Below are positions 1 through 64,000 of a stretch of 64,000 nucleotides of DNA, in pieces. The notes under the pieces were generated by a model, which did no database searches, had not been told where the DNA came from, and saw only the letters and a list, made by a program, of their open reading frames with translations. Origin of the DNA: Clostridiales bacterium (GTDB taxonomy: Bacteria > Bacillota > Clostridia > Oscillospirales > Oscillospiraceae); assembly GCA_029010715.1 (NCBI GenBank), contig JAQXKZ010000028.1, positions 1-64,000 of the forward strand. Direction: 5' to 3'. Within the stretch, counting starts at the first letter, position 1. The number at the start of each line of letters is the position of its first letter. The position numbers were made by a program, and so were the translations under genes.

Positions 1-87
1 TTCAAGTTTTTCGTCGTTCCACCCCATCTCTTCCGCCAGTTGATCGGCGGTACGTACCGCCCTGTTCAACTCTTCCTGCCAGCTCAT
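1..87 (-). CDS. N-terminus of a truncated CDS (MSWQEELNRAVRTADQLAEEMGWNDEKLE...), possibly KamA-family radical SAM aminomutase
   Basis: Open frame on the minus strand from ATG at 87 running off the window edge; the N-terminus loosely resembles lysine/glutamate 2,3-aminomutase-like proteins. Confidence 0.35.
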   Translation of the reverse strand, partial: MSWQEELNRAVRTADQLAEEMGWNDEKLE

Positions 88-426
88 ATGCTGCACCGTC
101 CTTTCTTCATAAAATCATTTACATGGACAGTATATCACAATATCGCTGTTTTGGAAAGAAAGGTATATAGGCGGCTGTGTAAATAAAATGTAAAATACTT
201 GATGAATTTTCGCATAACCCGCCTTTAATCGACAAAATACGAACGAATATATTCGAAAATTGGTTTAATATGATATTACGGTAATTGAGAGTATTACAAT
301 ATATATGGAAAAAAGGCCGCCGCTGTTCAGCGGGGCCGCAACTTCTGCTGCGCTGGCGCAGAACCGGTTGACAGCTTATGCGGCCGATGCTAAAATGTAC
401 CTGAACGTCAGGAGGTGTACTTCAAA

Positions 427-804
427 ATGAAAAACACAGTAAGCACAGACAAGGCTCCGGGAGCCATCGGACCGTATTCTCAGGCTGTACGCGTGGGCAA
501 TATGCTTTTTGCTTCCGGTCAGATCCCGCTTGATCCGGCGACCGGTAAGTTCCCGGATGGCATAGAGGCACAGACCAGACAGTCGCTCACAAATGTTAAG
601 CACATTCTGGAGGCTGCCGGCGGCAGCATGGATAATGTGGTAAAAACCACCGTTTTCCTGTCTGATATGAATAATTTCGCGGCCATGAACGCGGTATACG
701 GTACTTTCTTCAACGAGGGCAGCTATCCTGCCCGCAGCGCTGTAGAGGTGGCAAGGATACCCAGAGACGCACTTGTTGAAATCGAAGTCGTCGCTGTGCT
801 GTAA
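427..804 (+). CDS. ridA: RidA/YjgF/YER057c/UK114 family protein (reactive intermediate deaminase)
   Basis: GAIGPYSQAVRVGNMLFASGQIPLDPATG and C-terminal ARSAVEVARIPRDALVEIEVVAVL motifs; GGAGG upstream. Confidence 0.95.
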   Translation: MKNTVSTDKAPGAIGPYSQAVRVGNMLFASGQIPLDPATGKFPDGIEAQTRQSLTNVKHILEAAGGSMDNVVKTTVFLSDMNNFAAMNAVYGTFFNEGSYPARSAVEVARIPRDALVEIEVVAVL

Positions 805-969
805 ATCCAGAACCATGATTAAGAGAGGCGTGCACTGCCGGATGTCCATAAGACAGCAGAGGCAGCTGAAGCCGGTATCCCTGCGGAGGATACGGCAAAG
901 GCTGTGTTCATCACCGTCAACAGTCGCTGCAGAGACAGCCGGTGAAAGTCCTTATCTGAATACAAGCAG

Positions 970-1003
970 GAACGCCCGGACAAAAAAATGTCCGGGCGTT
1001 CTG
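970..1003. terminator. Intrinsic terminator-like hairpin
   Basis: gaacgcccggac-aaaaaaat-gtccgggcgttc inverted repeat. Confidence 0.6.
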
Positions 1004-1325
1004 TATTTCTTGAAATGTCGCAGAGCATTTGACCGGGGCATACACAGGAGCGATTCGGTATTTTCACTCAGAACGCTGCTGTCGAGCACCTGAAAGCCCT
1101 TGATCCCGGCATGTTCATATTGCTCCGTTGTGCCGTTTTCCGGCTTCGGCGGCGCGATTACAGCCGTAGGAGCGCTGAGACCGAGGAATCCGGGAGCAGC
1201 AGTACCGCCATGCACAGAAAACCTATGGTGTATTTAAGCCATTTCTTAATATGCCGAACCTCCGCGCCGCTGAAAAGCTGCCGCCAGCCGTTTTAAACGG
1301 CAAGCGGCAGCTTTCAGCACGGCCC

Positions 1326-1568
1326 TTACTTGTCAAGATAGCATTTAAGCAGCTCCTGCATGAGCTCGTCCCTGTCTATACGGCAGATCAGAGTGCGGGC
1401 GTTGTTATAGTTGGTGATGTACGTAGGGTCCTCCGACAGAATATAACCGACTATCTGGTTTATGGGGTTGTAGCCTTTAACCATGAGGGAGTTATACACG
1501 GACGACAGAATTTCTTTCATCTCGGCCTTGCTGTCCAGAGCGGTGAATTTCCGGGTCGCATCTTCCAT
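1326..1568 (-). CDS. ireB: IreB family regulatory phosphoprotein (UPF0297)
   Basis: KGYNPINQIVGYILSEDPTYITNYNNARTLICRIDRDELMQELL is the family signature. Confidence 0.9.
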   Translation of the reverse strand: MEDATRKFTALDSKAEMKEILSSVYNSLMVKGYNPINQIVGYILSEDPTYITNYNNARTLICRIDRDELMQELLKCYLDK

Positions 1569-1686
1569 GACGTACCCCTCCTTTTCTTTTGTCCTTGTAC
1601 TGATTATAACAGAAATCGGGGCCAAGTAAAGCCGAAAAACCGGAAAAAATAGTTAAGAATTATTAAACATTGAAGTATACGCAGGA

Positions 1687-1727
1687 AAAGCTGTGCACTG
1701 CAAATGCAGCGCACAGCTTTTTCCCGG
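1687..1727. terminator. Terminator hairpin, probably for the sortase gene (bidirectional form)
   Basis: aaaagctgtgc-actgcaaatgca-gcgcacagcttttt. Confidence 0.6.
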
Positions 1728-1770
1728 TATAATTATCCTGTCCGGATGCAAACACATGTGTGTGAGCCGT

Positions 1771-2697
1771 CTATCTGACGCTGCTCTGCGCGATTACCGC
1801 CGAAATATCGTCCGCAGTCTCACCGCTGCGCAGTGCACGGCAGCAGACCATAAGCCTGCCGTCGGGATCTTTATAACTGCAGGTGACAAGCACAAGAATG
1901 CGATCATCTTCCGTTACCTCAAGCGGAATATCGAACAGAGAGCGCCCGCGCAGTTCATCCACAAGCTTCTTCATTTCCGCCGGTCCGCCGCGGCGGAGCT
2001 CGTCAAAGCGGCGCAGATAGAAGTAATCCGGGTCCTCTGGGAGCATGGAGGCGTTAAAGACCGAGAACACCGCGTACTCTTCAGCGTGCCCGCTGACTAT
2101 GGTGTCCCATTCTATTACGGCGTTATCCTTCAGTGTCTGCAGCTCGCAGTATTTCGGGAGCTTACCGAACATGCTCCCGGTCTCTATGTTGTGACCGTAC
2201 AGTATCAAATACGGGTCGGTCGGCCAGCCGGTATTTTCCTCGTCGGCAAATACGGTTCCGCCGCCTCCGTCAGCCCCGCGGAAGCTATGGCTCAGATAAT
2301 ACTCATTGTCCCGGTATACCACCGGCTCGTCGGCCAGCTCACCGGCCTTTATCCAGCCGATGAGGTCCCTGTTGATCTCCCACAGCTCCCGGAAGCGCTC
2401 CGGGATATCCTCCGGGCGGACCGTCGTGAGCCCGTGCTCCCAGCCGGACTCCGGGTCCGGTTCGGCGGTAGAGAGGGCTTCAAGGCCGCCATGACTGTAA
2501 TAGAGCTCTCTGAGCGACTCCGACTGGGCGGCCTCCTGCCGCCGCATCAGCAGAGTTATCAGCAGCAGCACGGCCAGCAGGGCGAAAACCCCGAGCCCGA
2601 CAAAGGAAAGTATTCTGTATTTCCGGGCGGGACTGCGTCCTGCGCGGGCACAGGGACTTGTGTTATCAGACTGTTCCATGTTTTTCCCCGGTTTCAT
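1771..2697 (-). CDS. Class B sortase
   Basis: N-terminal TM; LYGHNIETGSMFGKLPKY (catalytic His region) and LVLVTCSY (catalytic Cys region). Confidence 0.88.
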   Translation of the reverse strand: MKPGKNMEQSDNTSPCARAGRSPARKYRILSFVGLGVFALLAVLLLITLLMRRQEAAQSESLRELYYSHGGLEALSTAEPDPESGWEHGLTTVRPEDIPERFRELWEINRDLIGWIKAGELADEPVVYRDNEYYLSHSFRGADGGGGTVFADEENTGWPTDPYLILYGHNIETGSMFGKLPKYCELQTLKDNAVIEWDTIVSGHAEEYAVFSVFNASMLPEDPDYFYLRRFDELRRGGPAEMKKLVDELRGRSLFDIPLEVTEDDRILVLVTCSYKDPDGRLMVCCRALRSGETADDISAVIAQSSVR

Positions 2698-2770
2698 TCA
2701 TTGTCTCGCTTCCCGTGTTCCAAAGTGATTTGCGCCCTGCGCCGGGCCGCCGCGCAGTATGGGCGGCAGC

Positions 2771-5371
2771 TCAGTATTCTTTCCTTTTTGCGAGAACGCT
2801 CGCCGTCCCGGCCAACGCCAGACTCAGCAGCGCGCAGACTGCAAGGACAAGCTGTATGGGATAAAGGTTATCGCCGGTACTCGGCACCTCGGTGTTTCTG
2901 CCGCCTTCCCCGACGCCGTCGTTACTGAAGGTGTAATAGGATGCGGCCCACTCCAGCTTCTCGCTCTCGGAGTCGGAGCTGGCGGAAGTTACCACAACAA
3001 CAGGGTCTTCTACGCTGAACTCAAAGTTTACGTTCAGGTCGATCTCCTGCTTGGCGGAACCTGTGCCCACAAACGTCTGAGAGGGGTTGTTGACGTCCGA
3101 GCAGGAGAAAAGGTAAACGCCGTTTTCGATGTTCTGCGTACCCTTGAGATTCAGCGTTACGCTTTTACCGGAGGGGAGCATCACACCGGACAGAGTGTAG
3201 GAACCGTCAGAGTTGAGTACAGCGCTGCCTATTCCGTTTTCGGCGTCATTGCTGACGTCGCCGCAGAGGCGGTAGGAAGCGACGGTCTCTCCGTCGGCGC
3301 TTACATAGACTATCAGGTCGCTTGTCGTGTTGTCCGGTATAACGGCCATGGTGATAACGATGTCGGTGTTGTATTTGCCGTCGCCGTTCATTTCGCCTAC
3401 GGTAAGATCGACTTTACTGGCGAAATCGTCTTTGGTAATAAGGGTGTTTCCGGCGTCAGCCTCCTGGCCGGGCAGACCCTTGATCAGATAGCGGTAGATC
3501 CTGTTGACAATATCCTTTTTATCCGGGTCCACATCGTAGAATGAACTGCCGTTATAGTAATTTCCGACAATGTCTTTGCTGTCAAGCTGCGTACTGCCGC
3601 TGCTATCGCTGTTGCCGTAATACCATATGGCGGCCTGCGTGGCGGTAAGCGCCATGCCGTCGGTAATCTTTGCGGCCTCAGTTTCACTCAGTATATTTGC
3701 GTCCACCAGCATTTTCCGGAAGGCTTCCAGACTGCCGGGAGCGGGATTGGCGGTGTCGCTGCCTGCGTCCGTGCCCCAGTAGCCGTTGAGCACGATCGCG
3801 CGGATCTGCTTCTCCGCGGCGCCGCCATGGTTGTGCTTGTAGTAATCAGCGTCCTCAAGCCGCTGCAGGTTGTAAGGAGAGCCCGCTTCCGGACTTACGT
3901 TAAAGTCGGCGCAATAGACATAATATTTCTGGTTGCCGGCGCCCTGGAGGACAAACTGGTGAGGCTGCCATGTAGTGACGTTTCCCGACTTCACGCGTAT
4001 GGTGCTCTCAATGCCGTATTCGCCGAGCCACTGGAAGTAATGGCCGGAGCTGTCGTAGCTTGAGAGGGTGTACTGACGGTTGTACAGGTCTTTATTGGAG
4101 TTTACGGCAGCGTTGTTGCTGTTCCGGAGCGCGGGCAAAAAGGTACTGAATTCTTTCGCGTAGTCCACAATTACCGTGCCGTTGACATCGCCCATCGAGC
4201 CGTTCACGGTGCGGTACCCGTCGGAGACAGCGCCGCCCGTGCCTGAGCTGCTGAAGTTGACAAGGGTGGTTTTTGTTGTCGTCAGCTTCCTGAGTCCGTT
4301 CTCCAGAGCTTCCTCCCTGGTGGTGGTAGCGACATATCTGCCGAGCACGGGGTCGCTGTAGCTGACGGGCTTGCCGTTTTCTATCCTGACGACCATATAG
4401 CCGGCAGTCTGGCCGTTTCCGTCGAGGATCTCCGCCACGATCTCGCCGTCGATGACATTGCCTTCTTCATCGCATTTCGGATCCGTGGCGACGGTGGGCC
4501 TTTCAGGCAGCTCATATCCGTAGGTCGTCCAGCCGCCGTCGGCGTGTACAGTGGCGTTCTCGGGCGGCTCGGTCTGCTCGGTCGTTGCAGGCTCGCTCTC
4601 GGTCGTCATAGAGTCATAGCCGGTGATGTTCCCGTTTTCGTCCGTCGTGTAGCTGACGGTCTCCCGGGTCACCTTGCCGTCCGGGGAAGTGATCGTGCGC
4701 GTGTATGTTCTGGTATTCGTGTCCGGGTCCGCCTGAACCGTCACGTTGGTGACAACGCCGTTTTCCTCGCTGCTGCTGCCATCGGTGATCCATTCGGGGC
4801 CGCTTTCGCCCGTGGGTCTGACCCATTCCGGGATATCCAGCGTGCTTTCGTCGAACCAGGCGCCGGTGAGTTCGCTCTGCTCATCGCTGTTGCCGGGAGT
4901 GAGGCTGACAGTTACGTCGGGCACATCGGTCTCGATATCCGGGCCGCCCTCGCCGGTCTTGCCTGCCCCGTTGTCTGTCTGGACATTATCCTCATAAATG
5001 TCGGAGCTTCCGCTGGTTGTGGTCTCGCTGCCGCTGGCTGTGCCCTCGGCGTTCACGGTGCTGCCGTTTTTATCTTTGGTCTCTATGACTTCGCCGGTCT
5101 CCATACCTTCCACGCTTTTGCCTTCGGCATTTTCGCCGGCCCATTCCTTTTGAAACTCAATGTCAATCGTGGTCTCGCCGGTTTTTCCGTCTGTGCTGGT
5201 CGTGGTGGTGGACGTGATTTTAGGGTCCTCCGTCGTACCGGTACCAGAGCTGTCTACAGTGGACGAGCCGGTCTCTCCGCTATCCGCCAGAGCTGCGCTG
5301 CCTACGCTGAGACTCAGGACCATACCCAGTACAAGAATGCATGACATCAGCCGTATAAGACTTTTTTTCAT
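2771..5371 (-). CDS. Cell-surface protein with Cys-Gln thioester (TQXA) domain and VPSTG sorting signal
   Basis: Signal peptide; YYVYCADFN...TATQAAIWYY thioester-type motifs; C-terminal VPSTGD + TM + AKRKEY. Confidence 0.85.
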   Translation of the reverse strand: MKKSLIRLMSCILVLGMVLSLSVGSAALADSGETGSSTVDSSGTGTTEDPKITSTTTTSTDGKTGETTIDIEFQKEWAGENAEGKSVEGMETGEVIETKDKNGSTVNAEGTASGSETTTSGSSDIYEDNVQTDNGAGKTGEGGPDIETDVPDVTVSLTPGNSDEQSELTGAWFDESTLDIPEWVRPTGESGPEWITDGSSSEENGVVTNVTVQADPDTNTRTYTRTITSPDGKVTRETVSYTTDENGNITGYDSMTTESEPATTEQTEPPENATVHADGGWTTYGYELPERPTVATDPKCDEEGNVIDGEIVAEILDGNGQTAGYMVVRIENGKPVSYSDPVLGRYVATTTREEALENGLRKLTTTKTTLVNFSSSGTGGAVSDGYRTVNGSMGDVNGTVIVDYAKEFSTFLPALRNSNNAAVNSNKDLYNRQYTLSSYDSSGHYFQWLGEYGIESTIRVKSGNVTTWQPHQFVLQGAGNQKYYVYCADFNVSPEAGSPYNLQRLEDADYYKHNHGGAAEKQIRAIVLNGYWGTDAGSDTANPAPGSLEAFRKMLVDANILSETEAAKITDGMALTATQAAIWYYGNSDSSGSTQLDSKDIVGNYYNGSSFYDVDPDKKDIVNRIYRYLIKGLPGQEADAGNTLITKDDFASKVDLTVGEMNGDGKYNTDIVITMAVIPDNTTSDLIVYVSADGETVASYRLCGDVSNDAENGIGSAVLNSDGSYTLSGVMLPSGKSVTLNLKGTQNIENGVYLFSCSDVNNPSQTFVGTGSAKQEIDLNVNFEFSVEDPVVVVTSASSDSESEKLEWAASYYTFSNDGVGEGGRNTEVPSTGDNLYPIQLVLAVCALLSLALAGTASVLAKRKEY

Positions 5372-5625
5372 TTTACACTACCTCCATTTTTTACTGTACA
5401 CCGTTTCCTCTCTTAAAGAATCGGTTTTAGTTGCAGGTATACTATTGATGTAAGCATATCATATTATATAGATGCGTGCAAGCATAACGGGTCAAAAACC
5501 GTCTGTGACAAGCCAGTATTTTCATGGCGCTTATCCGGATCGGTAATCGTAGCTTACGTAAGATATAAAAACGTGCGATGCGTGGTGTTTTTAGATGCAG
5601 CGTGCGTTTTTTATCCGGCGTATGC

Positions 5626-8319
5626 TTATCTTATGACAGCGCCGAGGCGTTCTTCCAAAGCCTTCAGTACGGCCTTGACGGTCTCGTCCGCGTGTTCGAC
5701 GGTAAGAGTCTGCTCGTCGGAGCGCATGGTCAGCGAGAAGGCGACGGACTTCTTGCCCTCGGCTATGTGGTGTCCTTTGTAAACGTCGAAGAGCGCGCAG
5801 TCCTTCAGGTATTTTCCGCCTGCGTCAAGAATGCAGTCGGTCAGCTCGCCTACGGGTATGGAGGCGTCACAGACTACGGCAATGTCACGGCTAACGGACG
5901 GGAAGCGCGGCAGCGGCGTGTAGACCGGAATCCCACCCTTGACGGAGTACAGCGCGTCGAAGCTCAGTTCCGCGCAGTAAAGCTCAGTGTCGACGCCGTA
6001 GTTCGCGGCCACGGCGGGATGGATCTGACCGAACACGCCGATACAGGTGTCGCCGGCGCAGACCTTCGCGCAGCGCCCGGGGTGATAGGAGGCGTTGCCC
6101 TTCTCGGCCGTGAAGCGGAGCTCAGGTGCGCCGAGCTCCTTCAGCAGGGACTCGATCCAGCCCTTGATAACGAAGAAGTTCATATCGGGGCCGTAGGCGC
6201 CGAGGGAGACGATCTTCGGCTCGTCGGCGGTACCGTCGGGGCGCTTCAGGTAGATCCTGCCGATCTCGTAGAGATAGGCGGCCTTGTTGCGGTAGTTATA
6301 GTTGCGCGTGAGGATCTCGAGCATAGACGGCAGAATGGTCGTGCGCATGATGGAGGTGTCCTCGCCGAGCGGGTTGAGTATGCGCAGGCTGTCGCGCAGC
6401 GGGGAGTCTGCCGGCATACGGATCTTGTCGTAGTAGCTCGGGCTTATGAATGAGTAGGTTATGATCTCGTCGAGACCCAGACTGCGGCAGACCTGGCCGA
6501 CCTGACGCTCGCACTGCTGTACCTCGCTGAAACCGCCGCAGGTAGTGGTGCTCCCGGCGAAGCGGGTGGGTATCTCGTTGTAGCCGTAGAAGCGGGCGAC
6601 CTCCTCGGCAATGTCAGAGTAGTGGGACACGTCGCCGCGCCAGGACGGGACATGGATGATGTCTCCGTCAAGAGTGAAGCCGAGGCGGATGAGAATATCG
6701 CGCATGGTGGCTTCGTCTATGTCGGTGCCGAGCAGGGCGTTAATTTTGTCCGGCTCGAGCCTGACGTCGGTGTGCGGCAGGGGATTGGGGATCACGTCGA
6801 TAACACCCTCGACGACCTCGCCGGCGCCGAGCAGCTCTATGAGCTCGCAGGCGCGCTCAACGGCTCCGTAGGTGTTGTATACGTCAAGTCCCTTCTCGTA
6901 GCGGGAGGAGGCGTCGGTGCGCATGCCGAGGGCGGTGGCGGTGCGGCGGATGGAGGTACCGTTGAAGTTCGCGCTCTCGAAGAGGACCATGTCCGTGTCG
7001 CCGACGATCTCGCTGTTCTCGCCGCCCATTACGCCGGCGACAGCGACGGGCTTTTCGGTGTCGCAGATGCAGAGCATGGAGGGCGTGAGCCTGCGCTCGG
7101 CGCCGTCGAGAGTGCGGATGGTCTCGCCTTCGCGGGCGAGACGGACGTGTATCTCATGATCCTTGACGCAGCTGAAGTCGAAGGCGTGCATCGGCTGGCC
7201 GTATTCCATCATGACGTAGTTGGTGATATCCACAATGTTGTTGATCGGGCGCATGCCGGCGTTGCGGATACGCTCGCGCATCCATTCCGGCGACGGAGCG
7301 ATCCTGACGTTCCTGACCATGCGCGCGGTGTAGCGCGGGCAGAGTTCGGGCTCCTCGATGACTATCTTTGCCATATCGTTGATGTTGCCGCCGGCTGTGG
7401 CTTTGACAACGGGAGTGTGCAGCTTCAGGGGCTTTTTGAAGGTGACGGAGGCCTCGCGCGCCAGACCGATCATGCACAGGCAGTCGGGGCGGTTCGGGGT
7501 GATCTCGTAGTCGACCACGTGGTCGTCCAGACCGAGCATCACGGCGACGTCGTCGCCGGGCCTGCAGTCCTCATCGAGGATGAGTATACCGTCGGAGATG
7601 CAGTGGGGGAACTCCTCCTGCTTTGCGTGCAGGTCGTCAAGCGTGCAGACACGGTTCTTTTCCGTGTCGTATGCGACGAGGTCACCGGCGTGGAGGTTCG
7701 TGCAGCCGGTCTCAGCCATGACGGATTCGGAGCCGGTGTTGAGGGTCAGGGCGTATTTGGAGTAGCCTATGGTGTCGACGGAGCCGACCTGCGCTGCAAT
7801 GACCTTGCCGAATATCCTGCCGCCGGCTTTGATGCCGGCGGGGACAGAGGGCTTTGCCGGGTCGAGCGGGTGGTAGTCGCCGAGAATCGCGGCGGGAGTG
7901 ATGACGGCGTAGGGGAAGTCATGCGCGGTCATGCCCAGCTCCTTGTATGAGCAGAGCATACCGTTGGAGAGCACGCCGCGGAGCTTGCCCCTGGTGATCT
8001 TGACGCCGCCGGGCAGCAGGGAGTTGTGCAGGGCGACGGGGACCATGTCGCCGGCGTGGACGTTCCATGCGCCGGTGCATATCTGAACGGGCTCCTCCTC
8101 GCCGATATCTATCCGGGTGACGAGCATATGGTCGGAGTTGGGGTGCTTCTCAACGGAGACGATGCGGCCGACCCTGACGTTCTTCATGCTCCGGCTGAGG
8201 TCGTCGGTGACCTCGACCTTGGAGCCGGATACAGTCATGGCTTCGCCGAAGCGGTGGTCGTCATATTCCTCAAGGCTGAGATCGACGAACTCGTTCAGCC
8301 ATTTTCTTGACATCTTCAT
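5626..8319 (-). CDS. pheT: Phenylalanine--tRNA ligase beta subunit
   Basis: EMAP/OB tRNA-binding domain, B3/B4, B5 and C-terminal anticodon-binding-like domains in order. Confidence 0.95.
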   Translation of the reverse strand: MKMSRKWLNEFVDLSLEEYDDHRFGEAMTVSGSKVEVTDDLSRSMKNVRVGRIVSVEKHPNSDHMLVTRIDIGEEEPVQICTGAWNVHAGDMVPVALHNSLLPGGVKITRGKLRGVLSNGMLCSYKELGMTAHDFPYAVITPAAILGDYHPLDPAKPSVPAGIKAGGRIFGKVIAAQVGSVDTIGYSKYALTLNTGSESVMAETGCTNLHAGDLVAYDTEKNRVCTLDDLHAKQEEFPHCISDGILILDEDCRPGDDVAVMLGLDDHVVDYEITPNRPDCLCMIGLAREASVTFKKPLKLHTPVVKATAGGNINDMAKIVIEEPELCPRYTARMVRNVRIAPSPEWMRERIRNAGMRPINNIVDITNYVMMEYGQPMHAFDFSCVKDHEIHVRLAREGETIRTLDGAERRLTPSMLCICDTEKPVAVAGVMGGENSEIVGDTDMVLFESANFNGTSIRRTATALGMRTDASSRYEKGLDVYNTYGAVERACELIELLGAGEVVEGVIDVIPNPLPHTDVRLEPDKINALLGTDIDEATMRDILIRLGFTLDGDIIHVPSWRGDVSHYSDIAEEVARFYGYNEIPTRFAGSTTTCGGFSEVQQCERQVGQVCRSLGLDEIITYSFISPSYYDKIRMPADSPLRDSLRILNPLGEDTSIMRTTILPSMLEILTRNYNYRNKAAYLYEIGRIYLKRPDGTADEPKIVSLGAYGPDMNFFVIKGWIESLLKELGAPELRFTAEKGNASYHPGRCAKVCAGDTCIGVFGQIHPAVAANYGVDTELYCAELSFDALYSVKGGIPVYTPLPRFPSVSRDIAVVCDASIPVGELTDCILDAGGKYLKDCALFDVYKGHHIAEGKKSVAFSLTMRSDEQTLTVEHADETVKAVLKALEERLGAVIR

Positions 8320-8338
8320 ATATCAACTACCTCCCTGA

Positions 8339-9364
8339 TCAGAACTGCTCGAGGAACCTGACATCGTTTTCGAATATCAGCCTCATATCGGTGATCTTGT
8401 ACTCGCCGAGCGCCAGACGCTCGAGCCCCATGCCGAAGGCCCAGCCGGAGTATACGTCCGGGTCAATGCCGCAGCCCTCGAGCACCTTGGGGTGCACCAT
8501 GCCGGCGCCGAGAACCTCGATCCAGCCCTCGCCCTTGCAGGTCGGGCAGCCCTTGCCCCCGCACTTGTGGCACTGTATGTCGAGCTCGCAGCTGGGTTCG
8601 GTGAAGGGGAAGTGATGCGGACGGAAACGTGTGACGGTGCCCTTGCCGTAGATCTTTTCGACGACGAGGTTCAGCGTAGCTTTCAGGTCGGCCATGGTTA
8701 TGCCCTTGTCGATGACCATGCCCTCGATCTGGTGGAACATCGGAGAATGGGTCGCGTCGACCTCATCCTTGCGGTAGACCCTGCCGGGTGCGATGATGCG
8801 TATCGGCGGCTGGCGGGTCTCCATGGCGTGTATCTGCATCGGGGAAGTCTGCGTGCGCAGAAGTATCCTGCCGTCCTCGGTGAAGTAGAAGGTGTCGGTC
8901 CAGTCACGGGAGGGATGTCCCTCGTCTATATTGAGCCTGGTGAAGTTGTAGTCGGCAAGCTCGACCTCTGGTCCGTCGAGTATCTCAAAGCCCATGCCGA
9001 CAAAGATATCCTTCAGCTGGTCAAGGACATTGTACATCGGGTGCTTGTGGCCCATGCGGCGGTCGACTCCCGGGAGGGTCACGTCGACGGCCTCGCTGGC
9101 GAGCCTGTGCTCCATCATCGCGGCGGAGAGCTCCGCGCGCCGCTTCTCGATTGCGGCTTCAATGTCGGCCCTGAGCTGGTTTGCGAGCTGGCCCATGGCC
9201 GGACGCTCCTCTGCGGAGAGGCTGCCCATCTGGCGGAGCACAGCCGTAAGCTCGCCCTTCTTGCCGAGGTATCTGACACGCATCGCCTCGAGACGCTCGG
9301 CATTGTCGCAGTCGAGTATCTCTTTGATGGAGGACTCTCTGAGTTTCTGCATTAATTCTTTCAT
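8339..9364 (-). CDS. pheS: Phenylalanine--tRNA ligase alpha subunit
   Basis: MKELMQKLRESSIKEILD...RPHHFPFTEPSCELDIQC...GAGMVHPKVLEGCGID...GMGLERLAL; start placed at 9364 because the longer ORF runs through the T-box leader. Confidence 0.95.
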   Translation of the reverse strand: MKELMQKLRESSIKEILDCDNAERLEAMRVRYLGKKGELTAVLRQMGSLSAEERPAMGQLANQLRADIEAAIEKRRAELSAAMMEHRLASEAVDVTLPGVDRRMGHKHPMYNVLDQLKDIFVGMGFEILDGPEVELADYNFTRLNIDEGHPSRDWTDTFYFTEDGRILLRTQTSPMQIHAMETRQPPIRIIAPGRVYRKDEVDATHSPMFHQIEGMVIDKGITMADLKATLNLVVEKIYGKGTVTRFRPHHFPFTEPSCELDIQCHKCGGKGCPTCKGEGWIEVLGAGMVHPKVLEGCGIDPDVYSGWAFGMGLERLALGEYKITDMRLIFENDVRFLEQF

Positions 9365-9379
9365 TTGCCCAATTCTCCT

Positions 9380-9645
9380 GTAAAAAAATAAAGCCTTCGT
9401 CCCATGACGTATCAAGGGACGAAAGCATAGCTTCCGCGGTACCACCCACGTTCGGCCTGCGCGGCCGCTCTTAACGGCGCTTAACGCGCGCCTCACGCCG
9501 GTGATTGGCCGGAGCTCCCGGGCGAACCGGACGCCTGCCGCCTCAGGGGGCTTACAGCCGTCGACCCCCATTCTCTGTCAGGTGCAATCTGCGTCATTTT
9601 CCCGTTCATTGCTACAAGCATATAGAATCTATCACATACGCCTGT
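9380..9645 (-). ncRNA. T-box leader (tRNA-Phe-responsive by context) upstream of pheST
   Basis: Minus strand contains GGGTGGTACCGCG (T-box) followed by terminator GGGACGAAGGC...T-tract; AGAGA and GGGTC-type stem I elements upstream. Confidence 0.9.
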
Positions 9646-9748
9646 ATTTTGCAAGGGTAAAATTCAGACGGATTTGACTAATCATTGTTTAGTGATTATA
9701 ATTGAACAGGCTGCATATGGTAAAGCATAATATGTTTCGGAGGTAAGT

Positions 9749-10336
9749 ATGAAACGGATATGCCTGCCATTGCTGCTGGTTTTCAGCCTGCTCCTGTCCG
9801 GCTGCGGGGGAAAGGAGATCGAAAAGGCCTATGACTCGTTTACGGAGAGGCTGGGCGCACAGGATACGCTCTCTTTCACCGCGAACGTCCGCGCCGAGTA
9901 TGAGCATAAGACCGCGAGATTCACGCTCGCGTATACGGAGGACGCCGAAGGAGCCTCCGTGACCGTGCTTGCGCCGGAGCTTATAGCCGGGGTAACCGCG
10001 CGCGTGGAGCCGGGCAGCACCTCTCTGCAGTATGACGGCGTCGTGCTCGATACCGGCGCGCTCGATTCCTTCGGCCTGTCGCCGATGTCCGCTCTGCCCG
10101 TACTGGTGCAGGCCATGAGGTCCGGCCATGTCGACAGCTTCTGGGAAGAGGACGGCATGTATGTTTACCGTCTGGAGCCGGGAGATGAATACCGCTGTAC
10201 CGTCTGGTTCCGGCCGGACGGCATGATACCCGTCCGCTCCGAGCTTGAAAGCGCCGGGCGCGTCGCGGTCACGGCGGAGATAAGCGGCTGGACGGAGGGT
10301 GCCGCAGATATGCAAAGCAGCGAAGAGCCGGATTGA
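9749..10336 (+). CDS. Putative lipoprotein, unknown function
   Basis: Lipobox MKRICLPLLLVFSLLLSGCGG. Confidence 0.7.
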   Translation: MKRICLPLLLVFSLLLSGCGGKEIEKAYDSFTERLGAQDTLSFTANVRAEYEHKTARFTLAYTEDAEGASVTVLAPELIAGVTARVEPGSTSLQYDGVVLDTGALDSFGLSPMSALPVLVQAMRSGHVDSFWEEDGMYVYRLEPGDEYRCTVWFRPDGMIPVRSELESAGRVAVTAEISGWTEGAADMQSSEEPD

Positions 10337-10366
10337 GACCGGCGTTTACGAAAGGCAGAGAAATAA

Positions 10367-11494
10367 ATGAACGATTTGCAGAAAAGAACCTGGGCCGAAA
10401 TCAGCCTGGAAAACATCCGTCATAACTATAACGCCATACGTGCGGCGCTGCCGGCCGGCTGCCGTTTTCTGGGCGTCGTCAAGGCCGACGCCTACGGCCA
10501 CGGCGCCGTACGGGTATCGCACCTGCTGCAGGACTGCGGCGCGGATTATCTGGCTGTGTCCTGTCTCGACGAGGCCCTGGAGCTGCGCCGCGGCGGTATA
10601 AACATGCCCATACTCGTGCTTGGGCACACACCGCCGGAGTACACAAACATGCTCATAGACAACCGTATCACCCAGACCGTCAGCTGTCTGGCCAAGGCTG
10701 TGGAGTATTCCACGGCGGCTACCGCGCTCGGCGCGTCGCTGAAGATCCACATCAAGCTCGACACAGGCATGTCCCGCCTCGGCTTCCTCTGCTCCGGTGC
10801 TTACTTCGAGGAGGGCGTGCAGAACGTCGTGGATTCCTGTAAAATGCCCGGGCTGGACCCGGAGGGCATATATACCCACTTTGCCGTCTCCGACGAGGAA
10901 GGGCCCGACAATGAACAATACACTCATGAACAGTTTAAGCTGTTCATGGCGATGATCGACGCCGTCAGGGAGCGCGGCGGCGTTGAGTTCAGGATCCGTC
11001 ACTGCGCCAACAGCGGCGCGGTCGTAAACCGGCCGGAAACGGCGCTGGATATGGTGCGCCCCGGCCTGCTCCTCTACGGCTACGGCGATACCTCCGGCCG
11101 CCTGGGCCTTCGCCCGTGCATGCGCCTTGTCACTACCGTCAGTACAATAAAGTTCTATGAGCCGGGCACCTCCGTCAGCTACGGCCGGCGCTATACCACG
11201 GACCGCCGCATGCGTATGGGAGTGCTCGCCATCGGCTATGCCGACGGCCTGCCGCGGCTTATATCCAACAAGTGCTGCTTTGCCGCCCGCGGCGGCTTTG
11301 CGCCTCAGCGCGGCAGCATATGCATGGATATGTGCATGGCTGACCTTACGGATCTTCCGGAGGTAGATGTCGGCAGTGAGGTCGAGATATTCGGCGAGCG
11401 CAACAATATATATAAGCTCTCCGACGCGGCTCAGACCATACCGTATGAGCTGCTCTGCGCGGTATCCAAGCGCGTGCCGAGAGTGTATAAATAA
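10367..11494 (+). CDS. alr: Alanine racemase
   Basis: VVKADAYGHGA PLP-Lys motif; LDTGMSRLGF; VLAIGYADGLPR. Confidence 0.95.
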   Translation: MNDLQKRTWAEISLENIRHNYNAIRAALPAGCRFLGVVKADAYGHGAVRVSHLLQDCGADYLAVSCLDEALELRRGGINMPILVLGHTPPEYTNMLIDNRITQTVSCLAKAVEYSTAATALGASLKIHIKLDTGMSRLGFLCSGAYFEEGVQNVVDSCKMPGLDPEGIYTHFAVSDEEGPDNEQYTHEQFKLFMAMIDAVRERGGVEFRIRHCANSGAVVNRPETALDMVRPGLLLYGYGDTSGRLGLRPCMRLVTTVSTIKFYEPGTSVSYGRRYTTDRRMRMGVLAIGYADGLPRLISNKCCFAARGGFAPQRGSICMDMCMADLTDLPEVDVGSEVEIFGERNNIYKLSDAAQTIPYELLCAVSKRVPRVYK

Positions 11495-11569
11495 GCGCGT
11501 TGCGGATATAAATTCGGAAAATTCCCGGCGGATCGGGCGCGGTAAAAAGCCGAGCACGGTTTTGGACAG

Positions 11570-11620
11570 GCTGAGGGCTGCGGCAAAATGCAGATACGCA
11601 TTTTGCCGCAGCCCTTTTTT
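11570..11620. terminator. Strong intrinsic terminator between alr and the CDF gene
   Basis: gggctgcggcaaaatgc-agatac-gcattttgccgcagccctttttt. Confidence 0.85.
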
Positions 11621-12500
11621 ACTCCGCCTGCTCCGCCGGATTTTCATGTATCATTATATGCTTTATCTCCGGGTGTTTTTTTTCTACCGCATTGTGAACG
11701 CGTTCGGCAATGCTGTGTGCGTCGGTCAGCGTCATGCTGCCGTCGACGCCTATTTCCGCGTCGATATAGACCTTGCTGCCGAACTTGCGGGTGCTTAGCT
11801 TGTCGAGCTGCTGCACGCCGTCCTGCGCGCGGATAAAATCTCCGAGCGACTGCTCATATTCGTCGCTGCATGCGGTGTCGAGCATCTTGTCGATCGCATC
11901 CTTGAGAATGTCATATGCCACCTTCAGAATACAGAGGCATATGACGACACAGGCGATCGGCTCAAGCACGGGTACGCCGAGCCTGGCCCCGCCGATGCCG
12001 ATAAGCGAGCCGACCGATGACAGCGCATCCGAGCGGTGATGCCAGGCGTCGGCCATGAACGCGGAAGAATTGAGCTTCTTCGCGTAGTATCGGGTGTACC
12101 AGAACATGCTTTCCTTGACTATAATTGATACGATGGCTGCGGACAGCGCTATCGTGCCGGGCACGGCAAGCTGATCGTAGTGCCCGGCGATTATTTTCTG
12201 CACTCCGCCCCAGCCGATGCCGAAACCGGTGACAAGCAGAATAACGCCGAGGACGACCGAGGCCACGCACTCCAGACGGTCGTGCCCGTAGGGGTGGTCC
12301 TTATCCGGCCCTTTTTGGGCGAGCCTCACGCCCAGGAAAGCGATAAAGGTTGCGAACACATCGGACAGAGAGTGAATGGCGTCTGAGACCATTGCCCCGG
12401 AATTACCGGCTATGCCGGCATAAAGCTTGAAGGCAACGAGAATAATGTTTCCGATGACGCCGATTGACGTGAGACGGGCGACGATTTTCTTTTCAGACAT
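11619..12500 (-). CDS. Cation diffusion facilitator (CDF) family metal transporter
   Basis: ATFIAFLGVRLAQKGPDKDHPYGHDRLE, MADAWHHRSDALSS and C-terminal cytosolic domain. Confidence 0.92.
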   Translation of the reverse strand: MSEKKIVARLTSIGVIGNIILVAFKLYAGIAGNSGAMVSDAIHSLSDVFATFIAFLGVRLAQKGPDKDHPYGHDRLECVASVVLGVILLVTGFGIGWGGVQKIIAGHYDQLAVPGTIALSAAIVSIIVKESMFWYTRYYAKKLNSSAFMADAWHHRSDALSSVGSLIGIGGARLGVPVLEPIACVVICLCILKVAYDILKDAIDKMLDTACSDEYEQSLGDFIRAQDGVQQLDKLSTRKFGSKVYIDAEIGVDGSMTLTDAHSIAERVHNAVEKKHPEIKHIMIHENPAEQAE

Positions 12501-12504
12501 GGGA

Positions 12505-12612
12505 TATACCTCCGGATCATTGTATGCAAACTCGCAGCACCTTGCCCGGAGGCGCAGAAAAGCCTCCCCGGAACATACCACTGTCCCGCAGAGGTTGCAT
12601 GTTTGTCCGCTC
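12505..12612 (-). ncRNA. NiCo (czcD-type) riboswitch candidate controlling the CDF exporter
   Basis: Minus strand: GGACAAACATGCAACCTCTGCGGGACAG...TTCCGGGGAGGC...GCCTCCGGGCAAGGTGCTGCGAGTTTGC; paired GGGACAG/GGGCAAG-type modules directly upstream of a CDF gene. Confidence 0.8.
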
Positions 12613-13141
12613 TGCTGTTACCCGAGGTAACCCGGCTCCACGGTAATAAACCGTCGCCTGCTCAGTTTGTACTGTTGATTTCGCATCAAGCGCGATGCAG
12701 TGCAAAGAGTTTGAGTGATACTAACATTTTTGGACGGGAATGTCAATATCCTGATGCTGTGCGGGAAAAGATTCATAAAAAACGGCGGAACAATGCGCTG
12801 GCGCCGCAAAGCGCAGCATTATTTTAAATTGAATAAGAACGTAAGAACCCGGCACCGGCGGCAGCTTTCCGGCTTTGCAGCGGCGTCATTATACTCCGGG
12901 AGCGTCCATGTCAGACAGATTCCGGCCATTGCGGCAGGAAAACGGGCATATGAGGATGAAGGGATGCGCTTTCAATTTCCGCCAAAACTGATTATTATAT
13001 GTCCGGTTCTTTGAAAGACAGGTCATACCGAAGCCGACGCAACCGGAGATAACGAAGATCCCATTATTTTGACAAGTTGCGTTGGTGGATAAGACCGCAA
13101 CCGTATATTACAATATTCAAAGAAATCTAACGAGGAGGATG

Positions 13142-13585
13142 AGCGTGTTAAAGGATAATCTGATTATGCTGCGCAGTACGCACGGATACTCTCAGGAGGA
13201 GCTCGCGGAGAAGATCGGAATTTCACGTCAGGCGTACGCCAAGTGGGAAAGCGGCGCGACCGTTCCTGATATCGAAAAATGTAGGCTGCTTGCCGACGTG
13301 TACGGCGTAAGCATCGACAGTCTGGTAAAAACGGAAAGGATCGAGGGCTGCGGAATGCTGCCTCCAGCACCTAAAGGCAAAAACATATGGGGCTCTGTAA
13401 CTATCAACGACCGCGGCCAGCTGGTTATCCCAAAGGCCGCGCGTGAGCGCTTCGGTCTGACAGGCGGGCAGAGACTCATCGTACTGAGCGAAGACAACGA
13501 GGGGATTGCGCTTGTCCCGGCTGACATATTTGAAGAAAAAATCAATGCTTTTGTCGCCGGTTCGGCGGTGAGAGCGGATGAATAA
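13142..13585 (+). CDS. Helix-turn-helix (XRE) regulator with C-terminal SpoVT/AbrB-like domain
   Basis: RSTHGYSQEELAEKIGISRQAYAKWESGATVPDIEKCRLLADVYGVSIDSLV then WGSVTINDRGQLVIPKAARERFGLTGGQRLIVL. Confidence 0.88.
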   Translation, partial: SVLKDNLIMLRSTHGYSQEELAEKIGISRQAYAKWESGATVPDIEKCRLLADVYGVSIDSLVKTERIEGCGMLPPAPKGKNIWGSVTINDRGQLVIPKAARERFGLTGGQRLIVLSEDNEGIALVPADIFEEKINAFVAGSAVRADE

Positions 13586-14693
13586 AAGAGATGCGGCTAT
13601 GAGAAAAACATATATTGACAATATCCGATGGATTACCGTGGTTCTGGTTGTTTTATATCATGTATTCTATGTTTTTAACGCAGCCGGTGTTTCGGGAGGC
13701 GTCGGCCCGCTTTCTGACACGCAGTATCAGGATGCTGTGCTGTACATATTGTATCCATGGTTTATGCTGCTGCTGTTTGTGGTTTCCGGTATGAGCGCCC
13801 GGTTTTATCTGGACGGGCATTCGTGCAGGGAGTTTATGAGATCAAAAACGACAAAGCTGCTTGTTCCGTCGACGGTTGGACTGTTTGTTTTCTGGTGGAT
13901 CCTCGGCTTCTGTAACATAAAAATGAGCGGCGCATATGAAAGCATTGCTTCGCTGCCGAAGCCGGTGCTGTATCTGATCATGTCCGTATCCGGTATCGGA
14001 CCGCTGTGGTTTATCCAGATGCTGTGGCTGTTTTCCGTGCTGCTGATTATTTTCCGAAAAGCGGAAAAAGACAGGCTGTACCGTTTTTGCGGCAGGGCAA
14101 ATCTGCCGGCAGCGGTTTTGCTGGCGGCGGTCGTTTGGGGTGCGTCGCTGATTCTTAATACTCCCGTTGTCAGCGTGTACCGCTTTGGAATATACGGAGC
14201 GGGGTATCTGATCGGATATCTGGTATTTTCCCATGACGGGGTGATGGAAAGGCTCGAAAAAGGGTGGCTGCCGCTTTCAATTGCAGCACTCCTCCTGGGA
14301 CTTGCGTTTACGCTTTTATTCTGGGGAAAGCCCTATGCGGAACACGAGGTGCTCGATACGCCTTTGTGCAATATATATGCCTGGATCGCGACCTTGGCGG
14401 TACTGTCGTTCATGAAGAAATGGGGCGGCTTTGCTACTGCGTTCTCCCGGTATATGGCGAAGAAGTCCTGGGGACTTTATCTGTTCCACTATTTACCTCT
14501 TGCGCTTTGCGCTTTCTTTATATATGATTCCCCAATTCCGGCAGGCGTAAAATATATTGCCGTTGCTGCCGCGGCCTTCGGAGGCGCTTTTCTGCTGTAC
14601 GAAATCATCAGCCGTATTCCCGTGCTGAGATGGTGCGTATGCGGAATCGGGAAAAAACAACACTCGGTGCGGTGCAGACAGGCAGACCTGTAA
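13578..14693 (+). CDS. Acyltransferase family 3 membrane protein
   Basis: MRKTYIDNIRWITVVLVVLYHVFY N-terminus and multi-TM pattern. Confidence 0.85.
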   Translation: MNKRDAAMRKTYIDNIRWITVVLVVLYHVFYVFNAAGVSGGVGPLSDTQYQDAVLYILYPWFMLLLFVVSGMSARFYLDGHSCREFMRSKTTKLLVPSTVGLFVFWWILGFCNIKMSGAYESIASLPKPVLYLIMSVSGIGPLWFIQMLWLFSVLLIIFRKAEKDRLYRFCGRANLPAAVLLAAVVWGASLILNTPVVSVYRFGIYGAGYLIGYLVFSHDGVMERLEKGWLPLSIAALLLGLAFTLLFWGKPYAEHEVLDTPLCNIYAWIATLAVLSFMKKWGGFATAFSRYMAKKSWGLYLFHYLPLALCAFFIYDSPIPAGVKYIAVAAAAFGGAFLLYEIISRIPVLRWCVCGIGKKQHSVRCRQADL

Positions 14694-14962
14694 CGGATAG
14701 TGTGCATCCGTACCCGGCTTCCGGTTTGCAAACCGGAAGGCGGCAGCTGCGAGAGACTAAAATGAGGATTAAATAATTTCTGACTTAAAAAGCATTCCGG
14801 CCGGATATTACGGCATTGTACAGCGCCGTTTGCAGCCGCGGCAGAGTGAAGTGTTTCCGTACATAAATTAACGCCGCTTTGATTGCGAAGCATCCGCGCT
14901 TACCGGTGAAATCATCGCATCAGTCCGCGTGGAGGCAGGGCTGCCGCCGGGAGAAAAAGGCT

Positions 14963-15003
14963 CCGCGCCGCTGGAGTAATTCAGCGGCGCGGAGCCTTAC
15001 TTT
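14963..15003. terminator. Strong hairpin upstream of lplA
   Basis: aaggctccgcgccgctg-gagtaatt-cagcggcgcggagcctt. Confidence 0.5.
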
Positions 15004-15203
15004 CTGTGCGGCCCGTTGACGGCGGCATACGTATGCCGCTGCTTTATGAACGCCGGGCCATGGCGTTTTCACTGCTGCCGGTATTAAAGAAAAAATTGTC
15101 TCACCCTCTGAGAAAAATGTAAGAATAAGACGAAAAAAGCGCAGGAAGCATTGACAGAATCTCATTTTGCAGATACACTTGAAAAAAGAAAGGCGGTGTG
15201 TAT

Positions 15204-16226
15204 ATGCCCGTGAACTATATTGAGACGGGGAGCACGGACCCGTGTTTCAACCTTGCATTTGAGGAATACATCCTGAAAAACAGGCGAGAGGGCGATTGGC
15301 TGATGCTCTGGCAGAACGCAAACACTGTCGTGGTCGGCCTCAACCAGAATACGGCGGAGGAAATAAACGCGGCGTTTGTCCGGGAACATAACATTACCGT
15401 CGTGCGCCGTACCACAGGCGGAGGGGCTGTATACCACGATCTAGGCAACCTGAATTACTCGTTCATCACCGATCTCGGCGACGCGGCCAGCATGAGCATT
15501 GAGCAGTTTTCGCGTCCTGTCTGCCGGGCACTTGCGGCCATGGGCGTCAGGGCTGAGGTCAGCGGGCGCAATGACATAATGGTCGGCGGGAAAAAGGTCT
15601 CCGGCGTGGCGCAGCGTATATATAAGGACCGCATCCTGCACCACGGCACGCTGCTGTTTGATTCGAACGGCGCGATGATCGCCGGCGCACTGAACGCGGA
15701 CAAGGCAAAATTCGACTCGAAAAGCGCCAAGTCGGTCAGCGCCAGAGTCGGGAATATAAAGGACTGCTTGGCGGAAGAGATGAGCATGCGGGAGTTCTGG
15801 GCCTGCCTGCAGCGTCAGCTGAGTCTTGACGGCGCCGTCAGGCGCAGTCTCAGCCGGGAGGAACTCGAGCGCATATCGGCCGAGGCGGATTCAAAGTACC
15901 GCTCCTGGGACTGGACTTACGGCCGGAGCCCGGACTACAGCTTCAGGAACCGCGTCAGATATCCGGGTGGGACTCTGGAGGTGCGTATGAACGTCGAGCA
16001 CGGAATAATTAAGGATATCTCGTTTACCGGCGATTTTATGGCGGTGACGGATAACGGCGCCGCCGTAGCGGCCCTGACCGGGCAGAGACTCCGCCGCGGG
16101 GATGTGCGTGCGGCTCTGGCCGGGACGGATATTGCCGCGGCCTTCGGCGGCATCACTCCGGACGAGATAGTCGCGGCTATATTCATGGACGGCGCAGAGA
16201 GAAAGGAAGGGTGCGAAAATGGATAA
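15204..16226 (+). CDS. lplA: Lipoate--protein ligase
   Basis: NTVVVGLNQNTAEEIN, VRRTTGGGAVYHDLGNLNYSFI, SGRNDIMVGGKKVSGVAQRIYKDRILHHGTLLFD. Confidence 0.93.
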   Translation: MPVNYIETGSTDPCFNLAFEEYILKNRREGDWLMLWQNANTVVVGLNQNTAEEINAAFVREHNITVVRRTTGGGAVYHDLGNLNYSFITDLGDAASMSIEQFSRPVCRALAAMGVRAEVSGRNDIMVGGKKVSGVAQRIYKDRILHHGTLLFDSNGAMIAGALNADKAKFDSKSAKSVSARVGNIKDCLAEEMSMREFWACLQRQLSLDGAVRRSLSREELERISAEADSKYRSWDWTYGRSPDYSFRNRVRYPGGTLEVRMNVEHGIIKDISFTGDFMAVTDNGAAVAALTGQRLRRGDVRAALAGTDIAAAFGGITPDEIVAAIFMDGAERKEGCENG

Positions 16227-18138
16227 GAGCATTGACATAGAGCTTGGAAAAGAGCTCTGGGCTGACTTTATATATGAGGGGCGGCTGGATCCGAGAATAC
16301 GCCCGGAGATAGCCGACTCATGGAAAAAGTGCCGTCAGGCCGGGGTGAATCCAGCCGGGGGCGAGGGCAGGTATGTTGATGCGGCGGTATTCCAGAGCAT
16401 ATACTCCGCTAACCGGATACTGATAGACACGGCTCTGCCGATAATGCGCAGCGTTTTTCAGATAGTCCAGGACACAAGCTATCTCATGGTCCTGACTGAC
16501 AGTGTCGGGTATATTCTCGAGACCATGGGCGACGAGGAGATACTCATAAAAAGTGAAAACATGCGCTTCGGAAAGGGACGTCTGTGGAACAGCCTTGAGG
16601 TCGGCACCAACGCCATAAGCGTCGCGCTGGAGTATGACCGGGCCATACAGATGGTCGGGGCGGAGCACTATTGCCGTTCGCACCAGACCTGGACCTGCTC
16701 CGCCGCGCCGATACACGGTGTCGAAGGGGAGATCATCGGGTGCATAAACTTCTCCGGCACTATTGAAAGCGCGCATGAGCATACGTTGGCGCTAGCTCTT
16801 GCGGCGGCCTACGGAATAGAGAGCCAGATAAAGATAAAGCATAACGCACAGCTGCTGAACACAGCCCTCGATGCGAGCAATGACGCGATATTTCTGGTCA
16901 ATGGCGCCTACAGGACCTTCTGGATGAATGCTGCCGCCAGGAAGCTGGCCGGCCCAGAGGCCGATAAAATGTCAGAAAACGATTTCCGCGATATACTTCC
17001 CGACGTGAACTGGCAGGACCGCCGGGATTATTTCTCAGATGATACGCGTTTCGCGCTGGGAGACAAGCTGATATACTGCGGCGTCGACGTGCACTATCTC
17101 GACAGCTTCGGTACGCCGGCCTACAGCATTACTCTTAAGAAGCAGAAGCATTTGCTCAACGCGGTCAACCGCCTGAGCCGCAATAAGGCCAGCTATAAAT
17201 TTGAGGACTTCATGACCAACGACGGGGCGACGCAGAAAATGCTCACGCTTGCGAAGCGTTACGCCGAATATGAGGGAAACATCCTGATCGAGGGTGAGAG
17301 CGGGACAGGCAAGGAGATGATCGCGCAGGCGATACATAACGCAGGATCGCATCGTGACGGGCCCTTTGTCACAATAAACTGCGCCTCCATTCCGAGGGAA
17401 ATGCTGGAATCCGAGCTTTTCGGCTGTGAGGTAGGGGCTTTCGGCGGGAAAATAACCGAGAGCAGTCCGGGCCGCTTTGAGCTTGCGCAGAACGGCACGG
17501 CCTTTCTCAACGAGATATCCGAGATGCCGCTGGAGCTGCAGGCCAAGATACTGAATACAGTGGAGACCCATACGGTCAGGAGACTTGGCAGCACGCGTGA
17601 TATCCGTCTGAATATCCGTATCATATCTGCCTCGGGCCGGCCGGTAGCGCCGTTGGTCAGGAGCGGCAGCTTCAGACGCGATCTGTACCACCGTCTTGAC
17701 GTGCTGCGTCTGGACATAAGGCCCCTGCGGGAGCGTCAGTGCGATATAATTCTCTGTGCGCAGAAAATGCTTGACCAGCTCAACTTCAGATACCCCGAAC
17801 TCAAAAAGACAGCGACGCCGGAGTTTATGACCGGGCTTCTGAACTGCGACTGGCCCGGCAATGTCCGCCAGCTGCAAAACAGTATTGAACGTGTCTTTTA
17901 TTCCGAGACCGGAGGCACGCTCACGGAGGAAAGCCTGAAGTATGTATACGGAGAGCTCACGGAGGAGATGCCGAAACGGCTGTGCGCAGAGAGCAATCAG
18001 GTGTCGGAGATAGCGGATGCGCTGGAGAGCTGCGGCGGCGACGTGGGAGCCGCGGCGGCTGTGCTGGGTATAAGCCGTGCGACCCTGTACCGCCGGCTCA
18101 AAAAATACAATATCGACCTGAAACGCTCCAGAAAGTGA
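16219..18138 (+). CDS. AcoR-like bacterial enhancer-binding-type transcriptional regulator (GAF + PAS + AAA+ + Fis HTH)
   Basis: SWKKCRQAGVNP; GESGTGKEMIAQAIH Walker A; FRRDLYHRLDVL; C-terminal Fis HTH; located between lplA and acoABCL. Confidence 0.9.
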   Translation: MDKSIDIELGKELWADFIYEGRLDPRIRPEIADSWKKCRQAGVNPAGGEGRYVDAAVFQSIYSANRILIDTALPIMRSVFQIVQDTSYLMVLTDSVGYILETMGDEEILIKSENMRFGKGRLWNSLEVGTNAISVALEYDRAIQMVGAEHYCRSHQTWTCSAAPIHGVEGEIIGCINFSGTIESAHEHTLALALAAAYGIESQIKIKHNAQLLNTALDASNDAIFLVNGAYRTFWMNAAARKLAGPEADKMSENDFRDILPDVNWQDRRDYFSDDTRFALGDKLIYCGVDVHYLDSFGTPAYSITLKKQKHLLNAVNRLSRNKASYKFEDFMTNDGATQKMLTLAKRYAEYEGNILIEGESGTGKEMIAQAIHNAGSHRDGPFVTINCASIPREMLESELFGCEVGAFGGKITESSPGRFELAQNGTAFLNEISEMPLELQAKILNTVETHTVRRLGSTRDIRLNIRIISASGRPVAPLVRSGSFRRDLYHRLDVLRLDIRPLRERQCDIILCAQKMLDQLNFRYPELKKTATPEFMTGLLNCDWPGNVRQLQNSIERVFYSETGGTLTEESLKYVYGELTEEMPKRLCAESNQVSEIADALESCGGDVGAAAAVLGISRATLYRRLKKYNIDLKRSRK

Positions 18139-18363
18139 GAGCGAAAGCGCTGTTAATACCTGGCGCGGGGGAGTGCTGTTAATATCCGGTGAGGCAGCGT
18201 GAATACCATTTTGCAGGGCGCCGGATCATGCGGCGGTGCCCCGGGACACAACTGAAAGCGGGCGTGAACGCTTTGGATTCTGCATTATATGCGTCGATGC
18301 GCAGGGTACAGCGGCTGAAGTACGTCATTTAATCGAAAAAACATTATAAAGAGCTTATCCTGC

Positions 18364-18406
18364 GGTAGCGGCGGAACAGAAGAGATTCTGTTCCGCCGCT
18401 TTTATA
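18364..18406 (+). terminator. Intrinsic terminator after the AcoR-like gene
   Basis: agcggcggaacaga-agaga-ttctgttccgccgcttttat. Confidence 0.8.
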
Positions 18407-18848
18407 CCATTTCCGTCACCTGGCGGGGAGTCCTTGCCGAATGCCGCCGGAGGCCGGTATCGTCTCATAATCGCAGCTCTGTTTCATGTGCAGTGAGACG
18501 GGGAGTGAGAATGAATAGCATTCGTTTTGATATTGCAATTGCAAATAGTGCAGGTCGTGAGAAAACAAATGCGTCAACCTGTATAAAGTTCTGAAAAATG
18601 ATTAAACAGACGTTTTTGGTTGATAAATAGGTGAGAATAGTATATACTACAGAAAAAGAAAAAACGGCCACGGCACCTGCGGACATGCGGGTTTCGCGAC
18701 TGCGGCGCATGTTCGACATAAATATCGCGGGTATGTGGCATATAATCCGTAGGAGTTGAAATATATAAGGCAGGCGGAGAAAAACGGCGGCCGTATATAT
18801 TGACACTTATACATAAGTATATAAGAAAATGTTGAAGGAGGTTATTTA

Positions 18849-19835
18849 ATGGCAATCAGCAACGAACTGATGAAGGACATGTATGTGCGCATGAGACGCA
18901 TACGTGACTTCGAGAGTACCGCAGCCAAGCTGTTCGCAGAGGGCAAGGTACCCGGCTTCGTTCACCTCTATCTGGGTGAGGAAGCCATCGCACCTGCGGT
19001 ATGTGAGTGCCTGCGTGACGACGATTTCATCACCAGCACTCACCGCGGACACGGTCATATCATTGCGAAGGGCGGCGACCTCAAGCTTATGATGGCCGAG
19101 CTTTTCGGACGGGAGACCGGCTACTGCAAGGGCAAGGGAGGCTCGATGCATATCGCCGACCGTGACAAGGGCATCCTCGGCGCCAACGGTATAGTCGGCG
19201 CGGGCCACTGCATCTCCACCGGCGCGGGCCTGTCCATCAAGCTTAGAAAGACCGACCAGGTATGCGTCTGCTTCTTCGGCGACGGCTCGACCAACCAGGG
19301 TACTTTCCATGAGTCCCTAAACCTGGCGTCCATCTGGAAGCTGCCGATAGTCTTTGTCTGCGAGAATAACCATTACGGCATCTCGATGAGTCAGGCGCGC
19401 CATCAGGCCATCAAGGACGTGGCCGACAGGGCCGCGGCATATAACATGCCGGGTATCAGTGTCGACGGCAACGATCCTCTCGCGGTTTATGAGGCGGCCT
19501 TTGAGGCGGTCGCCAGAGCGAGAGCGGGCAAGGGGCCCACGCTCATCGAATGCAAAACCTACCGCCAGCACGGCCACTTCGAGGGCGACCCGGCTACATA
19601 CAAGCCCAAGGAGGAACAGGCGGCGTGGATGGCCAAGGATCCGCTGCCGCGTTTCGCCAGGTTCCTTATTGACAACGGCGTTATGAGCGCGGAGGAGGTA
19701 GAGGCGGTCGACAAGAAGGTCGCGAAGGAGATCGAAGACGCCATCGCCTTTGCCGAGGCCCAGCCCATACCGTCTCCGGAGAGCAGCGTCGTGGATGTCT
19801 ATTCCGATATCGTTGAGGAGGTGCGCGAAAGATGA
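18849..19835 (+). CDS. acoA: Acetoin:DCPIP oxidoreductase / TPP-dependent dehydrogenase E1 alpha
   Basis: GHGHIIAKGGDLKLMMAELFGRETGYCKGKGGSMHIAD; TPP motif GDGSTNQGTFHESLNLASIWKLPIVFVCENN. Confidence 0.93.
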   Translation: MAISNELMKDMYVRMRRIRDFESTAAKLFAEGKVPGFVHLYLGEEAIAPAVCECLRDDDFITSTHRGHGHIIAKGGDLKLMMAELFGRETGYCKGKGGSMHIADRDKGILGANGIVGAGHCISTGAGLSIKLRKTDQVCVCFFGDGSTNQGTFHESLNLASIWKLPIVFVCENNHYGISMSQARHQAIKDVADRAAAYNMPGISVDGNDPLAVYEAAFEAVARARAGKGPTLIECKTYRQHGHFEGDPATYKPKEEQAAWMAKDPLPRFARFLIDNGVMSAEEVEAVDKKVAKEIEDAIAFAEAQPIPSPESSVVDVYSDIVEEVRER

Positions 19836-20800
19836 AAATGATGACTTACGCTGAAGGCATCCGCGAGGGCATGAGCATACGGATGCGTGAAAACCCCAAC
19901 GTCGTACTGTTCGGCGAAGACGTCGGCGCGTTCGGCGGCTGCTTCGGTGTCAGCGCCGGAATGATAGATGAGTTCGGCCCCGATAGAGTGCGCGACACGC
20001 CTATCTCCGAAGGCGCCATCGTCGGATGCGCGGTCGGCGCGGCGGCGACCGGACTGCGGCCCATCGCCGAGCTGATGTTCTGCGACTTTCTGACCGTCGG
20101 CATGGACCAGCTGGTCAATCAGGCGGCGAAGATGCGTTATATGTTCGGCGGCAAGATCTCGATGCCCATGGTACTGCGTATGCCCGCAGGCGCGGGTACC
20201 GGTGCCGCGGCGCAGCATTCCCAGTCGCTCGAAGCCTGGGTTACCCATGTACCCGGACTTAAGGTCGTCTATCCCTCCACTGCGGAGGATGCACTCGGCC
20301 TGATGCTCAGCGCCATCGACGATGATAACCCCGTCGTATACTTTGAAAACAAGCTGCTCATGGGCGTCAAGTCCGAGGTAAAAAGCCTGGAGCCCATTCC
20401 TCTCGGCAAGGGCAGGATAGTCCGCGAGGGCGGCGATCTGTCCATAATCACCTACGGCCGTCAGGTATTCGACGCGCTGAAGGCCGCGGAAGAGCTCGCT
20501 AAAGAAGGCATAGAGGCCGAGGTAGTCGACCTGCGCAGTCTCTATCCGCTGGACACCGAACTCATGGAGCAGTCTATCAGCAAGACCCACAAGGCCATCG
20601 TCTTTACCGAAGAGGTCAAGCGCGGCGGCTACGGCGGCGAGCTGAGCGCCATCATCGGCGAGGAGATGTTCGATTATCTCGACGCTCCCGTCGCGCGTAT
20701 CGGCGCGCTGAACACGCCCGTGCCTTTCGCGCCGAACCTTGAGCAGTACTATATGCCCAACGAAAAGGACGTCATCGCTGCGGCGAGGAAGATGTTCTGA
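19832..20800 (+). CDS. acoB: Acetoin dehydrogenase E1 beta
   Basis: Transketolase pyrimidine-binding and C-terminal domains; overlaps acoA stop. Confidence 0.93.
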   Translation: MKMMTYAEGIREGMSIRMRENPNVVLFGEDVGAFGGCFGVSAGMIDEFGPDRVRDTPISEGAIVGCAVGAAATGLRPIAELMFCDFLTVGMDQLVNQAAKMRYMFGGKISMPMVLRMPAGAGTGAAAQHSQSLEAWVTHVPGLKVVYPSTAEDALGLMLSAIDDDNPVVYFENKLLMGVKSEVKSLEPIPLGKGRIVREGGDLSIITYGRQVFDALKAAEELAKEGIEAEVVDLRSLYPLDTELMEQSISKTHKAIVFTEEVKRGGYGGELSAIIGEEMFDYLDAPVARIGALNTPVPFAPNLEQYYMPNEKDVIAAARKMF

Positions 20801-20871
20801 TACCGGCTTCCAATAACAAATCAAAGGGCTTCCGGGGCCAGCCTCCGGAAGCCCTGCCAATACAGGGAGGT

Positions 20872-21870
20872 ATGCCCATGGCTTCCATAGGCATTATTGC
20901 CAACCCCGCGTCGGGCAAGGATATCCGGCGTCTGGTATCCTATGCCACGATAATAGACAATAATGAAAAGGTGAATATATGCCAGCGCATAGTACTGGCT
21001 GCTCAGGAGCTCGGCATAGATGAGTGCGTTTTTATGCCGGAGACCTTCATGATAGGACCGAAGGTGGCGGATAATCTTGAAAACGACGGCGTCATGAAGG
21101 CGAGGATAAACGTTCTGGACTTTGAGATTGACGCATCTATGCAGGACACCGTGACCGCGGCCGGGATTATGGAGGAAATGGGCGTCGGCTGCATCGTGGT
21201 CCTCGGCGGCGACGGCACCTCGCGGGCAGCGGCCAAGGCAATAAAACGCACGCCGTTAATATCTGTCTCGACCGGCACGAACAACGTCTACCCTGCGCTC
21301 ATGGAGGGCACGGTCGCAGGCATGGCGGCTGCCGCCGTGACTCATATGCCGGAGCCCTATTCCTGCTGCATACATGACAAACGTATTGAGCTGCGCGTCA
21401 ACGGCGAACTGCGTGACATTGCGCTGATAGACGCCGTGGTGTCCTCGGATTTCTTTGCCGGCGCCCGTGCCATATGGGACCCATCCCGCATTGAGCGTAT
21501 CGTCGTCTCACGCTGCCACCCGGCGACCATCGGTTTTTCGGCCATACCCGGAGCCTACAGAATAATCGGCGACGCGGACCCCTGCGGTTTCGCCGTTACT
21601 CTGAAGCAGGGCGGCGAAAAGGTGCTCGCATCCATTGCTGCCGGGGTCCTGACAGAGGTTGAGATAAGCGATCCGAAGCTGCTTATGCTGGGGGAGCCGT
21701 ATGGATTTACGGCGGAGCAGCGCTGCATGATCGCGCTCGACGGCGAAAGGGAAGTGGCTGTTGCCCCCGGAGACAGGGTCGTTATGACCGTGACGGCGGA
21801 CGGGCCGTGGCGCGTGCTGCCAAAAAAGGCGTTGGAGGAGGCACAGAGACTGGGCATGTACAGACGCTGA
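20872..21870 (+). CDS. AcoX-like / ATP-NAD kinase family protein
   Basis: IIANPASGKDIRRLV, VVLGGDGTSRAAAKA, VSTGTNN motifs; in the aco operon. Confidence 0.88.
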   Translation: MPMASIGIIANPASGKDIRRLVSYATIIDNNEKVNICQRIVLAAQELGIDECVFMPETFMIGPKVADNLENDGVMKARINVLDFEIDASMQDTVTAAGIMEEMGVGCIVVLGGDGTSRAAAKAIKRTPLISVSTGTNNVYPALMEGTVAGMAAAAVTHMPEPYSCCIHDKRIELRVNGELRDIALIDAVVSSDFFAGARAIWDPSRIERIVVSRCHPATIGFSAIPGAYRIIGDADPCGFAVTLKQGGEKVLASIAAGVLTEVEISDPKLLMLGEPYGFTAEQRCMIALDGEREVAVAPGDRVVMTVTADGPWRVLPKKALEEAQRLGMYRR

Positions 21871-21963
21871 ATCCCGCTGCTGCATGAGTCCGGGCAGGCC
21901 GCGCCGCACCCGGGTTCAGGCAGCATGAAACACATTTATTCTTTTACATAAAGGAGATTTGCA

Positions 21964-23277
21964 ATGGCAAAAGTAGTAGTAATGCCAAAGCTCGGCCTGA
22001 CCATGACGGAGGGTACGCTCAGCGCATGGAAAAAGAAGGAGGGCGACGCCGTCAAGGAGGGCGAAGCGCTTTTCGAGGTCGAGACGGATAAACTGACTAA
22101 CACGATAGAGGCCCCGGCCACCGGCGTCCTGCGCAGGATAATCGTGGCCGAGGGGCGGACGGTGCCCTGTCTGGAGCCGGTTGCGGTCATTGCCGCGGCG
22201 GATGAGGACATAAGCGGTCTCACGGGCACTGCCCAGGCCGCGCCGGCAGCAGCGGAACCGGTTCAGGCGCCTGCGGCAGCCGCCGCGGTCAGGGCTCCGG
22301 GAGAGCGCCTGATCGCGTCTCCGGCGGCAAAAAAGCTCGCGAAGGAGCTGGGCATAGATATTGCCCTCGTCAGAGGCACCGGCCCGAAGGGCAGAGTGAC
22401 CGAGGAGGACGTGAAAAACTATAAACCGGCAGCTCCCGCCGCAGAGCAGGAGGAATCCGGCACAAAAGCCTCGCCGCTTGCGGCAAAGATCGCGGCGGAT
22501 ATCGGACTCGATCTGAACGAAGTCGGCTCCAGCGGCCGCGTCCTCGCCGAGGACATACTGAAATATTTGGAGGGCACGCGGGAGAGGGCCGCGGAGGCGG
22601 CGCGCGAGGAGATCGTAGCGATGAGCGGCATGCGCAAGGCCATCGCGAAAAATATGCTCAACTCACATATGACCTCGCCGACGGTCACGTTCAACCTCTC
22701 CGTAGACATGTCGGCCATGAAGCATTACCGGGAGCAGCTGAAAGGGCAGGACATCAAGGTCAGCTATACCGACCTGCTGGTAAAATTCGTCGCCAGGGCG
22801 CTGACGGAATTCCCGCTGCTCAACTGCTCGGTCGAGGACAATAAGATAATCTACAAGCACTATGTGAACATGGGTGTTGCGGTCGCGCTTGACAACGGCC
22901 TCGTTGTGCCGAATGTCACGGACGCCGACAAAAAGAGCCTGACGGAGATATCTGCCGAGCTGAAAGAGCTGGCAAAGCTCGCGCGCGAAGGCGGGCTGCC
23001 GATGGAGAAGCTACGGGGCGGCACGTTTACGATCACAAACCTCGGCATGTACGGCATAGAGAGCTTCTCTCCGATCATAAATCAGCCTGAGGTCGCGATT
23101 CTGGGCGTGACCACGATGGAGGACAGGGCGGTCGTGCGTAACGGGGAGATCGTCATACGTCCCATGATGACGCTGAGCCTGACTGCCGACCACCGCGTCG
23201 CCGACGGCTCCGTCGCGGCGAGCTTTCTGCAGCGTATAAAGTGCCTGCTGGAAAACCCGGCGCTCATGCTGGCCTGA
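21964..23277 (+). CDS. acoC: Dihydrolipoamide acyltransferase (E2) of the acetoin dehydrogenase complex
   Basis: Lipoyl domain (VETDKLTNTIEAP), two peripheral-subunit-binding-like segments, catalytic domain with SLTADHRVADG. Confidence 0.93.
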   Translation: MAKVVVMPKLGLTMTEGTLSAWKKKEGDAVKEGEALFEVETDKLTNTIEAPATGVLRRIIVAEGRTVPCLEPVAVIAAADEDISGLTGTAQAAPAAAEPVQAPAAAAAVRAPGERLIASPAAKKLAKELGIDIALVRGTGPKGRVTEEDVKNYKPAAPAAEQEESGTKASPLAAKIAADIGLDLNEVGSSGRVLAEDILKYLEGTRERAAEAAREEIVAMSGMRKAIAKNMLNSHMTSPTVTFNLSVDMSAMKHYREQLKGQDIKVSYTDLLVKFVARALTEFPLLNCSVEDNKIIYKHYVNMGVAVALDNGLVVPNVTDADKKSLTEISAELKELAKLAREGGLPMEKLRGGTFTITNLGMYGIESFSPIINQPEVAILGVTTMEDRAVVRNGEIVIRPMMTLSLTADHRVADGSVAASFLQRIKCLLENPALMLA

Positions 23278-23293
23278 CAGGGAGGAAAAACCG

Positions 23294-24985
23294 ATGGGTA
23301 AAATAGTAGTAATGCCAAAGCTAGGCCTGACCATGACCGAAGGCACTGTGGACGAGTGGAAGAAAAAGGAGGGCGAGCCTGTTAAGGAGGGCGAAGTGCT
23401 CTTCTCCGTCTCCACCGATAAGCTCACGAACGACATCGAGGCCACGGCCTCCGGCACGCTGCTGAAGATCGCCGTACAGGCGGGGGAGACTGTGCCCTGC
23501 CTCGCTCCCGTGGCCTTCATAGGCGAACCGGGAGAGACCGTCGACCTCGGAACGGCGTCTCCGGCCGACACATGCAAACCTGCGGAGCCGGCCGGCGGCG
23601 AAGCCGTGACCGTGCTCGTGATTGGAGGCGGCCCCGGCGGCTACACCGCCGCTATCAGAGCGGCTCAGTTGGGGGCAAAGGTCACGCTGATAGAAAAAGC
23701 CCAGGTCGGCGGCACCTGTCTCAACCGTGGCTGTATGCCGACAAAGGCTATGCTGCATACCTCCGAGATATACGAAGCCGCGACCGGCAGCGCCGGTATC
23801 GGCATCGTCGGAGCGGATGTCCGCGTAGACTGGGAGAAGGTGCAGGGCTTCCGCGCTTCGGTGGTCGAAAAGCTGACTTCGGGAGTGAAAGCCCTTATAA
23901 AGCTCAATAAAATCACCCTTGTGGAGGGAAGTGCCGAGTTTATAAGCACAAAAGCGGTAAAAGTGGGGAATAAAGAATATACCGCGGACAGAATAATCAT
24001 CGCGGCAGGCTCATATCCGATCATACCCGACATCCCCGGGGTGAAGGACAGCCGTGCCTGCATGGACTCGACTGCCTGCCTGGCTCTGGATCATATCCCG
24101 GAGAGTATGCTCGTGATCGGCGGCGGGGTCATCGGACTGGAGCTCGGGACCGTGTACCGCCGCTACGGCACAAAGGTCAACGTCATAGAGGCGACAGAGC
24201 GTCTGCTGCCCCTGATGGACGGAGAACTCACCGGCCTGCTGCAGGCAAAGCTCATTGGCGAGGGCATGGATATCCACACCGGCTCTAAGGTCATTTCTGT
24301 CAGGGACACGGCAAAGGGCGCTGAGGTGAAGGTCAAATGTCCCGACGGCGAAAAAAGCTTTGAAGTCGAAAAGGTGCTGATCTGCGTCGGACGCGGTCCG
24401 CTGACCGGTGGACTTGGGCTTGGCGCGGCCGGCATAAAGACTGACAATGGATTCATCCAGACAAACGAAAAGCTTGAAACGACTGTACCCGGCGTCTACG
24501 CCATAGGCGACTGCACGGGTAAGCTGATGCTGGCCCATGCGGCTATGGCTATGGGCGAGATCGCCGCGGAGAATGCCATGGGCGGCGCACGTGTGTTCAG
24601 ACCGGAGCAGAGCCCGAGCTGCGCCTATGTCGGACCCGAATTTGCCGGCGTCGGCTATACCGAGGAAAAGCTCAGGGAGATGGGAGTCGACTACAAGACA
24701 GGCCGCTTCCCGACCAGCGGCAACGGCAGGAGCCTTGTCGCGGGACATACGGACGGGATGATCAAGGTCCTTGCCGGGGCAAAATACGGCGAGATCCTCG
24801 GCGTACACATCCTTGCCCCGAGCGCGACGGAGCTCATTGAGGAGGCCGCCCTCGCAATAAGGCTGGAGGCGACGCTGGAGGAGTTCACGGATACCATACA
24901 CTGCCATCCGACGGTGGCCGAGGCCGTACGCGAAGCCTGTCTCGCGGCCGACAGGAAAGCAATACATATACCGAACAGAAAGTGA
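23294..24985 (+). CDS. lpdA: Dihydrolipoyl dehydrogenase (E3) with N-terminal lipoyl domain
   Basis: Lipoyl STDKLTNDIEA; FAD GGGPGGYTAAIRAAQLGAKVTLIEKAQVGGTCLNRGCMPTKAML; HCHPTVAEAVREA. Confidence 0.94.
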   Translation: MGKIVVMPKLGLTMTEGTVDEWKKKEGEPVKEGEVLFSVSTDKLTNDIEATASGTLLKIAVQAGETVPCLAPVAFIGEPGETVDLGTASPADTCKPAEPAGGEAVTVLVIGGGPGGYTAAIRAAQLGAKVTLIEKAQVGGTCLNRGCMPTKAMLHTSEIYEAATGSAGIGIVGADVRVDWEKVQGFRASVVEKLTSGVKALIKLNKITLVEGSAEFISTKAVKVGNKEYTADRIIIAAGSYPIIPDIPGVKDSRACMDSTACLALDHIPESMLVIGGGVIGLELGTVYRRYGTKVNVIEATERLLPLMDGELTGLLQAKLIGEGMDIHTGSKVISVRDTAKGAEVKVKCPDGEKSFEVEKVLICVGRGPLTGGLGLGAAGIKTDNGFIQTNEKLETTVPGVYAIGDCTGKLMLAHAAMAMGEIAAENAMGGARVFRPEQSPSCAYVGPEFAGVGYTEEKLREMGVDYKTGRFPTSGNGRSLVAGHTDGMIKVLAGAKYGEILGVHILAPSATELIEEAALAIRLEATLEEFTDTIHCHPTVAEAVREACLAADRKAIHIPNRK

Positions 24986-24994
24986 GGCGGGATT

Positions 24995-25294
24995 ATGCTT
25001 GAAGCTGCATTTATTTTCATCGCGCCCGGTGCGGACCCCGAAAAGCATCGCGGCACAGTCGAGACTCCCGAAGTCCGGCTGACGTCCATAGGCGTGAGCA
25101 CTTACGAGGAGGGAGCCGCTGCGGCCAGGGAGATGGCCGACGCAGGCTGCGCCGCGATAGAGCTCTGCGGCGGCTTCGGTATACGCGGGACATATCTCGT
25201 TGAGCAGGCTGTAGGGGACAGGGCAAAGGTCGGCGCGGTGCGCTTTGATCTGCATCCCGGGCTGGGCTGCAAAAGCGGCGACGAACTGTTCTGA
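24995..25294 (+). CDS. Small uncharacterised protein (DUF6506-like)
   Basis: MLEAAFIFIAPGADPEKHRGTVETPEVRLTSIGVSTYEEGAAAAREMADAGCAAIELCGGFG; 10 nt after lpdA. Confidence 0.75.
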   Translation: MLEAAFIFIAPGADPEKHRGTVETPEVRLTSIGVSTYEEGAAAAREMADAGCAAIELCGGFGIRGTYLVEQAVGDRAKVGAVRFDLHPGLGCKSGDELF

Positions 25295-25451
25295 TTCCGA
25301 ACCCGGAATCAGCTCCGGGTCCCGCGCACCCCAATGCCGCACGGAGGGCGCGTCACTGCGTATCATACGGAGCCGTCGCGCCTGCGGCGCCGTGAACAGC
25401 GCCGGATGTTTTTATGAGAATATATATGAGCGCGGATTAAAAGCAAATACG

Positions 25452-25485
25452 GTCCCCATGTCCCGGCTGTCCGGGAGATGGGGAC
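25452..25485. repeat. Imperfect palindrome upstream of the NUDIX gene
   Basis: GTCCCCATGTCCCGG-ctgt-CCGGGAGATGGGGAC, one mismatch in a 15-bp stem. Confidence 0.7.
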
Positions 25486-25501
25486 GTTGACGGAGACCGG
25501 T

Positions 25502-26014
25502 ATGGAGCTTATAGATTTGTATGATGGCAGCCGCGTCAGGACGGGCAGGACCGCCGAAAGGGGCTCCGCCATGCGTCCGGGCGAGTACTGCCTGGTGTCT
25601 CATCTCTGCCTGTTCAACGGCTGCGGAGAGCTGCTGGTGCAGCGCAGGAGCGTATATAAAGACCGCTACCCCGACTGCTGGGATGTATCGGCTGGCGGCT
25701 TTGTGCGCAGCGGCGAGGACGCGTCAGACGCCGCGCTCAGAGAGGCGCGGGAGGAGCTGGGCCTGAGTCTGGCGAAGGCTGAGCTGCGTTTTGTTCTGAC
25801 TGAGCCGTTCTCCTGCGTGTTCGACGACTTCTTTTTTGCGCGCCGGGAGCTGGACGTCTCCGGGCTGGAGCTGCAGAAGAGCGAGCTGTCCGCCGCAGCC
25901 TTTGCATCCGAAAGGGATGTGTTCGATATGCTGCGCTGCGGGAAGTTTGTCGATTACAGTGCCGAACTGCTGCGCCGTATCTTCGCGTTCGAACGTGCGC
26001 ACAGGGCAGAATAA
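25502..26014 (+). CDS. NUDIX hydrolase
   Basis: GGFVRSGEDASDAALREAREELGL Nudix box. Confidence 0.9.
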   Translation: MELIDLYDGSRVRTGRTAERGSAMRPGEYCLVSHLCLFNGCGELLVQRRSVYKDRYPDCWDVSAGGFVRSGEDASDAALREAREELGLSLAKAELRFVLTEPFSCVFDDFFFARRELDVSGLELQKSELSAAAFASERDVFDMLRCGKFVDYSAELLRRIFAFERAHRAE

Positions 26015-26056
26015 AATTTCCGGGGACAGGTCCAATACGCCTGTCCCCGGAAATTT
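26014..26056. repeat. Perfect 17-bp inverted repeat at the NUDIX stop codon
   Basis: AAATTTCCGGGGACAGG-tccaatacg-CCTGTCCCCGGAAATTT. Confidence 0.8.
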
Positions 26057-26145
26057 GCGGAGAGAAATCCGAACTTCGGACCGGACAAGTCAATCTCCGG
26101 CTTACCTGCGATCAACCCGACCGGAAAAACGCTCCGCCTGAACAT

Positions 26146-26181
26146 TGCTTGTGCCCTGAGCCGCGGCTCAGGGCACAAGCA
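26146..26181. repeat. 36-bp perfect palindrome
   Basis: TGCTTGTGCCCTGAGCCGCGGCTCAGGGCACAAGCA equals its reverse complement. Confidence 0.85.
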
Positions 26182-26267
26182 TACACGCCGCCTGATGTGT
26201 GTGTGGAAGGCTGAGCCTTGTAAGCCAAGCGGCCGGAGATGCGCGGGGAGGGACCTCAGGCGAAGAG

Positions 26268-26696
26268 TCACTTTTTTAAACAGGGCCTGCTGCTTACGGA
26301 GCGGAGGGTATAGCCGGTGGAGTCAATGAGCTTCTTCAGCGCGGCCTCGTCCAGAGACTCCTCGCTTATGACCCTCGCCGTACCGCTGCGGTGGGAGGAG
26401 CTGACCTTCCTGACCTTGAATGCGCCGCGTATCGCGTCGTTTATGTGGTTTTCGCACATACCGCACATCATCCCGTCAATCTTCAAATCTGTTTCATACA
26501 TGATTGTTTCACTGCGGTGTTCTTTGACCCGGCTGTGGCAGCTGCCCCGCATGGCGCAGTTGGAGCAGCCACAGCCGCAGAAGGATTTGCCGTGCCGCTT
26601 CTCCCGCACAAGATGTATTATTATGAGGGCAACTATGGCTATGAGTGCGATACAGATGAGAATCGTGGAAAGCCCGGCTGCAAGAGATTCAGGCAT
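26268..26696 (-). CDS. FeoB-associated Cys-rich membrane segment fused in frame to a heavy-metal-associated (HMA) domain
   Basis: MPESLAAGLSTILICIALIAIVALIIIHLVREKRHGKSFCGCGCSNCAMRGSCH... then YETDLKIDGMMCGMCENHINDAIR; SD GGAG within the feoB 3' end. Confidence 0.75.
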   Translation of the reverse strand: MPESLAAGLSTILICIALIAIVALIIIHLVREKRHGKSFCGCGCSNCAMRGSCHSRVKEHRSETIMYETDLKIDGMMCGMCENHINDAIRGAFKVRKVSSSHRSGTARVISEESLDEAALKKLIDSTGYTLRSVSSRPCLKK

Positions 26697-26701
26697 GCAA
26701 A

Positions 26702-29152
26702 TCACTCCTTTACGAAAAATAATACCGATGCTGACCGGACAGGGTGCGCACAGACCCTGCCGGAGAGTCCGGAAGCTTCCCTGCAGGGCTTTACCAGCAT
26801 GAAGATAACGCCGGCGAGAGCGGCTGCTGCGAAGATCAGACCGGCTGCATTGACCTTGCCGGTGAGGAGAGAGCCGAACTGATTGACCATGAGGGCGCAG
26901 ATATAAGCGAAGCCGCACTGATAACCGATGGCGAACCAGGTCCATCGGGCGCTGTTCATCTCACGCCTGATAGCGCCGATAGCTGCGAAGCAGGGGGCGC
27001 AGAGAAGGTTGAACACCAGAAAAGAGTACGCGGTAACCGGGGTAAAGACAAGCGCAAGATTCTGATATACGGTGCCGTCGCCGCCGTTGTAAAGTATGCC
27101 GAGGGTGCCGACGATGTTTTCCTTGGCGACGAGGCCCGTGATGGAGGCGACAGCGGCCTGCCAATCGCCCCAGCCGAGGGGAGCGAAGATCCAGGAGATA
27201 GCGTTGCCGATGGCGGCGAGGATGGAATAGCTGATCTCGTCATCGGAGAGCATACGGAAGCTGCCGTCAACGAAGCCGAAGTAAGTGGTGAACCATATGA
27301 AAATGGTGGACAGCAGGATTATCGTACCGGCCTTCCTGATAAAGCTCCAGCCGCGTTCCCACATGGAACGCAGAACGTTGCCGGGGGTCGGCCAGTGGTA
27401 TGCGGGCAGCTCCATTACGAAAGGAGCGGGCTCACCGGAGAACATTCTGGTCTTTTTGAGCATGATGCCGGAGATGATGATGGCGGCCATGCCGACAAAA
27501 TATGCGGAGGTCGCGACCCATGCGGAGCCGTTGAAGATCGCGCCGGCGATCATGGCGATGAAGGGTACCTTTGCGCCGCAGGGGATGAAGGTCGTGGTCA
27601 TGATCGTCATACGGCGGTCACGTTCGTTTTCGATTGTACGGGATGCCATGACACCGGGGATACCGCAGCCGGTACCGATGAGCATGGGGATGAAGGATTT
27701 GCCGGAAAGACCGAACTTGCGGAAGACGCGGTCGAGAACGAAAGCGATACGTGACATGTAGCCGCAGGCCTCAAGAAAGGCCAGAAGCAGGAACAGGACC
27801 AGCATCTGTGGAACAAAGCCGAGGACCGCGCCCACGCCGGCGACGATACCGTCAAGGATAAGACCGCTGAGCCAGTCCGCGGTGTTGACGGCTTCAAGTG
27901 CGCCGCCGATCAGAACAGGGATACCGGGCACCCATACACCGTAGTCCGCGGGGTCGGGCTCCCCGCCGATTTCGGCGAGCGCTGCCAGGGCTGCCTCATA
28001 ATCCTCCATGGTGGCGGTCTCCTCGGCGACGGCCAGAGTCTCTTCATCTTCAACATTGTAGCTGAAGATACCGCCGGTGACCGCGCCGTTTTCTTCGACA
28101 CAGGCTTCATAGCCGTCCACGACGGCGGAGGCACTGCTCCACGCTTCGGAAACTTCGCCGTACTCTGCCGAGCCTATGCCGAACAGGTGCCAGCCGTCCC
28201 CGAACAGGCCGTCGTTTGCCCAGTCTGTAGCGGCGGCGCCGACGGTGACCATGGAGATGTAGTATACAAGGAACATTACCACGGCGAAGATCGGCAGTCC
28301 CAGCCAGCGGTTAGTGACTATACGGTCTATTTTGTCGGAGGGCGAGAGCCTGCCGGCGTCCTTTTTCTTATAGCAGCGCCTGATAATCTCAGCTATGCAG
28401 ACGTAACGCTCATTTGTGATTATACTTTCGGCATCGTCGTCGAGCTCCTCCTCGGCGGCCTTGATGTCGGCCTCGATATGAGCCATGACCCCGGGATCAA
28501 TGCTGAGTCTGGAGAGGACCTTGTCATCGCGCTCGAAGATCTTGACAGCGTACCATCGCTGCCGCGCTTCGGGCATGTCGTGCAGCGCGGCCTCCTCGAT
28601 GTGGGCGAACGCATGCTCAACCGGGCCTGAGAACCTGTGCATGGGAACGGTCCTGCCGTTCTCGGCCGCGTCTATGGCCGCCTCTGCCGCGCTCATGACG
28701 CCGTCTCCCCTGAGCGCGGAGATCTCAACTATCCTGCAGCCGAGCTCGCGGGACAGCTCCCCGACATTAATCTTATCGCCGTTCCTGCGGACGACGTCCA
28801 TCATGTTTATTGCAATGACCACGGGGATACCCAGCTCGGTCAGCTGAGTGGTCAGGTAGAGGTTGCGCTCGAGGTTGGTGCCGTCGATAATGTTAAGGAT
28901 GGCGTCGGGACGCTCGTCAATAAGGTAGTTACGGGCGACAAGCTCTTCAGGCGTATAGGGGGACAGAGAATATATACCGGGAAGGTCCATGATTACCACG
29001 TCGTCGTGCTTCTTAAGACGCCCTTCCTTCTTCTCAACGGTGACACCCGGCCAGTTGCCGACAAACTGATTGGAGCCGGTCAGCGCGTTGAACAGTGTTG
29101 TTTTACCGCAGTTTGGGTTGCCCGCAAGGGCAATTTTGATCTGCCTATCCAT
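26702..29152 (-). CDS. feoB: Ferrous iron transport protein B
   Basis: G1 GNPNCGKTTLFNALTG, DLPGIYSL, NIIDGTNLERNL, gate domains with GTGCGIPGVMASRTI. Confidence 0.95.
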   Translation of the reverse strand: MDRQIKIALAGNPNCGKTTLFNALTGSNQFVGNWPGVTVEKKEGRLKKHDDVVIMDLPGIYSLSPYTPEELVARNYLIDERPDAILNIIDGTNLERNLYLTTQLTELGIPVVIAINMMDVVRRNGDKINVGELSRELGCRIVEISALRGDGVMSAAEAAIDAAENGRTVPMHRFSGPVEHAFAHIEEAALHDMPEARQRWYAVKIFERDDKVLSRLSIDPGVMAHIEADIKAAEEELDDDAESIITNERYVCIAEIIRRCYKKKDAGRLSPSDKIDRIVTNRWLGLPIFAVVMFLVYYISMVTVGAAATDWANDGLFGDGWHLFGIGSAEYGEVSEAWSSASAVVDGYEACVEENGAVTGGIFSYNVEDEETLAVAEETATMEDYEAALAALAEIGGEPDPADYGVWVPGIPVLIGGALEAVNTADWLSGLILDGIVAGVGAVLGFVPQMLVLFLLLAFLEACGYMSRIAFVLDRVFRKFGLSGKSFIPMLIGTGCGIPGVMASRTIENERDRRMTIMTTTFIPCGAKVPFIAMIAGAIFNGSAWVATSAYFVGMAAIIISGIMLKKTRMFSGEPAPFVMELPAYHWPTPGNVLRSMWERGWSFIRKAGTIILLSTIFIWFTTYFGFVDGSFRMLSDDEISYSILAAIGNAISWIFAPLGWGDWQAAVASITGLVAKENIVGTLGILYNGGDGTVYQNLALVFTPVTAYSFLVFNLLCAPCFAAIGAIRREMNSARWTWFAIGYQCGFAYICALMVNQFGSLLTGKVNAAGLIFAAAALAGVIFMLVKPCREASGLSGRVCAHPVRSASVLFFVKE

Positions 29153-29171
29153 GTTTTTTACTGCTCCTTTC

Positions 29172-29189
29172 GGTTAAAGGCATTTAACC
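29172..29189. promoter_or_regulatory. Putative DtxR-family operator upstream of feoB
   Basis: GGTTAAAGGCATTTAACC perfect 7-4-7 inverted repeat. Confidence 0.6.
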
Positions 29190-29237
29190 TACCTGTAAAA
29201 AATAAATACTGATTAAGAGTTTTTTGAAGTTCCGGTA

Positions 29238-29459
29238 TTACAGGACTTCAATCATTTCGGTGTCAGCTTTACGCAGGCTCAGCTCGTAGCCGCGTACGGT
29301 GACCTCCATAGGATCGCCCAGCGGGGCGACCTTGCGCACACAGACCTCGGTACCCCTGGTTATTCCCATGTCCATGATGCGCCGCTTCACAGGACCTTCG
29401 CCGTGCAGCTTTACAACTGTGGCAGTTTCGCCTATTCTGACTTCACGCAGTGTTTTCAT
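29238..29459 (-). CDS. feoA: FeoA domain protein
   Basis: MKTLREVRIGETATVVKLHGEGPVKRRIMDMGITRGTEVCVRKVAPLGDPMEVTVRGYELSLRKADTEMIEV. Confidence 0.92.
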   Translation of the reverse strand: MKTLREVRIGETATVVKLHGEGPVKRRIMDMGITRGTEVCVRKVAPLGDPMEVTVRGYELSLRKADTEMIEVL

Positions 29460-29577
29460 TCTTTCCTCTCCTTTTTATATATTCTCATACCGGGACCTGA
29501 TAAAATGCTTCCGGGCCATTTTACGGCGTCGTGGGCGCGCCGGTCTTTGCGCGGAAGGTGATGACGCGCGCAGAGTC

Positions 29578-29790
29578 TCAAATCATGATTCTGCGGGCCA
29601 TTTCCTCACTTATCGCGACTCTGGACTCCTTGACCCTGACGATAATGTTGCCGTTCATCGCGGCCACGACCGTCACCGCTCCTCCGGCGACAAAGCCCAG
29701 AGCTTCGAGATGCTTCCTGATCTCCGGGCTTCCGCCGACTTTTCGTATGAGGTTCTCCTCTCCGGTGTTTGCGAGTGCCAGCGGCATCAT
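29578..29790 (-). CDS. Second FeoA-like protein
   Basis: MMPLALANTGEENLIRKVGGSPEIRKHLEALGFVAGGAVTVVAAMNGNIIVRVKESRVAISEEMARRIMI. Confidence 0.88.
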   Translation of the reverse strand: MMPLALANTGEENLIRKVGGSPEIRKHLEALGFVAGGAVTVVAAMNGNIIVRVKESRVAISEEMARRIMI

Positions 29791-29808
29791 TTACCTTCAC
29801 GCCTTTCA

Positions 29809-29928
29809 GGTTAGCTGCATTTAACTGTGGCAGCCGTAAATTGGCTGAAACGCTCAGTGCATGCCGTACGATGACTTGCATCAGCTGGTTAAGCATTTCT
29901 AACTGTGCATAGTTTAACATCTCTAACT
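29809..29928. promoter_or_regulatory. Cluster of three GTTA-N8-TAAC-like sites upstream of the feo operon
   Basis: GGTTAGCTGCATTTAACT (29809), GGTTAAGCATTTCTAACT (29887), AGTTTAACATCTCTAACT (29911). Confidence 0.55.
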
Positions 29929-30034
29929 TCACATGTCAAGACTTATTTCCGATTTATTTAAAGCGCTTGCTTTTTTGGTTATACTGTGTTAACTTTGATA
30001 AAAATAACTACAGGAAAGCTGGTGTCTTTTAACT

Positions 30035-30412
30035 ATGGCTATCCAAAAAGCTGCGGAAGACTATCTGGAAGCAATGCTGATGATGAAGGAAAGGCTCGGA
30101 TATATCCGCTCCATCGACGTTGCGGCACAGTTGAACGTCACAAAGCCAAGCGTCAGCTACGCCACAAAGCGCCTCAGGGAAAGCGGACATATCACCATGG
30201 ACCGCGAAGGTCTGATTACCCTGACGGAAAGCGGGATGAAGATAGCCTCGGAAATGCTCAAACGGCATAAGACGCTGACGAAGTTTCTTATCACTCTCGG
30301 CGTGGATGAAAAGGTCGCGCAGGAAGACGCCTGTAAGCTTGAGCATGACCTGAGTCAGGAATCGTTTGATGCGATATGCGCGCATGCGCTCAGGACCGTC
30401 GAAGAGCTATGA
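30035..30412 (+). CDS. DtxR/MntR-family metal-dependent transcriptional regulator
   Basis: AAEDYLEAMLMMKERLGYIRSIDVAAQLNVTKPSVSYATKRLRESGHITMDREGLITLTESGMKIA. Confidence 0.92.
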   Translation: MAIQKAAEDYLEAMLMMKERLGYIRSIDVAAQLNVTKPSVSYATKRLRESGHITMDREGLITLTESGMKIASEMLKRHKTLTKFLITLGVDEKVAQEDACKLEHDLSQESFDAICAHALRTVEEL

Positions 30413-30416
30413 ACGC

Positions 30417-30457
30417 AAAAAGAGGCGAACGGATTGTTCCGTTCGCCTCTTTATTTC
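30417..30457. terminator. Bidirectional terminator between the DtxR-family and AI-2E genes
   Basis: aaaaagaggcgaacgga-ttgt-tccgttcgcctcttt. Confidence 0.85.
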
Positions 30458-30471
30458 ATGTGCTTTCCAAA

Positions 30472-31647
30472 TCATATTTTTCCGGTATCCCTCGAGCGGA
30501 CAAATTCCGTGACAAGCGCATATATGACAGCGAAGATGGGGACCCCGAGCAGCATGCCGAGTATGCCGAAGGCGCTGCCGCCTATGGTGACTGCCGCGAG
30601 CACCCAGAGACCCGGCAGCCCGACGGATTTGCCGACGATCCTGGGATAGATCAGATTACCCTCTATCTGCTGCAGTATCACAAGGAAAACCACGAACCAG
30701 AACGCTTTGAGCGGGCTTATGAACACAATGAGGAAAGCGCCGGTTATCGCGCCGATCCATGCGCCGAATATCGGGATCAGCGCGGTGAAACATATCACGA
30801 AGGAAATGACAAGGGGATATGGCAGACGGAAAATCGCCATACCTATAAAGCAGAGCACTCCGAGAATGAAGGCGTCCGTTACCTGACCGGTAATGAAGCG
30901 CGAGAAGGTGTTGCCGATAAGCCCCGTCAGACGCAGAAAGCGATCGGCTTTATCGGCTCTCACAAGGGCGTATATCAGTTTTCGGCTGCTTCCGGCAAGC
31001 TTTTCCTTCTGAGCGAGAATATATACGGAGAATATCAGCGCCAGAACTGTTTTGACGACGGCCGACACGATTGAAACCGTGAGATCGGCGGCCTTGCCGA
31101 AGATGTATTCGCCGTTTTCGCTCAGAAGGCTGCTTATGCTCTGAATAAGCTGATCCGTGTCGAGGGTAAGAATCGGAAGCACTATGTTATGCTGAGCGAA
31201 GAATGTGCTTATTGAGTTCCACCAGTTTTCCAGCTGGGCCATCGCGGCCGGCAGCTTGGCCGAAAAGCCTGAGACAGTGGTTCTGATCTGCGGGATAAGT
31301 ACGAAAAACACCGCCGATATTGTCCCCAGAAACAGCAGCACGCTCAAGGTCAGGCAGACCGGCCTCCGGAGCTTTTCGCAGAGCCTGCCCTTGCTCCGTC
31401 TGAAGAGCTTCGTCCATGCGCGCTCCAGAGGACACATTATAAGGTTGAGCACGAAGGCCAGACACAATCCGATCAGGAGGGGCGAAAGCACCGAAAGCAG
31501 TGCCGACAGTATACTTCCGACCTGCTCAATGTTGTGCAGCACCCAGTACAGCACAAGCGCGAAAGTGATTATCAGTAATATGCGTTTTATATTCTTCTTG
31601 TTCAGCTCCAATTGCAACACTCCCGGATAAAATGATGTTTTATTCAT
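30472..31647 (-). CDS. AI-2E family transporter (PerM-like)
   Basis: Multi-TM pattern with GALTALIPIFGAWIGAITG-like and YPRIVGKSVGLPGLWVLAAVTIGGSAFGILGMLLGVP. Confidence 0.9.
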   Translation of the reverse strand: MNKTSFYPGVLQLELNKKNIKRILLIITFALVLYWVLHNIEQVGSILSALLSVLSPLLIGLCLAFVLNLIMCPLERAWTKLFRRSKGRLCEKLRRPVCLTLSVLLFLGTISAVFFVLIPQIRTTVSGFSAKLPAAMAQLENWWNSISTFFAQHNIVLPILTLDTDQLIQSISSLLSENGEYIFGKAADLTVSIVSAVVKTVLALIFSVYILAQKEKLAGSSRKLIYALVRADKADRFLRLTGLIGNTFSRFITGQVTDAFILGVLCFIGMAIFRLPYPLVISFVICFTALIPIFGAWIGAITGAFLIVFISPLKAFWFVVFLVILQQIEGNLIYPRIVGKSVGLPGLWVLAAVTIGGSAFGILGMLLGVPIFAVIYALVTEFVRSRDTGKI

Positions 31648-31832
31648 TATACCATCTGCACTGTTAATAAACAGTTAAGTATGGAAAAGATATGTAACAT
31701 TTGTTTGAACATATACGGAAAAACCGGCAGAAGCGGGAGTTCTGCTTTCCGGCCTTCCCGGGCGGCGCCTGAAAAGCAGCGTGCTTTTTGACCTTTGCAT
31801 GTTTACAAAATTTTCACAGCAGTTTCAGAATT

Positions 31833-31865
31833 TGTTCAGCAATATATGGTAAATTATATCCAGCG
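31833..31865 (+). promoter_or_regulatory. Sigma-A-like promoter of the ncRNA
   Basis: TTGTTC-N17-TATATC, with overlapping alternative TAAATT. Confidence 0.5.
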
Positions 31866-32043
31866 AAAGTCGTAAGCCAAGCGACGCGCAGCGCGAGGTC
31901 TGCCCCTGTGCAGGACTGATGCCCGGGAAATGCCCGGGATAAGCCTACGGCCCTGCATCTTTTGGCAAGGTCAGATCCGGCGGTTTACCATAGATAACAC
32001 TTGAGCGTAGTCCAAAAAGGCGGACTGCGCTCAAGACAATTTT
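31866..32043 (+). ncRNA. Structured non-coding RNA candidate of unassigned class (test raiA and 6S models)
   Basis: Promoter at the 5' end, terminator-like hairpin 32000-32035, several nested complementary segments and no credible ORF on the plus strand. Confidence 0.6.
32000..32043 (+). terminator. 14-bp stem terminator-like hairpin
   Basis: CTTGAGCGTAGTCC-aaaaaggc-GGACTGCGCTCAAG followed by acaatttt. Confidence 0.65.
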
Positions 32044-32438
32044 AAGGCATTTCGGCTGCCTGCGCCGTATACCGGCGCAGGCAGCTTTTTGTCCAGCAGC
32101 ACCCTGCCGAGGCAGAGGCAGCGGCTGCGCTCGCTTCTGCTCAGATGCAGGTTCTCCCGCTCCCGGGCGGGATTTGCGCAGAGCAGGTGCAACCCGCCGG
32201 CATAGTCCTCGCACCACTGACGGCAATATACTTTTCCGCGATACAAAAACAGCCCGGCCTCCATCTCCGCCGGAGTCTGCCTGCGGCTGATGTATACGCG
32301 CTCGCCGCGGCGTATGTACGGCTCCATCGTATCGTCGTCGTGGATTATGCACATGTCAGCCGCCGCCGGAACGGCGGCGCCGCGTTCTATCAGGTCGTAA
32401 TCGTCAGGCGTTTTCCTCGCCCCCTTTATTATAGTCAC
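32031..32438 (-). CDS. Stand-alone S24/LexA-like domain protein
   Basis: CIIHDDDTMEPYIRRGERVYISRRQTPAEMEAGLFLYRGKVYCRQW resembles GDSMEP..i..Gd.V of S24 peptidases; no HTH seen. Confidence 0.6.
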   Translation of the reverse strand: MTIIKGARKTPDDYDLIERGAAVPAAADMCIIHDDDTMEPYIRRGERVYISRRQTPAEMEAGLFLYRGKVYCRQWCEDYAGGLHLLCANPARERENLHLSRSERSRCLCLGRVLLDKKLPAPVYGAGSRNALKLS

Positions 32439-32586
32439 AGACTAAACCACAATCATAGCTTAGTCAACATCCCGCCGCTTATAATTTGTAAAATTTTAAA
32501 TAAGAATTAATAATTGGTCTTGGCAAATGCGAATGCCGTGATAAAATATATTAAGTTATTTTAATATCCAAAAAGGCGGTGCTCCT

Positions 32587-33405
32587 GTGCTTATTATTCT
32601 TTTCCTGCTGATTGCCCTTGCGGCGACTGCGATATATGTCCATTATGCAGGCTTCGTTGTGTGGAAGGTCCTGTTGCTGTTCATCGGCTGCTTTGTCGCT
32701 CTTAACCTGCTGTGCATACTTTTCTGGGGGATAGTGGCTGTTTTTATCCCTATGTCCAAGCCGATAACGAAGCAGAGCTGGATCTGCCGCATGGGCTGTG
32801 TTTCCTTCAGCTCCATCGCGTGCGGCTATGCCTGGGTGCGCACACATGTCTACGGCATGGATAAGCTTCCGTCAGGGGAGCGTTTCCTTTTCGTGTGCAA
32901 TCACCGATCTTCCTTTGACCCGCTGGTCGTCATGAACAAGCTGAAAAAGTACAACATCTCGTTCATATCCAAGATATCGAACATGCGCATACCCATTGCC
33001 GGCAGCGTTTCCTACGGCGCCGGGTTCCTGCCTATCGACCGCGAGAACGCCCGCAATGCGCTCAAAACAATAGTCACCGCTGCCGACTACCTCGTAAAGG
33101 GTATCTGCTCTGTCGGTATTTATCCCGAGGGCACGCGCAGCAGGACAAATGAAATGCTGCCCTTCCATGCCGGCTCCTTCAAGATTGCCCAGAGGGCCGG
33201 CGCACCTCTGGCTATTGCCTCCATCCGCGGCAGCGAGCAGATAAAGAAAAACCTGTTTTTGCGTCCGACGGATGTATACCTCGACATCCTTGAGGTCGTT
33301 CCGGCGGACAAAGTCAGGTCCATGAGTACAAATGAGCTGGCGGAATACAGCCGCAATCTGATCGCCGGCAGTATCGCACACCCCGCAGAGAGGGCCGCCG
33401 TATGA
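32587..33405 (+). CDS. plsC: 1-acyl-sn-glycerol-3-phosphate acyltransferase
   Basis: NHRSSFDPLVV (H-X4-D) and GIYPEGTRSRT motifs. Confidence 0.9.
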   Translation: MLIILFLLIALAATAIYVHYAGFVVWKVLLLFIGCFVALNLLCILFWGIVAVFIPMSKPITKQSWICRMGCVSFSSIACGYAWVRTHVYGMDKLPSGERFLFVCNHRSSFDPLVVMNKLKKYNISFISKISNMRIPIAGSVSYGAGFLPIDRENARNALKTIVTAADYLVKGICSVGIYPEGTRSRTNEMLPFHAGSFKIAQRAGAPLAIASIRGSEQIKKNLFLRPTDVYLDILEVVPADKVRSMSTNELAEYSRNLIAGSIAHPAERAAV

Positions 33406-34130
33406 AGCAGGTAGCCCTTGTTACCGGGTCCTCGCGCGGTATAGGCGCCGCCTGCGCCCGTGCCCTTGCCCGTGCAGGCTACGCCGTTTGCATCAACTGC
33501 GTCGAACGTACCGACAGGGCCGCGGCGCTGGCCGGCGAGCTGAAGGCTGCCGGCGCGGAGGTTATATGGCAGCAGGCGGACGTCGCCGATGCCGCCGCTG
33601 TGCGCGCTATGGTCGGGCGCATCGAGCGTGAGCTCGGATACGTGACCCTGCTCGTCAATAACGCCGGCATTGCAAAGCAGCAGCAGTTTCAGGACATCGA
33701 GCCTGAAACGTGGAAGCGCATCTTTGACGTCAATCTGGGAGGCTGCTTCAATACCATACAGGCCGTGCTGCCTCATATGCTGTATGAGCACTCCGGCTGC
33801 ATTGTGAATATGTCCTCCATATGGGGCATCCACGGAGCCTCCTGTGAGGTGACCTATTCCTCGACGAAGCACGCCATCGTCGGCCTGACGCGCTCGCTTG
33901 CAGCCGAGCTCGCTCCGACGGGGATCCGCGTCAACTGTGTAGCTCCCGGCGTCATCAACACCGACATGGTGCAGGTGCTCGGACGGGAAACGCTGGACAT
34001 GCTTTCGGAAGAGATACCTCTGCGCAAGCTCGGCAGAGCCGAGGATATCGCCGAGGCCGTGCTTTTCCTCGCCCGGTCGGAGTATACCACCGGCCAGGTA
34101 CTCTCGGTAGACGGCGGATTCATAATTTAA
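33402..34130 (+). CDS. fabG: SDR-family 3-oxoacyl-ACP reductase
   Basis: VTGSSRGIGAACARALARAGY, NNAGIA, YSSTKHAIVGLTRSLAAELAPTGIRVNCVAPG, TGQVLSVDGGF. Confidence 0.9.
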   Translation: MKQVALVTGSSRGIGAACARALARAGYAVCINCVERTDRAAALAGELKAAGAEVIWQQADVADAAAVRAMVGRIERELGYVTLLVNNAGIAKQQQFQDIEPETWKRIFDVNLGGCFNTIQAVLPHMLYEHSGCIVNMSSIWGIHGASCEVTYSSTKHAIVGLTRSLAAELAPTGIRVNCVAPGVINTDMVQVLGRETLDMLSEEIPLRKLGRAEDIAEAVLFLARSEYTTGQVLSVDGGFII

Positions 34131-34148
34131 AAGCCGAGCTTACAAAGC

Positions 34149-34197
34149 CATACCGCATAATTTTGCAGCTGCCCCTGCAGGATTATGCGGTATTGTC
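34149..34197. terminator. Terminator-like hairpin after fabG
   Basis: taccgcataat-tttgcagctgcccctgcagg-attatgcggta. Confidence 0.6.
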
Positions 34198-34421
34198 ATA
34201 ATTTCGCGTATAGCCGCAGTTTTTTGCGTATAAAGCCATTTAATTTTATCGTGCCATGGAGCCGTGTATATTTTCTGCTTTTGCGGGCGAGACTAAGTTC
34301 AGCACCCAACTGTTGGACAGCGCCATGCTGTATCCGCGCTGACCGGCGGTACATATTATGTATTGGGCGACTATTCAGGCAGAGGCAGAGCCTCGCCGTC
34401 AAGGCGGAGTGTGAATAAGCC

Positions 34422-34766
34422 ATGGTCAAACGAGGAGATATCTATTACGCCGACCTGAGCCCCGTGGTGGGCAGTGAGCAGGGCGGTATGCGTCCGGTGC
34501 TTATCGTCCAGAACGATACCGGCAACAAGCACAGTCCCACAGTGATAGCGGCGGCCATAACCAGCCAGGTAGGCAAGGCGCGGCTGCCGACCCACATAGA
34601 GCTCTCCGCCCAGAGCGTCGGACTGAACAGAGACAGTGTCATTCTGCTCGAGCAGATACGCACCATCGACAAGTCACGTCTGCGTGAGCGGATGGGAAAG
34701 CTTGACGATTCGACAATGACTGCCGTTGACAACGCTTTGGCCGTCAGCTTCGGCCTGCTGAACTGA
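34422..34766 (+). CDS. MazF/PemK-type endoribonuclease toxin
   Basis: [49 protein letters not shown]...[16 protein letters not shown]. Confidence 0.92.
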
Positions 34767-34857
34767 CAAGCGGGCTTCGGCGATTTCTGTAATCTTATAC
34801 GTCTCCCGCCCGTATAATATAGGGCGGGAGATATTTTTCGGCAGCGGAGGTGATGAG

Positions 34858-35397
34858 ATGGAATATCCGCTTATTATTGACGGGAAACGCGCCGGCAAGC
34901 TCAATGTGGAAAGCTCCGGTCTGTATACCTGCTTCGAGGCGTGGACAGGGGAGAGCGACCGCCTGCTCAGAGTTTGGATCCATGGAGGAGGACGCTGCGC
35001 CTATCTCGGCGTCATGCAGCCCTGGAGCGGCGGGATGTACCTGCGCCGCCGGATGAGCCGCCGGGAGAGCGCGGACTTCCCGGAATACATAGAGTTTGCG
35101 TCAAATGACGGCTGCAGCGAGGCCGGTACGGCGGAGCGGGAGAGCCCGCGCAGTGCCGCTGAGCCGCAAAGGCCCGGCGCTGATGCGGAAAGGAAAGAGT
35201 GGAACAGCTGCCCGTACCCGGCACCGATAGCAGGTGACAGCGCAGAGCTGCAGTGGTATCGACGCAGCGACGGCACGCTTGTCAGCCATGACGGCATCAG
35301 TAGCCTGATCGCTCTGCCGGCGCAGCTGAGGCATGCCCCGGAGGGGGCTGTAGTGAGCCGGATAGGAACAGGACAGTATATAATATTTCGCTATTGA
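34858..35397 (+). CDS. Hypothetical protein
   Basis: 179-aa ORF with GGAGGTG RBS; no motif recognised. Confidence 0.65.
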   Translation: MEYPLIIDGKRAGKLNVESSGLYTCFEAWTGESDRLLRVWIHGGGRCAYLGVMQPWSGGMYLRRRMSRRESADFPEYIEFASNDGCSEAGTAERESPRSAAEPQRPGADAERKEWNSCPYPAPIAGDSAELQWYRRSDGTLVSHDGISSLIALPAQLRHAPEGAVVSRIGTGQYIIFRY

Positions 35398-35514
35398 GAA
35401 AGCATGAAATTTGTTATATAATACAAAAGCACAACACAGACACTGCAGGCCAACCGGAGTCCGTACACAGGTGCGCGCAGATGTTCCGGCGGCTGGAACC
35501 GGAGGTACATATAT

Positions 35515-36819
35515 ATGCTGATGAACGATCTTATCGTAAAAAAGCGCGACGGCGGCGAGCTGAGCACGGAAGAAATAGACTTCATGATCCAGGGCTATAC
35601 CCGCGGGGAGATACCGGACTACCAGATGTCCGCCATGTGCATGGCTATTCTGTTTCGCGGCATGAGCGACAGGGAGACGCTTGACCTCACAATGTCCATG
35701 ATGAATTCCGGAGAGACTCTGGATCTCAGCAGGATCAAAGGAGTCAAGGCTGACAAGCACTCCACAGGAGGCGTAGGCGATAAGACGAGTCTTATTCTTT
35801 GCCCCATGGTTTCCGCATGCGGTGTAAAGATCGCAAAGATGTCCGGCAGGGGCCTCGGCCATACGGGCGGTACGCTGGACAAGCTCGAGAGCTTCCCCGG
35901 CTATAATATCGGTATAGGCGAGGAACGCTTCATAGAAAACGTCAATAAACACGGTATCTCGATCATCGGACAGACTGCGGATCTCGATCCTGCCGATAAG
36001 AAGCTCTACGCTCTGCGCGACGTCACCGGCACTGTGCCGAGCATCCCGCTTATCGTAAGCTCCATCATGTCCAAGAAGCTGGCCTCCGGCGCCGACGTTA
36101 TCGTGCTCGACGTTAAGTGCGGCGACGGGGCTTTTATGAAGACTCTGGACGAAGCCGGAGTCCTTGCCAACGGCCTTACACGTATCGGCCGCCTCGCGGG
36201 CCGCAAATGCGCCGCGGTCATCACCGATATGGACCAGCCGCTCGGCTGCGCCGTCGGTAATGCGCTCGAGGTCAAAGAGGCTGTTTCCGTACTTAAAGGC
36301 GAGACAAAGGGAGATTTGCTGGAGCTGTGCCTGACGCTCGGAAGCTGCATTCTTACCGAGGCCGGTATTGCGGAGAGCATCGAGGCTGCGCGCGAAAAGC
36401 TGCAGTATGCCGTTGACAGCGGCGCCGCGCTCAAAAAGCTCGCCGAGATGGTCTCTGCGCAGGACGGCGACGGCAATGACGTGTACGATACCTCGCGCCT
36501 GCCCGATGCCGCGGTCAAGCTCGAGGTCCCGTCGGAGGTTTCAGGTTATGTCGGGCGTATCATGGCCGAGCATGTCGGCCTTGTGTCGATGCATCTCGGC
36601 GGCGGCAGAGCCACCAAGGACAGTCCTATCGACCTCTCTGTAGGCGTCGTGCTTCATAAAAAGGTGGGCGACAGGGTACGGAAGGGCGAGAGCCTTGCCA
36701 CCATCCACGCCTCCTCCGTGGAAAAGGCCGAACAGGCGGCGGAGCTTTTGCGTGACTGCTACCGTTTCTCCGAAGCTCCGGTCGAGCGCCCGCCGTTCAT
36801 CAAGGCGATAGTGCGCTGA
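35515..36819 (+). CDS. Pyrimidine-nucleoside (thymidine) phosphorylase
   Basis: KADKHSTGGVGDKTSLILCPMVSACGVKIAKMSGRGLGHTGGTLDKLES; DVKCGDGAFM. Confidence 0.95.
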   Translation: MLMNDLIVKKRDGGELSTEEIDFMIQGYTRGEIPDYQMSAMCMAILFRGMSDRETLDLTMSMMNSGETLDLSRIKGVKADKHSTGGVGDKTSLILCPMVSACGVKIAKMSGRGLGHTGGTLDKLESFPGYNIGIGEERFIENVNKHGISIIGQTADLDPADKKLYALRDVTGTVPSIPLIVSSIMSKKLASGADVIVLDVKCGDGAFMKTLDEAGVLANGLTRIGRLAGRKCAAVITDMDQPLGCAVGNALEVKEAVSVLKGETKGDLLELCLTLGSCILTEAGIAESIEAAREKLQYAVDSGAALKKLAEMVSAQDGDGNDVYDTSRLPDAAVKLEVPSEVSGYVGRIMAEHVGLVSMHLGGGRATKDSPIDLSVGVVLHKKVGDRVRKGESLATIHASSVEKAEQAAELLRDCYRFSEAPVERPPFIKAIVR

Positions 36820-36843
36820 GTGACGCATAAGGAGAACGCCTGT

Positions 36844-37788
36844 ATGAAGCACCGGAGATTGTTTGCCGTCATAATCACCCTTATGCTTGTCTGGTGGACG
36901 TTTATACCCGCACGCTATGGCTGGGCCGATTTCGGCGGATACAGCGGAGACAGCGACTATGATTACGGCAGTGACTACGACTATGACAGCGGCTACGATT
37001 ACGGCAGCGGCTACGATTACGGCAGCGCTGACCACAGCTCCGGCAGCGGACTGAGTATCGGCGTATATATTCTCATAGCTGCTCTGAACCTCATCTGGCT
37101 GCTTATACGCAGCGCTTACAACAGAATTATGGACATAAAGGCCAGGAGAGCAAACGCAAAGGTAATGAAGAAGAAAACCGGCGGGGCCGTGGCTGCTTCC
37201 GGACAGAGGCTGCGGGATATGAAAAAATACACGGAATTTGACCCGGGATTTGACACCGCAGCCATGACTGAGAAGCTGAGCCGCCTGTACGTGCAGATGC
37301 AGCAGTGCTGGACGGCGAAGGATCTCGAGCCCCTGCGTCCGTATATGACCGACGCTTTCTTCAATCAGTCGGCAGGTCAGCTCAGGCAGATGGCGAAAGC
37401 CGGACAGACGAACTATGTGGAGCGCATCGCCGTGCTCTCATGCACGCTCACCGGCTGGTACAGGGATAAGGTGAACGACCATGTATTCGCCCGGCTGAAT
37501 ACCAGAATAGTCGATTACACGCTTGACGACGCCAGCGGCAAGCTTGTGTCCGGCAGCAAAAGGAAAGAAAAGTTTATGACCTACGAGTGGGAGCTTGTCC
37601 GTCCCGCAGGCAGCACGACGCAGCCGGAGGACAGTCTCCGGTCTGTCTCCTGCCCGCACTGCGGAGCGCCGCTGAGCATCAACGAGTCGGCCAGGTGCCA
37701 GTACTGCGACAGCGTTGTGACGCTGCATGAGCACGACTTTGTCATAAGCGGCATACGCGGCATATCTCAGAAAACGGGGAGGGGATAG
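36844..37788 (+). CDS. Membrane-anchored TIM44-like domain protein with C-terminal zinc ribbon
   Basis: Signal/TM, (S/G)YDYG repeats, TIM44-like region with LEPLRPYMTDAFFNQ, then CPHCGAPLSINESARCQYCDSVV. Confidence 0.75.
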   Translation: MKHRRLFAVIITLMLVWWTFIPARYGWADFGGYSGDSDYDYGSDYDYDSGYDYGSGYDYGSADHSSGSGLSIGVYILIAALNLIWLLIRSAYNRIMDIKARRANAKVMKKKTGGAVAASGQRLRDMKKYTEFDPGFDTAAMTEKLSRLYVQMQQCWTAKDLEPLRPYMTDAFFNQSAGQLRQMAKAGQTNYVERIAVLSCTLTGWYRDKVNDHVFARLNTRIVDYTLDDASGKLVSGSKRKEKFMTYEWELVRPAGSTTQPEDSLRSVSCPHCGAPLSINESARCQYCDSVVTLHEHDFVISGIRGISQKTGRG

Positions 37789-37805
37789 CTCCCGGTTGAA
37801 TCAAT

Positions 37806-37850
37806 AAAAAGCCCCGCGTCCCGGCACATGTTCTGCCGGGACGCGGGTTC
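37806..37850 (+). terminator. Terminator-like hairpin
   Basis: aaccc-type stem cccgcgtcccggca...tgccgggacgcggg. Confidence 0.7.
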
Positions 37851-37853
37851 ATT

Positions 37854-37882
37854 TTGACAAAATAATCTTGATGTATTATAAT
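37854..37882 (+). promoter_or_regulatory. Consensus sigma-A promoter
   Basis: TTGACA (37854-37859)-N17-TATAAT (37877-37882). Confidence 0.85.
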
Positions 37883-37914
37883 ATAATCAAATAATGAAAA
37901 GGAGATTTGATTGC

Positions 37915-38118
37915 ATGTTTACTGCTATCATCGTCTTGTTTTTCGTTTGTCCGTTATTTGTTTTTTATGGCATATATGCTATTATTCTTCTTTTGAAACC
38001 AGCAAAAAAGAAAGAAGAAGATAAACATGAATATATTGTAGTAGAAACTGAAGAATCTGATGTTGATAGACAGAATAGAGAATATGGAGATTATTATGGC
38101 GACAGCTATTATTTTTAA
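37915..38118 (+). CDS. Small membrane protein with acidic Tyr/Asp-rich tail
   Basis: MFTAIIVLFFVCPLFVFYGIYAIILLLKPAKKKEEDKHEYIVVETEESDVDRQNREYGDYYGDSYYF; SD AAAGGAG. Confidence 0.65.
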   Translation: MFTAIIVLFFVCPLFVFYGIYAIILLLKPAKKKEEDKHEYIVVETEESDVDRQNREYGDYYGDSYYF

Positions 38119-38212
38119 CTTCAATTAAAGTCAGAAATGATTGAAGCGGCAACAGAGTTCAGGAAAAACAGTTTTAATGATGAAGATTCTGCATACTTAT
38201 TGTTTTGCTTTT

Positions 38213-39022
38213 CTATCGCCTGCCGAGCTGGTAGAAGGCCACGGCGCTCGCCGCGGCGACATTCAGCGAATCCACGCCGTGGGACATGGGTATGCGCACA
38301 GTGTAGTCACAGTGCTCTATAGTCTCGTTTGCGAGACCGTCACCCTCGGTGCCAAGCACTACGGCGAGCTTTTCCTCGGCTGTGAGGCGTGCATCGGCTA
38401 TGCTGAGAGAGTCATCTTTCAGCGCCATGGCCGCTGTTTTAAAGCCCAGCGAACGCAGAAAACCCTGCCAGTTGCCTTCGGGCAGGTATGTCCAGGGCAC
38501 CTGAAACACCGTGCCCATGCTTACTCTTATCGCGCGGCGGTAGAGCGGGTCGCTCCCGGCGCTCGTCAGCAGTACAGCGTCCATGCCGAGCGCGGCGGCA
38601 GAGCGGAAGATGGCTCCGATGTTGGTCGGGTTCATCACGTTTTCAAGTACCGCTATCCGGCAGGCGTCGCGGCAGATATCCGCGGCCTCGGGGAGCCTGG
38701 GCCTGCGCATTGCGCAGAGCATCCCGCGTGTAAGATGGAAGCCCGTGAGCTTCGTGAGCACGTCGAGGTCTGCGGCAAAGACCGGTATGTCGCCGCAGCG
38801 GGAAATGAGCTCGCGCCCCTTGCCCTCGACGTGTTTTTTCTCCATGAGGAAAGATACCGGCACGCAGCCGGCGTCCAGCGCGCGGCCTATGACGACCGGG
38901 CTCTCCGCGATGAACAGCGCGTTTTCGGGGTCTGCCCGGTTGACGAGCTGATTTTCAGTGAGACGTGCGTATATGTCCAGCTCCGGGGCGGAAAAGTCGC
39001 TTATTTCGAAAATGCTGTGCAT
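38213..39022 (-). CDS. TrmH/SpoU family RNA 2'-O-methyltransferase
   Basis: VLENVMNPTNIGAIFRSAAALGMDAVLL; LAVVLGTEGDGLANETIEHCDYTVRIPMSHGVDSLNVAAASAVAFYQ. Confidence 0.92.
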   Translation of the reverse strand: MHSIFEISDFSAPELDIYARLTENQLVNRADPENALFIAESPVVIGRALDAGCVPVSFLMEKKHVEGKGRELISRCGDIPVFAADLDVLTKLTGFHLTRGMLCAMRRPRLPEAADICRDACRIAVLENVMNPTNIGAIFRSAAALGMDAVLLTSAGSDPLYRRAIRVSMGTVFQVPWTYLPEGNWQGFLRSLGFKTAAMALKDDSLSIADARLTAEEKLAVVLGTEGDGLANETIEHCDYTVRIPMSHGVDSLNVAAASAVAFYQLGRR

Positions 39023-39323
39023 GATTTGATCCAGCTTTCTGCAGGCGGTGTCTGCGTCTGATTAGATACGCTGCCGGTTTTTGCCTTGCCTCTCGCCGTG
39101 CCTGAAAGGCGAAAAACGGGACAAATTTATAAGATCCGCTTGATTATACCGGCATATGTGTTAATATGTATAGACATACACGAGAGCCTGACGGCCCGGA
39201 GCAAAGGATAGTGTTGCGGTTATTAAGAACAAAAAAACCAAGCTGTCGGCGATCTCCAAGCTGCATTACTCAAAGCTTGTACTGAGATCCCTGCTGTTTC
39301 TTGGCGCGCTCGCCGCCTATGCA

Positions 39324-40019
39324 GTGAACCGCGCGAACGGGAGCGGCTCGATGTTCGGCGGCTATGACGGCCGGTGGCTCTGGATAACAGTGTTCGCGGT
39401 GTATGCGGTGGAGATGGTGCTGCGCTGCTTCCCGTCAGATTACGAGAGCATGGGCTGCCAGAAGCAGTTCAAAAAGAATTTTATACCTGCTATACCTGAC
39501 AGGCCGGCCGACAGGAAGGCGCTGCGCGCCTCGTCGTGGAAAAGCACGGTCCCGGTTCTGGTGTCATGGGTATTGCTGAACCTGCTGCTCATTTGGCTGT
39601 ATGAAAAGGCTGTGTTCGACTGGGGCATTATGATACTGATATCGCTGTTTTATTCCGTGTGCGATATGATATGTATCCTGTTTTTCTGCCCGTTCCAGAC
39701 CTGGATGATGAAAAACAAATGCTGCGGCAGCTGCCGTATATACAACTGGGACTACATTATGATGTTCACACCGCTGACGGTGGTGGATAACCCCTTCGCC
39801 AGGGGACTTGTTGCGCTGAGCCTGCTGCTTCTGCTTCGCTGGGAGCTTTGCTACAATCTGTATCCGGAGCGTTTCTATGAGGAAACAAACGGCAGCCTGT
39901 CCTGCGCCAATTGCAGAGAAAAGCTCTGCCACCACAAAAAACAGCTGAGGAGCTTTCACAGAAAGCTGTTCAGGGAGCTTCAGGGCATTCACGGAGCCGG
40001 TCAAAACGCGGAGCGCTGA
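39324..40019 (+). CDS. Hypothetical multi-TM membrane protein; N-terminus probably extends upstream
   Basis: ORF with TM segments and CCGSCRIYNWDYIMMFTPL; the coding frame continues upstream to about 39222 without an ordinary start codon. Confidence 0.65.
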   Translation: MNRANGSGSMFGGYDGRWLWITVFAVYAVEMVLRCFPSDYESMGCQKQFKKNFIPAIPDRPADRKALRASSWKSTVPVLVSWVLLNLLLIWLYEKAVFDWGIMILISLFYSVCDMICILFFCPFQTWMMKNKCCGSCRIYNWDYIMMFTPLTVVDNPFARGLVALSLLLLLRWELCYNLYPERFYEETNGSLSCANCREKLCHHKKQLRSFHRKLFRELQGIHGAGQNAER

Positions 40020-40051
40020 GCTGAAGCCCGCTTCCGCTCTTGCCGTGGAGA

Positions 40052-40885
40052 TCACACGTCGGGATTAAAGTGGAAATCCATCGGCGGAGCACCGGCGTCA
40101 TCAGGTGCGTTCTCCTCTTTGCAGATGCGCACGGTCAGCATTACGAGCGCGCCGGTCATTATGGCGGTTACAAGCTCGGTGACGGCGACGGTAGCGTAGC
40201 CCTGAGTGAGCACGGCGACGGCGTCAACAAGGAAATGCCCCGCATAAGCCATTAACAGATAGCGCTTGTTGTTACGCCTGATTGACCAGAATACGAGTAT
40301 CGACAGACAGATGTGCAGGGTCATCGCAAGTGCGCGCTCAATGCCGGAGAAGAAAAAGTCGATGCTCGGCGTGGTCCAGAGCAGGGATATTGTGTTGAAA
40401 GTGCTCAGAGCGGTTTCGGCGTCGAGCGAGGCGAGACTCTCTGCCATCCAGCCGTTATTTATCAGAAGAGAGTTGAGAATGTTGCTGAACATTGTGGTGG
40501 CGATGAGAAGTATGGCCTCGAAGCCGCCGTGACCGGCGCCGTACATAAAGGCGTTGTCGAGATCAAGTTCCTTAATGAAGGACTTCATCGCTATCAGCCT
40601 GCCGCCTTCCTCGAATACCGCGGCGACGAGACCGCCGTATATGGCGAGCAGGACGATGTTGCCGGTTATTTTATCACCGGTGGCACTGAGCATGAAGCTG
40701 TGGACCATCGGCTCTATCACGCGCGCGACGAGGTAGAACACGGCGCAGCCGATGAAGAATGAGGACACTCTTGCCCCGAGTTTCTTCCAGCCGTATATAA
40801 ACAGTGCGACAGGCAGACCGACGGATACGATCAGCGAAAAAGCCATACCTGCTATGCTCGCGGCGGAAACGGTTCCGATATTCAT
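40052..40885 (-). CDS. YhfC family intramembrane metalloprotease-like protein
   Basis: VFEEGGRLIAMKSF...NAFMYGAGHGGFEAILLI. Confidence 0.8.
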   Translation of the reverse strand: MNIGTVSAASIAGMAFSLIVSVGLPVALFIYGWKKLGARVSSFFIGCAVFYLVARVIEPMVHSFMLSATGDKITGNIVLLAIYGGLVAAVFEEGGRLIAMKSFIKELDLDNAFMYGAGHGGFEAILLIATTMFSNILNSLLINNGWMAESLASLDAETALSTFNTISLLWTTPSIDFFFSGIERALAMTLHICLSILVFWSIRRNNKRYLLMAYAGHFLVDAVAVLTQGYATVAVTELVTAIMTGALVMLTVRICKEENAPDDAGAPPMDFHFNPDV

Positions 40886-41202
40886 TGTATATCCTCCCAG
40901 AATAATGATGCGTGTAATGCATGTTGGTTTTCGGAAAAATGACGCGTTTTAGTTGAAGTCCTTTTGCTGTGCGCATTGGCGCGTCTGACGCAAAATCCTG
41001 CGCGCCAACGGCGCTGTAAAAACCGGCCCGTGGCGGTTTTTACAGGATATTGGTATAGACGCGCAGCGGACCGGCATGAATCCTGACAACAGTATAACAT
41101 GCCGTATGACAATTTCAAAGGGCTTTTTTGAACGGAAGAAAAACAGAGCAGGCCAAAAAGCCTGCTCTGTCTGTTTATGCCGGGTATGTATTATCCGGAG
41201 TA

Positions 41203-41859
41203 TTATTCCATCACACCGACGACGTCGGCAACGGTGAAGTCCGCCTCGGTGCAGGCGCGAATATCTTCAACGGTGTAGCCGGGGGCAAGCTCCCTGAGGA
41301 CGAGGCCGTTGGGAGTGACTTCAAAGTAGCAGCGCTCTGTGACGATGTCGGTGACGCAACGTGCGCCGGTCAGAGGCAGGGTGCACTTCTTGAGTATCTT
41401 GGAAGCGCCGCTCTTCTCGCAGTGATCGGTGGCGACAACGATCTTCTTTACGCCTGCGCAGAGGTCCATCGCGCCGCCCATGCCGGGGACGACCTTACCC
41501 GGGACAATCCAGTTGGCGATGTTGCCCTCCTGGTCGACCTGCAGGGTGCCGAGCACTGTGGCGTCGACGTGTCCGCCGCGGATGAGGCCGAAGGATTCGG
41601 TATGGTCAATGACGCTGCCGCCCTTGATGGTGGAGGTGGGCTGACCGCCGGCGTCAATCAGATCGGGATCGGCGTCGGACCACTTGGGACTGGGGCCGCA
41701 GCCGACTATGCCTATCTCGGCTTCAAGCCAGAGCTCAACGCCTTCGGGCAGGTAGTTGACGCACATGAGCGGAACGCCGATGCCCAGGTTGACGAGATCG
41801 CCGTCCTTGAAGAATTTTGCACAGCGCGAAGCTATGAGAGCACGTCCTGTTAATGCCAT
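41203..41859 (-). CDS. 3-oxoacid/butyrate-acetoacetate CoA-transferase subunit B
   Basis: VNLGIGVPLMCVNYLPEGVELWLEAEIGIVGCGP; GGHVDATVLGTLQVDQEGNIANW; start reset to MALTGRAL. Confidence 0.93.
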   Translation of the reverse strand: MALTGRALIASRCAKFFKDGDLVNLGIGVPLMCVNYLPEGVELWLEAEIGIVGCGPSPKWSDADPDLIDAGGQPTSTIKGGSVIDHTESFGLIRGGHVDATVLGTLQVDQEGNIANWIVPGKVVPGMGGAMDLCAGVKKIVVATDHCEKSGASKILKKCTLPLTGARCVTDIVTERCYFEVTPNGLVLRELAPGYTVEDIRACTEADFTVADVVGVME

Positions 41860-41860
41860 A

Positions 41861-42592
41861 TCACTTTCCTCCTTCTGCCGCTTTTGCTTCAGCTTTGGCC
41901 TTTGCACGCTGCCACATCGGGCAGAAGGGCTTCTTCTCGCCCTGACGGACATAGACCATGTCTATCACGGGAGCCGGGACGTCGATTTCGTCCGGACCGA
42001 GCTCGCCGACTTCAACAAGCTCCTCGACTTCGACGATAACGGTGTCGGCGGCGTAGGCGCTGTAGCTGTTTGTAGCCCTGCCGGTCAGCCTGAACTGTAT
42101 GTTGCCGGCCGTATCGGCGCGCCATGCCTTTATAAGTGCGATATCACCATGGATAGGCAGTTCGAGCAGGTACTCTTTGCCGTTTATCGTGAGCTTCTGC
42201 TTGCCGTTTTCGACGTCGGTGCCGACGCCGGTCGGGGTCAGGCAGCCGCCGAGTCCGTAACCGCCGCAGCGGATACGCTCTGCAAAGGTGCCCTGGGGGA
42301 TGAACTCGACATCGAGTTCGCCGGCGAGCATCTGATCCTTTGCTACGGGGTTGAGGCCGATATGGGTCGTCTTGAGGCTTCTGACACGGTGGTCAACTAT
42401 CAGCCTGCCGACGCCCTGATCGGGCATACCGCCGGATACGGCTACGGCGTCAATGTTTTTGACGTCGGTTTTGAGGAGACCGGTTATGATCTCTTCGGCG
42501 GAAAGCTCGCCGTGCCAGTCGCCGAACAGAACGGTCTGACCGTCCTTGAACGCCGATACGGCCTGCTCCAATGTTACGACTTTATTCTTCAA
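41861..42592 (-). CDS. CoA-transferase subunit A (TTG start)
   Basis: FKDGQTVLFGDWHGELSAEEI...FIPQGTFAERIRCGGYGLGGCLTPTGVGT; SD AAGGTGG upstream of TTG. Confidence 0.92.
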   Translation of the reverse strand: MKNKVVTLEQAVSAFKDGQTVLFGDWHGELSAEEIITGLLKTDVKNIDAVAVSGGMPDQGVGRLIVDHRVRSLKTTHIGLNPVAKDQMLAGELDVEFIPQGTFAERIRCGGYGLGGCLTPTGVGTDVENGKQKLTINGKEYLLELPIHGDIALIKAWRADTAGNIQFRLTGRATNSYSAYAADTVIVEVEELVEVGELGPDEIDVPAPVIDMVYVRQGEKKPFCPMWQRAKAKAEAKAAEGGK

Positions 42593-42632
42593 TTGTCTTC
42601 CACCTTTCAATTAGTGATTGTGATTTCCGTGC

Positions 42633-43253
42633 TTACTCCGTACTTACTGATTTGGCCTTGAGCAGAGGCTTCATCAACGGCAATACGGTCCGCCCGAAAG
42701 CGGTGTTGAGCTGGACGGCGCTGGCGCAGTACAGGCCAAGCGAACCCGATATGAACAGAAGGATGGCGACGATCATCTTTACGACCGGTGCGGCGGCGCC
42801 GAGGATGCAGAGGTCATTGAGCGTGACGCCTATAAGCGCGATGTCCGTAATGATAATCATCATTCCGAAGGTTCCGTTCGCGGTCAGGAGATAGGCGGGG
42901 CTCCAGAGGATAAGCGCGATAGTGCATGCGCCCCATCCGAGGCCTTCGACAACGGTGCTGTACGGGACCATGAGCACAAACAGGCAGAGCCATTTGGCAA
43001 TGCTGCTTATGCCGCCCGCGAGCATGAAAAAGCCCTGGAAGAAGTTGAACACGTTGCCGCCGAGCAGCTCTCCGTGTTCGAGCTCCTTGCATGCGACCAC
43101 TATCTGAATTACGAATCCGCCGATGAGCCATGCGCCCAGCAGGACCAGCCCTTCGGGACCTACTATTCCGCTAAAGACTCCGAAAAAAGTGTAACAAGCT
43201 ACTGCGAATGCAACCAGGCCGGAAGGCCCGGGGGAAGCGCTGTGGTGATCCAT
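42633..43253 (-). CDS. GPR1/FUN34/YaaH family acetate/succinate transporter
   Basis: PSGLVAFAVACYTFFGV...ELLGGNVFNFFQGFFMLAGG. Confidence 0.88.
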   Translation of the reverse strand: MDHHSASPGPSGLVAFAVACYTFFGVFSGIVGPEGLVLLGAWLIGGFVIQIVVACKELEHGELLGGNVFNFFQGFFMLAGGISSIAKWLCLFVLMVPYSTVVEGLGWGACTIALILWSPAYLLTANGTFGMMIIITDIALIGVTLNDLCILGAAAPVVKMIVAILLFISGSLGLYCASAVQLNTAFGRTVLPLMKPLLKAKSVSTE

Positions 43254-43399
43254 AGTTTTTCCTCCTTAAAAGTCAGTCGGTCAATTTGCGGCTGCATATC
43301 TTTTATTCACTTTTCTGCTTTTTCTGTCTCTGTGTAGGTCTCTTTTCTGCTCAGTCTGCCAGTATTGCGGATAAAGTACCTTTTTAATAATAAAGAGAC

Positions 43400-44194
43400 T
43401 TATTTGCCTTCGAACGCGGCCTTACGCTTCTCCATAAACGCCTTGCAGCCTTCCTGGAAGTCCATGGATGCCGCACACTCACGCTGCGTGGGTATCTCGG
43501 TCTCTTCGAGCCACTTCTTGTAGTCGGCGTAGCAGGTGTCGTAGATCTGCTTTTTGATGTTCTTGTAGGAAATCAGCGGACCTGCGGCGAGCTTCTTGGC
43601 AAACTTCATTGTGACTTCATCGAGCTCCTCGGGAGTGGTGACCTTGTAAGCGAGGCCAAGAGCCTTGGCTTCCTCTGCGCCCATGGGACGGCCGGTGGCG
43701 GCCAGCTCCATTGCGCGTGCGGCGCCTATGCTCTTGCCGAGCAGATAGGTAGCGCCGGTATCGGGGACAAGGCCCAGATTGACAAAGGCCAGGATGAACT
43801 TCGCGTTGTCGGCGCAGATCATGAAATCTCCGCCCAGAGCAAGACTGACGCCGGCGCCTGCAGCAGCACCGCACACGGAGGTGATGACCATCTTGCTCAT
43901 CTTCTTCAGACCGTCAGCGACAACGCCGACCTTGCCGATAAGGCCGTCCATGTTGACCTCGCCGCCAGCCTGAATGAGCTGATAGAAGTAGCCGATATCG
44001 CCGCCTGCGGAAAACGCCCTGTTGGTGCCCTTTATGACGAGTACCTTGACAGCGGGATCTTTCTCCGCGGCATCCACGACGTACATAAGCTCATCGGCCA
44101 TCTGCTCGTCAATGGCGTTGAGGTTCTTCATGTAGTTCATCGTGACCACAGCGATACCGTCCTCGACCGTGTAGATCAGTTTCTTGAGTTCCAT
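43400..44194 (-). CDS. Enoyl-CoA hydratase/isomerase family protein
   Basis: NLNAIDEQMADEL, GTNRAFSAGGDIGYF, SVCGAAAGAGVSLALGGDFMIC. Confidence 0.92.
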   Translation of the reverse strand: MELKKLIYTVEDGIAVVTMNYMKNLNAIDEQMADELMYVVDAAEKDPAVKVLVIKGTNRAFSAGGDIGYFYQLIQAGGEVNMDGLIGKVGVVADGLKKMSKMVITSVCGAAAGAGVSLALGGDFMICADNAKFILAFVNLGLVPDTGATYLLGKSIGAARAMELAATGRPMGAEEAKALGLAYKVTTPEELDEVTMKFAKKLAAGPLISYKNIKKQIYDTCYADYKKWLEETEIPTQRECAASMDFQEGCKAFMEKRKAAFEGK

Positions 44195-44623
44195 AGAAAT
44201 TCCTCCTCAACAGAATTAAGAATATATTGACCGGCGTGGGGTCGGCACACCGGCATTCTATAAACAATATGCGCGAAAGCATGACTGTATGCAGCTGAGC
44301 ACAAGTTTGTTTCGACGTATTATACAAAAAGCATAATAATTAATACTCGCCATGACGATTTATTGTCTGCTTTTTATACAATTGTAGCACTGAAACAGGT
44401 GTTTTACAATGTACATGCTCTACAATAAAAAAGGTTATTTTTTTGGCATTTTGACATGCTCTTGACAAATGTAAATACACTTATCTATTACGGCAGCGTG
44501 CTAATTGAACAGAGTAAAACGCGCTCAGAACCCGAAATCCGGATAAAAAAAGCAGTATCGCCTGACGGATAAAACGTTTTCCGGGGCAATGCTGCCGAAA
44601 TATATGGATGCGGATCCGGACGC

Positions 44624-45862
44624 TTATTTCAGCGCCGCGGTAAATTCAATGACCGGGCCGGGCTGAAGCTGAGCGCAGATCGTCCCGCCGTGAGCTTCGA
44701 CTATACCTCTGGCTATTGACAGGCCGATACCGAAGCCGCCGGTAGCGGAGCTGCGCGACATGTCCGGCCTGTAGAAGCGGTCGAATAAGCGGCCGGTTTC
44801 GTCCGGTTCAATGCCGCTGCAGGCGTTTGAGCAGCGAAGTACTGTGCCGTGCCGCTCTTTTTTCAGGCTTATGCGGATCGGGCCGGGTGCGGCGTATTTG
44901 ACGGCGTTGTCGAGGAGAATGGAGCAGAGCTGGCGTATCGCCGACTCATCCCCGTGATACTGCAGGCCGTTTTCGATATCCGTCACGAGTTCATGCCCGG
45001 CGCACCCGGCGGACGCCCGGAAGCTCTCCGCCGTGTCAGCGACCGCTGCGCTTATATCAAAATCCGACCTGACCATGCCCGGATCCTCCTCGTCCATACG
45101 CGACAGTGTGACGAGACCGCATACAAGATCGCGCATCTTATCGGTCTGGGCCTGTATTTTCCCGAGCCACTTATTTTCGCCTATCTCCATCTTCAATACG
45201 CCGAGACAGGTCGTTATTACCGTGAGCGGGGTTTTCAGCTCATGTCCGGCGTCGGTTATGAACTGCTTCTGCTGTTCGGCGCTGCGTATCACGGGTGCGA
45301 CCGCGCTGCGCGAGAACAGCAGCACCAGCAGGTATGTGGCGAGCGTACACACTGCAACGGCAATGACGGACAGGAGCGCGAAGGTCTTTACGGTGCGCAT
45401 CTGCTGATAGCAGTCGATAAAGACCGCCATGTAATCCTCGTCCGACTCGCACGTCACAAGAAACCTGTAACCGTCGGTGTAACCGTAGCCCGTGCCGTGA
45501 CTGAGCGCTCTGGCCAGGTAGTAGTCCACGTTGTCCGGAGTGACGGCGGCGATGTTCCTCAGATTGGCCTCAGACATAAAGCCATCGCCGTTAAAACGCA
45601 GCACAAAGAAACGCGTGGAATACGGCGTCTCCTGTGTGACAGGGCCGGCGGGTCTTGAGCCGGGCCTGCCTGAGGGCGGCTCGGAGCGGCCCGGAGATGG
45701 AATCGCGCCCCGGTTGTCTGAAATGAGATCGAGCATTACCTTTATTCCGGAGTCGACCGAAATGAAGTTCGCGGCATTTACGATGATGCAGAGCGTGAGC
45801 ATGACCAGCATGACGGAGAGCATGGAAATGCGTATGAACTTTTTCTGCAGACGCCTTATCAT
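44624..45862 (-). CDS. Sensor histidine kinase
   Basis: FITDAGHELKTPLTVI H-box; GGFGIGLSIARGIVEAHGG. Confidence 0.93.
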   Translation of the reverse strand: MIRRLQKKFIRISMLSVMLVMLTLCIIVNAANFISVDSGIKVMLDLISDNRGAIPSPGRSEPPSGRPGSRPAGPVTQETPYSTRFFVLRFNGDGFMSEANLRNIAAVTPDNVDYYLARALSHGTGYGYTDGYRFLVTCESDEDYMAVFIDCYQQMRTVKTFALLSVIAVAVCTLATYLLVLLFSRSAVAPVIRSAEQQKQFITDAGHELKTPLTVITTCLGVLKMEIGENKWLGKIQAQTDKMRDLVCGLVTLSRMDEEDPGMVRSDFDISAAVADTAESFRASAGCAGHELVTDIENGLQYHGDESAIRQLCSILLDNAVKYAAPGPIRISLKKERHGTVLRCSNACSGIEPDETGRLFDRFYRPDMSRSSATGGFGIGLSIARGIVEAHGGTICAQLQPGPVIEFTAALK

Positions 45863-46533
45863 TTTGACGCCTCCAGTACATAGCCCATGCCGCGTATGGC
45901 GCGTATGGCGGCGGCTGAGCCTATGGACTTAAGCTTCTTGCGCAGGTTGGAAACATGTACCCAGACGACGTTTATTTCGGCCTCGCAGTCCCAGCCCCAG
46001 ACGCGCTCCATGATCTTGTCGGCGGAGAATATGACCCCCGGCGAGCCGAGCAGAAGCTCCATAAGCTGATACTCCTTGCCGCTAAGCCTTGTCGCCTCAT
46101 TTTCGCAGCGGAGCATCGCGCTGCTGCAGTCCAGACTCAGGTCTCCGGCGCTGAGCACGCGCGGCCTGTATTCTCCGCCGCGGCGCAGCATGGCCCTGAT
46201 ACGCGAGAGCAGCTCGTCAGGCGCGAAGGGCTTGGGCAGGTAGTCATCCGCGCCGGCGTCAAAGCCGGTTATGCGGTCATCCTTCTGCCCCTTTGCCGTC
46301 AGCAGCATCACGGGTGTGGCTATGCCATCCTCGCGCAGCCGTGTCAGCACCTGAAGACCGCTGAGCCTGGGCATCATTATATCGAGGATGAGCGCGTCGT
46401 ATGCGCCCGTGGAGGCATATTCATATGCGTCGGCCCCGTTGTTTACGGTATCGACGCTGTAGTTGTGCCTCTCAAGAAAGACCGTCAAGGCTTCGGCCAG
46501 ATCATTTTCGTCCTCCGCGATTAAAAGTTTCAT
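45859..46533 (-). CDS. OmpR/PhoB family response regulator
   Basis: MKLLIAEDENDLAEALTVFL...DALILDIMMPRLSG...winged-helix C-terminus. Confidence 0.94.
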   Translation of the reverse strand: MKLLIAEDENDLAEALTVFLERHNYSVDTVNNGADAYEYASTGAYDALILDIMMPRLSGLQVLTRLREDGIATPVMLLTAKGQKDDRITGFDAGADDYLPKPFAPDELLSRIRAMLRRGGEYRPRVLSAGDLSLDCSSAMLRCENEATRLSGKEYQLMELLLGSPGVIFSADKIMERVWGWDCEAEINVVWVHVSNLRKKLKSIGSAAAIRAIRGMGYVLEASK

Positions 46534-46728
46534 GGACCGTCTCCTGAATATTGTTGTCTGATGTGATCTACCGGTTGAATCAATCACTATTATATGTATG
46601 TACTTAAACTCAGGCTAAAGCAGGACTGAAAAATTGTTCCGGCTGCTTTAGATCAGCTTTAGTTTCATGGCGTACCCTGTGGACTGGGCTCAGGATGAGA
46701 CTGATACACCAAACGAAAAGGAGTGCTT

Positions 46729-46863
46729 ATGATGAAGAAGCTCAGGCGTCTGTACCGACGCTGTTTTCACTGGCTCCTGCGGCCGGGAACGAGCAGACCT
46801 TACCGGGAGCTGTGCCGCCGGAGACGATGGAATATGTCGTTACAGGCCAGGTACCGGAAGTGA
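46729..46863 (+). CDS. Candidate Arg-rich small ORF (44 aa) or frameshifted gene remnant
   Basis: AAAAGGAG-tgctt-ATGATGAAGAAG; alternate-frame ORF 46695-46889 overlaps. Confidence 0.35.
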   Translation: MMKKLRRLYRRCFHWLLRPGTSRPYRELCRRRRWNMSLQARYRK

Positions 46864-47015
46864 ATGGTGCGTCGCGGCCGACACTTTAAAGCATTATAAC
46901 ATGTAACGGCACTAAAGTCACTGCCGGAGTTTCCGGCGCCGGAAAATGCTCCGGTGTGGGCGGCCCTCATAGGGGAAAACGGGAAGTCGAACTCCCCACT
47001 GACTGAACGTTTTTA

Positions 47016-47062
47016 AAAATGTGCCCGGATGGCTTCTGCCGTCGGGGCACAAAATGTTTTTG
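47016..47062 (-). terminator. Terminator-like hairpin downstream of the collagen-like gene
   Basis: gtgcccggatggc-ttct-gccgtcggggcac. Confidence 0.65.
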
Positions 47063-47076
47063 GGGGTATGTTGCTG

Positions 47077-47742
47077 TCAGGCGAGCTTTACGACAGTCAG
47101 GGTGCTGTTGCTGTATGTGACTGAGTTGCCGGTGTTGTTGAGCACAGTCAGCGTCTGGGATGTCGTCGGGCTCAATATTGCGGTGAGTACGACACGCACG
47201 CGGCCGCTGCCGGTCTGGCTTACCGACGTTTTTGCATACTGCAGGGCGCTCCCGCCGAGCGCCAGTGCCGCGCCCGTATTACCGGATCCGCAGGCTGTTG
47301 TGTCGGCAGCGAAGTTCACCAGATACTCGCCCGGAGCCAGTGTGACGCCGGTCGTGCCGCTGGCTGTGATATTGCCGCCGGAATGTATCACGTTGCTGCC
47401 GAGCGCTACCGGTGAGCCGTTGATAATGGCTGTGGGGTAGCAATTGTACAGCATGGCGTTCTCGCTCGTCGCAGCCGTCCCTGCCGGCCCCTGCGGCCCG
47501 GTTTTGCCTGCCGGCCCCTGCGGACCCTGCGGCCCGGCGGTGCCCGCCGCGCCTGCCGGCCCCTGTGCTCCGGTCTCTCCGACAGGCCCCTGCGGACCTA
47601 TCGGTCCCTGTGGTCCCATAGGTCCCTGGGGCCCCATCGGTCCGGCGGGACCTACATTGTTCCCGCAGCCGCAACCGCAGCCACAGCCGCCGCTGCGGCT
47701 GTTCTGGTATATCTTGGTGGAATAGAGGTCGTTATCCTGCAT
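47077..47742 (-). CDS. Collagen-like (Gly-X-Y) repeat protein, BclA-like
   Basis: [30 protein letters not shown] then about 20 GXY triplets and a C-terminal globular domain. Confidence 0.85.
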
Positions 47743-47859
47743 AGCTATCCTCCAAAAGGCAGAGATTGAGGTCTCCCTCAGGGCAGTATATGAGGTGAGC
47801 TCCGGCTTTGTCATTGCGCCGGGCGGCGTGCATGACGGAAGTTTTTTTAAAAAAGCATA

Positions 47860-47888
47860 TTGACAAAGCAGGAATGAAGGAATATAAT
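47860..47888 (+). promoter_or_regulatory. Consensus sigma-A promoter for cysK-mnmA-rrf2
   Basis: TTGACA (47860-47865)-N17-TATAAT (47883-47888). Confidence 0.9.
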
Positions 47889-47895
47889 ACAACCA

Positions 47896-47910
47896 ACCTA
47901 CAGGATAGGT
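47896..47910 (+). promoter_or_regulatory. Putative Rrf2-type operator at the transcription start
   Basis: ACCTA-cagga-TAGGT perfect inverted repeat about 7 nt after the -10. Confidence 0.55.
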
Positions 47911-47966
47911 AGTTAAAAATAACCGGCGCAGCGCCGCAGACATGCGGAGCACCGGGCGAAGAGGAG

Positions 47967-48107
47967 ATGCGGCTGTATGAAGCTTGCTGTAAAACCGGTG
48001 AATACCTTTCGATGTATTCGATGTATTATTTAGAAGCCTGTATGTCACGGCGCTGCAAAGAGGGCGCTGCGGCATTACCGCCGGAAAGACAAATCAACAA
48101 AAACTGA
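47967..48107 (+). CDS. Candidate leader ORF with five Cys residues
   Basis: [46 protein letters not shown]; an alternative 18-aa ORF starts at 47977 in another frame. Confidence 0.3.
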
Positions 48108-48142
48108 CTGTTTATAGTTTATGAATAAAAGGAGAGCTCATC

Positions 48143-49075
48143 ATGTCCAACATATACACTTCCGCTGACCAGCTTATAGGTAAGACTCCTCTTCTGGAGC
48201 TGACTCATATAGAAAAGAAATACGGCCTCAAAGCCAAAATCGTTGCAAAACTGGAGTACTTCAATCCCGCCGGCTCCGTCAAGGACAGGATCGGCAAGGC
48301 CATGATAGACGACGCTGAAAAGAAGGGCATCCTCAACGCCGACTCGGTTATAATCGAGCCTACTTCCGGCAACACCGGCATCGGTCTTGCGTCCGTCGCG
48401 GCTGCCAGAGGCTACAGGATAATAATCGTCATGCCCGAGACCATGTCCGTCGAGCGCCGCCAGCTCATGAAGGCCTACGGCGCCGAGCTTGTGCTCACCG
48501 AGGGGGCCAAGGGCATGAAGGGCGCCATTGAAAAGGCCAATGAGCTTGCCCGGGAGATACCGAACAGCTTTGTTCCCGGCCAGTTTGTTAACGAAGCTAA
48601 CCCTAAGGCACACTTTGACAGCACCGGCCCCGAAATATATGAGGACACCGACGGCGAGGTCGACTACTTTGTAGCGGGCGTCGGCACCGGCGGCACCATC
48701 ACCGGCGTGGGCCGCTACCTTAAGAGCAAAAAGCCGGACGTCAAGGTTGTCGCCGTTGAGCCGGCCACATCCGCCGTGCTCTCGACCGGCGTTGCCGGCG
48801 CGCATAAGATACAGGGTATCGGAGCCGGTTTTGTCCCGAAGGTGCTGGATACGGGCGTGTATGATGAGATCATCACCGTGCCCAACGAGGCTGCCTTTGC
48901 CACCGGTAAGGACATCGGCAAGAGCGAGGGCGTACTGGTCGGTATATCCTCCGGCGCCGCCGTATGGGCCGCGATAGAGATTGCGAAGCGCCCCGAGAGC
49001 GAGGGCAAGACTATCGTCGTGCTGCTGCCCGATACAGGCGACAGATACCTCTCCACTCCGCTGTTTGCGGACTGA
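48143..49075 (+). CDS. cysK: Cysteine synthase A
   Basis: [41 protein letters not shown]. Confidence 0.96.
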
Positions 49076-49152
49076 TATGACTGCCGGTCCCGGCGGGAAA
49101 AACCCGCCGGGACTTTTTGCGGAAATGATTTCTGACATATACGGATAAAAAC

Positions 49153-50220
49153 ATGAATGTTTTGGTTGCGATGAGCGGCGGCGTCGATTCGAGCGTCGCC
49201 GCCAAAATACTGACCGATGCCGGCTGCAGCTGTATCGGCTGTACCATGAAGCTATACGGAAACGGGGAGCTTGGCCTGAGCAATATGCATACCTGCTGCT
49301 CGATTGACGATACGGAAGACGCGCGCAGCGTTGCATATCAGCTCAAAATGCGCTATTATGTATTCAACTTTTCCGACGGCTTCAGGGAAAAGGTCATGCT
49401 GCCTTTTGCCGACGGCTACATGCACGGACTTACGCCGAACCCGTGCATAGACTGCAACCGGTATATGAAGTTTGAAAAGCTCTTTGAGCGCGCGAGGATA
49501 CTCGGCTGCGACTGTATCGCGACCGGACACTACGCACGTATCGTGCGAAGTGGGGACCGCTATGTTCTCAAGAAAGCGCTCGATGAGACAAAGGACCAGA
49601 GCTATGTGCTCTATTTCATGACCCAGTGGCAGCTGGCGCATACGCTGTTCCCGCTCGGAGACATGCGCAAGAGCGAAACGCGTGCGATCGCCGCAAGCTG
49701 CGGTTTTGTCAATGCCCTCAAGCCTGACAGTCAGGATATTTGTTTTGCCCCGGACGGGGACTATGCCGCCGCTATAGAGCGCTGTACGGGCCGGAGCCCG
49801 GAGCCGGGCTGCTTTGTCGATACCGGAGGAAATATTCTCGGCAGTCATAAGGGCATAATACATTATACCGTCGGCCAGCGCCGGGGCCTTGGCATAGCGG
49901 CCGGAAAGCGAAAGTACGTGTGCCGTGTCTGCCCGGAGGACAATACGGTCGTGCTCGGCGACAGCTGCGATCTCCGCGGACGTGACGCGGAGGCCGGCGC
50001 AGTGAACTGGATATCCGGCGAAGCCCCGGATTCCGCGTTTCGCTGCAAGGTCAGGATACGCTACAGGCATCAGGAGCAGTGGGCGGAAGTGACGCCGCGT
50101 GACGGCGGCGTGCACATACGCTTTGATGAGCCGCAGCGCGCGATAACGCCGGGGCAGGCCGCCGTTATGTACGACGGCGATACCGTCCTTGGCGGCGGAG
50201 TTATCACGGCTGCGGAATAA
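49153..50220 (+). CDS. mnmA: tRNA-specific 2-thiouridylase
   Basis: VAMSGGVDSSVAAKIL; GLTPNPCIDCNRYMKF; FCFAPDGDYAAAI-like region; HYTVGQRRGLG. Confidence 0.95.
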   Translation: MNVLVAMSGGVDSSVAAKILTDAGCSCIGCTMKLYGNGELGLSNMHTCCSIDDTEDARSVAYQLKMRYYVFNFSDGFREKVMLPFADGYMHGLTPNPCIDCNRYMKFEKLFERARILGCDCIATGHYARIVRSGDRYVLKKALDETKDQSYVLYFMTQWQLAHTLFPLGDMRKSETRAIAASCGFVNALKPDSQDICFAPDGDYAAAIERCTGRSPEPGCFVDTGGNILGSHKGIIHYTVGQRRGLGIAAGKRKYVCRVCPEDNTVVLGDSCDLRGRDAEAGAVNWISGEAPDSAFRCKVRIRYRHQEQWAEVTPRDGGVHIRFDEPQRAITPGQAAVMYDGDTVLGGGVITAAE

Positions 50221-50255
50221 TGTGTCACGGAACGGATGAGAAAGGGGACAGGAGA

Positions 50256-50681
50256 ATGATTTCAACGCGCGGCAGGTATGCCCTCAGAGTCATGATAGAT
50301 CTGGCGGAGCACAGAAACGGCAGCTATATCCCGATGAAGGACGTGGCGCGTCGGCAGGAGATCTCGCTTAAGTACATTGAGCGGATCATGCCACTTCTGA
50401 CAAAGGAGAAGTTTGTGGAGGGCCAGCACGGAAAGGGCGGCGGCTACAAGCTGTGCCGGGAGCCTGAGGATTACAGCGTCGGCGATATACTGCGCGCGGC
50501 CGGGGAGGACCTTGCACCCGTATCCTGTCTGAGCTGCAACGCGCCTGTGTGCAGCCGCGCGGCGGAATGCCGCACACTGCCTATGTGGAAGAAGTTCTGT
50601 GAGATCACAAACAGCTATTTTGACGGGATAACCCTCGCCGATCTAATGAATACCGATTCGTGCAACGACTATGTGATCTGA
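50256..50681 (+). CDS. Rrf2 family transcriptional regulator
   Basis: MISTRGRYALRVMIDLAEH...ISLKYIERIMPLL; Cys cluster CLSCNAPVCSRAAECRTLPMW. Confidence 0.93.
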   Translation: MISTRGRYALRVMIDLAEHRNGSYIPMKDVARRQEISLKYIERIMPLLTKEKFVEGQHGKGGGYKLCREPEDYSVGDILRAAGEDLAPVSCLSCNAPVCSRAAECRTLPMWKKFCEITNSYFDGITLADLMNTDSCNDYVI

Positions 50682-50704
50682 ACGGCGGACATATGGACTG
50701 CGTT

Positions 50705-50748
50705 TGAAAAGGGGCAGGCTGCTGATTTGCGGTCTGCCCCTTTGCCTG
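50705..50748. terminator. Terminator-like hairpin after rrf2
   Basis: aaaaggggcag...ctgcccctttt-type stem. Confidence 0.65.
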
Positions 50749-50937
50749 TTCATTTCGTTAACGTGTTTCATTATTTTGTGCCAAAAGCGCAAAAGCGACC
50801 TCTAATCTGCCGGCAATCAGACTAAATGCTGTCGGATTTGGCAATAGATTTATAGAGCACCCGCGTGCTATAATATGCTACAATGCGACAGAATTTTTTA
50901 CGCAAATTCGGAAAATCTGTACAAAAATGGAGGGGCT

Positions 50938-52320
50938 ATGAAAAAAGTTCAGTTCACAGAGACGATCCTGCGCGATGCGAATCAGTCGCTTGCCGCAACA
51001 AGATTGCCCTACGATAGCTTTGCGCCTATCCTTGCGGATATGGATAAGGCCGGCTTTTACTCCGCCGAATGCTGGGGCGGCGCCACATTTGACGTCTGTC
51101 TCCGCTTTTTGAACGAGGATCCTTGGGAGCGGCTGAGAAGAATCCGTGCCGCTATGCCAAATACCAGACTGCAGATGCTGCTGCGCGGCCAGAACATTCT
51201 GGGATACAAGCACTACAGCGACGATGTCGTACGCCGCTTCGTGCGTGCCAGCGTCAGAAACGGCATCGACATTATCAGAATATTCGACGCGCTCAACGAC
51301 CCGGCTAACCTGAAGGTCGCCGTTGAAGAGACAGTCGCCTCCGGCGCAATTGCCTCCGGCGCTATCTCGTACACTGTGAGCCCGGTTCACACGCTTGAAA
51401 AGTATGTGGAGCTGGCGAAGGAATTTAAACAGATGGGCGTCAGCTCCATCTGCATCAAGGATATGGCCGGCATACTCACTCCTCAGAGCTGCTATGATCT
51501 TGTTTCCGCTATAAAGGACGCGGTGGATCTGCCTCTGGTGCTTCACACCCACTGCACGACCGGACTTGCCTTCATGACCTACCTCAAGGGTGTTGAAGCC
51601 GGAGCGGATGTTATTGATACCGCGATCTCCCCGTTTTCCGGCGGCACATCCCAGCCCGCCACCGAGACCCTGTTCTATGCCCTTCGAGAGATGGGCTGCG
51701 AGACCGGGCTGAATGAGGACATACTTAACAGAATGGCCGATTTCTTCAAGCCCATAAGGGCCGATTACCTCGCCGACGGTACGATTGATCCCATCTCCAT
51801 GGCCACTGACCCGCGCTGTCTGACCTATCAGATCCCGGGCGGTATGCTCTCTAACCTGCTCAGCCAGCTCAAGATGCTCAACGCCGCCGACAAGTTCGAC
51901 GCCGCCCTCGAGGAAACCCCGAAGGTGCGCGCTGATATGGGCTATCCTCCGCTTGTCACCCCCACCAGCCAGCTTGTCGGCACCCAGGCCGTGCAGAACG
52001 TGCTTGCCGGTGAGCGCTACAAGAATGTCGGAGCGGAGATGAAAGCCTACTGCCGCGGCGAATACGGAAAGACCCCTGCCCCGATAGACCAGGCGGTCAT
52101 GGCAAAGATCCTCGGTGATGAGAAGCCCGTTGAGGGCCGCTATGCCGAGACCCTCCCGGCCGACACCTATGAAAAGGCCGAGGCCGAACTCGGAGACCGT
52201 GCCCGCTGCGAGGAGGACGTGCTCAGCTACATCGCTTTCCCCGAGGTCGCGGACAGATTCTTTGCCAGGAGAGCCGAGGCCGAGGAGCGCAGGGTGCGTT
52301 ATTCGATAGTTGAGATCTGA
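50938..52320 (+). CDS. Oxaloacetate decarboxylase alpha subunit / carboxyltransferase
   Basis: FTETILRDANQSLAATRLPYD; ECWGGATFDVCLRFLNEDPWERLR; CIKDMAGIL; HTHCTTGLA. Confidence 0.93.
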   Translation: MKKVQFTETILRDANQSLAATRLPYDSFAPILADMDKAGFYSAECWGGATFDVCLRFLNEDPWERLRRIRAAMPNTRLQMLLRGQNILGYKHYSDDVVRRFVRASVRNGIDIIRIFDALNDPANLKVAVEETVASGAIASGAISYTVSPVHTLEKYVELAKEFKQMGVSSICIKDMAGILTPQSCYDLVSAIKDAVDLPLVLHTHCTTGLAFMTYLKGVEAGADVIDTAISPFSGGTSQPATETLFYALREMGCETGLNEDILNRMADFFKPIRADYLADGTIDPISMATDPRCLTYQIPGGMLSNLLSQLKMLNAADKFDAALEETPKVRADMGYPPLVTPTSQLVGTQAVQNVLAGERYKNVGAEMKAYCRGEYGKTPAPIDQAVMAKILGDEKPVEGRYAETLPADTYEKAEAELGDRARCEEDVLSYIAFPEVADRFFARRAEAEERRVRYSIVEI

Positions 52321-52334
52321 GGGGGCGTCCTGAT

Positions 52335-52682
52335 ATGAACAATATAATCAATATCTCCGTCGGCAACGCTGCCGTAACGGCGCTGATGGGCTATGCCGTC
52401 GTCTTTATCGGCATAATAATGCTTATGATCCTGCTCATGTTCATCGGCAGGCTCATGGTGCAGAGCGCACAGCGCGCTGCGGAAAAAGCCGCTGTGGCCG
52501 CTGCTGCGGCTCCGGCCGCGGAAAAGCCGAAGGCCCCCGGTACCGCCGGCGAGCTGATGCTTTACGATACCGATCCCAGAGACGCTGCGATGATAATGGC
52601 CATCGTAGCCGACGAGCTGGGTAAACCGCTAAACGAGCTGCGCTTCAAATCCATCAGGGAGGTCAGGGAGAATGAAATATAA
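52335..52682 (+). CDS. OadG-family small membrane subunit
   Basis: Single TM near the N-terminus, Ala/Pro linker, in operon with the decarboxylase. Confidence 0.75.
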   Translation: MNNIINISVGNAAVTALMGYAVVFIGIIMLMILLMFIGRLMVQSAQRAAEKAAVAAAAAPAAEKPKAPGTAGELMLYDTDPRDAAMIMAIVADELGKPLNELRFKSIREVRENEI

Positions 52683-53064
52683 AGTAACTTTGAATAACCG
52701 TGTCTACGAGGTCGAGGTCGAGCATGGCGAGGCCATGCTCACGGATGAGTATGAGCTTGCTGCGCCCGCTGCCGCTACTCCTGCCGCCCCTGCTGCTGCG
52801 CCCGCCGCGGCTGCCGTGCCTGTCGCCGCTGCGGCGGACGGACTTGCCGCGGGCGAGGTCGTGAAGAGCCCAATGCCCGGCAACATTCTCAAAATCAACG
52901 TCACTCAGGGCCAGAAGGTCAACGAGGGAGACGTAATCATGATTCTTGAAGCCATGAAGATGGAAAATGAGATAGTTGCGACCAGGTCCGGCACAATCGC
53001 CCAGATCGCCGTCACCAAGGGCGCCGTCGTCGAGACCGGTACGCCACTGGCTGTCATCGCGTAA
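52672..53064 (+). CDS. Biotin carboxyl carrier protein
   Basis: Ala-rich linker then VKSPMPGNILKINVTQGQKVNEGDVIMILEAMKMENEI. Confidence 0.93.
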   Translation: MKYKVTLNNRVYEVEVEHGEAMLTDEYELAAPAAATPAAPAAAPAAAAVPVAAAADGLAAGEVVKSPMPGNILKINVTQGQKVNEGDVIMILEAMKMENEIVATRSGTIAQIAVTKGAVVETGTPLAVIA

Positions 53065-53070
53065 GGGAGG

Positions 53071-54300
53071 ATGTCTATGGACGTTTTGGGCGTTTTCCAA
53101 AAGCTGTGGATGGAATCGGGCTTCTCCGCCTTCTTTATGGACGGCGGCTGGAAGAACCTCGTAATGATAATCATTGCCTTTGTGCTGCTGTACCTCGGCA
53201 TCGTCAAAAAATTCGAGCCGCTGTTGCTGGTCGGCATAGCCTTCGGCTGCCTGCTGGCGAACCTCTCCTATTTTGTCGCCCTGGGCGGCGAGAACGCGCT
53301 GTACCATCCCGAGCTCTGGTCTGCTTTCCTTGATGAGACAAGCCCCTATTATCACAGCTACGGCCACATAATGAGCAATGCCGGTCTGCTCGACTTTTTC
53401 TACATCGGCGTCAAAGCCGGCATCTACCCCTCGATCATCTTTATGGGAGTCGGTGCGATGACTGACTTCGGCCCATTAATAGCCAACCCCAAGAGTCTGC
53501 TGCTCGGCGCGGCGGCTCAGCTGGGCGTGTTCCTTGCCTTCTTCGGCGCCGTACTGCTCGGCTTCAACGGCCCCGAGGCTGCCGCCATCGGCATCATCGG
53601 CGGCGCGGACGGCCCGACCGCGATATACCTGACCACAAAGCTCGCCCCGCATCTGCTCGGACCAATAGCGATTGCTGCATATTCATACATGGCGCTGATC
53701 CCCTTTATTCAGCCTCCCATTATGAAGCTGATGACCAGCGACAAAATGCGCAGGGTCAAGATGGTCCAGGCCCGCGAGGTATCCAAGACCGAAAAGATAC
53801 TTTTCCCCATAGTTGTCGCGAGCTTCGTTATTCTGCTCCTGCCCTCGACAGCTCCCCTGATCGGCTGCCTCATGCTCGGCAACCTGTTCCGTGAGACAGG
53901 CGTCACCGAAAGACTCTCCGACACCGTACAGAACGCTCTGATGAACATCATCACCATCTTCCTGGCTACCAGCGTCGGTGCGACTATGGGTGCGGAGACC
54001 TTCCTGAGTCTTCAGACCATCTATATTATCTGTCTGGGCCTTGTAGCCTTCTCGCTGTCCACCGCCGGCGGCCTGCTCGGCGGCATAGTGATGTACAAGA
54101 CCTCCGGCGGCCGGATAAACCCGTTGATCGGCTCCGCCGGCGTCTCCGCCGTACCTATGGCCGCGCGCGTATCTCAGGATGTCGGCTGTAAGTACAACAA
54201 GACCAACTTCCTGCTCATGCATGCCATGGGTCCGAACGTGGCGGGCGTCATCGGCTCTGCCATCGCGGCCGGCTTCCTGCTGTCCGTGTTCGGCGGCTGA
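53071..54300 (+). CDS. Na+-translocating decarboxylase beta subunit
   Basis: MGVGAMTDFGPLIANPKSLLLGAAAQLGVF; IIGGADGPTAIYLTTKLAP; PMAARVSQDVG. Confidence 0.95.
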   Translation: MSMDVLGVFQKLWMESGFSAFFMDGGWKNLVMIIIAFVLLYLGIVKKFEPLLLVGIAFGCLLANLSYFVALGGENALYHPELWSAFLDETSPYYHSYGHIMSNAGLLDFFYIGVKAGIYPSIIFMGVGAMTDFGPLIANPKSLLLGAAAQLGVFLAFFGAVLLGFNGPEAAAIGIIGGADGPTAIYLTTKLAPHLLGPIAIAAYSYMALIPFIQPPIMKLMTSDKMRRVKMVQAREVSKTEKILFPIVVASFVILLLPSTAPLIGCLMLGNLFRETGVTERLSDTVQNALMNIITIFLATSVGATMGAETFLSLQTIYIICLGLVAFSLSTAGGLLGGIVMYKTSGGRINPLIGSAGVSAVPMAARVSQDVGCKYNKTNFLLMHAMGPNVAGVIGSAIAAGFLLSVFGG

Positions 54301-54303
54301 GCC

Positions 54304-54342
54304 GTGCCCGGGGAGAAAGCTGCCGCAGTTTTCTCCCCGGCC
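54304..54342 (+). terminator. Terminator-like hairpin after the decarboxylase operon
   Basis: ccggggagaaa-gctgccgcag-ttttctccccgg. Confidence 0.6.
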
Positions 54343-54996
54343 GCAGCCGCGTTGCGCCCGATGCCCAGTCTTACGGGACGCCGCCGCTCATGAGGGCGCG
54401 GCGGCAACGGCGCTATGACAAGTCAGCGCTCTCCGGTGAACTCCGCCGCGCCGCGTTCCCCGACTCCTGAGCGCTGTTTTACCGCGTTTTCATTCTACTG
54501 CGAAATACTTCCGGCAGTCCATAGTGATTACACTCTCCCGCGGATGCTGCGTTAAAGCTTCGTTCCGCCGGGGAGCCGAAAATCGCTGTGGATTTTTTTG
54601 TTCGGCAGTCCGGCTTCATTTTACGGCCTGCCTGAGAAGTCCTGTCCGCCGGCTGCGGCAAAGCTGTAATCCGCATAAAGCTTCATGCGCAGGATCGCGC
54701 ACCACGATCATGGGCAAAAGCCGGAGCGCATGAAGTTTTTGCGCATCATTTTCGGCTGCCCCAAAGGGGCGGGAAAATGGCGCGTCCTGTTTTTTGCCAT
54801 GCTTTTGCATAGCAAAAAAAATATCCCCCCGGGAGGCTTGTGCGGCTCAGGAATCATTGATATACTTGCAAATGAAAAGATGCCCCGGCTGGCTGGCACC
54901 ATACCGGGGCATACCCGGCAAATCACGACAAAATGGCGGGCAAAGCTATTATAGCGCAGCCTGTCGGAAAAAGAAAGAGGAAAAGGAGAAAAAGTT

Positions 54997-56058
54997 ATGC
55001 ATATGGCGGATGCGCTGTTGGCCCCTGCGGTAGCAGCAACTATGTATGTGGCCTCAGGTACGGTGACCGGGATGTCCGTTCACAAGCTGAAGAAGGATGA
55101 GGACACGCAGAAGCTTCCTGCGATGGCGGTGACGGCCGCTCTTGTTTTTGCGGGGCAGATGATAAACTATACCATTCCGGGGACGGGGTCTTCCGGCCAC
55201 ATGTGCGGCGGCCTGATGCTCTCTGCTCTGCTTGGACCGCAGGCCGGGTTCCTGTCAATGGTGGTCATCCTTACTATACAATGTCTTTTCTTTGCCGACG
55301 GCGGCTTGATGGCCTTGGGGGCCAACTGTTGGAACATGGCATTTTACGGCTGCTTCGTGGGCTATTACCTTATATGGCGGCCGATTATGCGCAGCAGCTG
55401 GTTTGGCAGCCTTGAACCCAGGGCCGCTGCCAGAATGAGGATAATTGCCGCGTCCGTTATCGGATGTGTTGTCACGCTGCAGCTCGGCGCCTTCTCCGTT
55501 GTTGTTGAGACGAGTCTCTCAGGCATTACCGAACTGCCCTTCGGCGCGTTCTGCGCGCTCATGCAGCCCATCCATCTGGCAATCGGTCTGGTTGAAGGCT
55601 TGATTACCTCCGCTGTGCTTGTGTTTGTTTTTGAATCCCGTCCCGAGCTTCTGCAGGATGCAAACTGTGAAGCAAAGGGAATTACCGGCAGACGTTCTCT
55701 GAAAACCACGGTGATTGTCATTGCCGTTGCGGCTGCTGCAGCCGGCGGCGTCTTATCCCTGTTCGCCAGCCCCAATCCGGACGGTCTTGAGTGGGCTCTG
55801 TTTGGAAATTCCGAGGCCGGCTACAGTGAGAATATGGCGCTGGATGAGGATAACTTCGGCATCAGAAGCGGTGCTGCCGATGCGGCGGCGTCCGTTCAGG
55901 AAAAGACGGCTTTCCTGCCGGATTACGCGTTCTCCAACAGCGAGAGCGCGGCGGGTACTACGGTATCCGGTCTGCTCGGCTCCGCGATCGTCGCGGGTGT
56001 AGCGGTTGGGATCTGCGTTCTGGGCGGGTTTTTCCGGAAAAAGAATCGTTCGGCATAA
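54997..56058 (+). CDS. ECF-type metal transporter S component, CbiM/NikM with PDGLE (CbiN/NikN-like) C-terminus
   Basis: MHMADALLAPAVAATMY; CGGLMLSALLGPQAGFLSM; PNPDGLEWALFG. Confidence 0.9.
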   Translation: MHMADALLAPAVAATMYVASGTVTGMSVHKLKKDEDTQKLPAMAVTAALVFAGQMINYTIPGTGSSGHMCGGLMLSALLGPQAGFLSMVVILTIQCLFFADGGLMALGANCWNMAFYGCFVGYYLIWRPIMRSSWFGSLEPRAAARMRIIAASVIGCVVTLQLGAFSVVVETSLSGITELPFGAFCALMQPIHLAIGLVEGLITSAVLVFVFESRPELLQDANCEAKGITGRRSLKTTVIVIAVAAAAAGGVLSLFASPNPDGLEWALFGNSEAGYSENMALDEDNFGIRSGAADAAASVQEKTAFLPDYAFSNSESAAGTTVSGLLGSAIVAGVAVGICVLGGFFRKKNRSA

Positions 56059-56140
56059 CATAATAAAAATATAAGAAAAATACGTTGTGCGCTGAGGGGC
56101 ATCCGAAACGGGTGCCCCGTTCAGCCGTTTCAGGAGTACC

Positions 56141-56953
56141 ATGGAAAGGATCGATCATGCGGCTTCCGAGCTGCGGGAAATGGACGATTTGGTGGCGATG
56201 GCCTCGCCGGTCCACTCCCTGCATCCTCTTGCCAAGCTGATTACGACAATTGCATATATTTTTCTGACCGTATCGTTTGGGAAGTATGATCTGAGCGGTC
56301 TGATTGTCATGGTGCTGTATCCGGTGCTTATGTTTGAACTGAGCGGTGTGTCCGTGAAAACCTGCTTTTATAAGCTTCGCGTTGTGCTGCCGCTGGTCTG
56401 TGCCGTCGGCCTGTTCAATCCGTTTTTTGACCGCGCGCCGCTGCTGTATTTGGGTTCGGCCGCCGTATCAGGCGGTGTGGTGTCTATGGTCACACTGATG
56501 CTCAAGGGAGTTTTTTGCCTGATGGCTTCGTTTATCCTTGTGGCTTCGACGTCTCTGGATGCAATATGCGCCGCACTCCGAAAGCTCCATGTTCCCAATA
56601 TGCTTGTTACGCTGCTGCTGCTGACATACCGGTATATTTCCGTCATGATAGACGAGGTCTCGGTGATGACGACCGCCTATAAGCTGCGTGCTCCGGGACA
56701 GAAGGGCATCCACTGTTCCGCCTGGGGTTCCTTCCTCGGCCAGCTTCTGCTGCGGAGTATGGACCGGGCCGAGGAACTGTATTCCAGTATGCAGCTTCGC
56801 GGTTTTTGCGGTGAGTTCCGGTATGCCGATGTAAAACCGGCAAATGCAAAGGACTATGTCTTTACTCTCGCTCTACTGCTTGCCCTTATCCTGTGCAGAT
56901 ATTACAATATAGCGGAGATTTTCGGCACAATAGCTTTTGGAGGCGCGGCATGA
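56141..56953 (+). CDS. ECF transporter transmembrane component (CbiQ-like)
   Basis: HPLAKLITTIAYIFLTVSF; MDRAEELYSSMQLRGFCGEF. Confidence 0.9.
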   Translation: MERIDHAASELREMDDLVAMASPVHSLHPLAKLITTIAYIFLTVSFGKYDLSGLIVMVLYPVLMFELSGVSVKTCFYKLRVVLPLVCAVGLFNPFFDRAPLLYLGSAAVSGGVVSMVTLMLKGVFCLMASFILVASTSLDAICAALRKLHVPNMLVTLLLLTYRYISVMIDEVSVMTTAYKLRAPGQKGIHCSAWGSFLGQLLLRSMDRAEELYSSMQLRGFCGEFRYADVKPANAKDYVFTLALLLALILCRYYNIAEIFGTIAFGGAA

Positions 56954-57675
56954 TACGCTTTGAACACGTTTCGTTTGAATATGAAAAGGGCAAAAAAGTC
57001 CTTGACGATTTGTCCTTTACGATTTGCGACGGCGAGTCCGTCGGGCTGATCGGGGCGAACGGCACCGGTAAGTCAACGCTTATGAAAGTCCTGCTCGGCC
57101 TGCTGCCGTACACCGGAACGATATATGTTGACGGTTCAGCGGTAAATAAGCATAACCTGAAAGACGTCCGAAGAAAGCTTGGCTTCGTCCTTCAAAATTC
57201 TGACAACCAGATGTTTATGCCCACGGTTTATGAAGATATCATGTTTGCCCCCATGAATTACGGAATGAGCAGGGAAGAGGCGGAAGTCAAAACAGACCGG
57301 GTGCTGGAGAGGCTCGGCCTGACGGACCTGAAGTACCGTCATAACCACAGAATCTCCGGCGGTGAAAAACGGATGGCGGCAATAGCTACCATACTTGCCA
57401 TGGACCCGGATGTGCTGCTCATGGATGAACCCACCTCCGCCCTCGATCCGTATAACCGCCGTATCGTAATAAATACGATCAACGCTCTCCCGAATACAAA
57501 GGTAATCACTTCGCACGATCTGGATATGATTCTCGATACCTGCCGCCGGGTGCTGCTCCTCTCAAACGGCCGTATTGTGGCGGACGGCGAAGCAAGCACG
57601 GTGCTGAGAGATAAGCCCCTGCTTGAAGCGCACAGGATGGAGCTCCCGCTGTGCTTCGCCGGAAGAGAGCAATGA
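56950..57675 (+). CDS. ECF transporter ATPase (CbiO-like)
   Basis: GANGTGKSTLMKVLLGLL; LQNSDNQMFMPTVYEDIMFAPMN; ISGGEKR; VLLMDEPTSALDP. Confidence 0.94.
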   Translation: MIRFEHVSFEYEKGKKVLDDLSFTICDGESVGLIGANGTGKSTLMKVLLGLLPYTGTIYVDGSAVNKHNLKDVRRKLGFVLQNSDNQMFMPTVYEDIMFAPMNYGMSREEAEVKTDRVLERLGLTDLKYRHNHRISGGEKRMAAIATILAMDPDVLLMDEPTSALDPYNRRIVINTINALPNTKVITSHDLDMILDTCRRVLLLSNGRIVADGEASTVLRDKPLLEAHRMELPLCFAGREQ

Positions 57676-57882
57676 TAAATATGAGCAGCCGGGCAGCTAT
57701 GCACCCGGCTGCTCATATTCATATGCGCGCCGCCAGAAGCCGCGCTGTTTTTATCCCGTTTGCCGTATTCCTCCTCGTCCCCGCGGGAAAGCCCGGCCGC
57801 TTTTTGAGCTGCGGCTTCGTACTGACGCGCAAACCGGCTCTGTGAAAGCCTCACAGAGCCGGCTTTTATCTTCAGCTTTCCG

Positions 57883-58659
57883 TCAAAGGACCTGGACGCC
57901 GCTGTCCAGAAAATGCTTTTTGTCCTTCTCTTTTATACCGTCGTCTGAAATGATGATGTCGACGTCCTCAAGCCCCGCGTGCGTGATCGGATAGGCGACG
58001 CCTATCTTCGTGGAGTCTATCGGAATTATAACTTTCTTCGAGCGCTTTTTGATTATCCCGATGGTTTCGTCCATGACTTCCTTGACGCAGGTAAAGCCCT
58101 CTATCTCCGAGTATCCGGCGACGGCGAGAAACATTATGTCGAAGTTGATCCGTTCCAGATAGGCAAGATTGGACGAACTGTCACAGCAGCAGTTGAACCG
58201 GTTGAGAGTGCCGCCGCATACGACCACGGTAGGCTTCTTCAGCGAGGCCAGGGCATAGGCGGCGCTTATGCTGCTCGTGACCACGGTGCACCACTCGTCC
58301 GGAAAATGCTTGGCGATCTCTGTGGTGGTGCTGCCGGAGCCGAGGTATATGCTGAGGTTCGGACTTTTTTCCATCTGCTCCCGCAGGTATGCTTCGGCTT
58401 TCAGGGCGATCTGCACCTTTTTGTCCACGTTACGCTGAAGCCGCCGGAAGTACAGGTCCCCGGCGTGCGTGTTGCTGTTGATGGATTTGGCGCCGCCGCG
58501 GACGCGGATGATCTCTCCGTGTTCGGCCAGCTCTTTCAGGTCGGTGCGGAGGGTCATATCCGAGACGCCGGGGAAGCGCTTCTGCAGCTCCCTGAAGCTC
58601 ACGCTGCCCATCTCGTTTATGTATTCGGTCACGTTATACCGGCGAAGTAATTTGCTCAT
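57883..58659 (-). CDS. DeoR/GlpR family transcriptional regulator
   Basis: VSFRELQKRFPGVSDMTLRTDLKELAEHGEIIRVRGGAKS; YLGSGSTTTEIAKHF. Confidence 0.92.
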   Translation of the reverse strand: MSKLLRRYNVTEYINEMGSVSFRELQKRFPGVSDMTLRTDLKELAEHGEIIRVRGGAKSINSNTHAGDLYFRRLQRNVDKKVQIALKAEAYLREQMEKSPNLSIYLGSGSTTTEIAKHFPDEWCTVVTSSISAAYALASLKKPTVVVCGGTLNRFNCCCDSSSNLAYLERINFDIMFLAVAGYSEIEGFTCVKEVMDETIGIIKKRSKKVIIPIDSTKIGVAYPITHAGLEDVDIIISDDGIKEKDKKHFLDSGVQVL

Positions 58660-58948
58660 CCCGATTACCTCCTTTTGCAACAAGAATAATAAAGAAACAA
58701 AAATAAAAAATCAATATAATCTTCGCAATCTGTCAAAAAAACGAAAAAATTTTTGATTTTTCAAAAAATTTTTCGATGGCGCAAAGAATTTTTTTAACAA
58801 TAGGCTGAACCGGAGCGGGACAATTTTGGCTAAAAGGCAGAAAAAATATACGGAATCAAGAACAATATTGCAAACAAAAAGCCCAGGTGCTATCCTCAGA
58901 TATAGATTTGGTTCCCCAAAGCCAAGAACAGAAGAAAAGGAGAAAAAA

Positions 58949-60007
58949 ATGAAAAAAATTGTTGCCCTTTTGCTGGCTGCAGTCATGGTCTTCGCATTGT
59001 GCGCATGCGGACAGCAGACCACCGACAGCACCAAGGCTCCCGCCGCGGAAAATACGGAGACTGCCGACAAGGGTAAGCCCATCGAAATCAAGCTTACCAC
59101 CACCGACCCCTCCAACGCCGTCACTGTTATCGACCTCATCGCCTGCTGTGACGAGATCCGTGAGCGCACCGATGGTATGGTCGACATTCAGGTCTACGCA
59201 GACGGCCAGATGCTGGTCTATGCTGAAGGCGTTGAAGCCATCATGTCCAACGCAAACCTCATCATGATAGGCAGCCCCACCTATTTTGTTGACTATGTTC
59301 CCGTTATGAACAGCGTCGTTGCTCCTTACCTGTTCCCGAGCAGAGAAGTCGCCGCCGAGTTCTTTAAGGGCGACGTCTGGGCCGGAATAGCCGCCGAGTG
59401 CGAGGAAGCCGGCTTCCATGTCATCTGCCAGGACGGTCTTATCGGCTACCGCAGTGTCATTGCCAACGCACCTGTAAAATCCCTTGATGATATGAGCAAG
59501 CTCCGTCTGCGTATTCCCGCAACCGATATCATGATAAAGCTGTTCGATGCTCTCGGCTGCAACTACCAGACCATGGCCTTCTCCGACGTGTTCAACGCAT
59601 GCCAGACCGGCGCTCTGGACGGTCTTGAAGGCGTTCCCCTCACCATTACCTCCAACTCCCTGTGGGATGCGATCGACCCCCTGTACTACTCTCTGACCAA
59701 CCACACCCTTGACTGCTACGGTCTGTACGTCGGCATGGATTTCTGGATGTCCATCCCCGAAGAGTACCGTAACATCATTCAGGAGGTTCTGGGCAACTGG
59801 GGCACCGTCACCACTCAGCACTGCGTAGAGAACGAGGAGAACGTTGTTTACGCAGAGTGCAGGGAGCACGGCGTTGAGATCGTCGAGCTGACTCCCGAGG
59901 AGCTTCAGGAGTTCCGCGATGCGGCTGAGCCCATTATCCTCAGCCTCGAGCGCGGCGACGAGCTGCTTGCAGAGGTTCAGAGAATCGAGGCAGAGCTGAA
60001 CGGCTGA
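58949..60007 (+). CDS. TRAP transporter substrate-binding protein (DctP family)
   Basis: Lipobox MKKIVALLLAAVMVFALCACG; KLRLRIPATDIMIKLFDALGCNYQTMAFSDVFNACQTGALDGLE. Confidence 0.93.
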   Translation: MKKIVALLLAAVMVFALCACGQQTTDSTKAPAAENTETADKGKPIEIKLTTTDPSNAVTVIDLIACCDEIRERTDGMVDIQVYADGQMLVYAEGVEAIMSNANLIMIGSPTYFVDYVPVMNSVVAPYLFPSREVAAEFFKGDVWAGIAAECEEAGFHVICQDGLIGYRSVIANAPVKSLDDMSKLRLRIPATDIMIKLFDALGCNYQTMAFSDVFNACQTGALDGLEGVPLTITSNSLWDAIDPLYYSLTNHTLDCYGLYVGMDFWMSIPEEYRNIIQEVLGNWGTVTTQHCVENEENVVYAECREHGVEIVELTPEELQEFRDAAEPIILSLERGDELLAEVQRIEAELNG

Positions 60008-60099
60008 TGGCCTTCCGCACAGAAACATAAAAGCAACAAAGGTTTCACCCCGTGACACCGCCGCGGGGTGAAACCTGACTTTTGACAGGAGGGTTTTCA

Positions 60100-60603
60100 T
60101 TGAAAAAAATCTCTGCTGCATACAACAAACTGGCCGACCTGCTGGACAGACTCGTTTACATTATCGGCGGCGCAGGAATAATCGTCTGCGCCGGAATGTG
60201 CGGGGCCAATATTCTTATGTGGTGGTTCATGGGAAAGAGGATCGCGATCTGCGACGAGATTTCGTTGTTCGGGCTCGTCTGGGCCACTTACATGGGAATG
60301 GGTATCCTTTTCCGTATGAACGGCCACTGCACCATGGACTTTGTTGTCAAGGCCATGCCGCCGAAGGTACAGACGGTGATCCGGGTGGTCACCGATATAG
60401 CTATACTTGTCGTATGTGTGATCACCGTGCACTATTCATGGGTGCTGGCGCTCAAATCGCTTTCAAAGAAGCTGATTCTTACAAAGATCCCGTATTTTTA
60501 CGTGGATATCCCGATAACGCTTGGCTATGCGCATCTGCTGATACTTGCCGTCGGCGATATTGTTATCAGCATAAACAAGCTTATACACTGGAAGAAGGGG
60601 TGA
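60100..60603 (+). CDS. TRAP transporter small permease (DctQ), TTG start
   Basis: Four-TM protein between DctP and DctM; AGGAGGG upstream of TTG. Confidence 0.88.
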   Translation: MKKISAAYNKLADLLDRLVYIIGGAGIIVCAGMCGANILMWWFMGKRIAICDEISLFGLVWATYMGMGILFRMNGHCTMDFVVKAMPPKVQTVIRVVTDIAILVVCVITVHYSWVLALKSLSKKLILTKIPYFYVDIPITLGYAHLLILAVGDIVISINKLIHWKKG

Positions 60604-60607
60604 AGAG

Positions 60608-61897
60608 ATGGAGAGTTATCTGCCGATTATAGTTGCATTTGTAATGATGTTCTTTGCGATACCTGTCCCCATATGCCTGCTTGCGGGAACTTTCCTGTAC
60701 TTTGGCGTGATAAATCCCTCACTTCCTGTTACCAGTATTATACAGAATATCGTTACCCAGACCATGTCGACCGGTATGCTTGCGGCGCCGCTGTTCATAC
60801 TTGCCGGCTCGATAATGAATTACTCAGGAATCACCGGCCGCCTGCTTGACTTCTGTGACTGCCTGCTCGGCCACAAGGAGGGCGGACTTGCATATATAAA
60901 CGTCCTGCTGTCCACTCTTAACGGAGGCATGTGCGGCTCCGCTACGGCTGACGCGGCGCTGCAGTGCAAACTGCTTGTCCCTGAGATGGAAAAGAAGGGC
61001 TATCCCAAAGCTTTCAGTACTGCCGTCACCGCGGCGTCATCACTTATAACGCCCATAATTCCTCCCGGAGTTCCTCTTATACTCTACGGTATCATGACCG
61101 GCGTTTCAGTCGGTAAGATGTGGGTCGCCGGCTATGTGCCCGGATTCATGCTCTGCGCCGGGATGATGATCGTCTGCTTCATATATGCGCATAAATACCA
61201 TTGGAAGAGCGGCAGGGAAAAGCGCGCCACGGGAAAGGAACTGTTCCTGGCCATGCTCAAATCGATCTGGGCGCTGCTGATCCCGGTATTCATGATCGCC
61301 GGTCTGCGCACCGGACTGTTCACTGCGACCGAAGCGGGCACCGTTCTTATCATTCTGGCGATAGGCATAGGAATAATCTACCGCAGCCTTACTACGAAGC
61401 ATTTCAAGCCTATCATGAAGGACGCCTTCCTTTCCACCGCCAACATCATGCTGATAATTGTCTCCGCCTGCGGCTTCAGCATGTACCTCTCCTGGGAGCG
61501 TATACCTCAGACGATGGCCGCCTGGATGATGAGCGTGTCCGAGAGCAAGTATATGTTCCTCCTGCTCAGCCAGATAATCGTGTTCTTTCTCGGTATGTTC
61601 CTTGACGGCTCGGCGCTTCTGCTCATACTTACTCCGATACTCTATCCGATGGCGCAGAGCTACGGCGTGGACCTGGTGCAGTTTGGTATGGTGTTCCTCG
61701 TGAATCTCTATTGCGGCTGCCTTACGCCTCCCTTCGGCACGCTCATGTACGTCACCTGCAACCTGACGGATGTCAGCATTCCGGACTTCTGCAAATACGG
61801 CTGGGCTTTCATTTTTGTAATGGTGCTGGTCTGCATTATTATGGCCGTGTTCCCGGCAGTACCTACTTTCCTGCCGAATCTCATATACGGAGCCTGA
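60608..61897 (+). CDS. TRAP transporter large permease (DctM)
   Basis: FILAGSIMNYSGITGRLLDF; NVLLSTLNGGMCGSATADAA; LYCGCLTPPFGTLMYV. Confidence 0.95.
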   Translation: MESYLPIIVAFVMMFFAIPVPICLLAGTFLYFGVINPSLPVTSIIQNIVTQTMSTGMLAAPLFILAGSIMNYSGITGRLLDFCDCLLGHKEGGLAYINVLLSTLNGGMCGSATADAALQCKLLVPEMEKKGYPKAFSTAVTAASSLITPIIPPGVPLILYGIMTGVSVGKMWVAGYVPGFMLCAGMMIVCFIYAHKYHWKSGREKRATGKELFLAMLKSIWALLIPVFMIAGLRTGLFTATEAGTVLIILAIGIGIIYRSLTTKHFKPIMKDAFLSTANIMLIIVSACGFSMYLSWERIPQTMAAWMMSVSESKYMFLLLSQIIVFFLGMFLDGSALLLILTPILYPMAQSYGVDLVQFGMVFLVNLYCGCLTPPFGTLMYVTCNLTDVSIPDFCKYGWAFIFVMVLVCIIMAVFPAVPTFLPNLIYGA

Positions 61898-61926
61898 AAT
61901 ATATATTCAGATAGGACAATTTGCGG

Positions 61927-62784
61927 ATGATTGATTTAAGAAATAAAAGAATAGGCCTGGTCCTTTCCGGAGGCGGGGCGAAGGGAGCGTACCAGGTGGG
62001 TATGTTCAGAGCGCTGCATGATCTCGGAATAGACGGACAGATAAAGGCGATGAGCGGCTGCTCCATCGGGGCCTATGCCGAGACAATCTGGGCAGTACGC
62101 GGTGTAGACGCATACAGGGATTTCATGTACGGCTTTCAGGATCTGTTCCGCGAGGGTGAGAGCCTGAGCGACGCAGAGATCGAACAGGCCAAGGCCGAAG
62201 TGGCTGCGGGTAAGGTAAGTCTGGAGCAGTTCTGTTTGGAGAGACGCTTCTGGCAGTATGAGGGCCTGGGCCTGCACCGTTACATAGAACAGCTGGTCGC
62301 CGGCGGCGCCGTGGAAATGTCGGGCTACAGCCTGAACGTCTGCGGATACTCGCTGGAAAAGGAGCGGCCCGTGTACTTCCGTCTCAACGATCTGACGGAC
62401 GCCGAGAAGGCCGAGGCAATAATCGCCAGCGGCAGCCTGCAGTTTTTGCTGCAGCCGGCCGCACTGCACGGCCATCATCTTGTCGACGGCGGCGTTGTAC
62501 CGGATATATGCGTAAACCCCGCCCCGGCGGATAAGATCCCGCTGCTCCCGATGATCTCCGAGGATGTGGACTTCATTCTTATAAACTTCCTGATATCTCA
62601 GGACCGCGTGAACACCAGACTTATACCCGGGGGCATAGAGTACATGGAGCTCAGACCCAGTTCTCCGCTCGAAGCATACCCGGGAGCGGGAACACTTGAT
62701 TTCTCCCCGGAAAAGCTCGAGAGCCACGAGCGGCTCGGCTATGCGGACACTGTTAATTCCTTCCGGCAAAACTGCATTTTTTAA
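61927..62784 (+). CDS. Patatin-like phospholipase
   Basis: GLVLSGGGAKGAYQVGMFRAL; GCSIGAYAE (GXSXG); VDGGVVPDI (DGG). Confidence 0.92.
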   Translation: MIDLRNKRIGLVLSGGGAKGAYQVGMFRALHDLGIDGQIKAMSGCSIGAYAETIWAVRGVDAYRDFMYGFQDLFREGESLSDAEIEQAKAEVAAGKVSLEQFCLERRFWQYEGLGLHRYIEQLVAGGAVEMSGYSLNVCGYSLEKERPVYFRLNDLTDAEKAEAIIASGSLQFLLQPAALHGHHLVDGGVVPDICVNPAPADKIPLLPMISEDVDFILINFLISQDRVNTRLIPGGIEYMELRPSSPLEAYPGAGTLDFSPEKLESHERLGYADTVNSFRQNCIF

Positions 62785-62797
62785 TGTGAGGTCGCAT

Positions 62798-63442
62798 ATG
62801 AAAACAATCTTATGCTACGGAGACTCCAACGCCTGGGGCTTCGTCCCCGCCATGGCCACAAGGTATGCTCCGGATGTCAGATGGACCGGCGTGGCCGCCG
62901 GAATACTGGGCGACGGGTACAGGATCATTGAGGACAGCATCAGCGGACGCACCAGCGTCTATGAGGATCCCTGCGTCAACTGCCGCTGCGGCAGCGCCGG
63001 CCTCGGCTATTCTCTGCTGGCACATGCTCCCATTGACCTCGTGATACTCGCCGTCGGCGGCAATGACCTGAAGTTTACCGATTCGGACGGGAGTATGCGC
63101 GGCGTGGCCCGCCTGGTGGATCTGGTGAGGAACGCCGACGCGGTATATGACGCATATTCTCCCATCTTCCCGAACGGCTGCAAAATACTTCTGCTTGGAC
63201 CCACCGTGTTCTCTCCGGATATCCCGGTCAAAAGACCCGGACATGCTCTCGCCGGGAGCGCGGAGGAATCCACGAAGCTCTCCGAAAAATACCGGAGAGT
63301 CGCCGAGGAGAAGGGTATCTGCTTCCTCGACGAATCACAGTACGCATACCCGTCGGATGCCGACTGCATACACCTTACCCCCGAGGGACATGCGAAAATA
63401 GGTAAGGCCGTGGCCGAAAAAATACTGGAGATACTCGGCTGA
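62798..63442 (+). CDS. SGNH/GDSL-type hydrolase
   Basis: ILCYGDSNAWGF; LAVGGNDLK; SDADCIHLTPEGHAKIG. Confidence 0.92.
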   Translation: MKTILCYGDSNAWGFVPAMATRYAPDVRWTGVAAGILGDGYRIIEDSISGRTSVYEDPCVNCRCGSAGLGYSLLAHAPIDLVILAVGGNDLKFTDSDGSMRGVARLVDLVRNADAVYDAYSPIFPNGCKILLLGPTVFSPDIPVKRPGHALAGSAEESTKLSEKYRRVAEEKGICFLDESQYAYPSDADCIHLTPEGHAKIGKAVAEKILEILG

Positions 63443-63568
63443 AGCCCGGATATCACAAACAGCATAAAAAGACCGCTCCGCGGTTTTGCTCTGCGCTCAT
63501 GGCTTCCCATAACTGACTTATACTTTTTAGCAGGCGATGTTTCTCCCGGACATCGTCTGCATTTTTTC

Positions 63569-63597
63569 TTGACTATTATATCGGAACACGATATAAT
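63569..63597 (+). promoter_or_regulatory. padR promoter with overlapping palindromic operator
   Basis: TTGACT (63569-63574)-N17-TATAAT (63592-63597); TATATCG-gaaca-CGATATA at 63577-63595. Confidence 0.8.
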
Positions 63598-63647
63598 AGC
63601 AATACGATATACCGGAGGGCGATATACAGAGGAATGGAGGGATCGCT

Positions 63648-63968
63648 TTGAATGAGAGTATTGTATTGACGGAATCAACGTATTACATTCTTTTGTCGCT
63701 ATATACGCCTCAGCATGGCTACGGCATTATGCAGCAGACGGAGAAGCTCTCGGGCGGGAGGGTGCGTCTGGCAGCCGGGACTCTTTACGGCGCATTGAAT
63801 TCCCTTTGCGAAAAGGGATGGATTGTTCCGCTTCCCGCAATTGAGGAAAGCCGCAAAAAAGAATACAGGCTGACGGAAAAGGGACTGACTGTACTTAAAA
63901 ACGAATTGCGCCGCTTACGGCAGCTGGTCGAGAACGGCGAGTCAATTATTAAGGAGGACGAAAAATGA
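63648..63968 (+). CDS. PadR family transcriptional regulator
   Basis: TESTYYILLSLYTPQHGYGIMQQTEKLSGGRVRLAAGTLYGALNSLCEKGWI. Confidence 0.94.
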   Translation: MNESIVLTESTYYILLSLYTPQHGYGIMQQTEKLSGGRVRLAAGTLYGALNSLCEKGWIVPLPAIEESRKKEYRLTEKGLTVLKNELRRLRQLVENGESIIKEDEK

Positions 63969-64000
63969 CAGGGAAAAAAACAGTACATAAATGCTGCTGG
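63965..64000 (+). CDS. Truncated downstream CDS overlapping padR stop (MTGKKTVHKCCW...)
   Basis: ATGA overlap with padR; runs off the window. Confidence 0.5.
   Translation, partial: MTGKKTVHKCCW

Follow-up and report, generated by a model that had tools for sequence, protein, structure and literature searches.

A clade-limited structured RNA of an undescribed family in the Oscillospiraceae, preceded by a predicted response-regulator array

A locus on contig JAQXKZ010000028.1 of a Clostridiales bacterium (family Oscillospiraceae) raises the question of what kind of RNA gene it contains and what switches that gene on. The window referred to below is the whole stretch of DNA that was analysed, with a length of 64,000 nucleotides. 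A preliminary description, made from its letters, had proposed a stand-alone structured RNA gene, and this is borne out by sequence and fold analysis of 31861-32043 (+). The minimum free energy of the + strand is -74.2 kcal/mol (z = -3.76), none of 200 shuffles was equally stable, and homologues with covarying helices exist. Equally upheld is the lack of a plausible plus-strand ORF, as none of at least 50 aa was found in the RNA region and no conserved peptide or ORF was found among the RNA loci of the relatives. Transcription is predicted to start at about 31862 (Table 1). The explanation that we consider best overall, and moderately probable, is a gene in single copy whose product is a structured non-coding RNA that acts in trans, belongs to an undescribed family and is controlled by an htrA-linked regulator. 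A short S24-peptidase-like ORF (32031-32438, -; Pfam score below the cut-off) runs convergently with the RNA. Its predicted end is doubtful, because it overlaps the last bases of the RNA and the ORF encloses the terminator at 32054-32090.

Table 1. Positions in the window of the RNA gene, its parts and a candidate regulator gene
Feature	Coordinates	Strand	Basis
Four direct repeats with 11-bp spacing (TTTACA, TTCACA, TTCAGA, TTCAGC); predicted OmpR-family binding array	31802..31845	+	phasing in homologues; own-genome scan
Extended -10, TGG-TAAATT, its start 15 nt downstream of that of the last repeat	31847..31855	+	offset kept in homologues
Structured ncRNA of about 180 nt, or of about 230 nt should the terminator downstream be its 3' end	31862..32043	+	homologues by blastn and covariance model; fold z = -3.76
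5' leader hairpin, GTCG-TAAGCCAAG-CGAC	31869..31885	+	fold; variable between species, not conserved in the 31-sequence alignment
P1, 5' strand GGUCUG (partner 31972-31977)	31897..31902	+	fold; mismatched-partner test in relatives; longer bulge in the window itself
P2, 5' strand UGCAGGACUG (partner 31948-31957)	31909..31918	+	10/10 pairs double-changed
Internal loop, 5' side, AUG, conserved	31919..31921	+	31-sequence alignment: always GAUG; wider set: GAUG or GAAU
P3 hairpin, CCCGGG-AAAUG-CCCGGG	31922..31938	+	6/6 pairs double-changed
Internal loop, 3' side, AUAAGCCUA; varies least among the unpaired sequences of the family	31939..31947	+	alignment; GCC retained in most of 59 tabulated loci, distant ones included
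P2, 3' strand	31948..31957	+	covariation table
P1, 3' strand CAGAUC	31972..31977	+	fold; mismatched-partner test
Single-stranded linker, variable; includes the block singled out earlier	31978..31999	+	not conserved in alignments
P4, 14-bp hairpin CUUGAGCGUAGUCC / GGACUGCGCUCAAG, conserved loop CAAA-N(1-2)-GGCG	32000..32035	+	98.9% of cells paired; 10/14 pairs double-changed
Conserved tail ACAAUUUU; U-run weak and set off from the stem	32036..32043	+	alignments of relatives
Strong intrinsic terminator, possibly the real 3' end	32054..32090	+	14-bp stem, 11 G-C pairs, TTTTTG tail
Response-regulator gene, candidate regulator; own promoter with phased TTCAGT/TTTAGC/TTTAAG	45859..46533	-	NCBIfam; promoter rank 32/1669

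A blastn search of 80 related genomes with the window sequence returned eight relatives besides the own genome, all from the same genus. With a first covariance model, built from nine sequences, carriers made up 31 of 102 congeneric genomes, and a few more were found in other genera and families of the order. The second covariance model (R2, built from 33 sequences) placed the RNA in 14 of the 106 genera of the family and in 2 of 388 genomes in a class-wide draw, counts that are approximate because the strict filters of the large searches drop weak matches and the lowest-scoring hits are uncertain. Relatives outside the class were not found by covariance model. An exact IUPAC pattern of the core matched 44 stretches in 85,462 species genomes; 40 of them belong to Clostridia/Oscillospiraceae-type genomes, two being named Candidatus Faecousia, and the other four (Loktanella, Arthrobacter, Hyphomicrobiales and Stenotrophomonas) are at about chance level. 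As judged from these searches, the RNA is restricted to the Oscillospiraceae and close kin. A mobile element was rejected as an explanation, given the single copy in the genome, the lack of a match to the RNA in phage and plasmid records, and 0 matches of the exact core pattern in the viral contigs scanned.

Matches on the opposite strand of the loci reflect the self-complementary P4, and L045/L090 and L046, which the model hit weakly, are probably either false matches or strongly diverged. A few genomes (G080:C16, G618 and G670) hold two copies of the RNA, which in G080 lie about 44 kb apart. At three loci of another genus (L040, L042 and L044) the 3' hairpin, GTCCAAA..GGCGGAC, persists beside the same gene, with the promoter array or the core degraded.

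The fold is supported by compensatory changes. In the covariation table, which comprises 33 sequences and 30 modelled pairs in three helices (P2, P3 and P4), 95.5% of the pair cells are standard and 26 of the 30 pairs have changed on both sides, with all three helices covarying; none of 500 shuffles scored as high, and a slid alignment was only 34-43% paired. For P1, a mismatched-partner test found at least 5 bp in 16 of 30 relatives against 6.1 expected, and a cruder per-sequence test of this helix was not significant. The examination of covariation that the preliminary description had called for therefore came out positively for P2, P3 and the 3' hairpin, and P1 passes the mismatched-partner test. 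About 76 cells of the table hold G-U pairs (manual count); these would be A-C mismatches on the other strand, which fixes the + strand as the one transcribed. Judged by the alignments, the product is a small structured RNA of a family absent from Rfam, kept by compensatory base changes across gut and rumen Oscillospiraceae.

Conservation is highest in the internal loop that joins P2 to P3, AUG / GAUAAGCC(U/G)A. This loop (5' AUG; 3' GAUA-N-GCC-N-A) is nearly fixed while the helices drift with compensation, and it is kept even in distant members whose 3' hairpin is an ordinary terminator-like hairpin with another loop. Common to the relatives are a core of the form GATGCC-hairpin-GGATAAGCCTACG and a 3' hairpin of the form CTTGRGYG..GTYCAAA-N(1-2)-GGCGRAC..CRCYCAAGAC, the P4 loop being conserved in Faecousia-like members and replaced by other hairpins in distant ones. 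A loop-loop pairing between GCC of the internal loop and GGC of the P4 loop was considered and rejected as a general feature, because 14 of 59 tabulated loci have GCC without the P4 loop motif. Both triplets are present in 33 of the 59 loci and GCC occurs with GGU in one; the possible contact is nearly invariant, and covariation consequently cannot assess it. Most pairings recognized by eye in the preliminary description reappear here, namely the 5' hairpin, GGTCTG/CAGATC (P1), TGCAGG/CCTGCA (P2), CCCGGG (P3) and the 14-bp 3' hairpin, with the exception of CGCG-cag-CGCG, which is not conserved in relatives. The unpaired block ggcggtttaccatagataac, thought to be distinctive, proved to be part of the non-conserved linker before the 3' hairpin, and its supposed importance is not borne out.

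The 14-bp hairpin had also been taken for terminator-like. The hairpin itself is real and covarying, but the U-run behind it (ACAATTTT) is weak, displaced and lost in some relatives, and for this reason it may not be an ordinary terminator. Since a strong terminator follows at 32054-32090, the 3' end of the RNA may lie at either about 32043 or about 32090.

A cmscan search, as the preliminary description had advised, matched the RNA to no Rfam family in the window, nor in any of 26 homologous loci, where the one match was a tRNA elsewhere in locus L078, and a permissive scan of the region gave just a chance minus-strand match of 16 bits. The sole match in the window above the Rfam gathering threshold is a NiCo (nickel/cobalt) riboswitch at 12579-12675 (-; 74.6 bits). 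Both classes that the description had put forward were rejected. No RF00013 (6S) match was found in 31780-32080 at E values up to 5, and a separate 6S gene is present in the own genome (58.3 bits; L010 1501-1703, -; own genome C34:54214-54416) and in 21 of 22 carriers tested; R2 gives no real match to the 6S gene. A 6S paralogue was likewise rejected. The own 6S does contain GATGCCG...CTGCGGAT, two words that also occur in the P3 region of the new RNA, but in the 6S model each of them pairs with another part of the molecule and not with its counterpart, and 6S is not matched by the new model. For raiA, RF03072 matched neither the window and its region nor the own genome; it is the regional scan that carries weight, because the genome-wide search had no positive control.

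What switches the gene on can be approached through its promoter. The plain sigma-A promoter initially proposed did not hold up: a consensus promoter scanner listed no + promoter at 31833, and the gene is preceded by an extended -10 and an 11-bp-phased array whose hexamers (TTTACA/TTCACA/TTCAGA/TTCAGC) span 31802-31840. Essentially all strong relatives carry three to five upstream hexamers TT(T/A/C)A(C/G)(A/C) every 11 bp, which end at a fixed distance before an extended -10. The offset of the -10 from the first repeat is 48 or 59/62 nt in 20 of 21 homologues, and for each genus member tested 0 of 200 shuffles showed hexamer phasing as good. In an array scan of the own genome (about 1.98 Mb) the RNA site came first with 41.3; the second-highest site had 25.0, and reversed-sequence controls reached at most 22.7. 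The exact 3-box pattern had a single match in this genome, at the RNA promoter. As direct 11-bp repeats joined to a -10 are the binding mode of PhoB/OmpR-family regulators (PMC4415409; PMC3091779; PMC9210968), we read the array as the signature of an OmpR-family response regulator, by which the RNA is apparently switched on.

The own genome contains about a dozen OmpR-type genes, and the repeats of the RNA fit no published consensus exactly. In the G029 clade (L005, L011, L012, L013, L015 and L016) the RNA is flanked by htrA on one side and by a divergent response-regulator/kinase operon on the other; four phased repeats and a -10 with matching offset belong to the htrA of this clade and two repeats to the regulator operon, whereas the array at the htrA of the own genome is weaker. 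The adjacency to regulator and htrA is confined to this clade, and in a different species (L113) the regulator/kinase pair also adjoins the RNA, without htrA. The recognition helix of the RNA-adjacent regulator (HVEVYVGFLRKKL) resembles that of CiaR (VVEVYVSKVRKKL; PMC3091779). When 1669 upstream regions of the own genome were ranked by the array model, a WalR/MtrA-like regulator operon on contig C48 with an HtrA gene downstream came 3rd, another htrA 27th and the regulator gene of the window 32nd; the latter regulator is 45% identical to the one beside the RNA in another clade. Together with its adjoining kinase this regulator occupies 45191-46533 (-), where three 11-bp-phased repeats, close to the CiaR consensus, end in TTTAAG before TATAAT. 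Because one lineage has the RNA between a regulator/kinase operon and htrA, with the same arrays on all of them, an htrA-linked envelope-stress regulator, CiaR- or WalR-like, is favoured as the likeliest trigger, although as a candidate only.

A phosphate-starvation RNA, in which the repeats would be Pho boxes and PhoB/PhoP would drive the gene, was our first reading of the array. Hexamers of the TTTACA/TTAACA type at 11 bp fit the geometry of the Pho box, with its two 11-nt direct repeat units (PMC4415409), and on contig C13 of the own genome a PhoB-like gene lies behind the pst genes. Furthermore, in 4 out of 6 carriers the pstS promoter contains a TTTACA pair whose offset to a -10-like hexamer is the same as at the RNA (p<0.005 each), and given these similar repeats PhoB may also bind. 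However, a PstB above the cut-off was found in only 9 of 28 carriers, and ten carriers that lack PstB are at least 90% complete; PstS exceeds its cut-off in 6 of 18, and the pstS promoter of the own genome ranks only 124 of 1669. Since both proteins are missing from many carriers, the Pho box was demoted from a general rule to a rival that we regard as rather improbable, and the htrA-linked system is retained as the favoured trigger.

The neighbourhood of the gene varies by lineage and includes an AI-2E transporter, a thioredoxin, an F420-ligase-like gene, a Na/alanine symporter and the regulator-kinase/htrA set (the neighbours in the lineages are our own readings of ORFs, those in the window were assigned by Pfam). 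This variation argues against the leader of any one gene. A cis-acting leader or attenuator would agree with the terminator-like hairpin at the end of the RNA and with + strand genes such as trx downstream in some lineages; nevertheless, the downstream genes differ by lineage, the next gene in the window is convergent and several relatives have an apparent separate promoter downstream, making such a leader very unlikely. A small protein gene with a short frame starting at the conserved AUG is harder still to credit. In some members the AUG of the internal loop is indeed in frame with the UAA of AUAA (MPRPCCG in L029), but in many others the loop length shifts the frame, no ribosome-binding site precedes the AUG, no peptide is conserved, and the changes track base pairing and not codons. 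Considering the varied neighbourhoods and a promoter of its own, a trans-acting RNA is the economical reading. The earlier assignment to a trans-acting or complex ncRNA of unassigned class thus agrees with the lack of an Rfam match, the covariation, the neighbourhoods and the promoter, the part that fell being its suggestion of 6S or raiA.

We propose that a phosphorylated OmpR-family response regulator would bind the array, which would replace a -35 element, and that the RNA would be made strongly upon firing of the two-component system. The internal loop, since it is kept while its helices drift, could be the working surface, either as a protein-binding site or as an exposed antisense seed; the RNA might then retune the expression of distant genes during stress, and P4 would protect or define its 3' end. 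The RNA is thus probably a stress-induced regulatory RNA, and its pattern of conservation leans towards a binding site over base pairing. It may be speculated, tentatively, that this is a protein-binding structural RNA of the 6S/raiA type that sequesters a protein through the internal loop with no base pairing, which differs from our best explanation solely in how the RNA would act. In its favour, the unpaired bases with the highest conservation form an internal loop within a helix, kept while the flanking helices covary, and no conserved long single-stranded seed was seen; on the other hand, the RNA is by model neither 6S nor raiA, and raiA/ModT has a housekeeping promoter (PMC11706538), from which the stress-type promoter here differs. 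A bolder and still doubtful proposal is a new class of structured bacterial RNA in which the internal loop AUG / GAUAAGCC(U/G)A would be a dedicated protein- or ligand-binding module and the RNA the main output of an envelope-stress two-component system in the Oscillospiraceae, given that no other array of this type in the genome comes near the strength of its promoter.

The Oscillospiraceae, including Faecousia-like genera, are abundant gut and rumen bacteria, and to our knowledge few regulatory RNAs have been described in them. Our verdict is that the RNA family is real and undescribed, that its promoter prediction is strong and its core unusually structured, and that its predicted kind is a two-component-controlled regulatory RNA. 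The Oscillospiraceae thereby gain an RNA family that is defined, has a fold backed by covariation and comes with a predicted two-component trigger as well as candidate regulators, and a covariance model is now available for its annotation. The findings also suggest that a logic known from streptococci, in which htrA, a small RNA and the response regulator's own gene are all driven by that regulator, may have emerged in a distant lineage of the Bacillota, there with a much more structured RNA. A description of this RNA, or of such an RNA target in the Oscillospiraceae, was not found in the open literature and may exist elsewhere.

Several known systems can be compared. With 6S RNA (RF00013) the new RNA shares a similar size and a stand-alone gene, but it is not a single long rod, as the preliminary description had anticipated, and the models do not cross-match. 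The raiA motif/ModT (RF03072) is likewise a stand-alone structured RNA of the Bacillota of about 200 nt with its own promoter and a 3' hairpin; it has, however, up to eight helices (P1-P8), two pseudoknots (pk1/pk2) and a sigma-A/housekeeping promoter (PMC11706538), whereas four conserved helices were found in the new RNA, which is clade-limited and has a repeat-array promoter. The promoters of WalR, PhoP and PhoB targets share the 11-bp-phased hexamers: TTTACA/TTAACA resembles Pho boxes and is the reverse complement of the WalR half-site TGTWAH (site TGTWAH-N5-TGTWAH; PMC9210968), yet the published targets found are protein genes and here the target is an RNA. The CiaR-dependent csRNAs of streptococci are also small RNA genes with an OmpR-family regulator, hexamers with 5-nt spacers and a fixed -10 distance; their regulator also controls htrA, and their sizes of 51-202 nt (PMC3091779) accommodate the new RNA. 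The CiaR promoter, TTTAAG-N5-TTTAAG followed after 10 nt by TATAAT, was not found at the new RNA: csRNA promoters have two TTTAAG with an invariant G and the new family has TTYA-type arrays of three to five, with the -10 beginning 9 nt after the hexamer instead of 10. Besides these promoter details, the new RNA belongs to a different bacterial family, its regulator is a candidate only, and it is set apart from the csRNAs by a covarying multi-helix core with a constant internal loop.
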